A stretch of DNA of 64,000 nucleotides from Poriferisphaera corsica (GTDB lineage Bacteria; Planctomycetota; Phycisphaerae; Phycisphaerales; Phycisphaeraceae): contig NZ_CP036425.1 of the NCBI RefSeq assembly GCF_007747445.1, positions 3,890,175 to 3,954,174 of the forward strand. The letters run 5' to 3'. Position numbers and translations under genes: made by a program. Within the stretch, counting starts at the first letter, position 1, and every line of letters begins with the position of its first letter. A model generated the notes under the pieces. That model saw only the letters and a list, made by a program, of their open reading frames with translations. It was not told the DNA's origin and searched no databases. Of the stretch, positions 1 through 64,000 are shown piece by piece.

Positions 1-165
1 CCCGCATAACTCTAAGTCAATAAGTGAAGATATGTTAGTTATTCTGAATATCAAAAGGAGATTGCGGACATCCATACAGGTCGCGGTATGAGTAAATGCA
101 AATCGGGACGATAAAAACGATGTGTGTTGAATTAAACTGCTTGTGTTTGGATGAGGATTAATGAC

Positions 166-597
166 ATGAATCTAAGAATTGCTGAGATACGTTTACCAGA
201 GGTAGATGATGCAGTTTTATTTCTTGGAGGATGCGGATGTGAGATTGATCGTGGCTATGTGCAGCATACATTGAGCCTGATCGCTCGAGATGAGATGGGT
301 GAGATTAGAGGTGTGGCAATGTGTGCCGGCATTGAAGGGAAACCTCACACGAAGTTACTTGTTGGTTGCTCTGAAGGCATTGATGAGGACGCAATACAGG
401 AAATTACAAATAAAGCCATTATGAAATTGCATGCAGTAAAAATGAGTAAGTTTAAAATCCTTCTTTACGGGTCGATTAAAGGGCAAACATTTTGGCCGCG
501 AAACAATTGGCTCATACATCTAGATGAAACTGATCAGGTTTCGATTGATGACTATGACGTGAATGACAAGGCTGACTCTAGAAGTTTGGTTGCGTAG
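166..597 (+). CDS. Hypothetical protein, 143 aa
   Basis: I do not recognise this protein. It is small, soluble and acidic, with no signal peptide or membrane segment and a Cys-containing GGCGC stretch near residue 24. I chose ATG 166 because GAGGA lies 8 nt upstream; an in-frame ATG at 151 lacks a comparable site. The 3' end overlaps the 3' end of the convergent phosphatase gene by 20 nt. It reads as a real gene because the ORF is long with ordinary amino-acid composition. Confidence 0.6.
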   Translation: MNLRIAEIRLPEVDDAVLFLGGCGCEIDRGYVQHTLSLIARDEMGEIRGVAMCAGIEGKPHTKLLVGCSEGIDEDAIQEITNKAIMKLHAVKMSKFKILLYGSIKGQTFWPRNNWLIHLDETDQVSIDDYDVNDKADSRSLVA

Positions 598-2845
598 ATG
601 CGTGCGATTGGGTTGTGTTATTTAGATCATATTTGATGATGATCAATGTGATATCATCTTCTTGCAAAGAGGTATTGCGGAAGTTTGCAATATCGTTAAG
701 TATGACATCTGCGATACTTGATGCTGAACGATGAGAATTCTTCCGAATTATTTGCTGCAAGCGTTCTTTGCCATAAAAATCACGATTTTCATTTCTTGTT
801 TCCCATATTCCATCTGTGCCGAAAAACAGAATCTTACCCGGTGTAATCGAGGTTGATTTTGCGCCGCTATAGGGCCAATCGTGCAATACTCCCAACGGGA
901 TGTCTGTTCCAGAAAGTTCGGTGAAGACGCGCCTATCCATATCATAGACTAAGGCTGGGTCGTGACCAGCCGAAATATAGTTCAGATTCAATTGTGAATT
1001 TTGCTGGCCAGATTGAGTTATGTTCATATAGAACAATGTCATGAATTTACCTGCAAAACGTGACTCACATAAATGGGCGTTAAGACTTTTGAATATTGTC
1101 TTGAGGTCATCTGGCGATATAACATGAACTCTTAGCAAAGCCCGCGTTGTGGCCATAAGAAGAGCAGCGGCGATGCCGTGCCCAACCACGTCGCCGATTG
1201 CGACGCCCAGTGTAGGATGAGGCGCATTCTCAAATGTAATGAAGTCATAGTAATCACCGCCTGTTTCATCGCAATAGAGGGAGCATCCAGCAATATCTAA
1301 ATCATGGAAAACAGGGGGTTTTTCAGGTAATAATGCTTGTTGAACTTGCATTGCAAGATCGATCGATTCGGAAAGCCGAAGATGATCTTGCAGCTTGGGA
1401 ACCATGGCGTTGAATGTATTGGCGAGCTGCCCGATTTCATCTGAACGACGTGGAAGATGAACTTGGGTATCAAGGTCGCCGGAGGCAATACGTTCTGCGG
1501 CGCGTGCCATTCGAAGAATCGGTTCGGTAACTGTACGTGAACGCGACCATGCGAGCACGATCACAAGGATGATCACACCGATCAGAACAACCGTTGAAAT
1601 GCGGATGAGTTGCCATGTTTTCTCTTCAGCAATACTGCGAATGACAGAGGCTCGCTCGTCAATTTCATTAAAAGGCACCATCACAAGAAGGCATGCTCTA
1701 GGACCAATAGAAGCGTAACCCCATACAGCCTGCTTCTCGTTTTGCATTACATTCATAATACCTGAGTTTTGATCAAGCATATCTTCGATCAGTTTGTTTC
1801 TAACATTCGTAGATTCAATCACCAACGGGTGGATGTTAAGTTGCAATTTCCAATCAAGTTGTTCGTTTTGGAGCTCGGTATCTGCAATAATCACGGGTGT
1901 TGGTATGTCACCAGCAGCTGGGTTATAGGGTTCAAGCGTGTTTGTATTGGCTAATGCGATGAGTAGTAATCGAGAGTTAGACCATTGTGATGGCAGACGG
2001 CCGGAGGAAAGAATTTCAGTAAGTTTAAGATCTATTCCAGACACACCGATAATTTCATCGTTTGCATTGCGGATAGGCAGCGTGGCTGTCATCGTAACTT
2101 GGCCGGTGAGCGAGTCGACGATTAAGGGGAACCAACGCACTTCATCTTTAATGGTACCCTCACGTGAGACGGAAGATTTAGAAGAACCAAGGATTGCTTC
2201 GTTAATTGTTTCTTGAAACCATGACCGTTTGCGAGCGTCATAGCCTTCAGGGATATATGAGTTGCCGGGAAAATTAAGATGAACGCCGGATTTCAGAGAA
2301 ATGTATTGCCAAAGGATGATATCGCCTTCGGTTGTGTGTAGTTTTTTGAGTACATCATCAAAATCATCGAGTCGGCTGATCTCCTCATCTACATCAATGG
2401 CGGACACGCCGGGAGGAAGATAGATACTGTGTTGTTCGAAATTGAGGGATGGTTCACTTGTGCTGTGAGGTGTCAGCAAAGGCGGGTAATGTTCTAAGCT
2501 TGGAGCGTTATTAGATTCAGAGTATTTGAGCGGTAATGGCGCGTTTAAACGGCGTTGCGCTTCCTCGGTTTGAATGTAGAGCAGAAGAGAGACGAGACTG
2601 ATTTCGCGTTCCATGATACGGGCATACGAATCGACGAGTTGCCGAAGTTCATTTTGAGCGTCTTGAACGAGATTATTGTGCGTGCGTATGGATAATTCTT
2701 CACCAAGCTCGCGCAGGAAAATGTGATCTGCAATGCTGAGAAATATCAGCGGAGGCAGCGCGATAAACATCATGAGTAGTAGTAATCGTTCTCGGAACTT
2801 CACGTACCAACTACCTAACCAACCAATGCGGGTATTAACGTCCAC
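578..2845 (-). CDS. Membrane receptor with CACHE sensor, HAMP and SpoIIE/PP2C phosphatase
   Basis: A probable transmembrane receptor whose output is a RsbU/SpoIIE-type serine/threonine phosphatase, usually acting on anti-sigma-factor antagonists. TM1 lies at about residues 20-40. A ~370-residue extracytoplasmic region has double-CACHE features (YDARKRSWFQ, then GVSGIDLKL). TM2 is at about 413-435, HAMP at about 437-490 and the phosphatase at about 505-745. Metal-site motifs are visible: ETGGDYYDF (about 527), IGDVVGHG, SAGHDPA, GTDGIWE and EDDITL. The start is probably GTG 2845, but no clear ribosome site precedes it and a later GTG at 2803 is possible. No partner anti-sigma gene is nearby, so the target is unknown. 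Confidence 0.9.
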   Translation of the reverse strand: MDVNTRIGWLGSWYVKFRERLLLLMMFIALPPLIFLSIADHIFLRELGEELSIRTHNNLVQDAQNELRQLVDSYARIMEREISLVSLLLYIQTEEAQRRLNAPLPLKYSESNNAPSLEHYPPLLTPHSTSEPSLNFEQHSIYLPPGVSAIDVDEEISRLDDFDDVLKKLHTTEGDIILWQYISLKSGVHLNFPGNSYIPEGYDARKRSWFQETINEAILGSSKSSVSREGTIKDEVRWFPLIVDSLTGQVTMTATLPIRNANDEIIGVSGIDLKLTEILSSGRLPSQWSNSRLLLIALANTNTLEPYNPAAGDIPTPVIIADTELQNEQLDWKLQLNIHPLVIESTNVRNKLIEDMLDQNSGIMNVMQNEKQAVWGYASIGPRACLLVMVPFNEIDERASVIRSIAEEKTWQLIRISTVVLIGVIILVIVLAWSRSRTVTEPILRMARAAERIASGDLDTQVHLPRRSDEIGQLANTFNAMVPKLQDHLRLSESIDLAMQVQQALLPEKPPVFHDLDIAGCSLYCDETGGDYYDFITFENAPHPTLGVAIGDVVGHGIAAALLMATTRALLRVHVISPDDLKTIFKSLNAHLCESRFAGKFMTLFYMNITQSGQQNSQLNLNYISAGHDPALVYDMDRRVFTELSGTDIPLGVLHDWPYSGAKSTSITPGKILFFGTDGIWETRNENRDFYGKERLQQIIRKNSHRSASSIADVILNDIANFRNTSLQEDDITLIIIKYDLNNTTQSHASTQPNF

Positions 2846-2947
2846 ATAAGTGTATGCTTGTAAGCACGACTAAGTACCAGATCGGGTTATTTTGAATGAG
2901 GAATAATGCTTGATGGTGTGTGATTAGGGAAGATGAGGATAGAAAAC

Positions 2948-2979
2948 AAACAACCCCGATCGGATGACCGGGGTTGTTT
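2948..2979. terminator. Bidirectional Rho-independent terminator
   Basis: A perfect 11-bp stem (2948-2958 with 2969-2979) encloses a 10-nt loop and has A-rich and T-rich flanks. It lies 25 nt beyond the stop codon of the leftward phosphofructokinase gene, so it most likely terminates that transcript. Confidence 0.85.
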
Positions 2980-3003
2980 TTGGATTTATTGTGCGTGTTC
3001 GAC

Positions 3004-4224
3004 TTATTTGTCGAATGTGAAGGTTGCGATCTCTGGAAGTTCGCCAACGATTGGGGCGAGGTACTTCTTGAAAGAGTCACAGATGTTGCAGCCATCAACG
3101 ACATACTTGGTGTCGAGATGTTGAGTTTTCGCGGCTACATCAGAGAGTTCAATGCGATTGAATTCAACTTTGTATGGATCGTCGGAGACACGTTGGATGG
3201 CGATTGAACCATCGAGGTCGCCGGAAAGTGCGAGTTCAGCAGCACGACGGCCAGCTTGACGTGCTTCGGCTTGATCGACTTCGGAAACACAACCAACGAA
3301 TGAACGCTGAAGGTAGCCGAAGGTATCCGCGCGGACACGGAGTTTTTCGCCTGTACGTGCACCGAGCTTGTCTTTGATGAGATCGGAGAGAAGATCGCCG
3401 AGAGCACCAGAGCCAGAAAGCTGAACGTTGCCGTGTGCATCTGTTTCGACGTTCTCCTGAAGCTTCGCAGCGATTGCTGTGCCATCCTTATCGGAAATAC
3501 CTTCGGAAACGGCGATCAGGCAGCGACCGAACTTTTTGTAGACTTTTTCGACGTCGTCAATGAACTTACTTTCGTCGAATGGGGCTTCTGGGACATAGAC
3601 CAGATGTGGCCCATCGTCGGTATTTTCGCGGCGGCCGAGAATGGAAGCAGCGGTGAGGAAGCCTGCGTGGCGACCCATGATGATGTTAATTTTGATGCCT
3701 GGGAGTGAGCGGTTGTCGAGGTTATCACCCATGAAGGCTTGTGCAACGAACTTGGCTGCTGAGCCAAAGCCTGGGGTGTGGTCGTTGAGGACGAGGTCAT
3801 TGTCGACGGTTTTAGGGACGTGGAAGCAACGAAGCTCGTAACCTTCTTCTTTGGCGAGCTCGTTCACGATACGGCAAGTATCGGAAGAGTCATTGCCGCC
3901 AGCATAGAAGAAGTAACGGACGTTGTTCTTTTCGAATGCTTCAAAGATGCGTTTGCAGTATGCGGCATCTGGTTTATCGCGTGATGAGCCGAGTGCGGAA
4001 GATGGGCTATTGGCGATCTTGTTGAGGAAATCTTCGGTGCAATCTTGGAGCTCGATGAAATCGCCCTTGACGATGCCAGCGACAGCGTGATGAGCGCCGT
4101 AGATTTTTTCAACGCCGGGGTGACCTTTGAGGCCTTCGATTACGCCGACGAGAGATTGGTTGATGACCGCGGTTGGGCCGCCGGACTGACCGATGACCGC
4201 ATTACCTTTCAGTAACTCACTCAT
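3004..4224 (-). CDS. pfp: PPi-dependent 6-phosphofructokinase
   Basis: Phosphorylates fructose 6-phosphate to the 1,6-bisphosphate, probably with pyrophosphate as donor, at the committed step of glycolysis and reversibly. The PFK fold is shown by GQSGGPTAV (12-20), GGNDSSDT (109-116), PKTVDNDL (137-144) and MGRHAGFL (183-190). ATP enzymes have GGDGS at the donor site. Here Asp replaces the second-position Gly, which in this superfamily marks PPi use, and the preceding metal-binding Asp is Asn, as in the GGNDS branch of PPi enzymes. ATG 4224 has CGGAG 8 nt upstream. A leader with consecutive hairpins precedes it. Confidence 0.9.
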   Translation of the reverse strand: MSELLKGNAVIGQSGGPTAVINQSLVGVIEGLKGHPGVEKIYGAHHAVAGIVKGDFIELQDCTEDFLNKIANSPSSALGSSRDKPDAAYCKRIFEAFEKNNVRYFFYAGGNDSSDTCRIVNELAKEEGYELRCFHVPKTVDNDLVLNDHTPGFGSAAKFVAQAFMGDNLDNRSLPGIKINIIMGRHAGFLTAASILGRRENTDDGPHLVYVPEAPFDESKFIDDVEKVYKKFGRCLIAVSEGISDKDGTAIAAKLQENVETDAHGNVQLSGSGALGDLLSDLIKDKLGARTGEKLRVRADTFGYLQRSFVGCVSEVDQAEARQAGRRAAELALSGDLDGSIAIQRVSDDPYKVEFNRIELSDVAAKTQHLDTKYVVDGCNICDSFKKYLAPIVGELPEIATFTFDK

Positions 4225-4778
4225 AGGAGGGACTCCGAGTTTAAGTTTGGGGTTTTGATGTCAGGTACTCATGACAGAAGCAATGGTTGGACTGCAAAGG
4301 CATGGCAACCTGTTCTGGCTGTGGCCAGTTCCGGCAAGCCGAGGGCAACATCCGGTGGCTTGGTGATCCGGAGGTCAAAAAATTGACGCAAGTATTGTAG
4401 TGGTTTGAAGCTAATCCGACAAAATTGACCTGTGATTTGGTCAGAATATGGCCACTACCTAACGAAACATGATATGAGGTGTAAGTAACTATCTTAAATG
4501 ATTTTACATAAAAACAACCCAACAACAAACACACGCGAACAATGGGGATTCAGCCAAGAATTGACCTTAAATTAGCCCGCGCGTTTAAGGATGGTGCAAA
4601 AAGGTGAAAGCATGGATCGTGATACAAAACCTTCATAAAAATATTCGCCTCACTGTGACGATTGTCTATTGTCTTGAACCCACGACCAATGATAGGGTAA
4701 TCACTTAGCTTATATGAACCTTTATTGAAGCATTTCGCAATCATTTCAAATTCATCATATTTCATATTGAAAGGGTTC
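4225..4778. other. Intergenic region between pfp and the PEP-CTERM gene
   Basis: 554 bp between divergent genes. The part next to pfp holds the hairpin run listed separately. AAAATTGAC occurs twice (near 4379 and 4422) and each copy can form a small stem with a nearby GGTCA. The right half is AT-rich and should hold the promoters of both genes. I see no convincing coding sequence. Confidence 0.6.
4259..4371 (-). promoter_or_regulatory. Hairpin-rich leader upstream of pfp (candidate structured RNA)
   Basis: Four consecutive, non-overlapping inverted repeats occupy 113 nt just upstream of the phosphofructokinase start: TGTCA/TGACA (4259-4276), GGTTG/CAACC (4285-4310), CTGGC/GCCAG with a 4-nt loop (4315-4328), and CCGG-CAAGCC / GGCTTG..CCGG (4331-4371). 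No known riboswitch family is recognised. Five-base stems can arise by chance, so a cis-regulatory RNA is an inference only. Confidence 0.35.
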
Positions 4779-5489
4779 ATGATGAAGAGTTTTGGATTTT
4801 TAAGGTATTCACTCATCACCGTATTCGCATTTGGGCTCGTATTCTCGTGTTCGAATGTCTATGCAGGCATCATGCTGGAATTTGACTACATCAGTCAAGG
4901 AAAGGACGCGGAAGAACAGGCTGTTGAGGGAGGGAAAGCATGGGGAGACGCACATTTCTATTTACTCGGAGGTGGTCCAAATCTGGAGCAATTGGCATTG
5001 ACGCATAGCGTACGAGTGAGTGCGTGGCGAAGCGATCAATCCGGCAATGCTTCGAAGCATCTAGGAAGTATCGTGACAGATCTGCAGGATACGGCTGATA
5101 ATTTCTTTTCAAATTCAGTTAGCCGAATCAATGTCATTGGCGATTCGTCGACATGGTCGCTGTATGCAAATGTAGATTTCCATGATGATGCTCAAGCACT
5201 TCAATCGATTGATGAATTTGCTGAAGGTCTATTTGAACGCGTTACAGGGCAGAAAGGTAAAGGAATCCTTGGCTGGGCGTTAACCAATGCGATCAAGGGC
5301 GTTTTAAAGTTAGCTGGTGTCGATCTGTTTAGTACATTGGACTGGGATGCATACCTGCCTGAAAACAATGTATATGAGGAATATGCTCTGGCATCGACAG
5401 GCAACTTAAATCTCACTTCAGTTCCAGAACCTGCGAGCTTTGCGTTATTAGGATTAGGCGGGTTAATGATGCTACGCAGACGCCATTAA
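4779..5489 (+). CDS. Secreted PEP-CTERM anchor protein, 236 aa
   Basis: An exported protein with a C-terminal exosortase sorting signal: the PEP motif in SVPEPASFALL, a short hydrophobic helix (LLGLGGLMM) and the basic tail LRRRH. An N-terminal signal peptide (about residues 3-28, ending near VYAG) supports a start at the ATG-ATG pair 4779/4782 behind AAAGGG, rather than an in-frame ATG 54 nt upstream. The mature part is not recognised; in this family it is usually a cell-surface or matrix protein. No exosortase gene lies in the window. A strong terminator follows. Confidence 0.85.
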   Translation: MMKSFGFLRYSLITVFAFGLVFSCSNVYAGIMLEFDYISQGKDAEEQAVEGGKAWGDAHFYLLGGGPNLEQLALTHSVRVSAWRSDQSGNASKHLGSIVTDLQDTADNFFSNSVSRINVIGDSSTWSLYANVDFHDDAQALQSIDEFAEGLFERVTGQKGKGILGWALTNAIKGVLKLAGVDLFSTLDWDAYLPENNVYEEYALASTGNLNLTSVPEPASFALLGLGGLMMLRRRH

Positions 5490-5612
5490 ATTTTCTAAAT
5501 TATGTTGCGGCAGCTTACAGATCTGCAAATCCTACTGAATCTGAATACACAACCAATAAGGATATTGATATGTTTCAAATTTAGTCTAGCTGCCTAAATT
5601 AACATTGCTGCA

Positions 5613-5640
5613 ACGCACCCTGATCATAGGGTGCGTTTTT
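5613..5640 (+). terminator. Rho-independent terminator after the PEP-CTERM gene
   Basis: A 9-bp perfect stem (ACGCACCCT with AGGGTGCGT), a 6-nt loop and a run of T on the + strand. Confidence 0.85.
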
Positions 5641-5663
5641 ATCAAACCGATGGAAGTACGTCT

Positions 5664-5698
5664 AAAAAAAGCAGCACCGTCTAAATCGGTGCTGCTTT
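5664..5698 (-). terminator. Rho-independent terminator of the winged-helix gene
   Basis: A 12-bp perfect stem (5668-5679 with 5687-5698), a 7-nt loop, and seven A on the + strand at 5664-5670, read as a U tract in the leftward transcript. It lies just beyond the stop of the gene at 5721. Confidence 0.85.
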
Positions 5699-5720
5699 AT
5701 AGTCAAAATAATGTCTAAAT

Positions 5721-6017
5721 CTAGAGCTTTGCGAGAATTCCTGAAAGACGCTTCATCTCTTTGAGGAGCTTCTTACCTTGAGCTGTAATTTCCCATTTGA
5801 AAACGGGTTCTTTTTTCGTCTTTTTCGCACGGATCAGACCACGATCGGCAAGACGACGAGTCACGATGTACTGATAGTTATAGGCGACTTCGATCTTAAC
5901 GTGCTTCTGGTAGTACTGTGCAATCTCGGAAGAGGTCAATGGCTGGTATTTTTCAATGACAGCCAATATCAGAGCCTGATGAAAAGTGATTCCGTGTGAG
6001 TGTTTGTCGCTAGGCAT
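5721..6017 (-). CDS. Small winged-helix (PadR/MarR-like) protein
   Basis: A 98-residue basic protein whose whole length fits one winged-helix DNA-binding domain: helix-turn-helix around SSEIAQYYQKH...YNYQYIVTRRLADRGLI (residues about 28-60), then a wing (KKTKKEPVFKWEITAQGKKLL). That pattern resembles PadR/MarR-type regulators without an effector domain. GGAG lies 8 nt before ATG 6017. It is monocistronic with its own strong terminator. The target is unknown. Confidence 0.7.
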   Translation of the reverse strand: MPSDKHSHGITFHQALILAVIEKYQPLTSSEIAQYYQKHVKIEVAYNYQYIVTRRLADRGLIRAKKTKKEPVFKWEITAQGKKLLKEMKRLSGILAKL

Positions 6018-6447
6018 TTCTTATTCTCCAGAGTAAGCCCCGTCAAATGGATTTGTCCGAAAATGGGTTCTAATACTTCAATCCGGGGGCAGCTATCTGC
6101 TGCATTGGCTATTGTACTGAGCTAAACAAAACTTTCTACTCCATCTAACGATTAGATGTTGAAATTTATAGCACTATAGATGTTCCCATGGCAAGAAATA
6201 TCAGCAAGGTAGTCTGTGGTTTAGGCTCATTCTAGAAGTGAAAAGGGATTTTAATCAATCAAACACATCAATTGAATAGACACTATAGAGATTGCCCTAA
6301 CATATGCATTGAATATGCGCCCATTTCCGTACTGGATCTTGATGCGCAAGCTAAGTATAGAATTGGAAAGATAGGCAGCAGCTTCCATAACATGCGAAGT
6401 AGCTATCAAGCTTATCGATCAAAGGGCATATCAATTGGATGTGAATA
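6018..6447. other. Intergenic region, 430 bp
   Basis: Between two leftward genes. AT-rich and without a convincing ORF or hairpin. It should contain the promoter of the winged-helix gene. I see nothing else. Confidence 0.5.
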
Positions 6448-7680
6448 TTATGAAATTTCTTTGAGAACGTTTTCAGCCAGTTCTTTTTCAGCACCATCCA
6501 GCGATTCCATCGCTTCATTCAGTAGCATCTTTGCCCGATTGTGATGTGAAAGATAGCGTCCGTAAATCAAGCCAAGAATAAGTCTTACATGATTCTTTTG
6601 CGGGTATGCTGCATAAGTTTTAAGAAATATTTCGTATGCTTGTGCTGCAGAGTCGTACCGCGCATCGGCCATGAGCTGGTTGGCGACGTCTAATTGATGC
6701 TGCATTGAGAGGACTTGATCAGGAGATGTTGCCAAGAGCTGCTCATAAAGTTTGGCTGCATGAGCCATGTTCTGTTGCGCGACTGCAGCTGTGATTTGTG
6801 CCCGTAGATCCACTAACTGCTGCTCTTCCGGTGAAAACGTGTGCGGCACATCGGATTCGGCTGAAATAGTTGAGATATTAGACTGCCAAGGTGATCCTTC
6901 AACCGCCACCATGCGTTTAAATTGCGAGCGTCTACGCCGTCGCTCGATGAGCGCGAGCAGATCGTAAGGTTCTCGCGGGAAAAGTCGTATGAGCAATAAT
7001 GCCATGCACAAGCCAAATCCAAAAATGTAGCCTGAGATATGTGCAATATAAGCAACGTTACCGCTACCAAAGAAGTTAAACAGGATATCTTGAGCCACAC
7101 GAAAGAGTATGAGTACGATGCCAGTGACTTCGAAATAATCAACGACAAATATAACCCAGTAAAAAATCGTAATATTAGACAGTGGGAAAAGTGCGAGGTA
7201 AGCACCTGTTACACCCGCAATAGCTCCTGAAGCACCAAGACAAGGGGAATCTTTAAACGCGGCATGCCCTAATGCGGCAACAATGCCTGCGGCTAAATAG
7301 AAGAAGAGATATCCTAAATGGCCTAAACGATCTTCAACGTTGTTCCCAAATACATATAGGAAGATTAGGTTGCCGAATAGGTGCCAAACACCTGCATGCA
7401 AAAACTGGTAGGAAAAGAACTGGTAGAAATGTAGATCCCCTGGACGCAGATAGTAATCGGTGACAGGGAAATATTGCGAAATAAGCTGTTGAATCGTGAG
7501 ACCTTGCTGGCTCGCTGCGGCTGCGAATCTAGCGTAATTTTCTGGACTTAGGGCAGCTTGTGCCCCAAGAATCTGCTGATAGGTAACTAAATATATCACG
7601 ATATTTAACGTGATAAGTGCATAGTTAATCCATGGCTTGCGTTTGAGCGGGCGGTCCGTTTTGACGGGAAAAAACAGCAT
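6448..7680 (-). CDS. Rhomboid intramembrane serine protease with C-terminal TPR region
   Basis: A polytopic inner-membrane protease that cuts substrates within their membrane segments. The rhomboid domain occupies about residues 18-232. The conserved His/Asn set is in HAGVWHLFGN (95-104), the nucleophile Ser151 is in GASGAIAG (149-156) and the catalytic His214 is in AHISGY. After a basic linker, residues about 265-410 are helical and TPR-like (AAKLYEQLL, AAQAYEIFL), probably cytosolic and for protein contacts. It follows the zinc-ribbon gene by 68 nt in the same direction, so the two may be co-transcribed. Substrate unknown. Confidence 0.9.
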   Translation of the reverse strand: MLFFPVKTDRPLKRKPWINYALITLNIVIYLVTYQQILGAQAALSPENYARFAAAASQQGLTIQQLISQYFPVTDYYLRPGDLHFYQFFSYQFLHAGVWHLFGNLIFLYVFGNNVEDRLGHLGYLFFYLAAGIVAALGHAAFKDSPCLGASGAIAGVTGAYLALFPLSNITIFYWVIFVVDYFEVTGIVLILFRVAQDILFNFFGSGNVAYIAHISGYIFGFGLCMALLLIRLFPREPYDLLALIERRRRRSQFKRMVAVEGSPWQSNISTISAESDVPHTFSPEEQQLVDLRAQITAAVAQQNMAHAAKLYEQLLATSPDQVLSMQHQLDVANQLMADARYDSAAQAYEIFLKTYAAYPQKNHVRLILGLIYGRYLSHHNRAKMLLNEAMESLDGAEKELAENVLKEIS

Positions 7681-7748
7681 ACGATGCGAATATATCCTTG
7701 TTTTATCAGGCAGAAAATTTCACGTATAGAACGTATGTGGTCTTGAGA

Positions 7749-8960
7749 TTACTCTGCTGCAGCCACGATATCCCAACGCGCGACATTTTTGTCTTTGGGT
7801 AGCGGGGTCATCGTAACAAATCGCACAAGGTTTTGCGCGGGAACTCGATGATCCCAAATAGTAGCCCACGATGCGATCACAGCACCACCTTCATCTATTG
7901 CATTAATACGATAGATGATATAGCGAAGATCGCGATCTGTTTTGTTGTAGGTAATGATTCGAAGTCTTGAATCATGCGATTCACCTGCGGGGGTTGCAGT
8001 AATCTGATCAGGACGAACATATTGTGCATGATCATATTTTCGATCAACTTCCACCCATGCATCGACACGCTGTTTATCGATACCCTCAAGATTCGGCATG
8101 GGTATGCGTAGATTCACAGGTGTTCTGGCGGAAATCATTGATACAGGGAATGAGATGTTAAAATTCTCAATCGCAGATAAATCTATTAAGGATATATGCA
8201 CGGTAGCAAATGCGATGACATCTGTTTCTCGTGTTGTCAGTTGAGCTTCATACCACCAATTTCCCTTGCGATCCTGCACCTTCCTAGTATTGACAACCCT
8301 AACGAGGGCTGACGGTTTGCGAGAATTATACTTATACTGCTCACCGACCAACTTCCATGATTTATGCGTCACTCTGGTTTGAAGAGGTGTTGAAACGGCA
8401 AGGTTATCACCTGGGGTCACATGAATGGCTTCCGTATCGCCTTCTATGCTCCCCTCGTAATTCTCTGGCATCACCCGAGTCGCATAGATGATGGTAGCAC
8501 CGATAATTGCAACAAACGCGGTCAACAGGCCAATTGCGATATAAAGGCTACGGTACCGAGTACTACCCGTTGGCCGCATGACCATTCTGAATTCATTTGG
8601 CACATCTCCAACCCGAACTTGGCTGTCAGAATCATCGCCCTCAGGCGCAAGAGATGCAATCGCGATATTCATCTGCTGGGTATCATCTAAGCCTAAGCAA
8701 TCGTCAGGGTTAGTACGCATTTTATCCGACAAACCTGACAAACCCACAACTGATCCATGGGGATCAAAGCGAAGTGGCAGCGTGTCATCCATTGCGCGCT
8801 CAGCATCCTCATCATGCATTTCGGTATAGCAACGCCTCCGAAAGTCATGTGGCTCAATTCGATAACGATGGTTACATTGAGGGCATCGCACGATCGCACT
8901 CGCTCGGATGAAGCTGCTCTCAGTGACGAGTTTACAGGATGGGCATGTTAATTCATACAT
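7749..8960 (-). CDS. Zinc-ribbon single-pass membrane protein, 403 aa
   Basis: Not a family I can name. An N-terminal zinc ribbon (C6-x2-C9 ... C26-x2-C29, ending HRYRI) of the MJ0042 zinc-finger style is followed by an acidic linker, one membrane helix at about 138-160 and a ~240-residue extracytoplasmic part with beta-rich character. The topology suggests a cytosolic metal-bound head and an external domain. It is first in a likely two-gene unit with the rhomboid protease. Confidence 0.7.
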   Translation of the reverse strand: MYELTCPSCKLVTESSFIRASAIVRCPQCNHRYRIEPHDFRRRCYTEMHDEDAERAMDDTLPLRFDPHGSVVGLSGLSDKMRTNPDDCLGLDDTQQMNIAIASLAPEGDDSDSQVRVGDVPNEFRMVMRPTGSTRYRSLYIAIGLLTAFVAIIGATIIYATRVMPENYEGSIEGDTEAIHVTPGDNLAVSTPLQTRVTHKSWKLVGEQYKYNSRKPSALVRVVNTRKVQDRKGNWWYEAQLTTRETDVIAFATVHISLIDLSAIENFNISFPVSMISARTPVNLRIPMPNLEGIDKQRVDAWVEVDRKYDHAQYVRPDQITATPAGESHDSRLRIITYNKTDRDLRYIIYRINAIDEGGAVIASWATIWDHRVPAQNLVRFVTMTPLPKDKNVARWDIVAAAE

Positions 8961-9160
8961 ATTTGGAACATCATGATCGCAGGTAAGTTACTTGTTGACA
9001 AATCTTTTATGAAGATTTTAGGCTGCCTTACGAGACTTACAACTTTATCTATGACATGACTCTAGATGAACTCATAGCAGTTGCGAGGTAACCTTCATGT
9101 GCTTATCTACACACAAACCTCTAGAGACGAATAATTGGCAGCGAATTACAATCGCTTGCG

Positions 9161-10210
9161 ATGAATATTGCCTTACCAGTACTCGAAACCCGGGCTACAA
9201 AACCAATATTTGCGAAGGGGCCTAGAAGCTTAACGTCATTGCAGCTATTGCGGATTTCTGTGACAGATCGTTGTAACTTTCGTTGTGTTTATTGCATGCC
9301 ACAACAAGGCTTAGAATTTCTGCCTGGACGGGATGTGCTCTCCGCTCACAACATTTTTGCGGTCTGCAAAGCTGCCAAGGAAGTAGGAATCACACATTTC
9401 AAACTCACAGGCGGTGAACCTTTACTTAGACGCGACTTATGTGAGATTATTGCTGGAATACGCAAGCTTGAACCTGTTGATATTTCACTCACAACCAATG
9501 GAGTACTGCTACCACAACAGGCATCTGCGCTGAAAAATGCGGGTTTAGATCGCGTTACGATATCTTTAGATACTCTCGATCATACCCGTTTCGATGCCAT
9601 CGCGGGCAAGACAGGTCGTTTTCAACTCGAAGACGTATTAAATGGAATTCAAGCAGCCAATGATGTTGGATTTAAGCAAATAAAACTAAATACGGTCGTG
9701 ATGAAGGGTATCAACGATGACGAAGTCATCTCTTTTGCGAAATTAACCACACATAATGCATGGACCATCCGCTTTATTGAATACATGCCGCTTGGGAATT
9801 CTCAATTATTAGATAGAAATTCAAATAACCCGCTAGCATTAGTCACAGAGAATGAAGTCATAAAACAGAGGATAGAGCACCATTTCGGTGAATTAATAAA
9901 AATATCTAGATCAGATGAATATGGCGTCGGCCCGGCTAATGTATTTCAAATCCCTGGGCACATCGGCCGAATTGGTTTTATTTCGGCAATGAGTCGTCCA
10001 TTCTGCGAAAACTGTAACCGTCTAAGATTAACCGCTAACGGAGACCTTAGAGCATGTCTTTTTGATGGCGGCGAAATCAACATTCTTCGCTATTGTCTTG
10101 AGGTCAATTCCCACAAAAAACTAGTCCATGCAATTCAACAAAGTCTTGATCTCAAACCCGAAGTACATAAGGATGTCGGCAACCGAGCAATGAGCCAAAT
10201 GGGAGGCTGA
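9161..10210 (+). CDS. moaA: GTP 3',8-cyclase MoaA (molybdopterin synthesis)
   Basis: A radical-SAM enzyme that converts GTP to 3',8-cH2GTP, the first step of molybdenum-cofactor synthesis. The N-terminal cluster is C38-x3-C42-x2-C45, the SAM-binding motif is TGGEPLLR, and the C-terminal substrate cluster is C282-x2-C285-x13-C299. The protein ends in Gly-Gly, the conserved MoaA tail that enters the active site. Length 349 is slightly above the usual ~330 because of an N-terminal extension. No other moa/moe gene is in the window. Confidence 0.95.
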   Translation: MNIALPVLETRATKPIFAKGPRSLTSLQLLRISVTDRCNFRCVYCMPQQGLEFLPGRDVLSAHNIFAVCKAAKEVGITHFKLTGGEPLLRRDLCEIIAGIRKLEPVDISLTTNGVLLPQQASALKNAGLDRVTISLDTLDHTRFDAIAGKTGRFQLEDVLNGIQAANDVGFKQIKLNTVVMKGINDDEVISFAKLTTHNAWTIRFIEYMPLGNSQLLDRNSNNPLALVTENEVIKQRIEHHFGELIKISRSDEYGVGPANVFQIPGHIGRIGFISAMSRPFCENCNRLRLTANGDLRACLFDGGEINILRYCLEVNSHKKLVHAIQQSLDLKPEVHKDVGNRAMSQMGG

Positions 10211-10320
10211 ATATCACTTGAATCTGGAGTTTTCTGCCAAAAATATGTCGAAGCCATGACGTGAACCGATAGTATATTTGAACAAATTCGTGATTTACAG
10301 ACATCAACAAGGACATCCTG

Positions 10321-11211
10321 ATGAATCATGTCAATCAATCAATCGAAGATCTCAATGAGTATTTCAGCATTGATGATGTCTTGCGTTTCGAAATTGGAGA
10401 AGGTGGGCTAACCCGTGCGGTCATCACACACAATCTTTGTAAAGGCGAGTTGTATTTGCATGGCGCACATATTTCCCGATTTCAGCCAAGTGGTTTCGCG
10501 GATATACTCTTTTTAAGCTCTAACTCACAATATGAAGCCGATCAACCGATCCGCGGTGGTGTCCCAATCGTGTTCCCTTGGTTTGGGCCAAACAAGCACG
10601 ATAACAATTTACCAATGCATGGCTATGCTAGAACAATGGAATGGCAAATGGCTCGCGCGGATTACCATTCAAGTAAACTTGTTCTCGAACTCAAAGCATA
10701 CATTGCCCCATTCGAATTACAGTACTTCGTAGCATTCAGTGAACACCTCACAATGACACTTCGTGTCAATAATCCAACGGACGAAGTTCATCAATTCGAA
10801 GAAGCATTACACACCTATTTTTCTGTTGGTGACATCACAAAAGTAACTATTCGAGGATTAGAGTATGATTCGTTTATAAATAAAATTGATCATTTCCGTA
10901 TACACGAAGGTGAAAGCAATCCTATCACAATCACGGGTGAAACTGATCGTGTGTATATTGATACTGCGGGCACGTCGGAGATCGTTGACCCCACTCTCCG
11001 AAGACGTATTTTCATAGATAAACATCATTCAAAATCAACCGTCGTGTGGAATCCATGGATCGATAAATCACAACGGATGACCGATTTCAAAGACGATGAA
11101 TGGAAACAGATGGTATGTATAGAATCTGCTAACGTCGATAAAAACATCGTACAACTTCAGCCGCATCGATTCCATGAAATGACCACAGTCATCAGGCCTA
11201 TTGCTTATTAA
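10321..11211 (+). CDS. D-hexose-6-phosphate mutarotase (YeaD-like)
   Basis: Probably interconverts the alpha and beta anomers of glucose 6-phosphate. The aldose-1-epimerase fold is indicated by IRGGVPIVFPWFG (77-89), PMHGYAR (98-104) and EEALHTYFSVGD; the His residues of the last two motifs are the usual catalytic pair. The 296-residue length fits the YeaD group. AAGGA lies 7 nt before ATG 10321. It sits 110 bp after moaA in the same direction, but the functions are unrelated. Confidence 0.88.
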   Translation: MNHVNQSIEDLNEYFSIDDVLRFEIGEGGLTRAVITHNLCKGELYLHGAHISRFQPSGFADILFLSSNSQYEADQPIRGGVPIVFPWFGPNKHDNNLPMHGYARTMEWQMARADYHSSKLVLELKAYIAPFELQYFVAFSEHLTMTLRVNNPTDEVHQFEEALHTYFSVGDITKVTIRGLEYDSFINKIDHFRIHEGESNPITITGETDRVYIDTAGTSEIVDPTLRRRIFIDKHHSKSTVVWNPWIDKSQRMTDFKDDEWKQMVCIESANVDKNIVQLQPHRFHEMTTVIRPIAY

Positions 11212-11222
11212 TTACAACATAA

Positions 11223-11248
11223 AAGCCCTGTCTTTTATGACAGGGCTT
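11223..11248. terminator. Bidirectional terminator
   Basis: A 10-bp perfect stem (AAGCCCTGTC with GACAGGGCTT) and a 6-nt loop between convergent genes. The leftward transcript gains UUUU after the stem, so it best serves the 716-residue gene and possibly both. Confidence 0.75.
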
Positions 11249-11306
11249 GCACAACACTCAACTTTCCACCAACTGGGTTGGGTCTAACCCAGATCTTCGT
11301 CAAATA

Positions 11307-13457
11307 TTATTTACGCTGAATTGTTTTCTGTGATTTAATTTTGCCGCCCTTATCTTTAGGTGCAACAACTTCTTTTTCCGCGATCGAAGGTGGAGCCGGG
11401 AAAATTGCGGCAAAATCTAAACCGCGAGCCTCACACTGCTGCGAAAGAGCTTTTCTAAAGTTCGGATAAGAAATCTCACGCCAAACTGTTGGTGTATTGG
11501 CATACACTTTTGCTTTCAATCTCAATTCGATTGAAGGCGCCTTCATATATTTGGCGTATGTATTACCAAAGACTTGATCAAAAGTTCCGAGTTTCTGACG
11601 AGCTTGCTCCGCTTTCGGGTCAACCAATTTATCCTTCGTATATTCGTTGAACGCGACACGAGACATCTTCATGAATTTGGAAAACACATCTAAACGGCCA
11701 TTCGCAAGGCCTTCCATCAATGCTTTACCGATCATCGCATCTATGAACTGAACGACCTGAGTTTGCATATCCATGTCTTGCTTCAACTCAGACATGACAA
11801 AGTCTTCAAGCGGCATGTTATAACGTCCCATACGGACGTTGTGTCCTTTGTCTCCGTACAGATTTCTAGATTTCGCATAGTACTCAGCAGCCTGTTTTTC
11901 AGCGCCATACAAGTACGAGTAGACGATCGCTTTAATCAAGAAATTCTCATGCCCATTTTCAAACTCGTTAATCGTACCCTTTTTAAGGGTGAAGTCAGCG
12001 CCGCGAATTCGTTTGAGCGAATTCACCATGGCTAGTTCATATTTAGGAATAAAACGTGGATCTGGTAAGAGATCGATACGAGTTAATCCTGGATCATATG
12101 AAACCTTGCCAAGATACATTAATTCCTGCAACCCATGAATCACATTACGGTCAGTGTTCAGCAAATCAATACGAGTCGTATCTTGCAGCTCACCTGAAAC
12201 ACGAACACCAAGGAAAGCCCAATACACACCATGAGATGCTGGATGCCGCCAATCCAATGGGCCATACATCTCCATTAACTCATACATAACCCCCGGATCC
12301 ATATGGTAATTTTCCCAAAGCACTTTCGCCCGCATATATGCAAGGATAGCGTTCACGCCCATCTGAGTACTGGGGCTCTCGTCAGTCAACAACTGAACAA
12401 CCATGGCGAGTTGCGTTTCATTCTTATCTACGAGCATTTCAACAAGACGTGTTGGTTCGTTGTAACGAAGTGCGACAATCATTTGTCCAAAACGTCGAAG
12501 CGTCTCTTCGTTCAGAGCCATCCCATTCTCAGCGAGGCTATTCACTACACTTTGAGCTTCCGGTGTATCGCCGTATAGCACATCCAATTTATTTAAATTA
12601 TTTCGCTTGCTTTGTTCATCGATCAATTGCTCAAGCAAACTTAGTTTTTCAATCAAATCGGGTCTTGATCGTCCATATACATTACGATAATCGTCCAATT
12701 GATCTGCAACTCGTACAGATGTTAAATCACGAACCTTTGTTAAGCCATCCTTAAACTCTGGGACTGATTCTATAAGATGATCAAGTTCATTTCGTGCCTC
12801 ACGTGTTAAACGCGGCAAGACAAAATAACGATCAATTGCTTTTGCAATTGGCGCAAACTGATCAAGTACCTGTTGCGTTGTCGCGCCATCAGTTGGTGCT
12901 CCAAGAAACTCTTGCCATTCCTCAGCAAGTTTACGCTTGTAAAACCAATGCATATCATCAGCAGTCTTACCCATCTTGTGGAAGAAGATCCATGCAAGCT
13001 CCCGGTATAGACGGATTGATTGACGGTTTTTCGGTATCCCCTCATCACGAAGCAGCCGGATCCCCTTTGAAACCCAGTCGTATCGCTCAGTCGGTGTATT
13101 AGTTTTTACAGAAACATTATATGCCAGGTTCCAAGCTTGGAAGGCCCAAACTTGAGGAAAGCGAGGCTGCAGTGTTGTTATCCATTGCGCCAATGTATTC
13201 GCTTCATTAAATTTGCCTTGCTGCTTGAGTCGTTCAATACGGTACCACAATGCATCCACAGCTAAGCCGCGAAATGATCCGAGCAAAGCTGATGCCAATG
13301 CGTACTTTGGCGGCAGGTTATCCCCCTGCTGCAAGTCGAAGCTTAACTCTAAATCACGGCGTTGCTTGTTAATCGTTGGAACAAGCATCGTCGCGCCTAC
13401 TAGAGCGCTGACTGCAAAAAGTACAGCTATGATTTGAACAAACCGATCTCTATCCAT
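11307..13457 (-). CDS. Membrane-anchored protein of unknown function, 716 aa, ends the SPFH/ABC cluster
   Basis: I do not recognise this family. One N-terminal membrane helix (about residues 5-25) is followed by a long, mostly helical extracytoplasmic region. Residues about 50-140 read like TPR/SEL helices (EANTLAQWITTLQPRFPQVWAFQAWNLAYN). The C-terminus is Lys-rich. I chose ATG 13457 because AGGA lies ~7 nt upstream; an in-frame TTG at 13478 is less likely. It is last in a leftward six-gene run behind the ABC permease, so a role with the exporter or the SPFH complex is an inference from position. Confidence 0.75.
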   Translation of the reverse strand: MDRDRFVQIIAVLFAVSALVGATMLVPTINKQRRDLELSFDLQQGDNLPPKYALASALLGSFRGLAVDALWYRIERLKQQGKFNEANTLAQWITTLQPRFPQVWAFQAWNLAYNVSVKTNTPTERYDWVSKGIRLLRDEGIPKNRQSIRLYRELAWIFFHKMGKTADDMHWFYKRKLAEEWQEFLGAPTDGATTQQVLDQFAPIAKAIDRYFVLPRLTREARNELDHLIESVPEFKDGLTKVRDLTSVRVADQLDDYRNVYGRSRPDLIEKLSLLEQLIDEQSKRNNLNKLDVLYGDTPEAQSVVNSLAENGMALNEETLRRFGQMIVALRYNEPTRLVEMLVDKNETQLAMVVQLLTDESPSTQMGVNAILAYMRAKVLWENYHMDPGVMYELMEMYGPLDWRHPASHGVYWAFLGVRVSGELQDTTRIDLLNTDRNVIHGLQELMYLGKVSYDPGLTRIDLLPDPRFIPKYELAMVNSLKRIRGADFTLKKGTINEFENGHENFLIKAIVYSYLYGAEKQAAEYYAKSRNLYGDKGHNVRMGRYNMPLEDFVMSELKQDMDMQTQVVQFIDAMIGKALMEGLANGRLDVFSKFMKMSRVAFNEYTKDKLVDPKAEQARQKLGTFDQVFGNTYAKYMKAPSIELRLKAKVYANTPTVWREISYPNFRKALSQQCEARGLDFAAIFPAPPSIAEKEVVAPKDKGGKIKSQKTIQRK

Positions 13458-13594
13458 GTTTATATCCTGCAGCAGCAATATTCAAGCCACTCTTCTCTTG
13501 GCAAAATCACGTATCAAACATAATTCAATGCCAGCGTTTGAAACCCGATCTTGATCGCTAAACCCTGATCGAGAATTATCTCAATAGTAATTAT

Positions 13595-15478
13595 CTACAC
13601 AGTGACACGAGCTAACTCGCGTGATCTGAATATGAGGTATGCGATTACACCGATCACAAACGTCCAGATCATACCAAGCCACATGAATGCACTGGCTAGC
13701 TCTCGAGTCGTGACGACTCGACCATCCGTCAACTGTTCTGTAGGGCTGTAATAACCAAAACGTGGAACAAACGTCATGAATACCTCGCCGATCATTCGAA
13801 TTAAAACACGCACACCATCCATCGGCTTATCAGAAGAGAATTTGCTCGCAAGAATATCTTTTAAGCTGAAAACCCATGCCCCCCAACTCAGATCCCCTCT
13901 GGGATACTTTGCGTAGCTATCTAATGATTCGAATAAAAATTCGCTACCTGAAGCTGCGAAGTATATAAGAAGTGCAGCCAAGCAAGCTGTTGGAAAGCCC
14001 AAGAAGGAGCCCATCGTTAGCCCAAGCATCGCAAGGAATACAAGCTTCAGCCAAATCATGGCCATGGACTTGAACAGATTAACTTCGAACGAACCTACTC
14101 GGTAATAAACTTCGAGCCCATTCCCCTTTTTAAAACTAATTGTCGGCTGTTCGCCGCTACGCAAAACTGGGTTACGAATTGTAACAACCAATTGTCCAAG
14201 ATCATCGATCATTGAGGAATCAACTTCTAGGACATGGAAAAAATCTTCCGCTAATCGCACACCATTTGATTGATTCGATGCAATATTTGGGAAAACATAA
14301 CGCAAGCCGCCAACCTTAACCAGCAATGTCACCATCCGATCATCAGTCGATCCAAGAGCATCTGGATTCAAACGTAATTGGAGTGGTTGACCGTATTTTT
14401 TACCATATTCTTTAGCCGTCATTAAGCCCGTAAAAACATATGTGCGTTCTTGGCGAGCTTTTAATGAGAACCATTGTTCAACAATCTCTTTGCGAATTCT
14501 ACTACGCACTTCGTCCGTGACATTCATGATGGGTGACCCAGGCGCACCATAAACATCTGGATCTTGCTCTCGCAATTTCGTCAAGCGATTTTCATACTCA
14601 ACTTGAAGCTCATTATCATCTAACGGCTTAGGTGTCATGATCTGACGCGCAACAAGAATTTGTTCATCAACAGCTGCTCGATCCAAGGGATCTAATGCCT
14701 GTTGCTTCGCAAGAAATGTTGTAAATGAATAAGTTGCAACACCACACACAATAACAAGCACTGCATTCAGCATCACAATCCCAAGCCACTTGCCAAGCAG
14801 GTACTGAACACGGCCAATAGGCTTGGTCAGTGTTAGATAAATCTGCTTATACTGCAATTCACTAGTGATCGTCTGAACCGCTAAGAACAATGTCATTAAC
14901 GATAATGAAACTGAAGTCACATACATTGATGCGGTAAGGAATGTTTGAATCCGATATTTAAGAAAATCTTTTGGATCGATTACAAAAGGAAGAATCGGCA
15001 CAAGCAAAACCAGCACAATGATGAACACTAATGGCACCCGCATACGGATGGCTTCATCAACCAATGTTCGCGCAACACCGATAATTGGATGTCCACCAGA
15101 CAACAGACCCTTTACAATCTGAATGCCCAGATACATCGAAACACCCATGGCATAAATGCCAAGAATAATCGAGACCATGCTTGGCAAATCTAGTACGTAG
15201 AAAATACCCGCACTACCTGCTCCTAAAGTCGCCAACGCAATCACGGTTACACGCTTGACCCAACCCACATGTCGCCACATATATAGACCACGTACTTGCC
15301 AATATGCGACAAATAATCCTCCAAGCACGGACACTAGCACCGCCCCTGCTTGAATCTGTTGCGCAACGAAAAGCATCGTAACGCCAACCGTCATCGCAAT
15401 CGATACAATATAAACGATCAACCATGACACCCAATTTGAGTCCTGGCTATTATTCTTGTTTGTGATCGTATCAGCCAA
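13595..15478 (-). CDS. ABC-2 type transporter permease, 627 aa
   Basis: Membrane subunit of an ABC exporter. Several hydrophobic segments sit at the N-terminus (about 18-110, 150-235) and C-terminus (about 470-620). Between them lies a ~230-residue soluble, likely external, domain. The LTLTKPIGRVQYLLGKWLGI segment matches the ABC-2 coupling region. TTG 15478 appears to be the start, with GAG 8 nt upstream and no early Met. It lies 68 nt after the ATPase gene, which is its obvious partner. Substrate unknown. Confidence 0.85.
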   Translation of the reverse strand: MADTITNKNNSQDSNWVSWLIVYIVSIAMTVGVTMLFVAQQIQAGAVLVSVLGGLFVAYWQVRGLYMWRHVGWVKRVTVIALATLGAGSAGIFYVLDLPSMVSIILGIYAMGVSMYLGIQIVKGLLSGGHPIIGVARTLVDEAIRMRVPLVFIIVLVLLVPILPFVIDPKDFLKYRIQTFLTASMYVTSVSLSLMTLFLAVQTITSELQYKQIYLTLTKPIGRVQYLLGKWLGIVMLNAVLVIVCGVATYSFTTFLAKQQALDPLDRAAVDEQILVARQIMTPKPLDDNELQVEYENRLTKLREQDPDVYGAPGSPIMNVTDEVRSRIRKEIVEQWFSLKARQERTYVFTGLMTAKEYGKKYGQPLQLRLNPDALGSTDDRMVTLLVKVGGLRYVFPNIASNQSNGVRLAEDFFHVLEVDSSMIDDLGQLVVTIRNPVLRSGEQPTISFKKGNGLEVYYRVGSFEVNLFKSMAMIWLKLVFLAMLGLTMGSFLGFPTACLAALLIYFAASGSEFLFESLDSYAKYPRGDLSWGAWVFSLKDILASKFSSDKPMDGVRVLIRMIGEVFMTFVPRFGYYSPTEQLTDGRVVTTRELASAFMWLGMIWTFVIGVIAYLIFRSRELARVTV

Positions 15479-15546
15479 TTTGATTACTCGCTGTTATCTA
15501 TAATCAGTGCTTCTAAGCACGAAATTCCATTTTATAACCGCAACGA

Positions 15547-16752
15547 TTAAAGAAGGTCATCAATCACAGACTGATCGCCTGCAGATTTCTTGCGCTTCTT
15601 CTCTGCATCAGATACGTCAGGCTTCTTCGCTTCGGCCTGTTCAACCTTAGGCTGATCCATCAAGGATGCAATAGCCTCATCGCTCTCAGTATTCGCGGGC
15701 TGCTCGACAGGTACTTCTTTTTCAACGACAGGCTCTGGCTGACTGTTACTTACGAGTTCTTCAAGGATAGACTCACTACTCGCTTCCCCAGCAACCGCTT
15801 CTGATGTGAGGAACGAAGCGATCTCACCACCCGATGATGCACCGTGTGTTGCGAGGCCTTCTTTTTGAGCTTTGTGAACAATATCAAGGAACAGATCTTC
15901 AAGCCGCTGCGTTGGATGCTCGACCGCATCAATACACTTATTGTGCTTCGCAAGCACTTGCTCAATTTCTTCAATAATCGATGGATCAAGATGATCGACC
16001 TTCAGAGTTGTCGTTTCTTCTTTCACAAGCAACTCTTCGACTGTACCGATCTGTCTAATCTTGCCCCCATACATCACCGCAACGCGATCACATACATCTT
16101 GGACATCAGATAGCTGGTGTGAACAGAGCAAAATGGTTTTGCCCTTGTCAGACAGCTGCAAAATCAAATCCTTGATCTGCTTCGCGCCAATCGGGTCCAT
16201 ACCCGTTGTGGGCTCATCCAAAATCAAGAGTTGAGGATCGTTAATCAGCGCTTGCGCCAAACCAATACGACGCTGCATCCCCTTGGAATACTCGCCAATC
16301 GGCCTATGTGCGACACGATCCAAACCAACCATCTCAAGCAACATATCGATACGTTGTTTACGTTGACGCCTGTTTTGATGAAACAGCTTTCCGTAGTAAT
16401 CAAGCGTTTCACGTGCATTCAAAAAGCGATACAGATACGATTCTTCAGGAAGATATCCGATCATCTTTTTTGTATTCACGTCACGCGGCATCTGTCCGAA
16501 AACCGCAATATGACCAGCCGTCGAATGCAAAAGACCAAGAATCATCTTGATCGTCGTTGACTTACCTGAGCCGTTCGGGCCAAGCAAACCAAAAACCTCA
16601 CCGCGTTTAATATCGAAGTCGATTGAATCAACCGCCTTCACGCGATTACGTAACCAAAAGTCCTTGAAAATCTTGGACAATTTTACGCATTTCACAACTG
16701 AATCTGAGGTCATCGATTCCGCCGCGGCCGTTTGTGTCATTGTCTGCGTCAT
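15547..16752 (-). CDS. ABC transporter ATP-binding protein with acidic C-terminal tail
   Basis: Energises the adjacent permease. Walker A GPNGSGKST (58-66), signature YSKGMQRR (155-162), Walker B LLILDE (175-180) and the switch His in LLCSHQ (211-213) are intact. It belongs to the CcmA/NatA-like group that pairs with ABC-2 permeases. Residues about 300-401 form an unusual low-complexity tail rich in Glu, Ser, Ala and Pro and ending with a Lys-rich patch, absent from typical members and possibly a docking region. It is preceded by the SPFH genes and followed by the permease, all leftward. Confidence 0.92.
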   Translation of the reverse strand: MTQTMTQTAAAESMTSDSVVKCVKLSKIFKDFWLRNRVKAVDSIDFDIKRGEVFGLLGPNGSGKSTTIKMILGLLHSTAGHIAVFGQMPRDVNTKKMIGYLPEESYLYRFLNARETLDYYGKLFHQNRRQRKQRIDMLLEMVGLDRVAHRPIGEYSKGMQRRIGLAQALINDPQLLILDEPTTGMDPIGAKQIKDLILQLSDKGKTILLCSHQLSDVQDVCDRVAVMYGGKIRQIGTVEELLVKEETTTLKVDHLDPSIIEEIEQVLAKHNKCIDAVEHPTQRLEDLFLDIVHKAQKEGLATHGASSGGEIASFLTSEAVAGEASSESILEELVSNSQPEPVVEKEVPVEQPANTESDEAIASLMDQPKVEQAEAKKPDVSDAEKKRKKSAGDQSVIDDLL

Positions 16753-16890
16753 ACGCTTCTCACGAGCTTAGCTATCAAACTTGTTACAGGCATAATGCCC
16801 AATTATCTCACCACAAATCATCCCAATCCTACACCGTTATCTGCTTGTAATTATTCAAAACAGCGAACGGCTCCCGCAGCCTTACGTTTA

Positions 16891-18294
16891 TCATCTCTCT
16901 TCTGATACACGCATCTGCTGCCGTTTCAATTGTGCCTCTTCACGACGTCGTGTCACCTCAGGGTCACGATTTGTTTCGAGATACAACTGTCCCGGGATCG
17001 CATACATCGTTTCAATATCAGGGCTCGTGAAGATTGCTTCACGGGTTTCCTGACGCAAACGGTTTGCGAAAATGACTGGATTTTCAAGATACTTTTCGTA
17101 AAGCGTCTCGAAGTTATTTGCCTCACTTTTAATCTCTTCAACCACGCGAGTCTTGTAAGACTCTGCTTGCTTGATATTCGCCGCTACTTCACCACCGATA
17201 CTCAGCAACACGCCATTCGCATTACGAACCTCAAGAGTGCGAAGCGCCAGATCAATCTTGGTTTCGAAAGCATCAACCTCCGCCTGCTTGTTTGCTGACA
17301 GTGCTAATTGATACCCAAGAACAAGTTCATACAGCGCACTATGAGCTTCGCCAGCAGTTTCACCTAAAATTCTTGCACGTTCCTGACGTGCCTGTTCAAT
17401 CTGCTTGCCGCGTTCATTCTCTGCATTGGAAACTGCTTCCCAAGCGTTGTAAACGCTATTCGGCATCTGCGGTTTGATATTGCTTATATTGACAATCTCA
17501 AGTCCGGAATTCAAATCATCTAGAATCCGCTGAGCATACATTTCTGCCGCATCATCATTTGTACGACCAACGATGTACTCATCTGCCTGAGTTTCCGCAA
17601 CTGCATGAACAATCCCTGTTGATACCGCCTGCTTCATAATCTCCGTTGCACGCGCCATCTTCGAATCACCCAAAGCACTCGTTTCGACAATACCAATAGA
17701 TTCAATAAACTTCACAAAGTCACGCACTTTATACGTAACTTCAAATCGGCCATGTACCAGATTCGCATCGCCTGTAATCAACGAACCATCGAACTCCGGC
17801 TTGAGTGGGCGTGCCAAATCTGCTGGCTTCTTACTCTCGTCACCTGCTTTGAATGCATACCAAAAATCTGAATTCATCGATACGACTTGAGGATCCGTCG
17901 GCACAGAAACATATTGGCCAAATGGGAAAGGTGCATTCAAATACCACCCTTGCTCCAAGACCTGCTTGCCTGGCTCACCAACAATCTTCCCAAAAATCAA
18001 CCGTACGGCTTTGTCCTGCGGATCTACTCGGAACAAACCTGAGCACATATACAGCACCACAAGCACAACCATCACAAACTTTAAAATCCCAAACGATACA
18101 GAAAGCGCATCCGAAAGTGATTTTTCAGCTGGATCGATTTCTCTTTCAACTTCATCATGATGATGGTGATGATGCCCGTGATCATGGCCGCAACCACAAT
18201 CACTGGAGCATTCCTTATCTTCCACAACTGCGATCACTTCTTCTTCGGACAGTTGCTCATCATTCATCTGTTTGTTTGTGTTTTCTTCGCTCAT
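16891..18294 (-). CDS. HflK-like SPFH protein with Cys/His-rich N-terminus
   Basis: A prohibitin/band-7 membrane scaffold resembling HflK, which with HflC surrounds FtsH in other bacteria. The cytosolic N-terminus carries C29, C33, C35 and then GHDHGHHHHHHDE (36-48), a likely metal-binding patch. One membrane helix is at about 66-86. The SPFH domain begins VDPQDKAVRLIFGK and a coiled coil follows (NERGKQIEQARQERARI). ATG 18294 is preferred over an in-frame TTG 9 nt upstream. It lies 80 nt after the HflC-like gene. No ftsH is nearby. Confidence 0.85.
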   Translation of the reverse strand: MSEENTNKQMNDEQLSEEEVIAVVEDKECSSDCGCGHDHGHHHHHHDEVEREIDPAEKSLSDALSVSFGILKFVMVVLVVLYMCSGLFRVDPQDKAVRLIFGKIVGEPGKQVLEQGWYLNAPFPFGQYVSVPTDPQVVSMNSDFWYAFKAGDESKKPADLARPLKPEFDGSLITGDANLVHGRFEVTYKVRDFVKFIESIGIVETSALGDSKMARATEIMKQAVSTGIVHAVAETQADEYIVGRTNDDAAEMYAQRILDDLNSGLEIVNISNIKPQMPNSVYNAWEAVSNAENERGKQIEQARQERARILGETAGEAHSALYELVLGYQLALSANKQAEVDAFETKIDLALRTLEVRNANGVLLSIGGEVAANIKQAESYKTRVVEEIKSEANNFETLYEKYLENPVIFANRLRQETREAIFTSPDIETMYAIPGQLYLETNRDPEVTRRREEAQLKRQQMRVSEER

Positions 18295-18374
18295 AATCTG
18301 CAATACTTAGCTGCCATGAGTTTCAATTTAGTTTTGACTCTAACAAGTCACATGCAATCTCGCTATGAAAACCA

Positions 18375-19358
18375 TTACTCGTTCGATGCGATTGGCTTCT
18401 GCGGCAAGATCGGCTGGTCTTTCAATTCGTTCAAACCAACATCATCTGCCGACAAAATAAACTGCGTATTATTAGGAAGCATTTCTTTCAAAGCCTGCAT
18501 CCTTCTCAGGAACTTCGCAAACTCCGTATCTTTCGCAAATTCGTTGTAGTAGCTCGCTGCCTCACGATCACCCTCATCGCGAATCGAGGAAGCGCGGCGT
18601 TTTGCAAACGCCAAGATCTGCTGCTGAATTGATTCAGCTTCTTTCTTTATTGTTTCAGCCGTTGCAGTACCCTCTGCTCGTGCGGTCTGAGCCAAACGCT
18701 CGCGTGTTGTACGCATACGCTCAAAGACCTTTGCCGTAATATCTTCTGGCAACACCAATCGGCGAATCCCAACCTTATCAACCTTAATACCATACGAAGG
18801 TTTGATACCAGCTAATTGTGCTCGAAGATCATCCGCACACTTCTCTTCAATCTTACGCAATTGAATATTGCCTTCATCCAAATTCACCAACTGATCAAAA
18901 CGATAGTTAGAGATAATGCCTTGGAAGGAAGACATCAATGCTTTCAACTGATCCGTTGCTTTGCTGATGTTATTCATGGAACGGAAGAACGCGTACGGAT
19001 CGTCAATTTCCCAAGCAAGATACATCTGAACAATCACAGCATGTCCATCGCTTGTCTTAACTTCCTGTTTAACGTCTTCAATCAGCTGGATCTTCTTTGA
19101 ATATGTCTGCACATTCGAGATCGGCCAAGGCCAGCGGAGATTAAAACCCGGCTCATAAATCACTGAGCCTGGATCTACGATATTCCCAGCTGCATCTCGA
19201 GCGATCTCACCTGTTTCAACATCACGCAGCGGCTCTTTAGCCTGATTGAACGTTGTCACAACAGCAACCTGATCGTACCGAACGGTGAAGCACACCATGT
19301 ACGTCAAAAGAATCAAGGCTACAAGAATGGCAACAATAACTGTCAGCGGATTCTTCAT
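18375..19358 (-). CDS. HflC-like SPFH membrane protein
   Basis: A 327-residue band-7 protein: membrane helix at about 5-25, SPFH domain starting near VRYDQVAVVTTFNQ, PGFNLRWPWPI as in HflC, then an Ala/Glu-rich coiled coil (RERLAQTARAEGTATAETIKKEAESI). I chose ATG 19358; an upstream in-frame GTG would put the helix 13 residues further in. It is the middle gene of three consecutive SPFH genes and most likely forms a hetero-oligomer with its neighbours. Confidence 0.85.
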   Translation of the reverse strand: MKNPLTVIVAILVALILLTYMVCFTVRYDQVAVVTTFNQAKEPLRDVETGEIARDAAGNIVDPGSVIYEPGFNLRWPWPISNVQTYSKKIQLIEDVKQEVKTSDGHAVIVQMYLAWEIDDPYAFFRSMNNISKATDQLKALMSSFQGIISNYRFDQLVNLDEGNIQLRKIEEKCADDLRAQLAGIKPSYGIKVDKVGIRRLVLPEDITAKVFERMRTTRERLAQTARAEGTATAETIKKEAESIQQQILAFAKRRASSIRDEGDREAASYYNEFAKDTEFAKFLRRMQALKEMLPNNTQFILSADDVGLNELKDQPILPQKPIASNE

Positions 19359-19454
19359 GGATTTACTCGTTCCTAAAACGAATTCCTTCTTATACACAGA
19401 CCATTAAGCCTGCTTTTTCATTCAAAAAAACAATTCACCCCACCTACCCAACTA

Positions 19455-21641
19455 TTATTCTGTGCTAAACAGCGACTTCATAAATGAACCTGAATCCTTC
19501 AAATCCATTCGGATGATTACATCCCTCATCAAGTCACTACTTACCACAATCTTTTTGCGTTCTTTCAGCCCATCGGTCATCGCATTCAAAAGCATCCGCT
19601 GAGCGTAATACTCAGGGGCATTTTTAAATGCCGCCAATTGTGCATCAAAGCTACGTGAAGCAGCCTGTTCTTCCAGAGCTCTGTCCCAACGATACGCACG
19701 TGCTTCTTGAAGCATCTGTGCTGCACGTCCACCAGCCCGATCCATCAGCGCTTCAATTTCAGCCTGCTTTTCCGCAAGGCCTTCATCACCACGACTCAAC
19801 TTGATCGTTTCTAATTGATCAATCGCAGCACTGATCGCAAGCGCTTTACCCTGGGTACCAGCCACCTCAGATAGCGTTTGAATCGCATCTTTCTGAGCGT
19901 TCTGAATCACGATTTGCTTATCTTGATGTGCACCATTCTGTTCATGGAATGCCTTAGCCACATCACCGTCCTGCGGCGGATGTATCGAAGCAAAACCAAC
20001 AAACACCACCTCAATACCTAACCCAACATGCCCATCCACAATGACGTCATCAACATCATCTTGAATTAGCCCTTTCAGTTCATTCGCCCCAAATGCACGC
20101 CCCTCACCCACAAGCATGTCAATATCTTTACCTGCGATATAATCGCTCAATCGCTCCACAGCCAACGCCTTCAGCATCTTGTCGGGACGTTCAACCGTCG
20201 AAACAAACTGTTCCAGATTCTTAATCCGGTAATCCACCACCATCTCGATCCCAACCAATTCACCCGCCACTGAAGACCCGTGAGCTTCATGGAAACCTGG
20301 ATCTTCATTTTTATCTTCATTGGTCTTCGGTGCGATGACCATATAATCCTCAGCACCTCGAGCATGTGCATTCGTCCAAAGCACCTCTGGCGTATGATCA
20401 AATCGATAAATAGCCAATCGATTCGCCATCTCTCGGTTAATATCTTCGAGCATCACCTTGATCGGATCGCGGCGGCTCGCTTGCTTACGCTCTGTATCTG
20501 ATGACCCCACCACTATCCGTTGGATACGATCAACGTCATATTTCTCACTCGTACCAATCGGCCAAGGCATCTTAAAATGGAAGCCCGGCCCTTCAATACG
20601 ATCAATCTTCCCATACGACATGATCACTGCCTGCTGCTGCGGCTCAACAATCGTCAAGCTCGACAACAACACCAGCAATATCAAACCGATCACAACCAGC
20701 TTAGGCATCGATTTGTTCAACAGCTCCATAAACCAGCTGCGTGAAATCTCAAAACCAAACTGATAATTCAGCGTTTCACCAATAATCTTGCTGATCGATT
20801 CAGGACGTGTCAGCCAACCCAAAACGCGTGAATCAAACGCCGGCCTCACAACCTCATTCGTTCGGCGAGGACGATACATTCCAAACACATACGAAAGCAC
20901 AATCTCAAGACCTAGTAGCACCATAATCGCCGGAACTATCAGCGATAATGCAACAAAGCCCATCTTATGCTCTGGATTCACCAGCACCGGGATCGTACCC
21001 GCAAACAACATCAACAACACAACCGCCACATTGCCGATCATGTATGACGCACCACCTCGTAGCGGCTGCCACTCCTTAACCTTCGTCATACCCGCCACAT
21101 AGCGCGCCGTCAGGAACCCTAAGAATGCGATCGCACCCAAAAGGAACAGAAGCACCAATGGATTTGCATTCGGACTAATCGAGGCCGCAACCAGATCTTT
21201 CCAATTAGCTGCCTCCCCATCAATCCGCTCAACCATCCCGTTGGCTTTATACAACAAGAACCCGCCCAACGTGAGCAGGTACAATGACAATGCAAGGCTA
21301 ACACCATTCAGCCAGTACTTATACAGATTGTCCAAACGCTTACGAGCGACATGCAACTGCTGCCCCGCCTCATTAAAGAGGGCCGCAGCTTCCGCATCCA
21401 CCTCAGCCAATTGCTCAGCTTCTAATGCTTCAACGCGCTCTTGCTTATGTGCGTTAAATAACGCCCACAAGATGAACCATACCGGCACACCGCCTAGGAA
21501 GTACCAGATCGTCGCGTCAATCGCAGCTGATCCGTAAATCAGGCCAATGATCACCACAACCATCGCTAGGAAGATCTGAGCGATCATTCCAAACATGGCC
21601 GCATTCGCAGCACGCTTGTAAGTCTGCTGGTCGTTGCTCAT
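19455..21641 (-). CDS. Large polytopic SPFH protein (7 TM plus band-7 domain), 728 aa
   Basis: An unusual band-7 protein. About 330 residues with seven predicted membrane helices (roughly 15-36, 43-62, 111-132, 161-182, 200-221, 228-254, 313-333) and a coiled coil (66-105) precede the SPFH domain, which starts at EPQQQAVIMSYGKI and contains GPGFHFKMPWPIG. The region 520-690 is Ala/Glu-rich coiled coil. Normal HflK/HflC proteins have one membrane helix. It is the first gene of the leftward cluster, 96 nt before the HflC-like gene. The extra helices may enlarge a membrane microdomain. Confidence 0.82.
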   Translation of the reverse strand: MSNDQQTYKRAANAAMFGMIAQIFLAMVVVIIGLIYGSAAIDATIWYFLGGVPVWFILWALFNAHKQERVEALEAEQLAEVDAEAAALFNEAGQQLHVARKRLDNLYKYWLNGVSLALSLYLLTLGGFLLYKANGMVERIDGEAANWKDLVAASISPNANPLVLLFLLGAIAFLGFLTARYVAGMTKVKEWQPLRGGASYMIGNVAVVLLMLFAGTIPVLVNPEHKMGFVALSLIVPAIMVLLGLEIVLSYVFGMYRPRRTNEVVRPAFDSRVLGWLTRPESISKIIGETLNYQFGFEISRSWFMELLNKSMPKLVVIGLILLVLLSSLTIVEPQQQAVIMSYGKIDRIEGPGFHFKMPWPIGTSEKYDVDRIQRIVVGSSDTERKQASRRDPIKVMLEDINREMANRLAIYRFDHTPEVLWTNAHARGAEDYMVIAPKTNEDKNEDPGFHEAHGSSVAGELVGIEMVVDYRIKNLEQFVSTVERPDKMLKALAVERLSDYIAGKDIDMLVGEGRAFGANELKGLIQDDVDDVIVDGHVGLGIEVVFVGFASIHPPQDGDVAKAFHEQNGAHQDKQIVIQNAQKDAIQTLSEVAGTQGKALAISAAIDQLETIKLSRGDEGLAEKQAEIEALMDRAGGRAAQMLQEARAYRWDRALEEQAASRSFDAQLAAFKNAPEYYAQRMLLNAMTDGLKERKKIVVSSDLMRDVIIRMDLKDSGSFMKSLFSTE

Positions 21642-22101
21642 CCGTATTCAAATCCTCATTACGTAAACGGTTACGCTGAATAAGCTAATCGTTATCTGTC
21701 TCGTTTGTGTGTCGGCTTCGACATGATTCCTTCAGCCTCAGATGACACTTCCTGCCTGTCTTAACCGCATTCCCCGCCCTCTAAACCACGGTTACCTCTT
21801 ATATACTCATGACAAGCCGCTTAGGATCACAGATTTTTCAAAAAAAACACACTCTTTCAAACTCACTCGCACGGAAATTCGTATCATGGTACAACTTAAC
21901 GCCTTATCGTGCTGAGTTTATGCACGTTAGACACATTAGTAACAGGTCCGTCTCTCTCAAATCAATCTTCTAAGTCGGTTTTTTATAACGAGTTACAAAT
22001 CGCAACTCCCTTAATAGCCGTACTTGCCTCATCCCCACATACGATCTGTTCTAAGGATCCGACATTATCACGATTTCTGAACATAAGTCGAGCGAACCAA
22101 T
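21642..22101. other. Divergent intergenic region, 460 bp
   Basis: Separates the leftward SPFH/ABC cluster from a rightward ABC permease, so it should carry both promoters. It is AT-richer than the flanking genes. I could not identify a clear operator, terminator or small gene. Confidence 0.5.
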
Positions 22102-23178
22102 ATGTTTGGCCAACTTCTCACTATTACACGTAATACTTTCACCGAGTCCATCAGGCAGCCCATCTTCGCTGTCCTCATCCTGGTCGGTATCCTCGGCCTC
22201 TGGCTCAATCTCAACCTCGCCGCATATACCATGGATCAAGACTCCAAAATGATGATCGACATGGGGCTCTCCACCGTCGCCATCATCTCACTACTCGCTG
22301 CCGCTTTCACAGCAACCGGCGTCCTCTCCTCTGAAATCGAGAAAAAAACCGTCCTCACAGTGGTCTCAAAACCCATCTCACGCCCCACCTTCGTCGTCGG
22401 TAAATTCCTCGGCGTTGCTGGCGCCATCCTCCTCGCCTACTACATTCTCTCACTCGTCTTCCTCCTCACCGCCCGACACGGCGTCATGCAGACCGCATCC
22501 CACCGCATCGACTGGCCCGTCGTCGTTTTCGGCCTTGGCGGCGCTTTCATCGCCATCGCCTTCGCCGCTTTCACAAACTACAACTTCCGCTGGGTCTTTA
22601 CCTCAACCGTCACATGGGCGCTCGCCATCACCGAAACTATCGCCTTTCTCCTCATCCTCTTCATTGGCAAAAAATGGGCCATCCAAACCCCATACCACGA
22701 CCTTTTCAGCCTTGATCCCAAAGCCCCCCAGCTCATGCAAGTCATAACAGGCACCGGCCTTATATCATTTGCCATCCTCATCATCACCGCCATCGCCGTG
22801 GCTGCATCAACCCGCCTCGGCCAGGTCATGACCATCCTCCTCTCCTTCGGCTTCTTCGCCCTAGGCCTCATCTCCAACTCACTCAACCAACTCACCAATC
22901 AGCGGCTCGAAATCTCACCACACATCGGATTCTTTGAATCTTTCTCACACATCTTCGCTGCCGACGCCCCCTTCTACACCAAACTCATCTACGCTGCCGC
23001 TAAAAGCATCTATCTCATCACCCCCAACATGCAATTGCTCTGGCCCGGCGACGCACTCCTTCAGGACAAACCTTTTACGCTCATCGCCTTCATGACGCCC
23101 GCCATCTACGGCATCCTCTTCACCGCAGCCATCCTCGCCATCGCTGTCGCGCTCTTCCAAAAACGCGAAGTTGGCTAA
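22102..23178 (+). CDS. ABC-2 type permease, 358 aa
   Basis: Membrane subunit of an ABC exporter, with about six hydrophobic segments (roughly 18-40, 55-78, 107-130, 142-160, 175-196, 235-260, plus a C-terminal one at 330-350). EIEKKTVLTVVSKPISRPTFVVGKF is the typical amphipathic coupling segment of the NosY/GldF-like group. No ATPase gene follows it, so it may use the ATPase encoded divergently at 15547-16752; this is an inference. Two hairpins and the first copy of the hairpin repeat follow. Confidence 0.85.
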   Translation: MFGQLLTITRNTFTESIRQPIFAVLILVGILGLWLNLNLAAYTMDQDSKMMIDMGLSTVAIISLLAAAFTATGVLSSEIEKKTVLTVVSKPISRPTFVVGKFLGVAGAILLAYYILSLVFLLTARHGVMQTASHRIDWPVVVFGLGGAFIAIAFAAFTNYNFRWVFTSTVTWALAITETIAFLLILFIGKKWAIQTPYHDLFSLDPKAPQLMQVITGTGLISFAILIITAIAVAASTRLGQVMTILLSFGFFALGLISNSLNQLTNQRLEISPHIGFFESFSHIFAADAPFYTKLIYAAAKSIYLITPNMQLLWPGDALLQDKPFTLIAFMTPAIYGILFTAAILAIAVALFQKREVG

Positions 23179-23186
23179 CCCCCCCC

Positions 23187-23205
23187 GGAAGTGCAAACCA
23201 CTTCC
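23187..23205 (+). other. Short hairpin after the permease stop codon
   Basis: GGAAGTG and CACTTCC form a 7-bp stem with a 5-nt loop behind a C tract, 9 nt after the stop. A near-copy (C tract plus GGAAGC/GCTTCC) follows leuC at 30787-30805. There is no T run; it may protect mRNA 3' ends. Confidence 0.4.
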
Positions 23206-23229
23206 ATCCGACATACAGAAATCCAATCA

Positions 23230-23260
23230 AACCTCACGCACAACGTGGGGTTATCTTTTT
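23230..23260 (+). terminator. Rho-independent terminator of the permease gene
   Basis: A 9-bp stem with one G-U pair (AACCTCACG with CGTGGGGTT), a 5-nt loop and then ATCTTTTT. Confidence 0.8.
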
Positions 23261-23287
23261 ATATAATCACACGTCACCACGACCTTT

Positions 23288-23316
23288 CAAGCCCGCCACC
23301 GCTGGTGGCGGGGTGT
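23288..23316 (+). repeat. Hairpin repeat copy R1
   Basis: A 29-bp unit with 9-bp arms CCCGCCACC / GGTGGCGGG around GCT, led by CAAG and followed by TGTTCTACAACCC. It lies between convergent genes and is one of six same-orientation copies. Confidence 0.85.
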
Positions 23317-23355
23317 TCTACAACCCATCACAAATCCGCCCCCCCTTCCACCCAC

Positions 23356-23383
23356 AAAAAAAACCGGTCACTTCCGTAACCGG
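23356..23383 (-). terminator. Rho-independent terminator of the receiver-like gene
   Basis: Leftward transcript: an 8-bp stem with one G-U pair closed by a GGAA (GNRA) tetraloop, followed by eight U (A at 23356-23363). It lies 27 nt beyond the stop codon at 23410. Confidence 0.85.
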
Positions 23384-23409
23384 CTGTTCATTTCGTTAAT
23401 TTTTATCAA

Positions 23410-24570
23410 TCAATCATCTTCACCCTCAATCTCACCAAACCCAAAATCAATCCCCCAATCTTCTTGATCATCATCTTCACCGCCCCAATCTTCAACTTCA
23501 GGCGTAAACCGATGATGAACACGAATCACGCGTGATAGCGCTTCCGCCAACAGCGGCCCCACTGCCCCACTCATTTCAACACCACCATCTTCAAACGGCT
23601 CATTACAATCTCTAAACAACACCATCACCGCCAATGTTTCACCACCATGACGGCACGCCACCGCAACAACATGACTATCCGCCAAATAAGCCGCATCGTC
23701 ACCAATCCAATACTTCAGTGTTTCATTATCTGTCACATGCAACAGATCTTCACGTGCCGCAACTTTCGGCGCCACCACATCCGCCAAGTGCTGCAACAAC
23801 ATATCCGCACTATCCGCAGCACAATCATAATTCACATACCCACCCAAACTATATTCATCCATCGCACTCGGCAAGAAGATCGCCGCATTCGTCGGCCCAA
23901 CCTTCTCGATCATGTGCTCTAATGTCGTCCGTAACAAATTCTCTAAATCAAGCTCTTCACGTATCAGCGCACTGTACTCACTCGTCTGCACAACCTGCTG
24001 CATCTGACAAGCTAATTCCTGATACGCCATCACCAAATCATTGCACAACACATCGACCTGCTGCGATACATCCTGCCTTGCTTGATTCAATTTCTTACAC
24101 AACCTTTTCAACCGATCCACTCGCCCTACATGATCATCATGCTTCAAGTGCTTCGCCACCATCCCATTCAAGCATCGCGTGACATCCCCAGTATCCACCG
24201 GCCTCTTCACAAAATCACAAACGCCGATCCGCATCCCCACAATCACCTCATCAGCATTCGGCTCATCACCCACCACCGAAGCATAAACATCCCCCTTACC
24301 CTGACTCAACTCTTCAACAAAATCCAGCCCATATCCATCGGGCAAACTCATCTCAACCATCACCATATCAAAACGCTCGCCCAACACGCATCCGCGCGCC
24401 TCAGCCAACGTCTTCACATGCTTCACATTGAGTTCAACTCGGCGATCCTGATACTCCCTCACCGACTTCAACACATCGTCCCCAGGATCCACGACCAGCA
24501 GACTTACCGCCTTCTTCGCTTCACCTAATCTCTTATTCCGGCTTTTCGCCGTCTTAGCCTGATGACTCAC
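23410..24570 (-). CDS. Pseudo-receiver protein with coiled coil and GAF-like domain
   Basis: Residues 21-140 follow the CheY/receiver fold (SLLVVD...FDMVMVEMSLPDGYG...DFVKRP). Glu73 occupies the phosphoacceptor position and the acidic pocket is reduced (D28-P29), while the Lys of the KP motif (K122) is kept. It is probably not phosphorylated normally and may be locked by Glu. A coiled coil (about 145-185), a GAF-like domain (about 195-345) and an acidic tail follow. GTG 24570 has AGGAG 6 nt upstream. It is the third gene of a leftward signalling cluster. Confidence 0.78.
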   Translation of the reverse strand: MSHQAKTAKSRNKRLGEAKKAVSLLVVDPGDDVLKSVREYQDRRVELNVKHVKTLAEARGCVLGERFDMVMVEMSLPDGYGLDFVEELSQGKGDVYASVVGDEPNADEVIVGMRIGVCDFVKRPVDTGDVTRCLNGMVAKHLKHDDHVGRVDRLKRLCKKLNQARQDVSQQVDVLCNDLVMAYQELACQMQQVVQTSEYSALIREELDLENLLRTTLEHMIEKVGPTNAAIFLPSAMDEYSLGGYVNYDCAADSADMLLQHLADVVAPKVAAREDLLHVTDNETLKYWIGDDAAYLADSHVVAVACRHGGETLAVMVLFRDCNEPFEDGGVEMSGAVGPLLAEALSRVIRVHHRFTPEVEDWGGEDDDQEDWGIDFGFGEIEGEDD

Positions 24571-24794
24571 AGCTTTCTCCTGCTACCGCATCCTGCGTGA
24601 ACATCTTCTATAATCGCAACCGTCTTTAAAGCTGAAAATCCATTTGATTCTCATTCTTGCCGCAACGATCACTTGGTCAACGAGGATGTTATTTCGCAAA
24701 ACGCATTAAACGATCCCATGCACTCTACCGATCCACGTGTATCCCTAAACACATGGGCCTCCTCGGCAGAGTCTCCGCTTTTCACATCGTCAAC
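24571..24794. other. Gap within the signalling cluster with a short repeat
   Basis: 224 bp between the kinase stop and the receiver-like start. It contains a ~37-base stretch (24673-24709) that resembles 60214-60251, including a shared TTATTTCGCAAAACGC. No gene is seen. Confidence 0.5.
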
Positions 24795-27185
24795 CTATGC
24801 CGCACAATCCAGCGGCAACCTCAACGTTGCAACAGTTCCTTCACCCAACGCACTTGCCAATTCCAAACAACCGTTATGACCCTCAATAAACTGCTGCGCA
24901 CGCGTTAAACCCATCCCAACCCGACGCCCCGCCGCCTTCGCGCTAAAGAACGGATCCTTCGCATGTCCCAACGTCCGATCATCCATCCCTTCACCATCAT
25001 CCTTCACCTTCACCTCAACCCATCGCCCATCATTGGTCACACCAACCCGAATCTCCACCCCATCCCCCGGCTTCGATTGCACCGCATTATGCAACAGCTC
25101 ACTCACCGCCGTCTGAATCTGATCCACATCCATACGCACACGCGGCACACCATCCTTCATCTTCAAGAAAATCGGCGTCTCACTCTGCCACTTCCCATAA
25201 TGCGACTGCACCTTCTTCACCGTACTATTCAACAGAAGCGACATATCCGCCTCCACAAACTCCGGCTCAGGTGGATCCGCAAACAAGTGCAACGCCGTAA
25301 TCAAATCACTCAACCGGTGACTCTCCATATAAATCCGCTGCGCCGCCTTCTGCTCCTTACTACCACTCGCAAGCGTCATCGAAAGCAACTGACTACGACC
25401 ACTAATCACCGCAAGCGGGTTATTCATCTCATGCGCAGCCCCTGCCGCCATCTCACCCAATCTCGCCATCGATTCTTGCTGCAACAACTTATCTTGCGCC
25501 TCAGCTAATGCACTATTAGACTCAGCAAGCTCCTCACCTAATCTTCGCGCGCCGTCATGCTGCTCAGCCGCCGCAATCGCACTACCCCAAACACTGACCA
25601 ACGTCTCCATCAACCCCCATTTTGGTAGCACACTACGATCATGCAGCAACACACCGACCGTTCCCCATCCACAACGAAGCGGGATCAATCGCACCCGTCT
25701 CAAATCTTCCGATCCAATCAAAAAATCCTGCACCCAAGGCAGCACGCCCATCATGCTCATCCCCACTGGCTCACTCAGATCTAATTCCCTCAGATCCGGC
25801 GCACCATACGGCACATCCACGCACTGTGAATCCACCACTTGCCCATCCGTCCGATATCGACTCACCAACCAACTCGTCCCACCATCATTTAAATCCTTAG
25901 ATGGCCTAACGACTGAATAGAATCCCGCCCCCAATAATTCCTTCGCATTCATCACAACACTGTCAATTACATCCTGAACCCCTTGCCCCGGCATTGCCCG
26001 GCTATGGAAACGTGACACCGCCTCCAAAATCTGACTCTGCTGCTGTGCGACTCGCCCCTTATTTTCAAGCGCATAATTCACCCGGCCTAAAGCTTGATTC
26101 GCCTTCTGGATCGACTGTAACAGCAAATCTTTCGACGGCTGATCATGTACGCCAAGCGCCTTACCCCGACGCTCTAACTGATCATGCAGTTGATCCAAAG
26201 CCCAATCCACATGCTGCCGCTTCACCCCAACCTTTTCCATCAACACTTCAACTTGCTGCTTGAAATGATAGTTCCCCGAATAACCCAGGTGCTGTTGACG
26301 TGTCAATAAATCTGCCAAACTAACCAGCCCCACCATCCGACGGTGCGGCAACTCCGGCAACGTCTCATATGGCGAACCATGCAACCAAATACAATCCTGC
26401 AATCGGTGAGGCAACCCCCACTGCTCAGCCATCCGCTTACCCGCCGTATGATGATCAATCCCCACAATCCGCCGTTCATACGACGCGATATTCCCATGAT
26501 TCATCTCCACCAACTCCACCACGCGCGCATAACTTTTCGGCAAAACATAATCCAGCGCCAACTTACCCACATCATGCAACAACCCACAAACAAACGCCTC
26601 ATCAGCGCTTAGACTCCGCTCATTCCCCGCCGCCTTCGCAATCAATTCCGCGACAACACCTACCGCCAAACTGTGCACCCAGAACCCCGCATGATCAAAG
26701 CCCGCTTCTTCACGTGACTCCTGCTCCACAGCCACCCCGCCCCCTACTTTCGCAATCACAACACCATCCGTATCATCACCACACAACACCGCCGACGCAT
26801 CACTCTCATCATGCACCGCAACCTGCCCCACATGCTTACCACCACCAACATCTTGCTTCTTCTCTTTACCTTTCTGAAAAAACTCCATCACCTTAATCGA
26901 CAACACCGCATTGCGTATCGTATTGAAACCCAAAAGAACAACCGCTTTATCAACCGTCAATATATCCTCGCGCAATCCCTTGTCCGCAGCGCGGCACAAC
27001 GACAAAACCTTCGCCGTTAGCGCCGGGTCAGCCTGCACCAATTCAATCACCTCACGCGCATGCGTCTCGTCTGATGCCGTCAACGACAGCAACCGCGTCG
27101 CAATCACCGGCAAAGTCGGCAACGAATCTATCTGCCTCAAGATCAGCTCAATCCTCTTCGGCCTGCTCACCTCTTGCGCTGTCAT
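24795..27185 (-). CDS. HDOD domain / GAF-like / histidine kinase hybrid
   Basis: A cytosolic sensor kinase of 796 residues. The HDOD domain (about 12-285) contains LLHDVGKLAL (202-211) and DHHTAG, and carries a ~60-residue polar insertion (about 104-164) absent from simple HDOD proteins. A GAF-like region (about 350-520) and a coiled coil follow. The kinase core has phosphoacceptor His585 in GAAHEMNNPL, N box ELLHNAV (~697), DDGEGM (~729) and GMGLTRAQ. I chose ATG 27185 for AGGAG 7-8 nt upstream; an in-frame TTG 27 nt earlier is unlikely. Flanked by an HTH-receiver and a pseudo-receiver, it is probably their partner. Confidence 0.88.
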   Translation of the reverse strand: MTAQEVSRPKRIELILRQIDSLPTLPVIATRLLSLTASDETHAREVIELVQADPALTAKVLSLCRAADKGLREDILTVDKAVVLLGFNTIRNAVLSIKVMEFFQKGKEKKQDVGGGKHVGQVAVHDESDASAVLCGDDTDGVVIAKVGGGVAVEQESREEAGFDHAGFWVHSLAVGVVAELIAKAAGNERSLSADEAFVCGLLHDVGKLALDYVLPKSYARVVELVEMNHGNIASYERRIVGIDHHTAGKRMAEQWGLPHRLQDCIWLHGSPYETLPELPHRRMVGLVSLADLLTRQQHLGYSGNYHFKQQVEVLMEKVGVKRQHVDWALDQLHDQLERRGKALGVHDQPSKDLLLQSIQKANQALGRVNYALENKGRVAQQQSQILEAVSRFHSRAMPGQGVQDVIDSVVMNAKELLGAGFYSVVRPSKDLNDGGTSWLVSRYRTDGQVVDSQCVDVPYGAPDLRELDLSEPVGMSMMGVLPWVQDFLIGSEDLRRVRLIPLRCGWGTVGVLLHDRSVLPKWGLMETLVSVWGSAIAAAEQHDGARRLGEELAESNSALAEAQDKLLQQESMARLGEMAAGAAHEMNNPLAVISGRSQLLSMTLASGSKEQKAAQRIYMESHRLSDLITALHLFADPPEPEFVEADMSLLLNSTVKKVQSHYGKWQSETPIFLKMKDGVPRVRMDVDQIQTAVSELLHNAVQSKPGDGVEIRVGVTNDGRWVEVKVKDDGEGMDDRTLGHAKDPFFSAKAAGRRVGMGLTRAQQFIEGHNGCLELASALGEGTVATLRLPLDCAA

Positions 27186-27363
27186 CCTCAAATCTCCTGA
27201 ACCCTCTGACAAATTCTATTCACTCAATAGATATGCGCACTTCTCGCGCGCAATCCCCTTACCTAAACTTAATCGTCACCCTCAAACCCTAACTCAAGCA
27301 CAATCCGCACAATCGCTACCTTTTATCACACTCACCAAAACCTCGCACCAACATAAACCAACG

Positions 27364-27386
27364 AAAAACCGCGACTCAAGCCGCGG
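27364..27386 (-). terminator. Probable terminator of the HTH-receiver gene
   Basis: Leftward transcript: a CCGCG/CGCGG stem with an 8-nt loop followed by U5 (A at 27364-27368). A second stem, CTTAAAAC/GTTTTAAG, lies nearer the stop at 27428-27452. Confidence 0.6.
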
Positions 27387-27478
27387 CCTCATCATCCTCC
27401 TCCGCCATGCTTAGCGAAGGATTCAATCTTAAAACACTTCGCGCGTTTTAAGCTCCCTATTCTCATTCATTCAATTCA

Positions 27479-28093
27479 TCAAGCCGCAACCGCAAGCAGC
27501 GTTTCTATTCGCTCTTGCAAGTTCTCAATATTAAACGGCTTCTTAATGAACTCATCCGCGCCCGACTGCAACAATTCATGAACCTCATCCTGGTTTACAA
27601 CACCCGACACAATAATGATCTTCATATTCACAAGATCCGGATTCTTCCTCACCGTCTCGCAAACTTTGTTCCCATTAATATCTGGCAACATGTAATCCAA
27701 AATCATCAGGTCAGGCTTAAACTGCTCCGTCATAATCCCCGCATCATAACCCGTGCTCGCCGTCTTCACTTCATAATGCTCATTACGACTCAGCACATCG
27801 ACAAACAATTCAACAATCTGTTCATCATCATCCACCACCAACAGCTTACGCTTCTGGCCACTACCTTTTTCACCAAGCGCCTCAACCGGAATCCCATTCT
27901 CCTGCATGAACTTGAGTAGCTCATCACGAGGTATCCGCCTAAATCGACTACCTGGCACGCGAAACCCATTCAAACGACCACTATCAAAACAACGGATAAT
28001 TGTCTGCTGCGAAACCTTACAGATCTCCGCTGCTTCACCCGTCGTAAATACTTGTTTTCCACTCAGATCAGTCGGTGCTTCATTAGCGCTCAT
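27479..28093 (-). CDS. Response regulator with N-terminal excisionase-like HTH
   Basis: A DNA-binding response regulator with the domain order reversed from the usual one. A MerR/excisionase-like helix-turn-helix lies at about residues 14-65 (FTTGEAAEICKVSQQTIIRCFDSG...FRVPGSRFRRI) and a complete receiver at 83-204: VDDD (87-90), phosphoacceptor Asp133 in LMILDYMLPD, Ser163 and Lys185 of KKPF. All catalytic residues are present. It is the first gene of the leftward signalling cluster, so the HDOD kinase downstream is the likely phosphodonor. DNA targets are unknown. Confidence 0.88.
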   Translation of the reverse strand: MSANEAPTDLSGKQVFTTGEAAEICKVSQQTIIRCFDSGRLNGFRVPGSRFRRIPRDELLKFMQENGIPVEALGEKGSGQKRKLLVVDDDEQIVELFVDVLSRNEHYEVKTASTGYDAGIMTEQFKPDLMILDYMLPDINGNKVCETVRKNPDLVNMKIIIVSGVVNQDEVHELLQSGADEFIKKPFNIENLQERIETLLAVAA

Positions 28094-28420
28094 GGTCTGC
28101 TCACTCTTTCTTTTCGTCTTCTTTCACCAAGACGTTTTCATCACATCGCCCGAAAATGGCTCTCCCACCCCAAACCAAATACTTAGCACGCCCTCCCTAA
28201 TTTACCTACCTTTACATCGTCCCACCCTGTTACCAACTTTACACGCATCCTGCCCACGCTTTATTTTTTCTTTCCTTAGCCTTCCATCTACAGAAAACCC
28301 AGACCCGTCTTCTCCAATTTAGTTCATCAGCTAACATCCCCAGACAATCCTCTACAACGTCAACCATAGACTCACCAGTACGCCCGACATCCCATTCCTG
28401 AACAATTTCCTTCTGACTTC

Positions 28421-29071
28421 TCACGGATCTAGCCATATCGCCCCATCACTTTTACTCCCCGCCTCTGCCTCATCTCGTACCTCTACACCACACCACGGGC
28501 ACTCGCTTCGCCCCGCCCCAATCGTCTCCCGCACATCGTAACCACAACATGTGCATCGCCCCGGCTCATTCTTGTTCACACACCCTCGATACCCGCGGCC
28601 CGCCCAATGATGATTCACAATCACAACCGCCAAACATAACACCAAATATCCCATAAAAACAAACCACACAACAGGCAACAAAAAAGAATCAAAACCCACA
28701 GTATTCACCAAATCAAATCCAAAGACAGCCATACAAGCACATATAAACGTACTACCCCAAATGCACATCATCATACCCCACAAAAAATTTTGCCCGCTCT
28801 TATCAAGGTGCTGAAGCATATCTCTAGACACCGCCACATGATGCACGCAAACAACCAACATCACCATCAAACATGCCAGCAACACAATCGGGGCAGCATA
28901 TATGATGAATCCATACATCAGAAGTGCAATAATCTGCATACTGCTGAAGGCAATACTACACACCACCGCCAACAGTAAACCTCCCCACAAAAACATCTTC
29001 GTCACACACCAACACACACTCAGCCAACACAACCCCTTACCCACTTTCATATCCATCATTTGCTCACCCAT
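28421..29071 (-). CDS. Multi-pass membrane protein with C-terminal zinc ribbon
   Basis: Function unknown. About four membrane helices occupy residues 14-165. A C-terminal zinc ribbon (CTCCGYDVRETIG..., then CPWCG) follows. This C-x2-C-G-Y-D-[LV]-R / C-P-x-C-G module recurs in the proteins at 31689 and 33292. GGAGG lies 5 nt before ATG 29071. The short acidic tail suggests the ribbon faces the cytosol. Confidence 0.7.
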   Translation of the reverse strand: MGEQMMDMKVGKGLCWLSVCWCVTKMFLWGGLLLAVVCSIAFSSMQIIALLMYGFIIYAAPIVLLACLMVMLVVCVHHVAVSRDMLQHLDKSGQNFLWGMMMCIWGSTFICACMAVFGFDLVNTVGFDSFLLPVVWFVFMGYLVLCLAVVIVNHHWAGRGYRGCVNKNEPGRCTCCGYDVRETIGAGRSECPWCGVEVRDEAEAGSKSDGAIWLDP

Positions 29072-29354
29072 TTAAACCTCCAGAATATAATGTAAATTAT
29101 CACTTACAATATATGCTCTCCCCACCTAAATGCCAGCAAATTCTCAAACATCTATATATAGATAAACTTCACGCCAGTCCCCCTCGCCTAGCCCCCTCCC
29201 CCCTTCTCAGCTAGAATAGATCGCTCACAACCGCGCGACCATTGCACCCACACCTCCTCAAAACCCATCCACAACCGCGCAACTACATACAAAACTGATA
29301 GTTACGTGCAGCAACCAATCTCCCCCGCTGCACCCAAAGAGGAAGGATCACCAC

Positions 29355-30770
29355 ATGGCACGCCCAATGACCATGACCGAAAAAATCCTGGCCGCTCACG
29401 CCGGCAAGGAAGAAGTAAAGCCCGGCGACAACGTCTGGGTCAATGTCGATGTCCTCATGACCCACGACGTCTGCGGCCCCGGCACCATCGGCATCTTCAA
29501 AGAGCAGTTCGGCCCCGATGCCAAAGTCTGGGACAACGCACGCATCCCCATCATCCCCGACCACTACATCTTCACCGCCGACGACAAATGTCACCGCAAC
29601 ATCCAAACCCTCCGCGACTTCGTCGCCGAGCAGGGCATCAAATACTACTACGACCCCGACTTCGTCAACACCGAAGAAGGCTCCGGCTTCCCATCGCCTT
29701 ACCGCGATCCCAACAACACCAACTACAAAGGTGTCTGCCACAAAGCTCTCCCCGAAGAAGGCCACTGCCGTCCAGGCGAAATCCTTCTCGGCACAGACTC
29801 CCATACCTGCACCGCAGGCGCATTCGGCCAGTTCGCAACCGGCATCGGCAACACCGATGCAGCCTTCACCATGGGCACCGGCAAAACATGGCTCAAAGTA
29901 CCACCGACCATGAAGTTCGTCTTCAACGGTGAAATCCCCCCATACCTCACCGCCAAAGACCTCATCCTCGCCGTCATCGGCAAGATCGGTTTCTCCGGCG
30001 CAACCTACAAAGCCATGTACTTCACCGGCTCAGGCATCTCCTCACTCTCTCTCGAAGACCGCATGACACTCACCAACATGGCCATCGAAGCCGGCGGTAA
30101 AAACGGCATCTGCGACGTTGACGAGAAAACACTCCAATACGTCCGCGCACGATCCAATCGCCCCGAGTGGACCGTCTACACCGAAGACGAAGGCGCTGAA
30201 TACGATTTCGAATACACATGGGATCTCGCTGACTTCGAACCACTCGTCGCTGCACCACACTCCCCTGACAACACAAAAACCGCACACGAACTATCTAACC
30301 AAAAGTTAGACCGTGCATACATCGGCTCATGCACCGGTGGCAAGATCACTGACATGATCATGGCCGCCAACATCCTTGCCGGTAACAAAGTCGCCATCCC
30401 AACCTTCGTTGTGCCCGGCTCAACCGAAGTACACTCAGACATGCTCCGCCTCGGACTCAACGGCGAGCCTGTCAAAGACGGTGAAAAGAACATTTACCAA
30501 ACACTCGAAGATACAGGCTGTAACATCGGTGCCGCGTCATGTGCAGCTTGCCTCGGCGGCCCACAAGACACCTTCGGCCGACTCAACGAACCCATCAACT
30601 GTATATCAACAACCAACCGTAACTTCCCTGGCCGTATGGGCCACAAAGAAGCCGGTGTCTACCTCGCATCCCCACTCACCGCCGCAGCATCCGCACTCAC
30701 CGGCAAAGTCACCGACCCACGCGAGTACATCACCGCCCCAATCCAAACTGGCACCGCCGGCGTCTGCTAA
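29355..30770 (+). CDS. leuC: 3-isopropylmalate dehydratase large subunit (LeuC/HacA family)
   Basis: Isomerises 2- and 3-isopropylmalate in leucine synthesis using a [4Fe-4S] cluster. Cluster ligands C326 (GSCTGG), C396 and C399 (CAACLGG) are present, as are TDSHTCTAGAFG and NRNFPGRMG. Length 471 fits the family, although homoaconitase or methylthioalkylmalate-type specificity cannot be excluded. GGA lies about 7 nt before ATG 29355. The small subunit gene (leuD) is not adjacent, which is unusual, and must lie elsewhere. A hairpin and a strong terminator follow. Confidence 0.9.
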   Translation: MARPMTMTEKILAAHAGKEEVKPGDNVWVNVDVLMTHDVCGPGTIGIFKEQFGPDAKVWDNARIPIIPDHYIFTADDKCHRNIQTLRDFVAEQGIKYYYDPDFVNTEEGSGFPSPYRDPNNTNYKGVCHKALPEEGHCRPGEILLGTDSHTCTAGAFGQFATGIGNTDAAFTMGTGKTWLKVPPTMKFVFNGEIPPYLTAKDLILAVIGKIGFSGATYKAMYFTGSGISSLSLEDRMTLTNMAIEAGGKNGICDVDEKTLQYVRARSNRPEWTVYTEDEGAEYDFEYTWDLADFEPLVAAPHSPDNTKTAHELSNQKLDRAYIGSCTGGKITDMIMAANILAGNKVAIPTFVVPGSTEVHSDMLRLGLNGEPVKDGEKNIYQTLEDTGCNIGAASCAACLGGPQDTFGRLNEPINCISTTNRNFPGRMGHKEAGVYLASPLTAAASALTGKVTDPREYITAPIQTGTAGVC

Positions 30771-30826
30771 TCATCCATTAGCCCCCGGAAGCCACAACAG
30801 CTTCCCATTCAAACCACGAGAACCTC

Positions 30827-30856
30827 AAGCTCAGGCAACCCGCCTGAGCTTTTTTA
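30827..30856 (+). terminator. Rho-independent terminator after leuC
   Basis: A 10-bp perfect stem (AAGCTCAGGC with GCCTGAGCTT), a 5-nt loop and a T run. The shorter GGAAGC/GCTTCC hairpin at 30787-30805 lies between it and the stop. Confidence 0.88.
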
Positions 30857-30972
30857 TTGGCCACACACATTTTCTCACCCCACCGGAAATACTCTACCCA
30901 CAACCACGGTTATACACAGCGATTAAAAACACAAACAATAACGACAACTTTCACAACAGGAATCATGACCCC

Positions 30973-31575
30973 ATGGACACCCTGCAAGCCATTGCTGAAC
31001 GCCGCTCAATCAAGCATTTCGACCCTAACCACACCATGACCGAAGAAGAGCGCAACACCCTTCTCTCCCACGCCATCCTCACACCCAGCTCCTTCAACAT
31101 CCAGAATTGGCGGATTGTTGACGTCCAAAACCAATCACTCCGTCAACAAATTCGCGAAGCCGCCTGGGATCAAGCCCAAGTCACCGACGCATCCATGCTC
31201 CTGCTCATTTGCGCCGACCTCAAATCCTGGAAAAAACATCCCGAACGCTATTGGCAAGACGCACCCGATCCCGCACGTGAAATGATCGTCCCCATGATCG
31301 CACCCTTCTACTCTGGCAAGCCCGAACTCCAGCGCGACGAAGCCATGCGATCCACCGGCCTCATCGCTCAAACACTCATGCTCTCTGCCAAAACACTCGG
31401 CTACGACTCCTGCCCCATGATCGGATTCGATCCCAAACAAGTCTCCGAAATCATCAAGCTCCCCGAAGACCACACCATCGGCATGATGCTCACCATCGGC
31501 AAAGCAACCCAACCCGCATGGCCCCGCCCCGGCCAACTCCCCCTCAACGAAATCGTTGTCACCAACAATTTTTAG
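30973..31575 (+). CDS. Nitroreductase-family FMN oxidoreductase
   Basis: A 200-residue flavoprotein of the nitroreductase superfamily, probably a soluble homodimer using NAD(P)H. It has the FMN-binding RRSIKHFDP (12-20), the SSFNIQNWR segment and the C-terminal IGKATQP. The physiological substrate cannot be told from sequence. ATG 30973 is the first Met that gives the family N-terminus; the AGG 12 nt upstream is somewhat distant. A bidirectional terminator follows. Confidence 0.85.
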   Translation: MDTLQAIAERRSIKHFDPNHTMTEEERNTLLSHAILTPSSFNIQNWRIVDVQNQSLRQQIREAAWDQAQVTDASMLLLICADLKSWKKHPERYWQDAPDPAREMIVPMIAPFYSGKPELQRDEAMRSTGLIAQTLMLSAKTLGYDSCPMIGFDPKQVSEIIKLPEDHTIGMMLTIGKATQPAWPRPGQLPLNEIVVTNNF

Positions 31576-31634
31576 GTCGTATCATTTAGCTTCCAAGCCC
31601 GCCCTTGAACCGGCGCACAAACAAACCAGCACCC

Positions 31635-31663
31635 AAAAGCCACGCACCTCCGCGTGGCTTTTT
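31635..31663. terminator. Bidirectional terminator
   Basis: An 11-bp perfect stem (31635-31645 with 31652-31662) with a 6-nt loop, A-rich on the left and T-rich on the right. It is shared by the nitroreductase gene and the convergent RDD gene. Confidence 0.85.
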
Positions 31664-31688
31664 CTTTCATCATATTTTCACAGCCCAA

Positions 31689-32474
31689 TCACACAAACTG
31701 CCCACCATAAACCTCATCAATCACCTTTCGTTTACGCTCTGATATTTTCTCCCCACACTCCGGGCACTCATCCCGGCTCGTCACCCGCAAGTCGTACCCA
31801 CACTTCCCACACAACGTGTTATCTACAAAAACATGCTTATTCTCATATTCTTTCCAAATCACTTTCGTCCTTGCCCACTTATCTCCCACCCGGTAACCCC
31901 GGCACAAAAACCCGCCGACAACAAGATACAGCCCAATCACACCCAACCACGAACACCAAATCAGAAAACAACACAACAGCGTATAAAACTGCAACCTTAA
32001 ATGCCGCTTAAAACTTTGCCAAAACCCAATCGGCCTCCCCGTTTCTTCATCAATCACCTGTACCCCAGCAATCCGTTTCCCCAATGAATAACCATGAAAA
32101 CCATCCTTAAAACCAAACGCAAAGTGCGCACCAACCATCGACACGACCGATACCGCGATCCATACACCTTCAACAACTTCAGCAGGCACCACATCAAACG
32201 ATTTCACCCACCCCATTAAAAAGCTCCCCAATGTGGCATACAATACACCACCCACCATCAACATAATCCCCCACAAAAAGAAATCGATAAGAAACGCTCC
32301 TTGCCGCCGATTCGCAAACCCGTAATAACATTTTTTACAAACCAGCACATTATAAAGCTTCTTCCCCTTATCCATCACTTTTCCCTCACGCCCGCACAAC
32401 GGGCAGCACACCGTTTGAGCTGTTTCTTTCATCCCCTCAACAGCCTGCCCTTCAACCTCGTTCAAACAATCCAT
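31689..32474 (-). CDS. RDD-family membrane protein with zinc ribbons at both ends
   Basis: A 261-residue membrane protein. An N-terminal ribbon (CPLCG ... CKKC, about residues 24-49) is followed by an RDD domain: RRQGAFLIDFFLWG, a helix, GYSLGKRIAGVQVIDEETGRPIGFWQSFKRHL, and more helices. A C-terminal ribbon (CGKCGYDLR ... CPECG, about 218-240) completes it. RDD proteins are small integral membrane proteins, some with transport roles, but the function here is unknown. GGAGG lies 10 nt before ATG 32474. It is 29 nt downstream of the GNAT gene, so probably co-transcribed. Confidence 0.78.
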   Translation of the reverse strand: MDCLNEVEGQAVEGMKETAQTVCCPLCGREGKVMDKGKKLYNVLVCKKCYYGFANRRQGAFLIDFFLWGIMLMVGGVLYATLGSFLMGWVKSFDVVPAEVVEGVWIAVSVVSMVGAHFAFGFKDGFHGYSLGKRIAGVQVIDEETGRPIGFWQSFKRHLRLQFYTLLCCFLIWCSWLGVIGLYLVVGGFLCRGYRVGDKWARTKVIWKEYENKHVFVDNTLCGKCGYDLRVTSRDECPECGEKISERKRKVIDEVYGGQFV

Positions 32475-32503
32475 CGATACGCATCCTCCATACCAAACAA
32501 CAG

Positions 32504-33064
32504 CTATTCAATCACCCACACCCCCATCAATTCCCCACCATCCTCCCCCCTACCCCCACCGCTATCTCCTTCACATCCTACTTCATCAGCAATGCCTACC
32601 CATTCTCCTCCCACCTTCTCTAACACACGCTTCGACGCTTCATTATGCTCCCCTGTCACAACCAAAACCCGATCTATTCCATAGTTAGACAAAACACGTA
32701 AAGCCAAACCCACCATCCTTGTCCCATACCCCCTGCCCTGATAGCTCTCCCAAACCTCATACCCCAAATGCCCCCCCGCTTTCACAATCACCTCCTCATC
32801 ACCACATACCACACGCAAGCACAGCTTCCCAACACTCACACTCACCCCCTCAATAAACGCTTCGCACCCAAACACTTTCCCTTCTTCACAGCCTTCCATC
32901 ACCCGCTCACTCACCACCTCAACCCACATTTTTCCACTCCCATCTCCCCCATTCTCCCCATCACCGCCCCCACAATCGCCGCCCCCGTCTCCTTCATCAC
33001 CCCAAACATCACCGCCTCTGCCGCCCAGCACACGTACATCACCTTTTTCATTTCGTACAAACAT
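32504..33064 (-). CDS. GNAT-family N-acetyltransferase with Gly/Asp-rich N-terminal region
   Basis: The acetyl-CoA loop motif YQGRGYGTRMV and the following helix and ASKRVLEKVGGEWVG identify a GNAT of the RimJ/RimL-like group. Residues about 15-45 form an unusual low-complexity stretch of Gly, Asp and Glu, and a similar one lies near the C-terminus. These come from the strong strand-biased base composition here. ATG 33064 has GGTGAGG 6 nt upstream; a TTG 18 nt further up is less likely. Substrate unknown. Confidence 0.75.
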   Translation of the reverse strand: MFVRNEKGDVRVLGGRGGDVWGDEGDGGGDCGGGDGENGGDGSGKMWVEVVSERVMEGCEEGKVFGCEAFIEGVSVSVGKLCLRVVCGDEEVIVKAGGHLGYEVWESYQGRGYGTRMVGLALRVLSNYGIDRVLVVTGEHNEASKRVLEKVGGEWVGIADEVGCEGDSGGGRGEDGGELMGVWVIE

Positions 33065-33291
33065 ACTCGCCTCACCAAGCAATATTCACGATCGATATCA
33101 ATATGACCCTCTCAAAACATGCCCTCTCATACTAACCACACATCTTGATCCAATAAACATTTTTCTCCATCTCCTATCGTCAAATCCAACCCACCGCCAT
33201 TGATTTGAACTCCCGCACCTCTACCCATACGCCGCAGCATCCATTACCATATATCACGTCAAGCTCATTCAATCATTTTCTGGGCGCATTT

Positions 33292-34176
33292 ATGAGCACA
33301 ACCACTTCAATAGAAATATCTAACTCACCAATAGACAAAGATCTTCTCTGCATCAACTGCGATTACAACCTCCGCACCCTCACACCCAACAACAACTGTC
33401 CTGAGTGCGGCCACCCCGCCCTCAAAACCCTCCAACAACCCCGCCTCTGCGACGCACCCACCCACTACCTCAAACGCCTCCGCTCCGTACTCACTACCAT
33501 TATCATCGTCAGTATCGCCTCCTACTCACTCAACGTTCTCGCTATCAGCTTATACCTCAGCGGTACGGTAAACTATCCACTACTAAACGGGCTCTTCTAT
33601 TACACCCTAAACATCCTACATCTACCGCTCGTGATCATCCTCACAATCTCAATCTTCCGCCTATCATCTACAAACTCTCATACAACCATTCCAAAATCTA
33701 CAGCCAGATCCATCAGAATCATCGCAGCGTTCTACTTATTATTCGCTTTCCCTCAACATATATTTAATAGCCACACACTCGAATTATCATCCGTCATCAC
33801 GTTGACAACGATCAGCTTCTTCTACAATCTCTTCACCTACTTCACCTACATCTATCTATTCCGCTACGCATCCCAATTCACACTCGGCTCGCGCCCCGAT
33901 ACCCACCATAAACCACTCAAACTCATCAGCCACATCCTCTTCTTCACCATCCTCATCCTCATCCCCGCACACCAAACAGTCATGATGCTTTACTTCCTCG
34001 CTGCCGCACAATCCCCGCCAGCCCCCGGATCATTGCTCTATTCACTTCACACATTCTTCAGTTACGCACACACTATCACCGACATCTTCCTCATCGGCCT
34101 CGCCCTCATCTACCTCCTCAAACTTCGCTTCAACCTCACCCATCTCATCAAACAAAAATCCATACCCACACTTTAG
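33292..34176 (+). CDS. Multi-pass membrane protein with N-terminal zinc ribbon
   Basis: Function unknown, 294 residues. An N-terminal ribbon, CINCDYNLR ... CPECG (about residues 20-40), is followed by about six membrane helices. The Cys module is a variant of the one in the proteins at 28421 and 31689 but sits at the opposite end. I chose ATG 33292 because it puts the ribbon just after a short polar lead; the upstream in-frame ATG would add 29 low-complexity residues. It is followed by hairpin repeat R2. Confidence 0.7.
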   Translation: MSTTTSIEISNSPIDKDLLCINCDYNLRTLTPNNNCPECGHPALKTLQQPRLCDAPTHYLKRLRSVLTTIIIVSIASYSLNVLAISLYLSGTVNYPLLNGLFYYTLNILHLPLVIILTISIFRLSSTNSHTTIPKSTARSIRIIAAFYLLFAFPQHIFNSHTLELSSVITLTTISFFYNLFTYFTYIYLFRYASQFTLGSRPDTHHKPLKLISHILFFTILILIPAHQTVMMLYFLAAAQSPPAPGSLLYSLHTFFSYAHTITDIFLIGLALIYLLKLRFNLTHLIKQKSIPTL

Positions 34177-34208
34177 CCAATCACACTTAATGTAATGCCC
34201 CGTCTCCT

Positions 34209-34237
34209 CAAGCCCGCCACCGCTGGTGGCGGGGTGT
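34209..34237 (+). repeat. Hairpin repeat copy R2
   Basis: The same 29-bp unit as R1 (arms CCCGCCACC / GGTGGCGGG, loop GCT). It lies 33 nt after a stop codon and heads composite module A. Confidence 0.88.
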
Positions 34238-34457
34238 CTTGCCAGCCAACAATCAATCGTCTCTCTCCTCCGCGTCCATCCCCTCCATCCGCGCGCACAA
34301 AATCGCACACCGTTTTTCATCACCAATCGCTAAATTTCTAAAAACCCATCAAAACCAAGCATCCTTTAACCGTTTCTCACCAAACTCTACCATTTTCTGG
34401 TCATTTCTAGCCAATTCCTAAACCCTTTCTTTAGAACCCGCGCACAAATCCCCCCCC
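34209..34457. repeat. Composite non-coding module A
   Basis: In order: hairpin repeat R2; CGCGCACAA at 34292; a 20-base block (34365-34384) that matches 61511-61530 at 19 positions; a ~31-base block (34393-34423) matching 61549-61579 at roughly three quarters of positions; and CGCGCACAA at 34439 running into eight C. The same order occurs in module B at 61332-61796. Both lie between convergent genes. Confidence 0.7.
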
Positions 34458-34687
34458 TGTTGTTGAGATCGTCTAACCGTCAATTAGCACAAACATCCCG
34501 CACCCCCCGCACCCCGACCATCACAACCCCACATACACCTCACCTTTACAACGCAACCGCGCACAACATCTCCTATCCCATACTCTGTCCTCCGGGGGCG
34601 GGGGCGCACAAAACCTAATTTTGAGAATTAGAATCGTGCGCACGTCTAATCGATGCTTAGTTTTCACTGTAAACCTAAATGCGCATC

Positions 34688-34714
34688 AAAAAAGACGCAC
34701 CTTAAATGCGTCTT
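34688..34714 (-). terminator. Rho-independent terminator of rdgB
   Basis: An 8-bp perfect stem (AAGACGCA with TGCGTCTT) and a 7-nt loop. The A run at 34688-34693 gives the U tract of the leftward transcript. Confidence 0.8.
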
Positions 34715-34767
34715 CTACTTAACATTCTTATGTCCACTTCATTACCCCGACTCAGCCTTATAGCCGC

Positions 34768-35436
34768 CTATTTTTTCTCACCCATCTGGGTTTTGCGGAT
34801 CAAGACCAGCTGCCGCGCCATCTCACGCGCCGCCGCCCCGCGATGACTCACACGGTTCTTCTCGTCTGCTGTAAGTTCAGCCGTCGTCATGCTTAAGCCG
34901 CTCACAAAGAACAGCGGGTCATAACCAAACCCATTCGTACCCTTACCCTTCTCAGGATGGATCTCATCCTCACACTCGTCATTCTTCAGAATGCGGCCTT
35001 CAATCGTGCCACGCACCTGAACCAATGCATCACCCTTATCCGGGCTGCACAAACTCATCGCACACACAAAACGTGCATCACGCTTGCTCGGCGCAACCCC
35101 TTTCATCTTCTGCATTAACATACGATTGTTCGCGATGTCCACGATCTTACGCGGGCCTTCTTTGCCCGAGTATCTCGCCGATTTCACGCCCGGCTCACCG
35201 CCCAGCGCATCCACTTCCAATCCCGAATCGTCCGCAATACACATCATCCCCGCTAAATCCGCATAGTACTTGGCTTTAAGCGCGCTATTGCCCTCAAAGG
35301 TATCCTTATCCTCGACAGGTTCCGGTACATCCAGGCCAATATCCGCCAACGTCACTAATTCGACGTCAGCATCAGCCATGATGTCCTGAATCTCCTCCAG
35401 CTTGTGCGGGTTGGATGTGGCTAAAAGTATCTTCAT
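34768..35436 (-). CDS. rdgB: XTP/dITP pyrophosphatase (RdgB/HAM1)
   Basis: Hydrolyses non-canonical purine nucleoside triphosphates (dITP, XTP) to keep them out of DNA and RNA. SNPHKLEEI (8-16), TFEGNSALKAKYYA, the metal-binding DDSGLEVDAL, the ARYSG segment, NGFGYDPLF and SHRGAAAREM are all present. Length 222 is slightly above the usual ~200. It stands alone with its own terminator. Confidence 0.93.
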   Translation of the reverse strand: MKILLATSNPHKLEEIQDIMADADVELVTLADIGLDVPEPVEDKDTFEGNSALKAKYYADLAGMMCIADDSGLEVDALGGEPGVKSARYSGKEGPRKIVDIANNRMLMQKMKGVAPSKRDARFVCAMSLCSPDKGDALVQVRGTIEGRILKNDECEDEIHPEKGKGTNGFGYDPLFFVSGLSMTTAELTADEKNRVSHRGAAAREMARQLVLIRKTQMGEKK

Positions 35437-35620
35437 AACTCAATCACCAATTACATCTCTAATCTTTACATAGCAATCACTTACGGTCAATTACCATGCC
35501 GTCGCGCACACTCAGCAACATGACATTCCTCCCCTGTTTTCCTTCCTTTTTACCACGATCCTGCATCTGGCAAGCCGTGATTTCCATCGTGATTCCTCCC
35601 CTGATTATTCCCGCAGCGAT

Positions 35621-37336
<1,716 letters not shown>

Positions 37337-37522
37337 GGTTATTATGGTAGCGTTTGATGCGCGGAAGTGTTGAATTGTGTGGAGATTGTGGATGTTTGGT
37401 GTGCTGTATGAAGGGCGCTTTGGGGCATGATTAAGTAGGGTTATGAAATGATGAACGGGTGGCTACGTCTATCTACATGAAGGGGATGGCAAGGTGGGGA
37501 GGGTATCGCGTGGGTATGGTGG

Positions 37523-40012
37523 ATGGCTGATGAGAATGAACAACAAGTCATGAAGGGCGAAACGATGCAGAGAGTGAACCGCTTAGGTGTGCTGATCTTT
37601 TTATGTGCGGCGTTTGTGATGCTGGTTGCGGTGACTGGCCTGGTGGATCATGCTCATGGCGGTGTGAAGGATAGTGATCGAGGGATTGGTAACAGCACGG
37701 GTGGCCGCGGACGGTTGGGTGATCCGCGAGACCTCGAACGGGAACAGTTACTGATTAATCTGAACAACAGATGGCTGAACGAGGATTTTTCATGGATCCA
37801 TTGGTGGGAACTATACGAGCGGTATTTCTTTGAGCATGATCAGAATCTGATTGATTGGGATGACATCTCAAATAAAGAGATGCGTGCGGAGTATGTTGAC
37901 GAGATGCGGATCTTGTTGCGTTCACCGCATCAGCGTAGCAGGCGGCATGCGGTGCTGACGATTGGCGAACTGAAGCTGGTTGAGATGAAGCAAGATCTGT
38001 TGAGGCTGCTGGAAGACAAGGACAAGGTGTTGCGCGATCATACGTGGTTGGCGCTTGGGATGATGAACGAGTCGGTGGTCACGCTTGGTCGCGAAGAATT
38101 TGTACTGATGGAGGAACGTGATAACGAGAAGCAGCCGGAACGGGTGGATCAGCAATTTGAAGCGGTACAGGTTTTGGCGATGGCGTTTAAGGATGAGTTG
38201 CTGAGTGACGAGGTGGATTATCTGTTTGATAAAGCGAAAGAGATTGAACGATGTGGCTATCGGCGTGACGACACGATGGAGAGCTTGTTGTTTGTGCTGC
38301 GGGTGCATAATCCAGAAGGAACGCTTGAGTTGATGCGGAATGCGCTGCGTGTGATACAGCATCCGTATGTGCTAAACCAAGCGATTATGTATTTAGGTGA
38401 GGTGGTTGATGAGGATTCGAAGTTTTCGCTGCTGAATGGATTTACACGAGAAAACAAGAACCAGATGGAGATTACGCTGATTCCGGAATTGAATCGGATG
38501 GCTGAAAACGAAGTCGATGCAAAGGTTCGCAAACGGTTGCGGGGAACGGTGGCGGGGTTGCAGATTGGATGCGTGCTTGCATTAAGCCAATATGATAATG
38601 CGAATGGTAAACAGAACCGATTGAGCAAGGATATTTCAGAGCGGTATTCGAGGCGGCTTTATGTCGACAAGCAGCTGATGGATTACGTGAAATACTTGCA
38701 AAGGCATCCGGAATTAGATCGTCAAGTGGGCAAGAGACGGATTGGCAAAACACAAAGAAAGGCGCGTGAAAGAAATCAACGCGACGAACATAAAGTTTGG
38801 ATGCGATTTTACTTTGGTGACTTGAATTGGCTTCACCGTTATCAGAACGGCCATGCGGCCATTGAGGCGGCAAACGAAGAGGTCAATGATCCGTTAATAC
38901 ATGATCTGTATCCAACGATTACGCATGTGAATACGGTTGGGAAATTGAAGATGAGGTACGGGCCAGAGCTTCGGTATGGGTTGATCACGCTTGGGTTGGC
39001 GGGTGATTGGGATTGGATGGAGCAAGTCAACAAGGTGTTGGAACAGAAGGATCTTTTTCCGGCGTCAACATTTCGGAGGATGAAGCATGATCCGAATCGG
39101 GGTACGGCGGCGATTGGCCTTGGGCTGTATTTACGCCGCATTAATAAGGAGAAGGAGAACCGGATCACCTCGGGGTTCAACCGAAATATACGGAAGACGA
39201 TTAAGCTGTTTGAAGATATTTTGATTGATGAGAAGGACGAGTTGCCGGAGCCTGAGCAGATTAAGGCGGCAACGATTGTAGCGCTGGGTCTGTCGCAACA
39301 TCCGGATGCGGTACGGATTTTGAAGGATAGATTCAAGGATCGATATAGCTTGTTGGAACTGAGTTTGATGGCTCAATCGTTAGTAATGCTGGGTGAGGTA
39401 GAGATGGGAAATGAGCTCAACCGGCGACTGGCGATGTTGATGTTGCGGGTGGATGAGAACGGGGCGGATGCGGAGCAAGACGAACATGCGCGGCTGGTGA
39501 ATGAGGTCTTAAAGCTGGGCAAACGTCAGAAGCAGTTCGTGCTCAAGACGATTTTCTCGACAGCAGCGCGGCATGATATGGAAGATGAGCGGGGCGAATT
39601 TTGGCGGGATGTATTGATGAAGGCGTTTGGGAATGATCCGATATTGGATTGGGAGCTTGTGCGGATCGCTAAGATGATGAATGAGCCTCGCGTGGGCGAA
39701 CGGTTGTTGGAGATGACGCTGGACGAGGCGGAGGACGCGCTTGAGATGGATGACATTAATAAAGGGTTTACGTTGGAGGAGAAGTATGATGCGCGGAATC
39801 CGTACCTGCTGATGAATTGTTTTCTGGAAGAGGATTTGTATGGGCGATGGGATGTATTGGTGGGGCGAATGAATTTTGCCTTGCCGAATGAGGCGGTGGA
39901 GCTGGATGAGGTTGGGCTGCTGAAGACGTCGACGTTGCACAAATATCGCGGGTATGCGGATCGGTATCTGATGATGAGTGCGTATAAGCCTCGAACGGAG
40001 ATGTGGTATTAA
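37523..40012 (+). CDS. Exported or anchored HEAT-like repeat protein, 829 aa
   Basis: An N-terminal hydrophobic segment (about residues 20-43) is followed by a long helical protein. HEAT/armadillo-like repeats are recognisable near residues 130-185 (SRRHAVLTIGELKLVEMKQDLLRLLEDKDKVLRDHTWLALG in several short pieces) and again near 580-650 (AATIVALGLSQHPDAVRILKDRF). This suggests a protein-interaction scaffold facing outside the membrane. No enzyme motif is seen. The start could be ATG 37523 or, with AAGGGCG upstream, ATG 37565. It is 60 nt before murC and codirectional. Confidence 0.7.
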   Translation: MADENEQQVMKGETMQRVNRLGVLIFLCAAFVMLVAVTGLVDHAHGGVKDSDRGIGNSTGGRGRLGDPRDLEREQLLINLNNRWLNEDFSWIHWWELYERYFFEHDQNLIDWDDISNKEMRAEYVDEMRILLRSPHQRSRRHAVLTIGELKLVEMKQDLLRLLEDKDKVLRDHTWLALGMMNESVVTLGREEFVLMEERDNEKQPERVDQQFEAVQVLAMAFKDELLSDEVDYLFDKAKEIERCGYRRDDTMESLLFVLRVHNPEGTLELMRNALRVIQHPYVLNQAIMYLGEVVDEDSKFSLLNGFTRENKNQMEITLIPELNRMAENEVDAKVRKRLRGTVAGLQIGCVLALSQYDNANGKQNRLSKDISERYSRRLYVDKQLMDYVKYLQRHPELDRQVGKRRIGKTQRKARERNQRDEHKVWMRFYFGDLNWLHRYQNGHAAIEAANEEVNDPLIHDLYPTITHVNTVGKLKMRYGPELRYGLITLGLAGDWDWMEQVNKVLEQKDLFPASTFRRMKHDPNRGTAAIGLGLYLRRINKEKENRITSGFNRNIRKTIKLFEDILIDEKDELPEPEQIKAATIVALGLSQHPDAVRILKDRFKDRYSLLELSLMAQSLVMLGEVEMGNELNRRLAMLMLRVDENGADAEQDEHARLVNEVLKLGKRQKQFVLKTIFSTAARHDMEDERGEFWRDVLMKAFGNDPILDWELVRIAKMMNEPRVGERLLEMTLDEAEDALEMDDINKGFTLEEKYDARNPYLLMNCFLEEDLYGRWDVLVGRMNFALPNEAVELDEVGLLKTSTLHKYRGYADRYLMMSAYKPRTEMWY

Positions 40013-40072
40013 AGTGGTTTGTTCTGCGTTGAAGTTGATTGATGCGGGGGGCGGGGTCTGTACAATTGGTGC

Positions 40073-41593
40073 ATGGATCAGGAAGTACAAGCGGAACGGA
40101 TGACGCGTGAGGATGTTGAGATGGTGGGGGGTGGCCGCGCGCGTGATGAACGGGTGGCGATAGCGGGGAAAAGGCTGCATTTTGTGGGGATTGGCGGGTG
40201 CGGCATGTCGGGGCTGGCAAGGATTTGCAAGCGGCTTGGGGCTGTCTGCAGCGGGTCGGATATGAATGAGAGTGTGGTGGTGAAAGGGCTGCGTGGGGAT
40301 GGGATCTTGGTCGCCCCCCCGGAAGTTGGGTTTATGGATTTCCTGGACGCGGATAGCGAACTGGACAAGCTGGTGATCAGCGCGGCCATCAAGGCGGAGC
40401 ATCCGGAAGTTTTGGCGGCGAAGGCGAAGGGGATTGAGGTGGTGAAGTATGCGAAGCTGCTTGGGGAGCTGATGATCGGGCGCCAAGGGGTTGCGATTGC
40501 GGGGACACACGGGAAGAGTTCAACAACGTCGATGCTGGCACATGTGCTGATCAGTGCGGGGCTTGATCCTTCGTTTATTGTTGGAGCAAATTGCGAGCAG
40601 ATTGGGGGGGGGAGCCGCGTTGGGTGTGATGTGGTGGGGAAAGATTTTCTTTTGGCAGAAGCGTGTGAGTTTGATCGTAGCTTCCATCAATTTCATCCGA
40701 CGCATGGGGTGATTTTGAATGTGGAAGCGGATCATCTGGACGTTTATAAGAATTTGGATGAGATTGTTGAGGCGTTTAAGGTTTTTGCGGAACAGCTGCC
40801 GGGAGCAGGGGGAGGGGGGTCGCTGCTGATTAATCATGAGATGGGTTGCCGGCTAGAGATAGCGGGAGGACTGGATTGTGAGGTGCAGACGCTGGGGTAT
40901 TCGAGCGAAGCGGATTGGCAGGTGCGGCTGAATAAGGGGAAGGTGTATTTGGATCGTGGTGGCGAGAAGGTGTGTTCGTGGAAGGCGGCATTGCCGGGAA
41001 TGCACATGGCATACAACGCGGCGGCGGCAGGGATCACGGCCAACCGGTTAGGCGCGAATTGGGAAGCTATCTGCGAAGCGCTTGAATCGTTCACGGGGCT
41101 GGATCGGCGAATGCAGGTGATCGGGGAGAAGATATTGGGAGATGAGGATCTAACTGATGATAAGCGTGGGAGAAAACGAGGGGGGAAGGTTGTGGTACTG
41201 GATGATTACGGACATCATCCAACGGAAGTAGATGCGACATTGCGAGCGCTTAGGAATCATTATGATCCGAAGCGATTGATCTGCGTGTTTCAGCCGCATC
41301 AGCATTCGAGAACACGGTTTTTGATGGAGCAATTTGCAACGAGTTTTGGGGAGGCAGATATTGTGATCGTGCCCCATATTTATTTTGTGCGCGATAGTGA
41401 GGCGGAACGCCATGCGGTAACGAGTGCGGATCTGGTGGATCGGTTACGGCAGAAGGGCGTGCAGGCGATGCATTTATACCCATTTGAAGCGATAGTGGAG
41501 CAATTGTCGCTAATTACAGGTGATGGGGATCTGGTCGTGACGATGGGGGCAGGCGATGTTTGGAAAGTAGCACGTTGGTATATGGATACGTGA
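40073..41593 (+). CDS. murC: UDP-N-acetylmuramate--L-alanine ligase MurC
   Basis: Adds L-alanine to UDP-MurNAc, the first peptide step of peptidoglycan synthesis, in the cytosol. HFVGIGGCGMSGLA (36-49) binds the UDP-sugar and GTHGKSST (144-151) is the ATP P-loop. NVEADHLDVY and DDYGHHPTEV are further Mur-ligase motifs, and FQPHQHSRT matches MurC. About 30 residues precede the usual N-terminus, so the start could be ATG 40121 (GAGG 8 nt upstream) rather than 40073. No dcw cluster neighbours are present, so this is an isolated murC. Confidence 0.92.
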   Translation: MDQEVQAERMTREDVEMVGGGRARDERVAIAGKRLHFVGIGGCGMSGLARICKRLGAVCSGSDMNESVVVKGLRGDGILVAPPEVGFMDFLDADSELDKLVISAAIKAEHPEVLAAKAKGIEVVKYAKLLGELMIGRQGVAIAGTHGKSSTTSMLAHVLISAGLDPSFIVGANCEQIGGGSRVGCDVVGKDFLLAEACEFDRSFHQFHPTHGVILNVEADHLDVYKNLDEIVEAFKVFAEQLPGAGGGGSLLINHEMGCRLEIAGGLDCEVQTLGYSSEADWQVRLNKGKVYLDRGGEKVCSWKAALPGMHMAYNAAAAGITANRLGANWEAICEALESFTGLDRRMQVIGEKILGDEDLTDDKRGRKRGGKVVVLDDYGHHPTEVDATLRALRNHYDPKRLICVFQPHQHSRTRFLMEQFATSFGEADIVIVPHIYFVRDSEAERHAVTSADLVDRLRQKGVQAMHLYPFEAIVEQLSLITGDGDLVVTMGAGDVWKVARWYMDT

Positions 41594-41725
41594 AGAAGCG
41601 GGTGATTTGCGGTAAAATATGGGAGTTAGGGGGGATTAGGATAAGACACATCAACGATGAAGTCATATATATTCTTAGAAGTATCGAGTTTGTGGGCGAA
41701 AGAGAATTTTAGGATCAGGTGAATC

Positions 41726-43096
41726 ATGAGGTCTATTAGCCGACTAGGGATGAAGGCTGAACAAACACAAGGGATTGTGCAGCGATTTCTCACGGCTGTA
41801 AAGCATCGACATGAGCAGCGGCATGCGATTAATCCCGAGGGCAATGCGCTGGTTAATGCGATCTGCAGCATGATGCAATCGATTGAAAAACGAGAGCAAT
41901 CATTCGGACGGATGCGTGAGGGGATGGATGAGAGTGTCACATTTGATGCGCTCATTGCAAAAAGCGGTGACCCGTCAAGCCCGGATGCGGTGTTTGGAAA
42001 ATTGAGATGGGGCGGTGTGTTTGGGTATGTCGGGCAGCAAGGGCAACAAGTACGGCGGTTAGCGGAGATGTACGATGGCCGAAATGGTTTCGTACTGGAA
42101 CGTGGAGTGGAAACGATCTGGGGCGGGCGAGGTTTCATGGGGATCGGCCGCAAGAAGGGATACAGTTTTATCGCCAGGAAGGTGCATCTGATCCAGCCGG
42201 GCGAAGTGACGGATCGGTTTACGTATTGTGTGCAATTAACGAAGGCGGCGCAGGTTGAAGATGGGTATGTGGTCACGAAATATGTGCCGAGCTTTGAAAA
42301 TATTGTGTATCGATTGAAGCACAGGTTCCCGGATGCGTCCAAAGAAGATCTGAGCGCAAGAGCAAGAAAATTTGTAGATCATGTATTCCCAACATTTTTA
42401 ACACGTGAGGCTGCATTTCTGAAGATTTTGGCAGAGCGATTGCCTGAGGAATATAAGGATCGTGTGCCAAAGTTATTAGGCATTGAAAAGGATCATCGCG
42501 GGTTTGTGACAAAGCTGCATATGAATTGGATGCGGACGGGGAGCCAACATTTGTCACAGATTGAGTTTGCAACGCAGGCGGCTGATTTGCTGAGCGCTTT
42601 GCATGATCATGCGGAAGTGATCCATCTCGATTTGCGGCTGGATAATATTGTGGTCACGGATGAAGGCGTTGGGTTTGTTGATTTTGGGAGCGCGGTGCGA
42701 ATTGGTGAGAAGATCGCGGAGAGCCGAATGCTGACGAGCTTGTTCAGCGAGATGATGCGGACAAGCCAAATTCAGCGGATGCTTGGAAAAATGATCGATG
42801 ATGGGCATGTGACGAATGAAGAGATGACTGCGGCTCATCAGAAGGTGGACAAGGCGGTGGACTCGTATTACTTGGCGGTGCAGATTAATAAGCCGTATGG
42901 GAACCCGGAGTTTGGGCATTTGATTGATTTTGATGCAGAGAGCGAAGAGGCAAAGGCGCTTAGCGCGTTAACGGCGGCTATCTTACGACCAAAGCATCCG
43001 GATAAGACAGAATTCAAGTCGGCGAGCGATATTCTACGTGGAATTAAACGTATCGAACAAAGGTTAAACCGTAGCAGATCGTCACGAGCAGCATAG
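41726..43096 (+). CDS. Protein-kinase-fold protein (lipopolysaccharide-kinase-like)
   Basis: A kinase-fold protein of 456 residues. The catalytic loop H300-L-D302-L-R-L-D-N307 and the metal motif DFG (319-321) are intact, so activity is likely. A Lys/Arg-rich region with KVHLIQPGEVTDRFTYCVQLTKAAQV (given as the segment around residues 150-180) appears to be a divergent N-lobe. The pattern resembles WaaP/Kdo kinases and small-molecule kinases more than Ser/Thr kinases. AGGTG precedes ATG 41726 by 4-5 nt. Substrate unknown; a cell-envelope role is an inference from similarity. Confidence 0.72.
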   Translation: MRSISRLGMKAEQTQGIVQRFLTAVKHRHEQRHAINPEGNALVNAICSMMQSIEKREQSFGRMREGMDESVTFDALIAKSGDPSSPDAVFGKLRWGGVFGYVGQQGQQVRRLAEMYDGRNGFVLERGVETIWGGRGFMGIGRKKGYSFIARKVHLIQPGEVTDRFTYCVQLTKAAQVEDGYVVTKYVPSFENIVYRLKHRFPDASKEDLSARARKFVDHVFPTFLTREAAFLKILAERLPEEYKDRVPKLLGIEKDHRGFVTKLHMNWMRTGSQHLSQIEFATQAADLLSALHDHAEVIHLDLRLDNIVVTDEGVGFVDFGSAVRIGEKIAESRMLTSLFSEMMRTSQIQRMLGKMIDDGHVTNEEMTAAHQKVDKAVDSYYLAVQINKPYGNPEFGHLIDFDAESEEAKALSALTAAILRPKHPDKTEFKSASDILRGIKRIEQRLNRSRSSRAA

Positions 43097-43325
43097 GCAG
43101 ATTTGTCTATTGATCTGGGATATGCGTTGTGTTACAACGTGTGCGAATAACCTATCAGCTGTTCGTTTATCATTGGAAATCGCGATTCAATTGCTGAAGC
43201 AATATCCAAGATTTTATTAAGAATGTTAAGCTTGAGATTAACTGGGAGTGGAGGGATTGTTATACCGGCAAAATCAGCTGCAATTACAGGGCTGAATACA
43301 GGGCAAATTAAGGGTGAATAATAGA

Positions 43326-43817
43326 ATGAATCATTTAGCTTACGAAGATGGCAGGGTTGTGGGCAAACGCGGGCTTCGGTTCGCTGAAGTCAACGACGCG
43401 GCGCGTGAAGCGGAGCAACTGCTGGCAAGCGGATACACCGAGATCGGCGAGTGGTCGCTGGCGGAAAACTGTGCACATCTTCGAAAAACATTTGAATACA
43501 GCGTGGATGGATTTCCGGTCAAATTGCCGCTCTGGATGCGGATCATTATCAAGATCGCTATTTCAAAAAAGAAGGTTTTTCGCGAAGGATTCAAACCCGG
43601 AATAAAATTATCAGGCAGGTTCGCAGCTTTGCTGCCAGGGGAAAATCTGAATGATGCGGAAGAGGTCGCTAAACTTAAAAAGGCGATCACACGATTTCAA
43701 CAATCCAACACCTCTATGCCAAGCCCGGTGCTTGGCACGATGAGTTTTGAAGACTGGAAGATTCTGCATTGCAGGCATTGCGAACATCATCTTGGAATGC
43801 TGCGGCCAAAGGGATAA
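43326..43817 (+). CDS. DUF1569 / DinB-like protein
   Basis: A 163-residue protein resembling DUF1569, a branch of the DinB/YfiT four-helix metal-binding fold. Conserved features are GEWSLAENCAHL near residue 38-50, a hydrophobic helix (LWMRIIIKIAI), and the C-terminal HCRHCEHHLGML, whose His residues probably complete the metal site. ATG 43326 is preferred over an in-frame GTG 12 nt earlier, which lies too close to AAGGG. Function unknown. Confidence 0.75.
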   Translation: MNHLAYEDGRVVGKRGLRFAEVNDAAREAEQLLASGYTEIGEWSLAENCAHLRKTFEYSVDGFPVKLPLWMRIIIKIAISKKKVFREGFKPGIKLSGRFAALLPGENLNDAEEVAKLKKAITRFQQSNTSMPSPVLGTMSFEDWKILHCRHCEHHLGMLRPKG

Positions 43818-43866
43818 CAACACCGCATGCGGCTAGTTTTGAAAGAAGCATGAAAGGTGATTTGTG

Positions 43867-44211
43867 ATGATACATGAGAAAGCAATCCGCGAAGGCAAAT
43901 TAACCAAAGGCATGAATTTCACTGAGAAATCTCTTGCAATATGTGCGCGCATCCCCAAAGGCAAGGTGGTGACGTATGGTGATATCGCATGCAAGCTCGG
44001 TAGTGATGGTGCGTCAAGAGCTGTGGGCAATGCGATGAATGGCAATCCGTTTTCCCCTGATGTGCCTTGCCATCGTGTTGTAGGATCAACCGGCAAGCTC
44101 ACGGGATTCGCAAGAGGCTTGGATAAGAAACGCGCGATGCTGAAGAAGGAAGGCGTCCCGTTTAAGAATGATGACCAGGTTGATATGGCCGCCTGCCGAC
44201 ACAAGCTGTAA
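43867..44211 (+). CDS. Methylated-DNA--cysteine S-methyltransferase domain protein
   Basis: A compact 114-residue alkyltransferase consisting only of the DNA-binding and active-site domain. IPKGKVVTYGDIA (29-41) and the active-site PCHRVV (67-72, Cys68) are intact, so it is not a Trp-type alkyltransferase-like protein. It probably repairs O6-alkylguanine. ATG 43867 has AGGTGA 6 nt upstream; GTG 43864 is too close to that site. It follows the DUF1569 gene by 49 nt and may be in the same operon. Confidence 0.88.
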   Translation: MIHEKAIREGKLTKGMNFTEKSLAICARIPKGKVVTYGDIACKLGSDGASRAVGNAMNGNPFSPDVPCHRVVGSTGKLTGFARGLDKKRAMLKKEGVPFKNDDQVDMAACRHKL

Positions 44212-44237
44212 CTCGATCATTGATGAATATAAAACAA

Positions 44238-44260
44238 AACCCCGTCTTCATGGCGGGGTT
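44238..44260. terminator. Bidirectional terminator
   Basis: A 7-bp stem (AACCCCG with CGGGGTT) with a 9-nt loop between convergent genes, with A-rich left and T-rich right flanks. Confidence 0.7.
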
Positions 44261-44291
44261 ATTTATTGACGAGTGGTCATTTTTAATGTTT

Positions 44292-45122
44292 TCACTTCTT
44301 CGAAAGTGGGATGACGATCGCATCTTTAATGCCGAGACGGTGCTTGGCATAGTTGGCTGATTTAAAGGAAGTGAAGTTGCCGATCTGAACACGGTAAATG
44401 ACTTGGTCGCTATCGTTTTTGATTTCAGCAATTTTGGGTTTATCGAGGTTCATCGTCATTGAACGGAGCGCGACATTCTGGGCTGCGGAGATAGCGTTTG
44501 ACTTGGCGGTATAGGCACCGATTTGGATGGTATAACCCGCGACAAAGATGCGTGAGTCGATCTGTTGGAGAAGTTTGTGATCAGCATTGGAAGAACGGGC
44601 AAGAAAGAGCGATTTCTTGGCTTGATCGAGTTGGCCGATTTTCTGCTGAGAGATCGCGGCGTAGTAGTATGCATTCGCTCGATCGTTACCAACGGGATAG
44701 TTTTTAGCGGCGTGGATGTAGTACCCGGCAGCTTTGGCGTGTTCATCAAGCTTCGCGCTTTGGATGCCAAGCTCTGCGTAAGCGTCTGCAATGAGTGAGG
44801 GATCCTTGGCGGTCTGAGTAGCTTGTGTGAGGAAGGCGATTGCTTGCGAGCGATTGCCAAGTTGAAGATTGGATTTGGCTGCGGTGTAGTAAGCGAGTGC
44901 ACGATAATCCGGATCAGGATCATTCATAAGAATCAGCGCGTGCTGATAGGCTTGCTGATGATTGTTCGCGTTGTAGGCATTGTTCATTTTCTGAACAGTT
45001 AGTGGTGCACCACGATTCGATTCGGGCATCGCGATACAACCCTGCAGCACGATCGCGAGAAGTGCGCAGAGCAGGATCGGTTTAGTATGACGGAAGAAAG
45101 AAAGCCGATGGAAGGTATGCAT
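44292..45122 (-). CDS. Lipoprotein with TPR repeats and C-terminal SPOR domain
   Basis: The signal peptide ends at a lipobox, LQGC with Cys29. TPR repeats cover about residues 45-180, and a SPOR domain fills about 195-276 (YTIQIGAYTAKSNAISAAQNVA ... VQIGNFTSFKSANYAKHRL in outline). SPOR domains bind denuded septal peptidoglycan, so a cell-division or wall role is plausible. The presence of a SPOR protein together with murC supports a peptidoglycan-containing cell. Confidence 0.87.
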   Translation of the reverse strand: MHTFHRLSFFRHTKPILLCALLAIVLQGCIAMPESNRGAPLTVQKMNNAYNANNHQQAYQHALILMNDPDPDYRALAYYTAAKSNLQLGNRSQAIAFLTQATQTAKDPSLIADAYAELGIQSAKLDEHAKAAGYYIHAAKNYPVGNDRANAYYYAAISQQKIGQLDQAKKSLFLARSSNADHKLLQQIDSRIFVAGYTIQIGAYTAKSNAISAAQNVALRSMTMNLDKPKIAEIKNDSDQVIYRVQIGNFTSFKSANYAKHRLGIKDAIVIPLSKK

Positions 45123-45748
45123 TGCGTATCTCTTCTTGCTTGGCAGCTATGTCTTAATAGTCATGGCAACCGGAGTGGTCCGCGTGAACAACATGATACG
45201 GGACGATCATTTTTCATGTGTGTAGCCAAGGATGAGTGTGTGTGGATGTGCGCCCCCGGTGGGTTTGTCTGTGGTCATCAGCATACCGAATGGGTGTGGG
45301 TAACGAGGCGTGGGGGGGGAGGGAGGTTGGTTGCTCGGGTGATGACCATGAGCGTGGCGTGTGTTGAGGCATTGCGCTCTCATTTGTTGTTTTCGGTGAT
45401 TTGGCTGTGATTTATGCAGGTTTCGTGGGATTGAACCTGTGAAATATACGAAGCCGATCAAGACACACAAGCGTTTTACTGTTTTATCTGGACGTGGATG
45501 CGGTTATGAATGATTCCATCGAGCTTAAATGTGAGCAGATAAAGATCTGTTGATCAAATGATCTAGTGAAAATCCCGATTTCAAAGCAGGCCAACATGAA
45601 CATCATGATGAGAAAGATATAAACGACAACCGGGCTGACAGGTGGGTAAAACAAGGTAAATCAGAGCAATTATCACACGTTTCGGGTATCATTTTACGGA
45701 TCAAATGAACGCGAGAAGCCCAGTTTTTTATCAAGTAGAGGCATTAAC
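45123..45748. other. Divergent intergenic region, 626 bp
   Basis: Between the SPOR lipoprotein and the acyl-CoA ligase genes. The left part is G-rich (including a run of nine G near 45310) and the right part is AT-rich and should hold the ligase promoter. I see no supported gene, repeat or structured RNA. Confidence 0.5.
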
Positions 45749-47236
45749 GTGAGCTTACTTTGGCCTATCTTAAAGAAGGCAATTTTTAATTTTAAGAAAA
45801 CAGCTGTTATCGATGACCAACGAGAGTGGAGTTATGGGAAGCTCTTGGGTGGTGCGCTTTTTGCTGCCCAGTTCATCGAAAAGATGACCCGTCGCAAGAA
45901 CGTGGGCATCTTATTGCCGACTTGCGGCGCAACACCTGTTGCGATCCTGGGTTGCTGGCTAACGCGCAAAGCAGCGGTCCCATTTAACTTCCTGCTCTCA
46001 CCCGATGAGCTTGAGTACATCATCAAAGATTCTGACATTGATCTGCTGATCACGGTCGATCAGATGCTCGACTATGTTGGCGGTGAAAAAGTCATCCCTA
46101 AGGGTGTGAAGCTGATGAAGCTCAACAAGATGAAGTTTAAAGGCATACCGAAATTGCGTCTTCCACCTCGCTTAAAAGACGATGAGTTGGCGGTACTGCT
46201 CTATACGTCAGGAACCAGCGGCAAGCCCAAGGGCGTCATGCTCACACATGGCAACCTTCAGTCAAACGTCACCGACTGCATCAACCATGCAGGACTGACC
46301 GAATGGGATATCTTCATCTCGGTATTGCCACAATTCCACTCGTTCGGCCTGACAGCCTGTACTTTGATCCCACTGAGTCTCGGAACCAAAGTCATCTACA
46401 CCGCACGGTTTATGCCAACGAAAATTCTCGAACTGTTTCGAAAACACAAGCCCGGCATCTTCATGGCTGTGCCATCAATGTATGGCGCTCTCATGTCGAT
46501 CAAAAGCGCAAAACCTGAAGATTTTAGCAGTATGACCCTCGCAATCAGTGGCGGTGAGCCGCTCTCTGATGCGATCTATGAATCGTTCAAAGAGCGTTTC
46601 AACATTGGCATCCTCGAAGGCTATGGTCTTACCGAAACATCACCTGCACTAAATTGGTCGACTCAAAAAAACAACCGCAAACACTCTGTCGGCAAGAAGC
46701 TTCCTCGCGTCAAACAATACATCGTTGACGAACACAACAATGTTCTTGGCCCGAACGAAGAAGGCGAGCTGCTCGTCAGCGGGCCGAATGTTATGAAGGG
46801 CTACTACAAGTTGCCGGAGATGAGCGCGGAGGTGATGACAGAATTGACGCTGCCCGACGGCTCAAAAGATTCTGTTTTCCGAACAGGCGATATCTGCAAA
46901 ATTGATGAAGATGGGTATCTCTTCATCACAGGCCGCAAGAAGGAAATGATTATTGTTGGCGGCGAAAACATCTTCCCACGTGAGATCGAAGAAGTACTCA
47001 ACTTCGCTGACGGCGTCATGGCCAGTGCAGTTATCGGTAAACTCGATGACATCCGCGGCGAGGTACCCATTGCTTTTGTGGAGATGGTTGAAGGCGCTGA
47101 GTTTGATGAAAAAACATTGCGGGCACATTGCCGCGACAATTTAGCTCAGTACAAAGTACCGCGTGAAATCCGTCTAATCGACGAATTGCCTCGTAATCCA
47201 ACCGGCAAGATTATGAGACGCAAGCTAGAAGTCTAA
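45749..47236 (+). CDS. AMP-forming acyl-CoA synthetase/ligase
   Basis: An ANL-superfamily enzyme that activates a carboxylic acid, probably a fatty acid, to acyl-AMP and then acyl-CoA. YTSGTSGKPKG (152-162) is the ATP loop. YGLTETSP, RTGDICKIDEDGY and GRKKEMI follow, and the C-terminal NPTGKIMRR has the catalytic Lys. It starts with GTG 45749, supported by AGAGG 7 nt upstream. Chain-length specificity cannot be read from sequence. It stands alone with its own terminator. Confidence 0.9.
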   Translation: MSLLWPILKKAIFNFKKTAVIDDQREWSYGKLLGGALFAAQFIEKMTRRKNVGILLPTCGATPVAILGCWLTRKAAVPFNFLLSPDELEYIIKDSDIDLLITVDQMLDYVGGEKVIPKGVKLMKLNKMKFKGIPKLRLPPRLKDDELAVLLYTSGTSGKPKGVMLTHGNLQSNVTDCINHAGLTEWDIFISVLPQFHSFGLTACTLIPLSLGTKVIYTARFMPTKILELFRKHKPGIFMAVPSMYGALMSIKSAKPEDFSSMTLAISGGEPLSDAIYESFKERFNIGILEGYGLTETSPALNWSTQKNNRKHSVGKKLPRVKQYIVDEHNNVLGPNEEGELLVSGPNVMKGYYKLPEMSAEVMTELTLPDGSKDSVFRTGDICKIDEDGYLFITGRKKEMIIVGGENIFPREIEEVLNFADGVMASAVIGKLDDIRGEVPIAFVEMVEGAEFDEKTLRAHCRDNLAQYKVPREIRLIDELPRNPTGKIMRRKLEV

Positions 47237-47268
47237 TCAATGAATATCGACTCAAAAATCTAACAAGG

Positions 47269-47292
47269 CCGCGATAATACCGCGGTTTTTTT
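47269..47292 (+). terminator. Terminator after the acyl-CoA ligase gene
   Basis: A CCGCG/CGCGG stem with a 7-nt loop followed by seven T. Confidence 0.75.
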
Positions 47293-47434
47293 ATGCGCCA
47301 TTCACGATAAGGGTAGGTACGGTATACATGACCCATTAAGTACGCATGATCAAACGTCGAATGTACGTCTAGGGACACGGTGCACACACCTATGCTCAAT
47401 AAACGATGCACTGATTAGGTGGGCAGAGACGACT

Positions 47435-48784
47435 ATGGCGAGAAAAGTAAGCAGACGCAATTTCTTCGCAACGACCGCCGCCGCTATCGCAGGCAGCGCC
47501 GCCGCCATCAAAGCGCACGCCGAAGATGTGACGGCCAAAAAAGCCATCAAAAATGCACTAACCAGTGAATCCGCTGAAATTCCTGAGCCAGTTCTGCCAC
47601 TCTCACTCGACGGAAATTCTTACAAGTTAAAGATGGAAGATGCGCTCGAACCACTTCCCATGGATCCTGCCAGAGATTCGTTCCCGCGTGTTGATATGAA
47701 TCGTTCATATTCAATGCCACCCGCAACGATGGGCAGGCAAATGGGCCGCGTACAAACCATCGGCCAACCCGCGCTCGGCTACGAGATGGACGGGAACGTC
47801 AAAGTCTTTCGTCTCATCGCTCAACCCATCGAAACCAACATCACCTATGGTTTTACGAAAGAAACTTACACATTATTAGACGAATCCGGACCCTATGAAC
47901 AATTCCGTTATCGCCCTACAGCTAGTAAAAAACTACTCGGCTGGGGATTTAATGGTATCTGTCCAGGCCCGACCCTTGAAGCTTTCGAGGGCGATCGTGT
48001 CCGTATTATCGTCCGAAACGAACTCCCTCAACCCACCAGTATTCATTGGCATGGCTTTAAAATTCCATTCGCCCAAGACGGCGCCACCGGCTACTTCCCA
48101 TGGAATGCCTCCCGACCCATCCTCCCCGGCGATGAACAAACATATGAATTTACGCTTCATCAAAGCGGAACACTCATGTACCACTCCGGCTTCAATGTTC
48201 TGGTTCAAGAAGGGATGGGCCTTGCAGGCATGTTCATTGTTCACCCTAAAAAGGAAGAACATCCGATCGACTGCGATATCGCGATCCTTCTTCAACAATG
48301 GAATTTTTTCCCGGGCAATGCAGCACCCAATCTCATGTCAATGGAAGCTAAAATCGCAACTTTCAATGGCAAGACACTACCCACACTACCCATGATTCAC
48401 TGCAAGCAGGGCGATCGCGTCCGCATCCGATTCGGCAATCTCTCACTTCTCTCACACCCCATCCATCTCCACGGCTACGATTTCGAAGTCGTCGGCACCA
48501 CCGGTGGGCCTATCCCAAAAACCGCACGCTACCGCGAATCAACGATCGACATCGCGCCCGGCCAAACACGAGACATCGAACTTGTCGCATGGAACCCCGG
48601 AACATGGCGTCTGCACTGCCATGTCCTTCACCACACCGTCAACATGATGGCCAACGCCCCCATGGGAATCATGCCCCCCGAAGGCATGTTTACCTATCTT
48701 CAAGTTGAACCCCGCAACCCAAACGACAATCCCAAATCCCCCGACGCGCCATGGAAATACGAAGGTGACTGGTCCAAAATCTAA
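47435..48784 (+). CDS. Tat-exported multicopper oxidase with an altered type 3 site
   Basis: A periplasmic copper oxidase. The Tat signal SRRNFF (6-11) is followed by an Ala-rich h-region and cleavage near AHA. Copper motifs are HWHG (204-207), HPIHLHG (341-347) and HCHVLHH (394-400), which includes the type 1 Cys395. The first-domain motif that normally reads H-x-H is Y-H250-S-G252, so one type 3 copper ligand appears to be Gly. The start is ATG 47435. The TolC-like lipoprotein gene begins 11 nt after its stop, so they form an operon; a metal-handling or oxidative export role is an inference. Confidence 0.85.
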   Translation: MARKVSRRNFFATTAAAIAGSAAAIKAHAEDVTAKKAIKNALTSESAEIPEPVLPLSLDGNSYKLKMEDALEPLPMDPARDSFPRVDMNRSYSMPPATMGRQMGRVQTIGQPALGYEMDGNVKVFRLIAQPIETNITYGFTKETYTLLDESGPYEQFRYRPTASKKLLGWGFNGICPGPTLEAFEGDRVRIIVRNELPQPTSIHWHGFKIPFAQDGATGYFPWNASRPILPGDEQTYEFTLHQSGTLMYHSGFNVLVQEGMGLAGMFIVHPKKEEHPIDCDIAILLQQWNFFPGNAAPNLMSMEAKIATFNGKTLPTLPMIHCKQGDRVRIRFGNLSLLSHPIHLHGYDFEVVGTTGGPIPKTARYRESTIDIAPGQTRDIELVAWNPGTWRLHCHVLHHTVNMMANAPMGIMPPEGMFTYLQVEPRNPNDNPKSPDAPWKYEGDWSKI

Positions 48785-48795
48785 CTAACAAATGA

Positions 48796-50286
48796 ATGGT
48801 TAGACATATATTGATTAAGTACGACAACAACCTCAATCATTCACTCAGGCTAAACGCCTTTCTTTTCTTCTGCGCCATCACCACACTCCTCGCAGCTCTT
48901 TCAGGCTGCCAAGTCGATGCTCGACCACAATGGGAAGAAACTAAAAAACTCAGTAAAAATCGCGTTCCCAGTGACGACCTCATTTGGCATAGAACCGATG
49001 AAGACAAACTCATCATCGAGCAAAAAGTCCAGAAATATCTCAATGAAGGCCTCACCCAAAAAGATGCGGTCGCCATCGCATTACTCAACAACAAAGCCCT
49101 TCAGGCCGAATTCGAAAACCTCGGCATCGCGGCAAGCGATCTACTACAAAGCAAACTCTTCACCAACCCACCACTCTCAGGCTTCCTTGCCTTCCCCACA
49201 AACCTCGGCAACACAACCGCATCACTGCTCTTTATTCTTTCAGACTTTTACCAAGTCCCTAAGCGCGCCGCATTCTTCGAATCTATCTCCGCCGCCACTT
49301 CACAGCGTGTAGCGCTTCTCATCATCCAAACCGCCGCTGCCGCCGAGCTTGCCTATAACCAGGTCCTCTATTACAAAAAAACACTTGAGCTCCAACACGG
49401 CATGCTCAACCAAAAAATCCTCATCGCAAACCGCATGCGTGTTCGATATGCACACGGTCTAATCGATGAATTGACCCTCCGCGCCGCCGAGGCCGCCGTT
49501 ACACAACAGCAGATTATCATTCGCAACACCGAGGTCTCCGAGATCCGCGCACAAAACATGCTCAACGTTCTACTTTCACTCGATGACATCACCCAGAAAA
49601 CGCCACTCATCTCCGAACTCAAATGGGATGGTCGCGAGTTTCAGGACCTCCAAACCTACGTTGAATTTGCACTCAATAATCGTCTCGACGTCATCGCTGC
49701 CAAACAGGACATCACCAGCGCCAAGCTCAACATCGAATATCAAAAAACACTCATCTTCCCATACGTCGGCGGCGGACTCGGCTGGGAAGGTGAAATCACC
49801 CAAGGCAACACCTTCGGCCCTGTCGGCTCTATGGTCGTTCCCATCTTTGACCAAAACCAAGCTCAAATCGCCAAAGCAGGCTTCGTCCTTCGTCAGCACG
49901 AAAAGATTCTTGAAAATCTCAAACACACTTCGCGCGCCACCATCTCCAACATCATCAACCGACAAGAGCGTAACCAGCACAACCTCAAACAAGTCAACGA
50001 ACGTCTTGCCGAAATCGTTTCACGCGAAGTCAACTTTGCCAGTGAATGGCAGCGCAAAAGTCAGATCAACCAAATCGAATGGCTCATGACCCGGCTCAAT
50101 CACCTCGACTTCGAACAACAACTCCTCGACATGATCTGGCTTCTCCGCATGGACGACGTCAGACTCCATGTCGCCAGCTGGGGCGGCCCCCCCGTCCCCA
50201 TGGTCACCGCAACCCAATCACCCATCGGCCCTGTCACTGCTCGCGGCCCAACCAGCGCCGCTGGCGACAGCTCAACCGGCTTTTAG
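48796..50286 (+). CDS. TolC-family outer-membrane efflux lipoprotein (after the copper oxidase)
   Basis: An outer-membrane channel component. The N-terminal hydrophobic segment ends in the lipobox LSGC (Cys38). The body is the long-helical TolC/CusC type with repeated coiled-coil segments (VRYAHGLIDELTLRAAEAAV; IPYVGGGLGW-like strand). It probably exports a substrate together with an inner-membrane pump not encoded here. Coupling to the multicopper oxidase is reminiscent of copper-resistance operons, but no CusA/CusB gene follows. Confidence 0.85.
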   Translation: MVRHILIKYDNNLNHSLRLNAFLFFCAITTLLAALSGCQVDARPQWEETKKLSKNRVPSDDLIWHRTDEDKLIIEQKVQKYLNEGLTQKDAVAIALLNNKALQAEFENLGIAASDLLQSKLFTNPPLSGFLAFPTNLGNTTASLLFILSDFYQVPKRAAFFESISAATSQRVALLIIQTAAAAELAYNQVLYYKKTLELQHGMLNQKILIANRMRVRYAHGLIDELTLRAAEAAVTQQQIIIRNTEVSEIRAQNMLNVLLSLDDITQKTPLISELKWDGREFQDLQTYVEFALNNRLDVIAAKQDITSAKLNIEYQKTLIFPYVGGGLGWEGEITQGNTFGPVGSMVVPIFDQNQAQIAKAGFVLRQHEKILENLKHTSRATISNIINRQERNQHNLKQVNERLAEIVSREVNFASEWQRKSQINQIEWLMTRLNHLDFEQQLLDMIWLLRMDDVRLHVASWGGPPVPMVTATQSPIGPVTARGPTSAAGDSSTGF

Positions 50287-50340
50287 TACTACTCCACGCC
50301 CTATTTTTAGCGATTCAGTCGAACCTGCTAAGATATTGTC

Positions 50341-51252
50341 ATGAGTAATCCAGACAACAAAACCCCAGACCACCACCTCGACGTTGTCAAGCGCATTTTC
50401 AGCGACCATAGCCGATCTTGGGACAATTTCACATACGTCTACCCCGTTATCTCACGGCGCAGCGGCGGGCTCTCCATCGGCATCAACCTCAACGTTAACA
50501 ACGCCTGCAACTTTGATTGCATTTACTGTTGCGTGGATCGCTCACAAGAGCCCGAAGTTAAAAAAGTCGACCTCACGATTGTCCGCGCAGAACTCGACGC
50601 GCTTCTCCAAGAAATCATCAACGGTAACATTTGGCAACATCCCAAGTTCAAAGACGTCCCACAGAAACTCCGCCGCGTTAATGACATCGCCTTCTCAGGC
50701 AACGGCGAACCCACAACCTACAACGCCTTCGGCGAAGCCATTCGCCTCATTATCGATCTCATTACTAAGCATAAGTTAGACGAAACTAAAATTGTACTCA
50801 TTACCAACGCAACGGTACTCAACCGTGACTCGGTCATCGATGCGATCAGCGAAATGATGGCTCACAACGGCGAGATCTGGGCTAAACTCGACGCCGGCAC
50901 GGAAGCCTACTACCAACTCGTCGACCGTACCCGCGTCCCGTTCGATCGCGTTTTAAACAACATCACTGCTATCGCCCAACGTCATCCCATCGTCATCCAG
51001 ACCATGCTCATGCAGGTGCTGAATCAACCCATGCCTGCGACTGAATTCGACACATACCTTGACCGCCTCGAGGACATTATCCGTGCCGACGGACAGATTA
51101 AATCTGTCCAGCTTTACTCCGTTGCTCGCGAGACTGCCGAAGACTACGTCTCCCCCGTCACTGATCAGCAGCTCGACGACTATGCCGCCAAACTCCTCAG
51201 CCGCCTACCCAACACACCCGTCGACGTCTTCTACGGCATACCCAACGACTAA
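50341..51252 (+). CDS. Radical-SAM protein, wyosine-synthetase-like
   Basis: C56-x3-C60-x2-C63 (ACNFDCIYC) binds the SAM-linked [4Fe-4S] cluster, and FSGNGEPT is the GGE-type SAM motif. The overall pattern matches the superfamily annotated as wyosine [tRNA(Phe)-imidazoG37] synthetase-like proteins. In bacteria these are of unknown function, since wyosine itself is archaeal/eukaryotic. No second cluster motif is evident. It follows the TolC gene by 54 nt in the same direction. Confidence 0.82.
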   Translation: MSNPDNKTPDHHLDVVKRIFSDHSRSWDNFTYVYPVISRRSGGLSIGINLNVNNACNFDCIYCCVDRSQEPEVKKVDLTIVRAELDALLQEIINGNIWQHPKFKDVPQKLRRVNDIAFSGNGEPTTYNAFGEAIRLIIDLITKHKLDETKIVLITNATVLNRDSVIDAISEMMAHNGEIWAKLDAGTEAYYQLVDRTRVPFDRVLNNITAIAQRHPIVIQTMLMQVLNQPMPATEFDTYLDRLEDIIRADGQIKSVQLYSVARETAEDYVSPVTDQQLDDYAAKLLSRLPNTPVDVFYGIPND

Positions 51253-51292
51253 CCATCACAACCTCACCAACACTCACCATTCTATCACCCAT

Positions 51293-51329
51293 AAAAAAGG
51301 CAAGCCGCCCCACAAAAATGCGGACGGCT
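51293..51329 (-). terminator. Terminator of the Cys-rich hypothetical gene
   Basis: In the leftward transcript, arms AGCCGTCC and GGGCGGCT pair with one mismatch and are soon followed by six U (A at 51293-51298). It lies between convergent genes. Confidence 0.65.
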
Positions 51330-51434
51330 ACACCATTATCCTAAACAATTAGTTCTTTCTCGATATCAAATGTATTTAGTAACACGATCCGCCAATTCTC
51401 ATGCTGAGATCATCTCGCAAAACGCATTTCAATT

Positions 51435-51836
51435 TCAGGCAATCATCCCGAGATACGGCGTCAAGTACTGATCCGCATCATCCACCGACATCAACAAATC
51501 CTCACCACCCGACGACCGCACCAACACCGGCGAATCCGCCAAATACCGACGCAGAATCCGCTGCACATGATTTGTCGTAATTGCATCCCCAATCGTCTCA
51601 ACAAACAACGGTATCACACCCTCTTCAATGTGCTTCACCAACGTAATCGCTATCCCCAGATTCGAAGGTACATCATCACCACGCAAATGCCCCTGTGTCC
51701 ACAAACAACGATCATCTAATCGCTCCGGTGCCGCACTCACCAATGGACATGGCGACAAAACCGGTTGCCCTTTTTCAGCATGGCCCAACCCGGCAAATGG
51801 GTCACAACGACATTGATCGCAGCATCGACTCGACAT
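51435..51836 (-). CDS. Cys-rich hypothetical protein, 133 aa
   Basis: Not recognised. The N-terminus has a cluster of Cys (SSRCCDQCRCDPFAG and a later SPCPL) that could bind zinc or an iron-sulfur cluster. The rest is an ordinary helical domain, including ITLVKHIEEGVIPLFVETIGDAI. I chose ATG 51836 because GGAAG lies 5 nt upstream; a longer form starting at 51935 adds 33 basic residues with no ribosome site. It is convergent with the radical-SAM gene. Confidence 0.6.
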   Translation of the reverse strand: MSSRCCDQCRCDPFAGLGHAEKGQPVLSPCPLVSAAPERLDDRCLWTQGHLRGDDVPSNLGIAITLVKHIEEGVIPLFVETIGDAITTNHVQRILRRYLADSPVLVRSSGGEDLLMSVDDADQYLTPYLGMIA

Positions 51837-52670
51837 AGCGACTTCCAAACTTCTAAAGTGATTTTTTCGAGGTGTGTCCCGACGTGATGAGGACATGACT
51901 TTCATCGTCATTTTGAGCTGCGAAGTATAGTGCACAATCTTAAGTGTGATAAAAAAATTGCTTACCCGTATCTGTTTTTAATCGCACGCAAACAATCTCG
52001 CACACTTCTCCACCATTCATCCACCGGCCCTTTTAATTTTGCACCATTTCTAGCACACTCACCAGCAATCTAACCATAAGATAGGTTATTAATTACAGCC
52101 ACAGCATTCCCCAACGCCCAATCCCAAACCACCCCTGATCACACCACTCCCAAATCCGTCACTAGTAGAAAATTACCCATCACGCTTGTGTTCTGTTACA
52201 CACGAAATTCATTCTCAAATAGCGTGAACTGTCAGCTCGCCAGCCATTGAATGTGCAAATGAGCACCTCAGCGAAAGCTTTCCATTAACTCAGTGGATCG
52301 TGTATCCCTTCTCCGGGGCGGAAGATCATGGCAAGATCTCCTTCAATCAACAAATGACCTACTGCACGCATCGCCAGTGACCACCGATACCCGAAAACCC
52401 TCACCCAGCCAAGCCTCGGACACGCCGATCCACGAAAATCATCCTCACCCAGCATTTTTCTCTCCCATCGCCTGACCCCAAAAATTTCCACCGCACATCC
52501 CACCACAGCCAATAAAAACGTAAAACATTAGCCATAATATACTTAGGTGTTTTATTCGGTAGCCGTCTTCCCCCCCTGAAAGAGCTTTTCGGCCATTTGA
52601 ATTGCCACACAGCCCAAACTTCGTACACTGTACGCCTGAGCCCTCACTCCGATTCAAACAACGTTTTTTC
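51837..52670. other. Divergent intergenic region, 834 bp
   Basis: The longest gap in the window, between the Cys-rich gene and the second TolC-type gene. It is AT-rich on the left and C-rich on the right. CATTTCTAGC near 52047 recalls a stretch of module A, but the rest of that module is absent. Candidate ORFs here have implausible composition, so I see no supported gene. Confidence 0.5.
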
Positions 52671-54485
52671 ATGAAAAGAAACCAGCTCATGAGACATAGC
52701 TCTGCTAGTTTTGCTCCCTTACGCAGCGGCATCACAACCCTGCTCGCAGGCACACTCATCGTCTCCGGATGCACCTCGCCATTCGACCTCGCAGATGAAC
52801 GCGCCCTTCAACAGCAACTCCTCTCCTCATACACCACCGAAGTCGATGCCATCGCCGCAGGCCCCGTCATCGAACTCCAGCGCATGCCCTCCGACGTCAT
52901 CCAGGAACTCTCACCCCAACGCTCCGCAGAGCTCAACAGCATCTCCGGCATCGAAGCCTATCGCGACGATGAACTCATCCTCGGCCAAAACCTCCTCGGC
53001 AACGAAAATCAGCTCGCCGTACAACTCACACTCCAGCAAGCCATCGAACTCGCCGTCCGCAACAACCTCGATCTCCAGGTTGCTCGCTACACCCCTGCCA
53101 TCAGTGAAACACAGCTCACACAAGCTGAAGCCTTCTTCGACGCCAACTTCTTCTTCAACTCCGGCTACGTCCGCACCGCCGACCCCAACTTCGGCAACAC
53201 TTTCGCCGGCCAGGAAGGCGCTTCTCTACAAGAAGATTACAACTTCGAAACAGGCATCCGCAACAACCTCATCTCAGGCGGTCAACTCACAACCTCAACA
53301 TCACTCAACCACACCCACTCCTCCTTCGGCGGAACAACCTCAAACTTCTTCGAAGGCAACATCACCATCAACCTCGTCCAGCCTCTCCTCCGAGGCTTCG
53401 GCTCCGACATCAACCGCGCAAACATCATCCTCGCACGCAACGCACTCGAATCAACCCGACAAACACTCCGCGAAGACCTCCTCAACCTCGCCGCTAACGT
53501 CGAAGCTCAATACTGGACGCTTTCATTCAGCAAGCAAGCCCTCCTCATTCAAACCCGCCTGCTCGAACGAACCATCAACGACCGCGACCGCCTTCAAGAA
53601 CGTGCCGAATTCGACGTCAACCCCGTGCGTCTCACCGAAGCCAGCTCCTTCGTCGAGCTTCGCCGCGCGGATGTCATCCGCACACGTCAAGAAGTCCGTG
53701 ATGCCTCCGATGCTCTCAAGCGTCTGATCAACTCCCCAGAACTCCCCGTTGCTGACGAAACCATCATCATCCCTGTTGATTGGCCCGTCGACGTCCCACT
53801 CCAATTCTCACTCCTCGACGCCATCTCAACCGCACTACTCAACCGTCCTGAACTCCAAGTCGCACTCTACAACATCAAAGACTCATCCATCAGGCAACGC
53901 GTCGCCGAAAACGGCCGTCTCCCAATCCTCAACATCACACTCGGCAACAACCTCTCCGGTGCCGAAGCCAACAACCCCGCCGCAGGTTACGGCGACCTCT
54001 TTGACCTCGACTTCGTCGACTACATCGCTCAAATCGCTTTCGAAATGCCCATCGGCAACCGTGAACCCGAAGCCGCCTACCAAGAATCTATCCTTGCACG
54101 CAAGCAATCTGTCGTTATCTACCAAGACCAAGCGCAGCAAGTCGTCCTCGACGTCAAAAACGCGCTTCGTGAATTACTCACCAGCTACGAACTCATCGGC
54201 GCAACCCGCGCCGCTCGCCTCGCCGCCGCTGACGCGCTTCGAGCAATCGAAGAACAAGAAGCTGCTGGTGTCGCACTCACACCCGAATTCCTACTCGACC
54301 TCAAACTTCAAGCTCAGGAACGCCTCGCCGACGCCGAAACCCAAGAAGTTCAATCACTCATCAACTACAACAACGCAATCAGCATCCTCTACCTCCAGAT
54401 GGGCACCCTTCTCGAACGTGATGGCATCGTCTTCGAAAACTACATCAACGCACCCGTGACCGCCGCACCACTACTCGAACCATAA
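52671..54485 (+). CDS. TolC-family outer-membrane lipoprotein, 604 aa
   Basis: An outer-membrane efflux channel with lipobox VSGC (Cys34). It has typical TolC features: LTLQQAIELAVRNNLDLQVARY (about residues 120-140), long helical hairpins, and a second repeat starting LLDAISTALLNRPELQVALYNIK. At 604 residues it is longer than E. coli TolC. ATG 52671 gives the signal peptide; an upstream in-frame ATG at 52602 would add 23 unneeded residues. It is monocistronic with its own terminator; pump and adaptor genes are elsewhere. Confidence 0.87.
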   Translation: MKRNQLMRHSSASFAPLRSGITTLLAGTLIVSGCTSPFDLADERALQQQLLSSYTTEVDAIAAGPVIELQRMPSDVIQELSPQRSAELNSISGIEAYRDDELILGQNLLGNENQLAVQLTLQQAIELAVRNNLDLQVARYTPAISETQLTQAEAFFDANFFFNSGYVRTADPNFGNTFAGQEGASLQEDYNFETGIRNNLISGGQLTTSTSLNHTHSSFGGTTSNFFEGNITINLVQPLLRGFGSDINRANIILARNALESTRQTLREDLLNLAANVEAQYWTLSFSKQALLIQTRLLERTINDRDRLQERAEFDVNPVRLTEASSFVELRRADVIRTRQEVRDASDALKRLINSPELPVADETIIIPVDWPVDVPLQFSLLDAISTALLNRPELQVALYNIKDSSIRQRVAENGRLPILNITLGNNLSGAEANNPAAGYGDLFDLDFVDYIAQIAFEMPIGNREPEAAYQESILARKQSVVIYQDQAQQVVLDVKNALRELLTSYELIGATRAARLAAADALRAIEEQEAAGVALTPEFLLDLKLQAQERLADAETQEVQSLINYNNAISILYLQMGTLLERDGIVFENYINAPVTAAPLLEP

Positions 54486-54615
54486 GCCGCTTATGTGATG
54501 ACTTGCCAAAACCGCAATAATCACGATCAGCAGCAAACACGTAAAAACCTTCTTTTTACGTAGCACCAGAGCAAAACGCTCTAACATTCAAATTAAGAAC
54601 AACGTACCCAAGCCC

Positions 54616-54650
54616 AAAGTCGCGAGCCTAAAAAACTCGCGGCTTTCTTC
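54616..54650 (+). terminator. Rho-independent terminator after the TolC-type gene
   Basis: An 11-bp stem with one G-U pair (54616-54626 with 54636-54646), a 9-nt loop and then TTTCTTC. Confidence 0.78.
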
Positions 54651-54686
54651 ATTTCTAACGCATACCACCCCCCACTCATCCCCCAC

Positions 54687-56033
54687 TCACCCCGTACCAC
54701 GCACCACTTCGTCCCCACCAACACCCACCGTCATATACAGATCAAAAAACGCCAACAACCCCGCCAGCGTACTCACGGATTGAAACATGTGCTTAATCAA
54801 CAGATTGACTACACGCTCATGCTGCTTCGTATGTTCCGCACTCGCTGCCAACTTAAAATACAACTGCTCCACGCGCCGCCAATCCGCCCAAAGCGTATGC
54901 ACAATCGCCGCTGTATCATGTGGATGCAAAAACTCCGACAACGCCACGCCCCCCGAAACAACCCGATCAATCACCGGCTGCAAACCCCGCACATGCTCAT
55001 CATAAGCCTTTCGCCACGGCGATCTCTCCAACGTAAAAGCATGATGAAACGCATGCATCGGATTCTTCGACGGCGACATCGACAAAAACATCGCATACAA
55101 CTCCGGCCCAAGCCAACGCTTGATTGCCGCAAACGCGCCAATCTGATTCATCGATCGGCATTCCTCCGCGTACCCGTGCAGCATCTCCAAATCATGCCCC
55201 AACTTTAACAGCCGCTTCCGCAACTCCGCCACAACCTTTTCACCGCTCACAACTCCCGCGCGATCCCGTTCTTCCAACACCATCTCCCCCGTTTTCATCC
55301 CTCGCCAATCCATCAACGTCACCGTCACATTGTCCGGCCCCCCCGCCCTGTTCGCCGCCTCAACCAAAACCCTCACCGTCTCACCAATCGGATACCCCTG
55401 CGTCAAAATCTTTTTGATCACCCACTCCTCCACCGGGTCCGTCAGCCCATCCGAACACAAAAGCATCTGATCACCCACCGCCATCTCCACCCGCTTCACC
55501 GCCACATTCACTTGCCGCGGCGCACCAATAAACTCACTGAGTAACCGCCGCTCCCCAACCTGCTCATCCTTCAACGTATCCGTGATCGAATCATACTGCC
55601 GATACTGCGCCGTATGATCTTCACTCACCTGCCGCAGCTCACCATCACGAAACAGATACGCCCGTGAATCACCCACATTAAACACATACCCCACCTCTCC
55701 CACCACAAGCATCCCCACCAGCGTTGCCCCCATCCCTTTCAACGACCCAATTCGGCTCCCACCTATATATAGCTGCTCTGAAATCACCCCAATCACGCGC
55801 CGCAATGCATCCTCAATCCCTCCCTCACCCAAACCACGACGCATCTCCATACGAAGCATCCGTCCCAACGAATACGCAATAATCTGCGACGCCGCCTCAC
55901 CCGATGGCTGCCCCCCAATCCCATCGCAAACTACATGCAAATTCAAACCAAGATCGTTATAAAACGCATCCTCGTTCGCCAATCGCCGCCGCCCAATATC
56001 TGTCAGTGAAGCTGAAATGATGTCCGGAACCAT
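54687..56033 (-). CDS. PP2C-type serine/threonine phosphatase with C-terminal extension
   Basis: A cytosolic metal-dependent phosphatase of the PrpC/Stp type. Motifs RRRLANED (15-22), VVCDGIGG (34-41), NVGDSRAYLF, LLCSDGLTD and GGPDNVTV are intact within residues 1-250. Residues about 260-448 are a helical extension of unknown function that is not found in PrpC and may sense a ligand or bind a partner. The start is ATG 56033, with AGG 5 nt upstream; GTG 56039 is alternative. No protein-kinase gene is adjacent. Confidence 0.9.
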   Translation of the reverse strand: MVPDIISASLTDIGRRRLANEDAFYNDLGLNLHVVCDGIGGQPSGEAASQIIAYSLGRMLRMEMRRGLGEGGIEDALRRVIGVISEQLYIGGSRIGSLKGMGATLVGMLVVGEVGYVFNVGDSRAYLFRDGELRQVSEDHTAQYRQYDSITDTLKDEQVGERRLLSEFIGAPRQVNVAVKRVEMAVGDQMLLCSDGLTDPVEEWVIKKILTQGYPIGETVRVLVEAANRAGGPDNVTVTLMDWRGMKTGEMVLEERDRAGVVSGEKVVAELRKRLLKLGHDLEMLHGYAEECRSMNQIGAFAAIKRWLGPELYAMFLSMSPSKNPMHAFHHAFTLERSPWRKAYDEHVRGLQPVIDRVVSGGVALSEFLHPHDTAAIVHTLWADWRRVEQLYFKLAASAEHTKQHERVVNLLIKHMFQSVSTLAGLLAFFDLYMTVGVGGDEVVRGTG

Positions 56034-56451
56034 ATTCACCTATTTCTAAATTGACACAAACGTGAATTCGAATCGATTGTAAGCTACCCCCTTATCCTTT
56101 AACAGCTTACATTCATCCCATTCCCAACATTTTTTCACACCCATCCTCCCCGTTCGTATCATCCAACTTCCAAACCTGCCCTTGACCCAACGCGCAAATT
56201 CACAATTCCGATCCCTGTGAATCAACGAATCACCGATCTTTTCCTTCCCCTTCAAGCCCGCCACCGCCGGTGGCGGGGTGTCCCCCCAACTCATTTTCAA
56301 TCGCCTGCAACCCCACCCTACCTCGCTTTCGCCTTATAAGCCCCTAGCTTACCCCCCATCCCAACAATCTCACAAGACCCTAACACCCCTCATTTCATCC
56401 TCACCTCCACGCCTGCTATGATGTAAAGCTCGATTCACTTGGAGATATACC
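56034..56451. other. Divergent intergenic region with repeat R3, 418 bp
   Basis: Lies between the phosphatase and DAHP synthase genes. It contains hairpin repeat copy R3 and should hold both promoters. No supported gene. Confidence 0.5.
56253..56281 (+). repeat. Hairpin repeat copy R3
   Basis: Arms CCCGCCACC / GGTGGCGGG with loop GCC instead of GCT, followed after a short spacer by ATCGCCTGCAACC, also seen after R6. It lies upstream of both flanking genes. Confidence 0.85.
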
Positions 56452-57516
56452 GTGACCAACCAGACCAATTCAGCCGTCGAGCAGACCCACAACGTCAACG
56501 TCGAAGCAACGCAAACCCTCACCATGCCCCGCGAGCTCAAAGCCGCACTTCCAGCCAACGAATGCTCCGTCAAGACCGTCATCGAAGGCCGCCAAACCAT
56601 CCAAAACATCCTCGCCGGCAAGGACGACCGATTCCTCGTCGTCATCGGCCCATGCTCCATCCACGACACCAAAGCCGCCATGGAGTACGCCAACCGACTC
56701 ATTCAACTCAAGAAAAAGTACGAAGATAAACTCTACATCGTCATGCGTGTCTACTTCGAAAAGCCACGCACCACCGTCGGCTGGAAGGGTCTCATCAACG
56801 ACCCACACCTCGACGGCTCCTTCGACATGTCCGAAGGACTCCGCCGCGCACGCAAACTCCTCCTCGACATCAACTGCCTCGGCCTCCCCACCGGAACAGA
56901 AATGCTCGACCCCATCACACCCCAATACATCGACGACCTCGTCTCATGGGCCTCTATCGGCGCCCGCACAACCGAATCACAAACCCACCGCCAAATGGCC
57001 TCCGGCCTCTCCATGCCCGTCGGCTTCAAAAATGCAACCAACGGCGACATCCAAGTCGCTGTCGACGCCATGGGCTCCTCAAAATCCAAACACCACTTCA
57101 TCGGCATCGACGACGACGGCGCAACCTGCATCGTCATCACCAAAGGCAACCCACACGGCCACCTCATCCTCCGAGGCGGCTCAAACCAACCCAACTACGA
57201 CCATGTCTCCGTCGCAAACGCCGCAGAAAAGCTCAAAAAAGCAAAACTCTCACCCACCATCCTTGTCGATTGCTCGCACGCAAACTCAGGCAAAAAACAC
57301 GAAAACCAGCAACTCGTCTGGAACAGCATCATCGAACAAAAACTCACAGGCTCCTCACCCGTCATCGGCGGCATGATCGAATCCAACCTCAACCAAGGTG
57401 CTCAAAAACTCACCGAAAACCTCGAATACGGCGTCTCCATCACCGACCAATGCATCGGCTGGGGCAAAACCGAGCAAATCCTCCGCGACGCATACCTCAA
57501 ACTCTCCGCTAAATAA
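56452..57516 (+). CDS. aroG: 3-deoxy-7-phosphoheptulonate synthase, class I
   Basis: Condenses phosphoenolpyruvate and erythrose 4-phosphate to DAHP, the first step of aromatic amino-acid synthesis. The AroF/G/H pattern is clear: IGPCSIHD near residues 65-72, MRVYFEKPRTTVGWKG, GARTTESQTHR, KGNPHGHLILRGG and DCSHANSGK. GTG 56452 is the start, with GGAGA 6 nt upstream. Which amino acid inhibits it cannot be told. It stands alone, with R3 before and a terminator and R4 after. Confidence 0.93.
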   Translation: MTNQTNSAVEQTHNVNVEATQTLTMPRELKAALPANECSVKTVIEGRQTIQNILAGKDDRFLVVIGPCSIHDTKAAMEYANRLIQLKKKYEDKLYIVMRVYFEKPRTTVGWKGLINDPHLDGSFDMSEGLRRARKLLLDINCLGLPTGTEMLDPITPQYIDDLVSWASIGARTTESQTHRQMASGLSMPVGFKNATNGDIQVAVDAMGSSKSKHHFIGIDDDGATCIVITKGNPHGHLILRGGSNQPNYDHVSVANAAEKLKKAKLSPTILVDCSHANSGKKHENQQLVWNSIIEQKLTGSSPVIGGMIESNLNQGAQKLTENLEYGVSITDQCIGWGKTEQILRDAYLKLSAK

Positions 57517-57556
57517 CCCCACCCCCCAAAAAAGCAAAACTAAAAACCTCCCCAAA

Positions 57557-57586
57557 CTGCAAGCACCCCACCGCTCGCAGCTTTTT
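57557..57586 (+). terminator. Terminator after DAHP synthase
   Basis: Stem CTGC-A-AGC / GCT-C-GCAG with one mismatch, followed by five T. The left part overlaps a half copy of the hairpin repeat. Confidence 0.7.
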
Positions 57587-57602
57587 CATGTCCCCAACGC
57601 CT

Positions 57603-57631
57603 CAAGCCCGCCACCGCTGGTGGCGGGGTGT
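57603..57631 (+). repeat. Hairpin repeat copy R4
   Basis: Identical in the 29-bp core to R1 and R2; followed by TCCCTCCAACC. It lies 17 nt beyond the DAHP synthase terminator. Confidence 0.88.
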
Positions 57632-57955
57632 CCCTCCAACCAACATTTTTCTACCAACACCAATAACCGGCGATCCGAGATCCCCGGAAACTCTCACCCC
57701 TCACCCCCTCCCACCTTCTCCTCAAAGCCAACCCCACCCAACCTGCAAACCGCCCACCCACACGCACTTCCGATCCCCAGCGTTTCTAGCACTAAAAAAA
57801 AAACTGCCATTCCCCCTCTCCGAGTGTTAAGATAAACATCCTGTTGTTTTGGTTTGAACACTTATCAACTATTGACTTACGCGCACATACATCCTTCCTC
57901 CATGTGTCTCACCTCAACCATGCAATCATCAAATGCAGATAAAAAGAGGCCCGTC

Positions 57956-58504
57956 ATGACACAACTTGCTGACAACGTCAAAGATCGTACCGCACAGATG
58001 CACTGCCCCCTATGCAACGCATTAACCCATGAAGTCCGCCACCCGAAATACAAAGATGAAGTCGCCTACTATTGCCCCGAATGCAATTGGGGCAAAGAAA
58101 AAGCTGACAAGCTCGCGCTCGGCAACGTCGTACACAAGGAACCTGAATCTATGCATACCCAATACATCATGGTCCCTTCCTATATCCGCATCGGCTTCTC
58201 ACTCATCGCCTCCGCCGTCCTTCTCTCCATCCCCTACCTCATGATCGTTCTCTTTTGGCCACTCGAAGGCGGACTCCCCGTCCCATTCCATATCGCCTAC
58301 TGGATACTCGCCCTCATCTATCTTGCCGCTGCATACTACGAAGACCCACGCATCTACGAAGACTGGGACGTCTGGGCCTTCGATAACCCCTTCAAACTCA
58401 ACGACCAAACCAATCGCACCTCCACCGTCCTCACCATCGCCCTCATCCCCGGCAAGCTCCTCGTCTGGTCACTCTCCGCGCTCCTCGGCCGCATCGTCAA
58501 ATAA
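57956..58504 (+). CDS. Zinc-ribbon two-TM membrane protein (paralogue of 60785)
   Basis: Function unknown, 182 residues. An N-terminal ribbon CPLC ... CPECNWG (about residues 16-43) is followed by two hydrophobic helices (about 73-95 and 105-122) and a short C-terminal part with LIPGKLL and a hydrophobic end. The gene at 60785 shares this layout and the C-P-x-C / CPxCxWG / [LI]PG[RK] signature. ATG 57956 has GAGG 6 nt upstream, so I prefer it to in-frame ATGs upstream. It converges on the TetR gene with a 3-nt gap. Confidence 0.72.
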   Translation: MTQLADNVKDRTAQMHCPLCNALTHEVRHPKYKDEVAYYCPECNWGKEKADKLALGNVVHKEPESMHTQYIMVPSYIRIGFSLIASAVLLSIPYLMIVLFWPLEGGLPVPFHIAYWILALIYLAAAYYEDPRIYEDWDVWAFDNPFKLNDQTNRTSTVLTIALIPGKLLVWSLSALLGRIVK

Positions 58505-58507
58505 CAC

Positions 58508-59149
58508 CTACGCAACAATCACACCCCGCAACAGCGACTCAATCGAACCGACAAACATCCCTTCCATCTCTGCCTCACTCATCATCACACCCGCCACTTC
58601 CATCGCCTTCTTCTGATTCTCCGTCATCTCCCAGATCGGGCTCGCACCAATCACAAACGCCAACTGAGCATACACAAACTGCATCACACTTTCCTCTGAC
58701 CTAAACCTAAAAATCCCCGCTAATACCACACCAATACCACCCCATTCAACCATCGCATGACGCTTAAACTCAATCAACTTCTCAAGTGTTGAATTCTTTT
58801 CAATTGTCGTATTCATGATCGAAAACAACTTCATCATGCGCCGATGACGTTTCAAACTCGCCATCCATGCCCGACTAAATTCCTGCACCGTCCAAGATCT
58901 ACCTCGCAATGATTTCTCAACATCTATCCGCCAGTTAGTCATCTCACGCATCAAAATTTCCAAAAGCACTTCTTCCGTCGTCCTGAAATACTTATACAAA
59001 TTCGACCGCGTAAAATCAGCCTCACGCGCAATCATCACAAACGTAATCTCATCATACGCATACCGTTCGAACAACCGCTCCGTCGCCTGAACGATCTCAT
59101 CGATACGTTGCTCTATCTGCTCATCTGTACGCGCACGTTGCCAACTCAA
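58508..59149 (-). CDS. TetR-family transcriptional regulator
   Basis: A 213-residue repressor. The N-terminal HTH is at about residues 14-62 (ATERLFERYAYDEITFVMIAREADFTRSNLYKYF), with a helical ligand-binding domain after it. The start is a TTG at 59149, supported by AAGGAG 8 nt upstream. It lies 87 nt downstream of the SDR gene in the same direction and probably forms an operon with it. Its operator may be one of the palindromes at 60457-60542. Confidence 0.88.
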   Translation of the reverse strand: MSWQRARTDEQIEQRIDEIVQATERLFERYAYDEITFVMIAREADFTRSNLYKYFRTTEEVLLEILMREMTNWRIDVEKSLRGRSWTVQEFSRAWMASLKRHRRMMKLFSIMNTTIEKNSTLEKLIEFKRHAMVEWGGIGVVLAGIFRFRSEESVMQFVYAQLAFVIGASPIWEMTENQKKAMEVAGVMMSEAEMEGMFVGSIESLLRGVIVA

Positions 59150-59236
59150 TGTCTGAATCTCCTTACGAGTCCACCCATGATATCGACTTTATCCAGCTCG
59201 CACACTCAGCCACCAACCTCTCAATTCCAATCAGCC

Positions 59237-60082
59237 CTACTTAATGAACCGCTTCATCATCGCCAAAAACACGCGATCATACGTCTTGTCAGGCAAAAAC
59301 TTCCGCATCCGCAAAATCGTCTTCGCCATATACCCCGCCACATATCGCGTCCGTGGCCTCCGGTCCGTCACCGCCTTCAATATCACATCACCAATCACCT
59401 TCGGCTTCGATACCTTCGGATGATTCTCCGCCGCATCAAGCATCTTCACCATCAACTCCGCCTGCTCACGATAAGCCGACTTACCCGACGTTTTCACCAA
59501 ACTCTTGCTCGCAATCCCACTCCATTCCGTCGCAATCGCACCAGGCTCAACCACAATCACATCAACCCCAAACCCCTTCACCTCATTCCGCATGCAATCC
59601 GACAAACCCTCCACCGCATGCTTCGTCGCGTGATACCACCCACCCATCGGCGAATAAATCTTCCCGCCCACCGACGTCACATTCACAATCTTCCCAAACC
59701 CCGCCTCACGCATGTGAGGCAACACCAACTGCGACAACCTCGCCAATCCAAACACATTCACCTCAAACTGCCGCCTCGCCTCATCCATATCCACATCCTC
59801 AACCGCGCCATAAGAACCATACCCCGCATTGTTCACCAAAATATCAACCCCACCCGCTTCCTGCTCAATCTGATGAATCCCTTCCTCCATCGATCCTTCA
59901 TCCGTCACATCCATCCGAATCGGCTTCACCCCCATCGCCTTCAGATCATCCATCTTCTCCACCCGCCTCGCACACGCATAAACATTAAAACCCACCTCAT
60001 GCAAAACCTTCGCCGTCGCCTTACCAATCCCAGCCGACGCGCCTGTCACCAACACCGTTTTCTGATCACTCGCATTCATCAT
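59237..60082 (-). CDS. SDR-family oxidoreductase
   Basis: A classical short-chain dehydrogenase of 281 residues. TGASAGIG (13-20) binds NAD(P), NNAGYGSYG follows, and the catalytic Ser, Tyr and Lys lie in VTSVGG and WYHATKHAVEG. PGAIATEW matches the cis-acting carbonyl reductase-like subgroup. The substrate, probably a ketone, is unknown. AAGGAG lies 4 nt before ATG 60082. The TetR regulator downstream may control it in response to the substrate. Confidence 0.9.
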   Translation of the reverse strand: MMNASDQKTVLVTGASAGIGKATAKVLHEVGFNVYACARRVEKMDDLKAMGVKPIRMDVTDEGSMEEGIHQIEQEAGGVDILVNNAGYGSYGAVEDVDMDEARRQFEVNVFGLARLSQLVLPHMREAGFGKIVNVTSVGGKIYSPMGGWYHATKHAVEGLSDCMRNEVKGFGVDVIVVEPGAIATEWSGIASKSLVKTSGKSAYREQAELMVKMLDAAENHPKVSKPKVIGDVILKAVTDRRPRTRYVAGYMAKTILRMRKFLPDKTYDRVFLAMMKRFIK

Positions 60083-60456
60083 CTGACTCCTTTACAGTCA
60101 TGTTCATTCACGATTTCATCAACTAGAGCAAGTTGCGTGATGATCTGGAACATCCGATGACTCAGAATTCAGCAGCCTACTCTTGTAACAGGTACCTTTT
60201 ACGAAACGACCCTTTGGCCAACGATCCAGGTTATTTCGCAAAACGCTCTAATCTCACCCATAGCCCAATTTTCTATATCGCTCACCAACGTGGTGTTGCC
60301 CGTTTGACCTTCCAAACCCACCCTGGATGCTCATCTTCATTTCGTGCTCTCATCCCGATACGCGAATTCAATTTTCATGCTCAGCCTTCCATTTCAGCCA
60401 ACACCCAGAAGGCCAAACCCCTTTCATATCAGCCCGCGACATCTGCCAGCTAACTA

Positions 60457-60542
60457 TCTCGAAATTCGAGACAAAATCTAAAGACACCATGTCTCTAATA
60501 TAAGCACGCCGCCGCCACTAAGTCAAGAGACACCGCGTCATT
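60457..60542. promoter_or_regulatory. Palindrome cluster upstream of the SDR-TetR genes (possible operator)
   Basis: TCTCGAAATTCGAGA at 60457-60471 is a 15-bp palindrome with 7-bp perfect arms. AGACACCATGTCT at 60482-60494 has 5-bp arms, and a variant AGACACCGCGTCA follows near 60529. Size and symmetry fit a TetR-type operator, but the distance to the SDR start is about 375 bp, so this is an inference. Confidence 0.4.
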
Positions 60543-60605
60543 TATTTAATAACCCCGCCTATAACCTGCTTATAAGCTCAAAAACCAACATTTACGATCC
60601 CCAAA

Positions 60606-60634
60606 CAAGCCCACGACCGCCGGTCGTGGGGTGT
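60606..60634 (+). repeat. Hairpin repeat copy R5 (covariant subtype)
   Basis: Arms CCCACGACC / GGTCGTGGG around GCC. Compared with R1-R4 two base pairs are changed on both sides, G-C to A-T and C-G to G-C. It is followed by TCCTACAACCC. A truncated half copy (15 of 16 matches to its left half) lies 120 bp on at 60726. Confidence 0.87.
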
Positions 60635-60784
60635 CCTACAACCCAAAATCCGCCGCCTGCAACCAATCTCAATTCATCCCCCTCCCCCACCCCACACACC
60701 ACACGCCCGATCATCACCCCAAAACCAAGCTCACGACCGCCTAAAAATTTCCCCCTCAATACCACCTTCATTTACAATGACCCC

Positions 60785-61267
60785 ATGACCACAACTTCCG
60801 GCCCAAAGCTCTGTCCAAACTGTAATCGCTACACCAAATTCAACACTCAAAACGCAACCCGCTTCTGCCCGCATTGCGCCTGGGGCACCGATGCGCCAAT
60901 ACGCAAAAACCAAGTTCTTACAGAAGCCAGCGATCCCCCACTCCCCAAACAAATCCTCATCATCAATTTCATCCTCACCCCCATCATCCTCTTCGCTCCC
61001 TACGCCCTACTCATCTACTTCAACATCATCAAACAACCCGTACATCACCTCATCTACTGGGCCGCAGCCATCGTCCTCATCATCCTCGGTTTCTTCATCG
61101 GCCCCGAAGAATCCAACCTCGACGACGGCGACTTCAGCTACAGCACAAACAGCATCTTCGCCGGCGAAAAACTCGAAGCCGCCTTCTATCTATACATCCT
61201 CCTCCTCCCCGGCCGCATCATCGCCACCACCATCAAATCAACCTACCACTACCTCTTCAAAAACTAA
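60785..61267 (+). CDS. Zinc-ribbon two-TM membrane protein (paralogue of 57956)
   Basis: Function unknown, 160 residues. N-terminal ribbon CPNC ... CPHCAWG (about residues 10-33), two membrane helices (about 55-76 and 85-102), an acidic stretch (EESNLDDGDF), and a C-terminal LLPGRIIATT. The overall layout matches the protein at 57956. ATG 60785 is the natural start, since the longer in-frame reading upstream passes through repeat R5 and is Pro-rich. Copies R5 and R6 flank the gene on both sides. Confidence 0.7.
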   Translation: MTTTSGPKLCPNCNRYTKFNTQNATRFCPHCAWGTDAPIRKNQVLTEASDPPLPKQILIINFILTPIILFAPYALLIYFNIIKQPVHHLIYWAAAIVLIILGFFIGPEESNLDDGDFSYSTNSIFAGEKLEAAFYLYILLLPGRIIATTIKSTYHYLFKN

Positions 61268-61331
61268 TCCCATCCCATCCCCCCCACTCCCACTCTCGAT
61301 CCCCCCTAATTATCTCAAAATCACCATAAAC

Positions 61332-61360
61332 CAAGCCCACGACCGCCGGTCGTGGGGTGT
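61332..61360 (+). repeat. Hairpin repeat copy R6 (covariant subtype)
   Basis: Same core as R5; followed by TGTTCTACAACCC as in R1 and then AAAAATCAATCGCCTGCAAC. It heads module B. Confidence 0.88.
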
Positions 61361-61796
61361 TCTACAACCCAAAAATCAATCGCCTGCAACGAATCTCAAC
61401 CCCCTTCCAAATCCATCTTCTTCTCATCCCCCAGCAAACCCCATACCAAACCAACCACAAAACAAAACGCGCGCACAAACCCGACCTCTCCCCATTTTTT
61501 CCTCTAACTCTTTAACCATTTCTCACCAAAACCCTTCTAAAACAGCTCTTTTCTCGCTATTTCAACCCATTTCCCAAACAACGAAGCTAAGGGTAAATCA
61601 CCGAAAATCAAAATCCGCGCACACAAACGCGCCGCGCAATCTCACCCACTTTTCATAACCTCTTATGTTTCACATCCATTTTTACAAGACCAACCCTAAA
61701 CCCAGCTAATACGCGCATAGACACATCTTAAAAACTATCAAATTTCTATCCCCAATTTTCAAACAGCTCAACATTTCGCGCGCACAATCCCCCCCC
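61332..61796. repeat. Composite non-coding module B
   Basis: Same element order as module A but longer: R6; CGCGCACAA at 61470; the 20-base block at 61511-61530; the ~31-base block at 61549-61579; a variant CGCGCACAC at 61616; and CGCGCACAA at 61779 running into TC8 (ending 61796). The convergent oxidoreductase gene ends 19 nt further. Confidence 0.7.
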
Positions 61797-61814
61797 ATTC
61801 TTTTCTCATTCCCC

Positions 61815-62957
61815 TCATCCTCCAAACCCCGGCACATCCTTTGGCACATTCCCATTCCTCAAACTCTCACTCGCCAAACAACCCACCGCAACCGCCTGCC
61901 GCGCATCCCAAGGCTCCGCACCAATCCGCTCACCCGTTTTCATATACCTCACAAAATCATCCAAAATCATCGGGTCCGCCCCGCCATGTGTCCCGTCCTT
62001 CGCCGGCAACGCAATCTCCTCATCGCCAAACTCACTAAAACCCTTCCGCGATTCCCAGACGCGCACCTTCGCAATCTTCTCTTCCGTTGAATGATCCCCA
62101 ATATTCTCAATCCGCCCCTTTGTTCCGATCACCGTATAGTTCCGCACATCGTCCGGCGAATAATGACATTGCATATAACTCGCCTGCGCACCACTCGCCA
62201 ACTGCATCATCACCATCGAATGATCCTCAACATCAATCACCGGCGATATCCCCGTCTGACTCAGCGGCGGCCAATTCGATTCATCAATCCGCGCATCACC
62301 CGGTTCATCGGCACTGCGGCGATCCTCAACTTTGTCATACACCGACAACATCCCCATCCCCACCGTACGCACCGTATGACTGCCCGCTAAGTAATGAATC
62401 ACATCAATATCATGCGCACCCTTCTGCAATAACAACCCCGTCGTGTGTTTACGCTCAGAATGCCAATCTTTGAAGTACGCATCCCCGCCATACGCAATGA
62501 AGTGTCGACACCAAATCGCTTGCACCTCGCCAATCCGACCCGACTCAATAATCTCGCGCATCTTCTGCATCACAGGGAAGAAACGCATGTTATGCCCAAC
62601 ATACAACTTCATGCCGGTGTCTTTCGCGGTCTGCAAAATCCGATCGCAACCTTCAATCGTGATCGCGAGCGGCTTCTCTAGATACACACCCTTCCCTGCC
62701 TGCAATGCTGCAATCGCATGCTCCTCATGCAGATCGTCCGGCGTTGCGATGATTACCGCATCAATATCATCACGCTTTAACACCTCACGATAATCCGAGT
62801 AGGTATCCACCTGATCGCCGAGCAATTCTGTGTAACAAGCAAACGCTTCTTCGCGCGTATCACAAAGCGCGATAAGTGATGAACCTTCGTCAGGTTTATG
62901 AGCGAGTTTTGAGATTTCACCCCGGCCACCTGCACCTATGACTGCTAACTTCAACAT
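61815..62957 (-). CDS. Gfo/Idh/MocA-family oxidoreductase
   Basis: An NAD(P)-dependent sugar or cyclitol dehydrogenase of 380 residues. The Rossmann motif VIGAGGRG (6-13), the catalytic EKP (YLEKPLA, about residues 94-100) and the second-domain KGAHDIDVIHYL with its His are present. The substrate is unknown; such enzymes are abundant in Planctomycetota. The gene is the last before the module B boundary on its 3' side. Confidence 0.9.
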   Translation of the reverse strand: MLKLAVIGAGGRGEISKLAHKPDEGSSLIALCDTREEAFACYTELLGDQVDTYSDYREVLKRDDIDAVIIATPDDLHEEHAIAALQAGKGVYLEKPLAITIEGCDRILQTAKDTGMKLYVGHNMRFFPVMQKMREIIESGRIGEVQAIWCRHFIAYGGDAYFKDWHSERKHTTGLLLQKGAHDIDVIHYLAGSHTVRTVGMGMLSVYDKVEDRRSADEPGDARIDESNWPPLSQTGISPVIDVEDHSMVMMQLASGAQASYMQCHYSPDDVRNYTVIGTKGRIENIGDHSTEEKIAKVRVWESRKGFSEFGDEEIALPAKDGTHGGADPMILDDFVRYMKTGERIGAEPWDARQAVAVGCLASESLRNGNVPKDVPGFGG

Positions 62958-63312
62958 GTTTCAGTTTCCCAACGTTGCTCCCACTGCTTAATACAAATAA
63001 GGCAGCAGGCACAAACTCATTTCCTGATGAGGAGCAAGGTATTATCTGAGTGTGAGATCAGGCGACAAGCACATTTCCGACGCTCTGTTTATTTTTTTCA
63101 TTACATTTTCGCCAACCCAACAACACTTTTGATGACACCTGTCATGAGTGGCAATAAACATATCGCGTGGATGAGGTAAGCGAGGTGATTATGGCGATTG
63201 CAGGCGATTGAGCGGAGCTGAATGTTTCACGCGCCGCGAAGTGTCGCGGCGGCTATTGAGGAAATGAGGGGGGGATGGGGGGGGATGGGGGGGGATGGGG
63301 GGGGATGATTTA
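62958..63312. other. Intergenic region with hairpin and G-rich tandem repeat, 355 bp
   Basis: The left part is AT-rich, with the promoter of the oxidoreductase gene. The right part holds the 8-bp hairpin at 63232-63251 (CGCCGCGA with TCGCGGCG, loop AGTG) and the G-rich repeat that ends at the peptidase stop. Confidence 0.55.
63266..63307 (+). repeat. G-rich 10-bp tandem repeat
   Basis: About four copies of a GATGGGGGGG-type 10-bp unit, each with a G tract of seven or eight. It lies directly beyond the stop codon of the leftward peptidase gene and could form a G-quadruplex on the template strand. Confidence 0.8.
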
Positions 63313-64000
63313 CTATTTTCGTTGACGGCGCATGCGTGTTGCCGGGTCTTGTTTATAGAACCCTTTGAGGACTTCGTAGAGATCGTTGTGTTCTGCTTCC
63401 ATGCGGACGGGTTGATCGAAGAAGAACTCGGTGGCGACGGCAAAAAATTCGCCGACATCTTTCCCGCCGTATTGATCGAGGAAGGTACGCTTGCCTGCTG
63501 CGGCGCGGCGGCGCAGGTCTTTGTATTCTCGTGTGCAGACTTCGTTCCACTGTTTGTATTGATCACGGGTTTCGAGGGGCGGCGTGCCGTTGATTTCGCC
63601 GTCGAGCATGTCGAGTTTGTGGGCAAACTCGTGATAAACAACGTTGTGCCCGTCTTCGGGATGGATGCCGCCGCGCCGGACGGCGTCCCAAACGAGAATG
63701 ATGGGGCCACCCATTGCGGCCTGGCCGAGGATGGGAACGCAGTGTTCATCTTGAATGATGCCGTGCTGGTCGCCGTAACCTGCGGGGTAGACGGGGACGA
63801 CGGTTGAGGGATAGACGAGCACGGTCATAACGTTTTTGTAGAGGATGTGATCGAGGCCGAGAATGAGCAGACATGCTTGGGCAGCGATGGTGACTTTGAT
63901 TTCATCGGTGAGTTCGAGTCCGCCACAACCTTCCCAGTCTTTTTCAGCAATGAAAACTTGTGTGAGATCACGGAGCTGTTTTTGCTCAGTGGTGTCTAAG
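63313..64000 (-). CDS. mtfA: MtfA-like zinc metallopeptidase (M90), N-terminus outside the window
   Basis: A cytosolic zinc peptidase related to MtfA, which in E. coli is linked to glucose-PTS regulation. HEFAHKLD holds the zinc ligands and catalytic Glu. The frame stays open to the right edge, giving EKDWEGCGGLELTDEIK-like sequence and IAAQACLLILGLDH, which are the family's N-terminal segments. The Met at 63828 is therefore internal and the gene continues beyond 64000. The C-terminus is basic (TRMRRQRK). Confidence 0.88.
   Translation of the reverse strand, partial: LDTTEQKQLRDLTQVFIAEKDWEGCGGLELTDEIKVTIAAQACLLILGLDHILYKNVMTVLVYPSTVVPVYPAGYGDQHGIIQDEHCVPILGQAAMGGPIILVWDAVRRGGIHPEDGHNVVYHEFAHKLDMLDGEINGTPPLETRDQYKQWNEVCTREYKDLRRRAAAGKRTFLDQYGGKDVGEFFAVATEFFFDQPVRMEAEHNDLYEVLKGFYKQDPATRMRRQRK

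Follow-up and report, generated by a model that had tools for sequence, protein, structure and literature searches.

The question raised by this locus is whether three neighbouring genes of Poriferisphaera corsica work as one signalling system and, if so, what it may sense and control. Three leftward open reading frames were confirmed in the window (the whole stretch of DNA analysed, 64,000 nucleotides), encoding a response regulator (HTHRR; 27479..28093), an HDOD histidine kinase (24795..27212) and an accessory protein (PRR; 23410..24570), as the first-pass annotation had described; all features below lie on the minus strand. The coupling of kinase and regulator proposed in that annotation stood, while a rarity of the HDOD-kinase fusion within the class and a 60-residue HDOD insertion as a family feature did not.

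The HDOD kinase

The kinase (805 aa; TTG start, with an alternative ATG at 27185) consists of HDOD, GAF-like, HisKA and HATPase regions. The HisKA domain (25278..25460; Pfam 7.1e-11) carries the predicted phospho-accepting H594 and is followed by an HATPase_c domain (24810..25130; Pfam 6.6e-18). H594 and N598 of the H box were present in 80/80 proteins, and N709, D738, G740, G742, G766 and G768 in 79/80, the single row lacking the N and G boxes belonging to a protein truncated where its contig ends. These are the residues of a HisKA-type histidine kinase.

The HDOD domain (residues 19–305; 26298..27158) was recognised by Pfam in two stretches (4.3e-46; 157 bits against a cut-off of 22.9) and was present in 56/56 aligned kinases of the class, so that the fusion is not rare there. 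The class-wide count of 248/298 at E <= 1e-20 is an upper bound because the weakest matches are other kinases. Outside the class, full-length relatives came only from three genomes of family f57 among the matches listed (294 phylum genomes), and three long HDOD frames that were checked were HDOD-GGDEF proteins. Alignment placed a predicted H...HD...D metal-ligand set in the domain, consisting of H180 (80/80), H213 (80/80), D214 (77/80) and D301 (64/80), unlike the three other strongest HDODs of the genome. The earlier statement that HDODs usually have no enzymatic activity may not apply to a domain that keeps its HD ligands.

Within the HDOD, the supposed insertion corresponds to a loop at about residues 111–170 (26703..26882). 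The spacing between S105 and W178 ranged from 23 to 72 residues over 80 proteins, exceeding 60 in three, and pLDDT was below 50 at residues 116–159 of the 796-aa AlphaFold model. Given the varying length and low model confidence, the reading as a functional element was rejected in favour of a variable linker or loop.

The middle region (about residues 390–560; 25533..26045) had been annotated as GAF. No Pfam GAF match was obtained in any of 56 family members; however, the AlphaFold model displayed a GAF-like order of elements at about residues 403–586 of 796, which makes a GAF domain plausible as a modelled fold. The 50 Foldseek matches listed for the kinase included kinase and photoreceptor-kinase structures as well as HDODs, with no specific match for the middle region among them.

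This composition allows a different division of labour, in which the HDOD serves dimerisation or structure only and the actual sensing falls to the GAF-like region. According to PMC4114195, HDODs lack key residues of the active site, and HDOD-less kinases adjoin the same regulator family elsewhere, both of which fit such a division. The HDOD is, however, the better conserved region (60–61% mean identity, compared to 39% for the GAF-like region), its HD ligands are near-invariant, and two genomes (G237, G282) have lost the kinase ATPase and yet retain the HDOD. We consider a purely structural HDOD somewhat unlikely.

HTHRR, its probable partnership with the kinase and its predicted promoter element

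HTHRR (204 aa) carries an excisionase/BldC-like HTH (residues 13–69; 27887..28057; Pfam HTH_17 6.8e-11) ahead of a canonical receiver (residues 83–200; 27494..27847; Pfam Response_reg 8.9e-25), the order that had been read from the sequence at first. The HTH has a mean identity of 85% to the window protein over 71 relatives. The receiver set typical of response regulators (D88, D89, D133, S163, K185) was complete in 73/73, with D133 as the predicted phosphoacceptor.

Gene order was compared across related genomes, the check proposed with the first-pass annotation, and it was conserved. HTHRR lay directly upstream and PRR directly downstream of the kinase, each in 72/79 related loci; ten of the 14 absences of a neighbour over these loci were at contig ends. 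The three genes are a conserved unit and, as a trio, an old signalling unit. In one locus (L085) kinase and PRR shared one open frame of 1165 residues; since they are apart in its near relative L086, a fusion is indistinguishable from a sequence error and the frame was left out of the counts. The stretches examined beside the f57 kinases yielded no HTHRR, and PRR persisted in several genomes after loss of both kinase and HTHRR. Other neighbours recurred in parts of the set, namely an argininosuccinate lyase (Pfam, one member), an FHA-GAF-HATPase protein (one member), a TsaB-like protein, and predicted DnaE and HNH proteins; these were taken as lineage synteny and not as a functional clue.

Natural losses of the kinase bear on whether it acts on HTHRR. 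The DDDSK signature of the HTHRR receiver was intact in 109/109 sequences accompanied by a kinase core and altered in 10/12 without one, with the HTH remaining conserved; two kinase-less genomes (G231, G064) have an intact receiver. An HDOD-less kinase was found directly downstream of HTHRR in 8/8 loci of families f50, f91 and f100. Receiver decay after kinase loss and the conserved gene order support the partnership indirectly, and HTHRR is very probably a DNA-binding switch controlled by the HDOD kinase.

Upstream of HTHRR, a sigma-28 (FliA/WhiG)-like promoter was predicted (28205..28244) with the core TAAAGT-N16-CGATGTAAA. The core TNAAGT-N16-CGAT occurred at one spacing in 61/72 HTHRR upstream regions, and at that spacing in 0/78 kinase and 0/73 PRR upstream regions. 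Judged against the -35 TAAA(GT) and -10 GCCGATAA that mark a sigma-28 promoter at flagellar spacing, the element fits, with a spacer one base longer than in the published consensus (TAAAGTTT-n11-GCCGATAA; PMC2859248) and a -10 that is CCGATGT in most regions and ACGATGT in the window. It weakens in f4 and in other orders, and the HDOD-less group lacks it. Two sigma factors (G000:C1:985870 and 1450460) scored above the FliA_WhiG cut-off; the placing of one sigma gene beside a flagellar ATPase gene was dropped for want of a Pfam match. Two terminator-like hairpins were recognised by consensus match only, one in the gap between HTHRR and kinase (27365..27390), which may lower read-through to the kinase, and one behind PRR (23362..23385), a possible operon end.

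Flagellin genes were present in 44/44 kinase-positive and 12/36 kinase-negative genomes among the chosen, related genomes, giving 12 flagellated genomes without the HDOD kinase. As the unit tracks flagella, it may contribute to the timing of swimming in these bacteria. A search for further targets with the exact promoter pattern gave 13 matches in four genomes compared to one for the reversed control; these comprised four HTHRR promoters and nine sites before unrelated or no clear genes, so that no common target emerged. The perfect core lay upstream of 2/25 flagellin genes, and at least nine of the ten core positions matched in only 3/25 flagellin upstream regions, two of them in one genome.

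These observations also suit a kinase and HTHRR that are cognate and respond to a general state (redox, stress or growth phase), in which case the flagellin correlation would be a by-product of regulator-losing lineages and the upstream element an autoregulatory operator. Many of the kinase losses are indeed in small f4 genomes, the genome has few exact copies of the element, and conservation runs past the promoter core into the downstream flank (TGTAAA.TAGG). However, the genomes without flagellin and kinase include larger ones (G066, 6.1 Mb; G067, 4.5 Mb), an HTHRR paralogue is retained in several flagellin-less genomes, and the element has a single spacing and orientation in 61/72 upstream regions, with a core that fits the published sigma-28 consensus but for one extra spacer base. 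We regard a general-state system as unlikely.

PRR and its HD-GYP relatives

PRR (386 aa; GTG start) consists of a receiver (residues 20–122; 24205..24513; Pfam Response_reg 3.9e-8), a 77-residue helix identified by alignment and model (residues 127–203; 23962..24192; conserved C158 and C176) and a GAF domain (residues 209–354; 23509..23946; Pfam GAF_2 2e-4, below its cut-off). Its description as a pseudo-receiver was correct and extends beyond the phosphosite, since the two acidic, phospho-Asp, T/S and Lys positions read D, P, E, G and R in the window protein, which is not a phosphorylatable receiver. The phospho-Asp was lost in 50/73 PRRs and kept in 23/73, with the full D/D/D/T/K set in 5/73, and no fewer than 16 changes of its state were counted along the kinase tree. 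Mean identity was 22% in the receiver compared to 49–52% in helix and GAF.

The place of PRR is held by REC-GAF-HD_5 proteins with an HHE..DG.GYP motif in 5/5 f15 and 3/3 f57 loci. These response regulators, of the c-di-GMP phosphodiesterase type, are collinear with PRR over receiver, helix and GAF; the window protein shares 20% identity with L231 over 298 residues, and L037 shares 25% with L232 over 336. With E-values from an 18-sequence set, homology rests on collinearity and position. Unlike them, PRRs lack the HD-GYP domain, which was absent from the window protein by Pfam and structure model, and mostly lack the phosphorylation site. From its residues, the window PRR is a shortened, phosphorylation-dead relative of the REC-GAF-HD-GYP type and not an HD-GYP phosphodiesterase. 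A continuing role of PRR as a phosphate sink, or as another phospho-target for the kinase, is highly improbable. In its favour, receivers are complete in the HD-GYP relatives (8/8), in f14 relatives (5/5) and in those few close PRRs, so that the older protein was probably phosphorylated. Against it, the phospho-Asp, T/S and Lys positions are all replaced in the window protein, most PRRs have lost the Asp, and no other part of PRR is as poorly conserved as the receiver.

Cys176 of the helix was also considered as a kinase-docking mark. It was Cys in 71/78 PRRs with a kinase (exceptions L065, L068, L080, L137, L138, L169 and L170) and in 6/14 without; just three independent pairs fell on supported branches, and it was not taken as evidence for docking.

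A probable motile-stage system and its relation to known systems

We consider it likely that the locus is one motile-stage two-component system of Phycisphaerae, built from c-di-GMP signalling parts. Judging by the promoter element, a FliA/WhiG-type sigma factor and RNA polymerase would transcribe HTHRR. The soluble kinase would sense an intracellular signal via its HDOD, with a nucleotide messenger, for instance c-di-GMP, recognised at the retained HD centre as the likeliest case, and, having the motifs to do so, would autophosphorylate on H594 and phosphorylate D133 of HTHRR, a transfer with which receiver decay after kinase loss agrees. This would alter DNA binding by the BldC-like HTH. Since related families encode a REC-GAF-HD-GYP protein in third place, the older system probably had a c-di-GMP phosphodiesterase under its control as an additional output, an arm that would since have been trimmed to a GAF helper, PRR. 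The swimmer programme is the likely output, as every chosen genome with the kinase also had flagellin genes. A wider proposal is more tentative and, in our estimate, rather unlikely: a motile-stage switch common to the whole class, whose HDOD, its HD centre intact, would detect c-di-GMP or a related nucleotide and feed a His-Asp relay directly, which would give the HDOD a defined sensory job. The relay would once also have driven a c-di-GMP phosphodiesterase, which in most descendants lost both its enzyme part and its phosphosite and survived as a helper independent of phosphorylation.

Among the papers listed by the literature searches none dealt with motility regulation in Phycisphaerae, and what HDOD domains sense is unsettled. 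The joining of HDOD and kinase, the phosphodiesterase-type neighbour in related families, the predicted sigma-28 promoter and the many natural losses make both questions testable. The locus also offers a clear case of a receiver decaying once its kinase is gone while the DNA-binding domain is conserved.

With classical two-component systems the locus shares complete kinase motifs, a canonical receiver and adjacent genes, and here receiver integrity tracks kinase presence; it differs in that the kinase is soluble and has an HDOD as its input, that the HTH of the regulator precedes the receiver, and that a degenerate REC-helix-GAF protein is the third member. SadB of Pseudomonas, which binds c-di-GMP, and GsmR of Xanthomonas are HDOD proteins with an action on flagella (PMC6543031). 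The kinase has the HDOD in common with these and with Geobacter 3hc1, but here the domain is part of a histidine kinase and retains H/HD/D; our alignments show parts of this set missing in SadB, MmoQ and 3m1t and the whole of it in 3hc1. HDOD-GAF-GGDEF proteins of other planctomycetes have the same front HDOD (with GAF in 2/3) but end in a GGDEF diguanylate cyclase in place of the kinase. The BldC-type MerR-like regulators (PMC5859096), a family marked by head-to-tail binding to direct repeats, have a short MerR/excisionase-like HTH of the class found in HTHRR, which in addition carries a receiver; the likeness extends to the HTH class only. Finally, most PRR receivers resemble the aspartate-less receivers described in PMC4395418, with the difference that nearly a third keep the Asp, five of them the whole set, and that the state has switched again and again among members of a single orthologous family.

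Architecture and gene order of the trio

Three genes lie on the minus strand of the window (G000:C1:3890175-3954174), whose genome is one contig of 4,291,168 bases. They encode a response regulator with an excisionase/BldC-like HTH before its receiver (HTHRR; 28093-27479; Pfam HTH_17, then Response_reg), an HDOD histidine kinase (27212-24795; Pfam HDOD, HisKA, HATPase_c) and a protein with a degenerate receiver, a long helix and a GAF domain (PRR; 24570-23410; Pfam Response_reg, then weak GAF_2). This bears out the leftward set of HTH-before-receiver regulator, HDOD kinase and pseudo-receiver described in the first-pass annotation; in the window the five key receiver positions of PRR read D, P, E, G and R. 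Co-conservation across genomes, scored by synteny at the 79 best kinase loci from the genome collection, was also found, with HTHRR directly upstream of the kinase in 72 loci and PRR directly downstream in 72. Three of the seven loci missing HTHRR (L030, L060, L084) have just 18-174 bases before the kinase and the other four (L043, L045, L048, L049) form a clade that counts as a single change on the kinase tree; for two of its members an HTHRR with an intact receiver apparently lies elsewhere (G172, G107; L096, L099). In the seven loci missing PRR the stretch stops at most 392 bases past the kinase, bar L017, where 672 bases follow and the PRR match is truncated by the contig end. The genes flanking the trio differ between lineages, which argues that the trio itself is the unit.

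The median gap was 43 bases between HTHRR and kinase (n = 72; 266 in the window) and 70 bases between kinase and PRR (n = 71, L085 excluded; 224 in the window). The first of these window gaps contains a terminator-like hairpin (27365-27390) that may hold HTHRR levels above kinase levels. In L085 (2009-5506) kinase and PRR share one open frame of 1165 residues, which is either a genuine gene fusion or reflects an error in the sequence. An FHA-GAF-HATPase protein was encoded downstream of the trio in 13 loci (e.g., L025 10710-12509) and argininosuccinate lyase in 19 (e.g., L015 11932-13440). Beyond the trio, a minus-strand gene of the window (19455-21641) encodes a Band_7/SPFH-domain protein of 728 aa, with an ABC-2 permease gene on the opposite strand (22102-23178) in between.

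Mean identity to the window was 85% for the HTH and 68% for the receiver of HTHRR; 60-61% for the HDOD, 64% for HisKA, 47% for the HATPase and 39% for the GAF-like region of the kinase; and 22%, 49% and 52% for the receiver, helix and GAF of PRR. HTHRR residues D88, D89, D133, S163 and K185 were present in 73/73 sequences, kinase H594 in 80/80 and N709 in 79/80. The phosphosite Asp of PRR was kept in 23/73 and the full five-residue set in 5/73, with at least 16 changes in Asp state on the kinase tree by parsimony, loss and gain being indistinguishable. The AlphaFold model of PRR (59 sequences; mean pLDDT 90.5) consists of a receiver (20-122), a single 77-residue helix (127-203) and a GAF fold (209-354); Foldseek aligned its whole length with the REC-GAF part of 6oap/6oaq, a dual sensor kinase (overall TM-score low, 0.31-0.35). 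Two nearly fixed cysteines on the helix (window 23962-24192), C158 and C176 (each 70/73), possibly have a redox or metal role. In the kinase model (56 sequences; mean pLDDT 82.9) the insertion that the first-pass annotation placed in the HDOD corresponds to residues 116-159, with pLDDT below 50, and Foldseek matches were ZraS-type cores and the HDODs 3hc1, 3m1t and SadB.

Kinase loss and the state of the HTHRR receiver

We surveyed 298 genomes of the class Phycisphaerae, fetching loci where trio members were missing. Kinase matches were obtained in 248 genomes (E ≤ 1e-20; an upper bound), HTHRR matches, among them paralogues, in 264 (E ≤ 1e-20) and PRR matches in 150 (E ≤ 1e-25). Where the kinase core was present, the HTHRR signature (two acidic, phospho-Asp, T/S and Lys positions) was DDDSK in 109/109 rows, comprising the window and 72 loci, eight loci of families f50, f91 and f100, 19 class loci, G246, G252, two unlinked cases and five f15 loci. 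Where it was absent, the signature was altered in 10/12: DSDGK (G161), DDDGK (G240), GVNV- (G249), GRSTG (G294), TAAIS (G273), ANDSK (G036), DEDGK (G066), GSGSD (G133, near a contig end and not among the kinase matches listed) and DDDTK (G237 and G282, where the kinase ATPase is gone and the HDOD kept). The receiver was intact in G231, which has a kinase remnant, and in G064, where the remaining gap holds no long open frame. Families f2, f3, f4, f10 and f14 all include altered cases, and HTH identity to the window was 72-86% across all 12. The Fisher value of 8e-13 (104 vs 12 rows) overstates the evidence, since rows are related and hand-selected. The simplest reading of these sequences is that the kinase keeps the HTHRR receiver functional and that DNA binding outlasts the kinase.

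At L171 (G237) and L172 (G282) the ATPase-less gene, with HDOD and a HisKA remnant, still lies between HTHRR and PRR. The window genome encodes a second HTH-receiver paralogue (L087; G000:C1:4145000-4156000; 44% identity) near a menaquinone-biosynthesis-like gene and moeA, with no kinase match beside it on the fetched stretch; its relatives occur also in several flagellin-less genomes.

At the eight f50, f91 and f100 loci an HTHRR orthologue (58-63% identity) is directly followed by a kinase with a similar core, and no HDOD match was found in 8/8 (seven scanned with Pfam). In the matches listed from 294 genomes of the phylum, three f57 genomes were the only ones beyond the class with a full-length HDOD kinase. 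The pair therefore also exists without the HDOD fusion. One genome has a second full-length HDOD-kinase match (G090:C2:53726-55999).

Relatives of the third protein

In all five f15 loci (L231-L235) HTHRR and the HDOD kinase are followed by a 545-589-residue Response_reg-GAF-HD_5 protein carrying the HHE..DG.GYP motif; HD-GYP proteins are described as a c-di-GMP phosphodiesterase type (PMC4114195). A Response_reg-GAF-HD_5 protein also follows the HDOD kinase in 3/3 f57 loci (L228-L230), with no HTHRR beside these kinases on the fetched stretches. All eight receivers are complete (DDDTK or DDDSK). PRR is collinear with these proteins across receiver, helix and GAF, the window PRR having 20% identity to L231 over 298 residues and L037 having 25% to L232 over 336; the E-values refer to a set of 18 sequences. 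The HD-GYP form is probably the older one, given that f57 is not part of the class; PRR would then be its trimmed descendant. PRR relatives in f14 have a complete DDDTK receiver in 5/5 (L124-L128) and a Pfam GAF in all three scanned (L124, L126, L127); those in f7 are short, with receiver and helix, L119 having Response_reg alone in Pfam. HDOD-GGDEF proteins of other planctomycetes share the kinase front (3/3 checked; GAF in two).

PRR also occurs without an adjacent kinase or HTHRR at L105, L106, L108, L109, L114 and L115 (G084, G137, G209, G243, G264, G197); it adjoins TsaB-like and metallophosphatase genes at L109 and lies near a metallophosphatase gene at L115. Several genomes retain it though kinase and HTHRR are missing, which argues for a function of its own.

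Flagellin, the predicted HTHRR promoter and the candidate signal

In 80 hand-chosen class genomes with completeness of 90% or more, 44/44 carrying the HDOD kinase (43 plus G182, without HTHRR beside the kinase) had a flagellin match (PF00669, E ≤ 1e-12), as did 12/36 lacking the kinase; all 24 flagellin-less genomes were without the kinase (Fisher 8e-12, ignoring kinship). The 36 include weak matches near 1e-21 counted as other kinases (G066, G096, G018) and broken kinases (G231, G237, G282). The flagellin-less genomes belong to f4 (10), f8 (8), f17 (3), f14 (2) and f3 (1). As f3, f4, f8 and f14 also contain flagellated, kinase-positive members, flagellin and kinase were likely co-lost separately at least four times. 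The window genome and eight further genome handles (two apparently one genome) had flagellin in 9/9.

Searching the regions upstream of 60 HTHRR genes for dyads recovered AGTC-N14-CCGA in 22, with none in two shuffles. The refined 40-base model exceeded 8 bits in 66/72 regions (71 loci and the window, at 28205-28244, minus strand), the shuffles having a 95th percentile of 2.7 and a maximum of 9.7, and exceeded 12 bits in 1/77 kinase and 0/72 PRR regions. Its core, TNAAGT-N16-CGAT, occurred at this spacing in 61/72 HTHRR regions, once at N11 and never on the opposite strand; at N16 it occurred in 0/78 kinase and 0/73 PRR regions, where isolated matches had a different spacing or strand. The element weakens in f4 and beyond the order, and the HDOD-less group lacks it. 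Among 25 flagellin upstream regions, two had a perfect core and a third 9/10 positions (shuffles 0% and 1.6%), two of the three being in one genome. Two sigma factors scored above the FliA_WhiG cut-off.

We propose that HTHRR would be transcribed by a FliA/WhiG-type sigma factor, that a signal perceived at the HDOD would pass phosphate from H594 to HTHRR D133, and that the DNA binding of HTHRR would thereby change, with a motile stage as the putative output. PRR would act as a GAF-based helper whose phosphodiesterase arm may have been lost in evolution. The leading guess for the signal is c-di-GMP or a like nucleotide, favoured because HD-GYP and GGDEF relatives belong to the same family circle. 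No title or abstract opening was found to describe this system among the open PubMed Central papers listed on HDOD with histidine kinase, Planctomycetes or c-di-GMP, on Phycisphaera response regulators, or on excisionase regulators, FliA, swarmer two-component systems and HD-GYP in Planctomycetes.

Compared with the sigma-28 consensus, TAAAGTTT-n11-GCCGATAA (PMC2859248), the HTHRR element has a spacer one base longer; WhiG is described as having flagellar promoter specificity in common (PMC8325347). HDODs are described as being without key residues (PMC4114195). In the kinase HDOD, H180, H213, D214 and D301 hardly vary. In each of the three HDODs of the window genome that are strongest besides it, Q or R replaces the first His, and in two of them QD replaces HD. 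Alignment shows the H/HD/D set retained in 3hc1, as in the kinase, and broken in 3m1t, MmoQ and SadB, unlike the kinase; SadB is reported to bind c-di-GMP, and both SadB and GsmR to act on flagella (PMC6543031).
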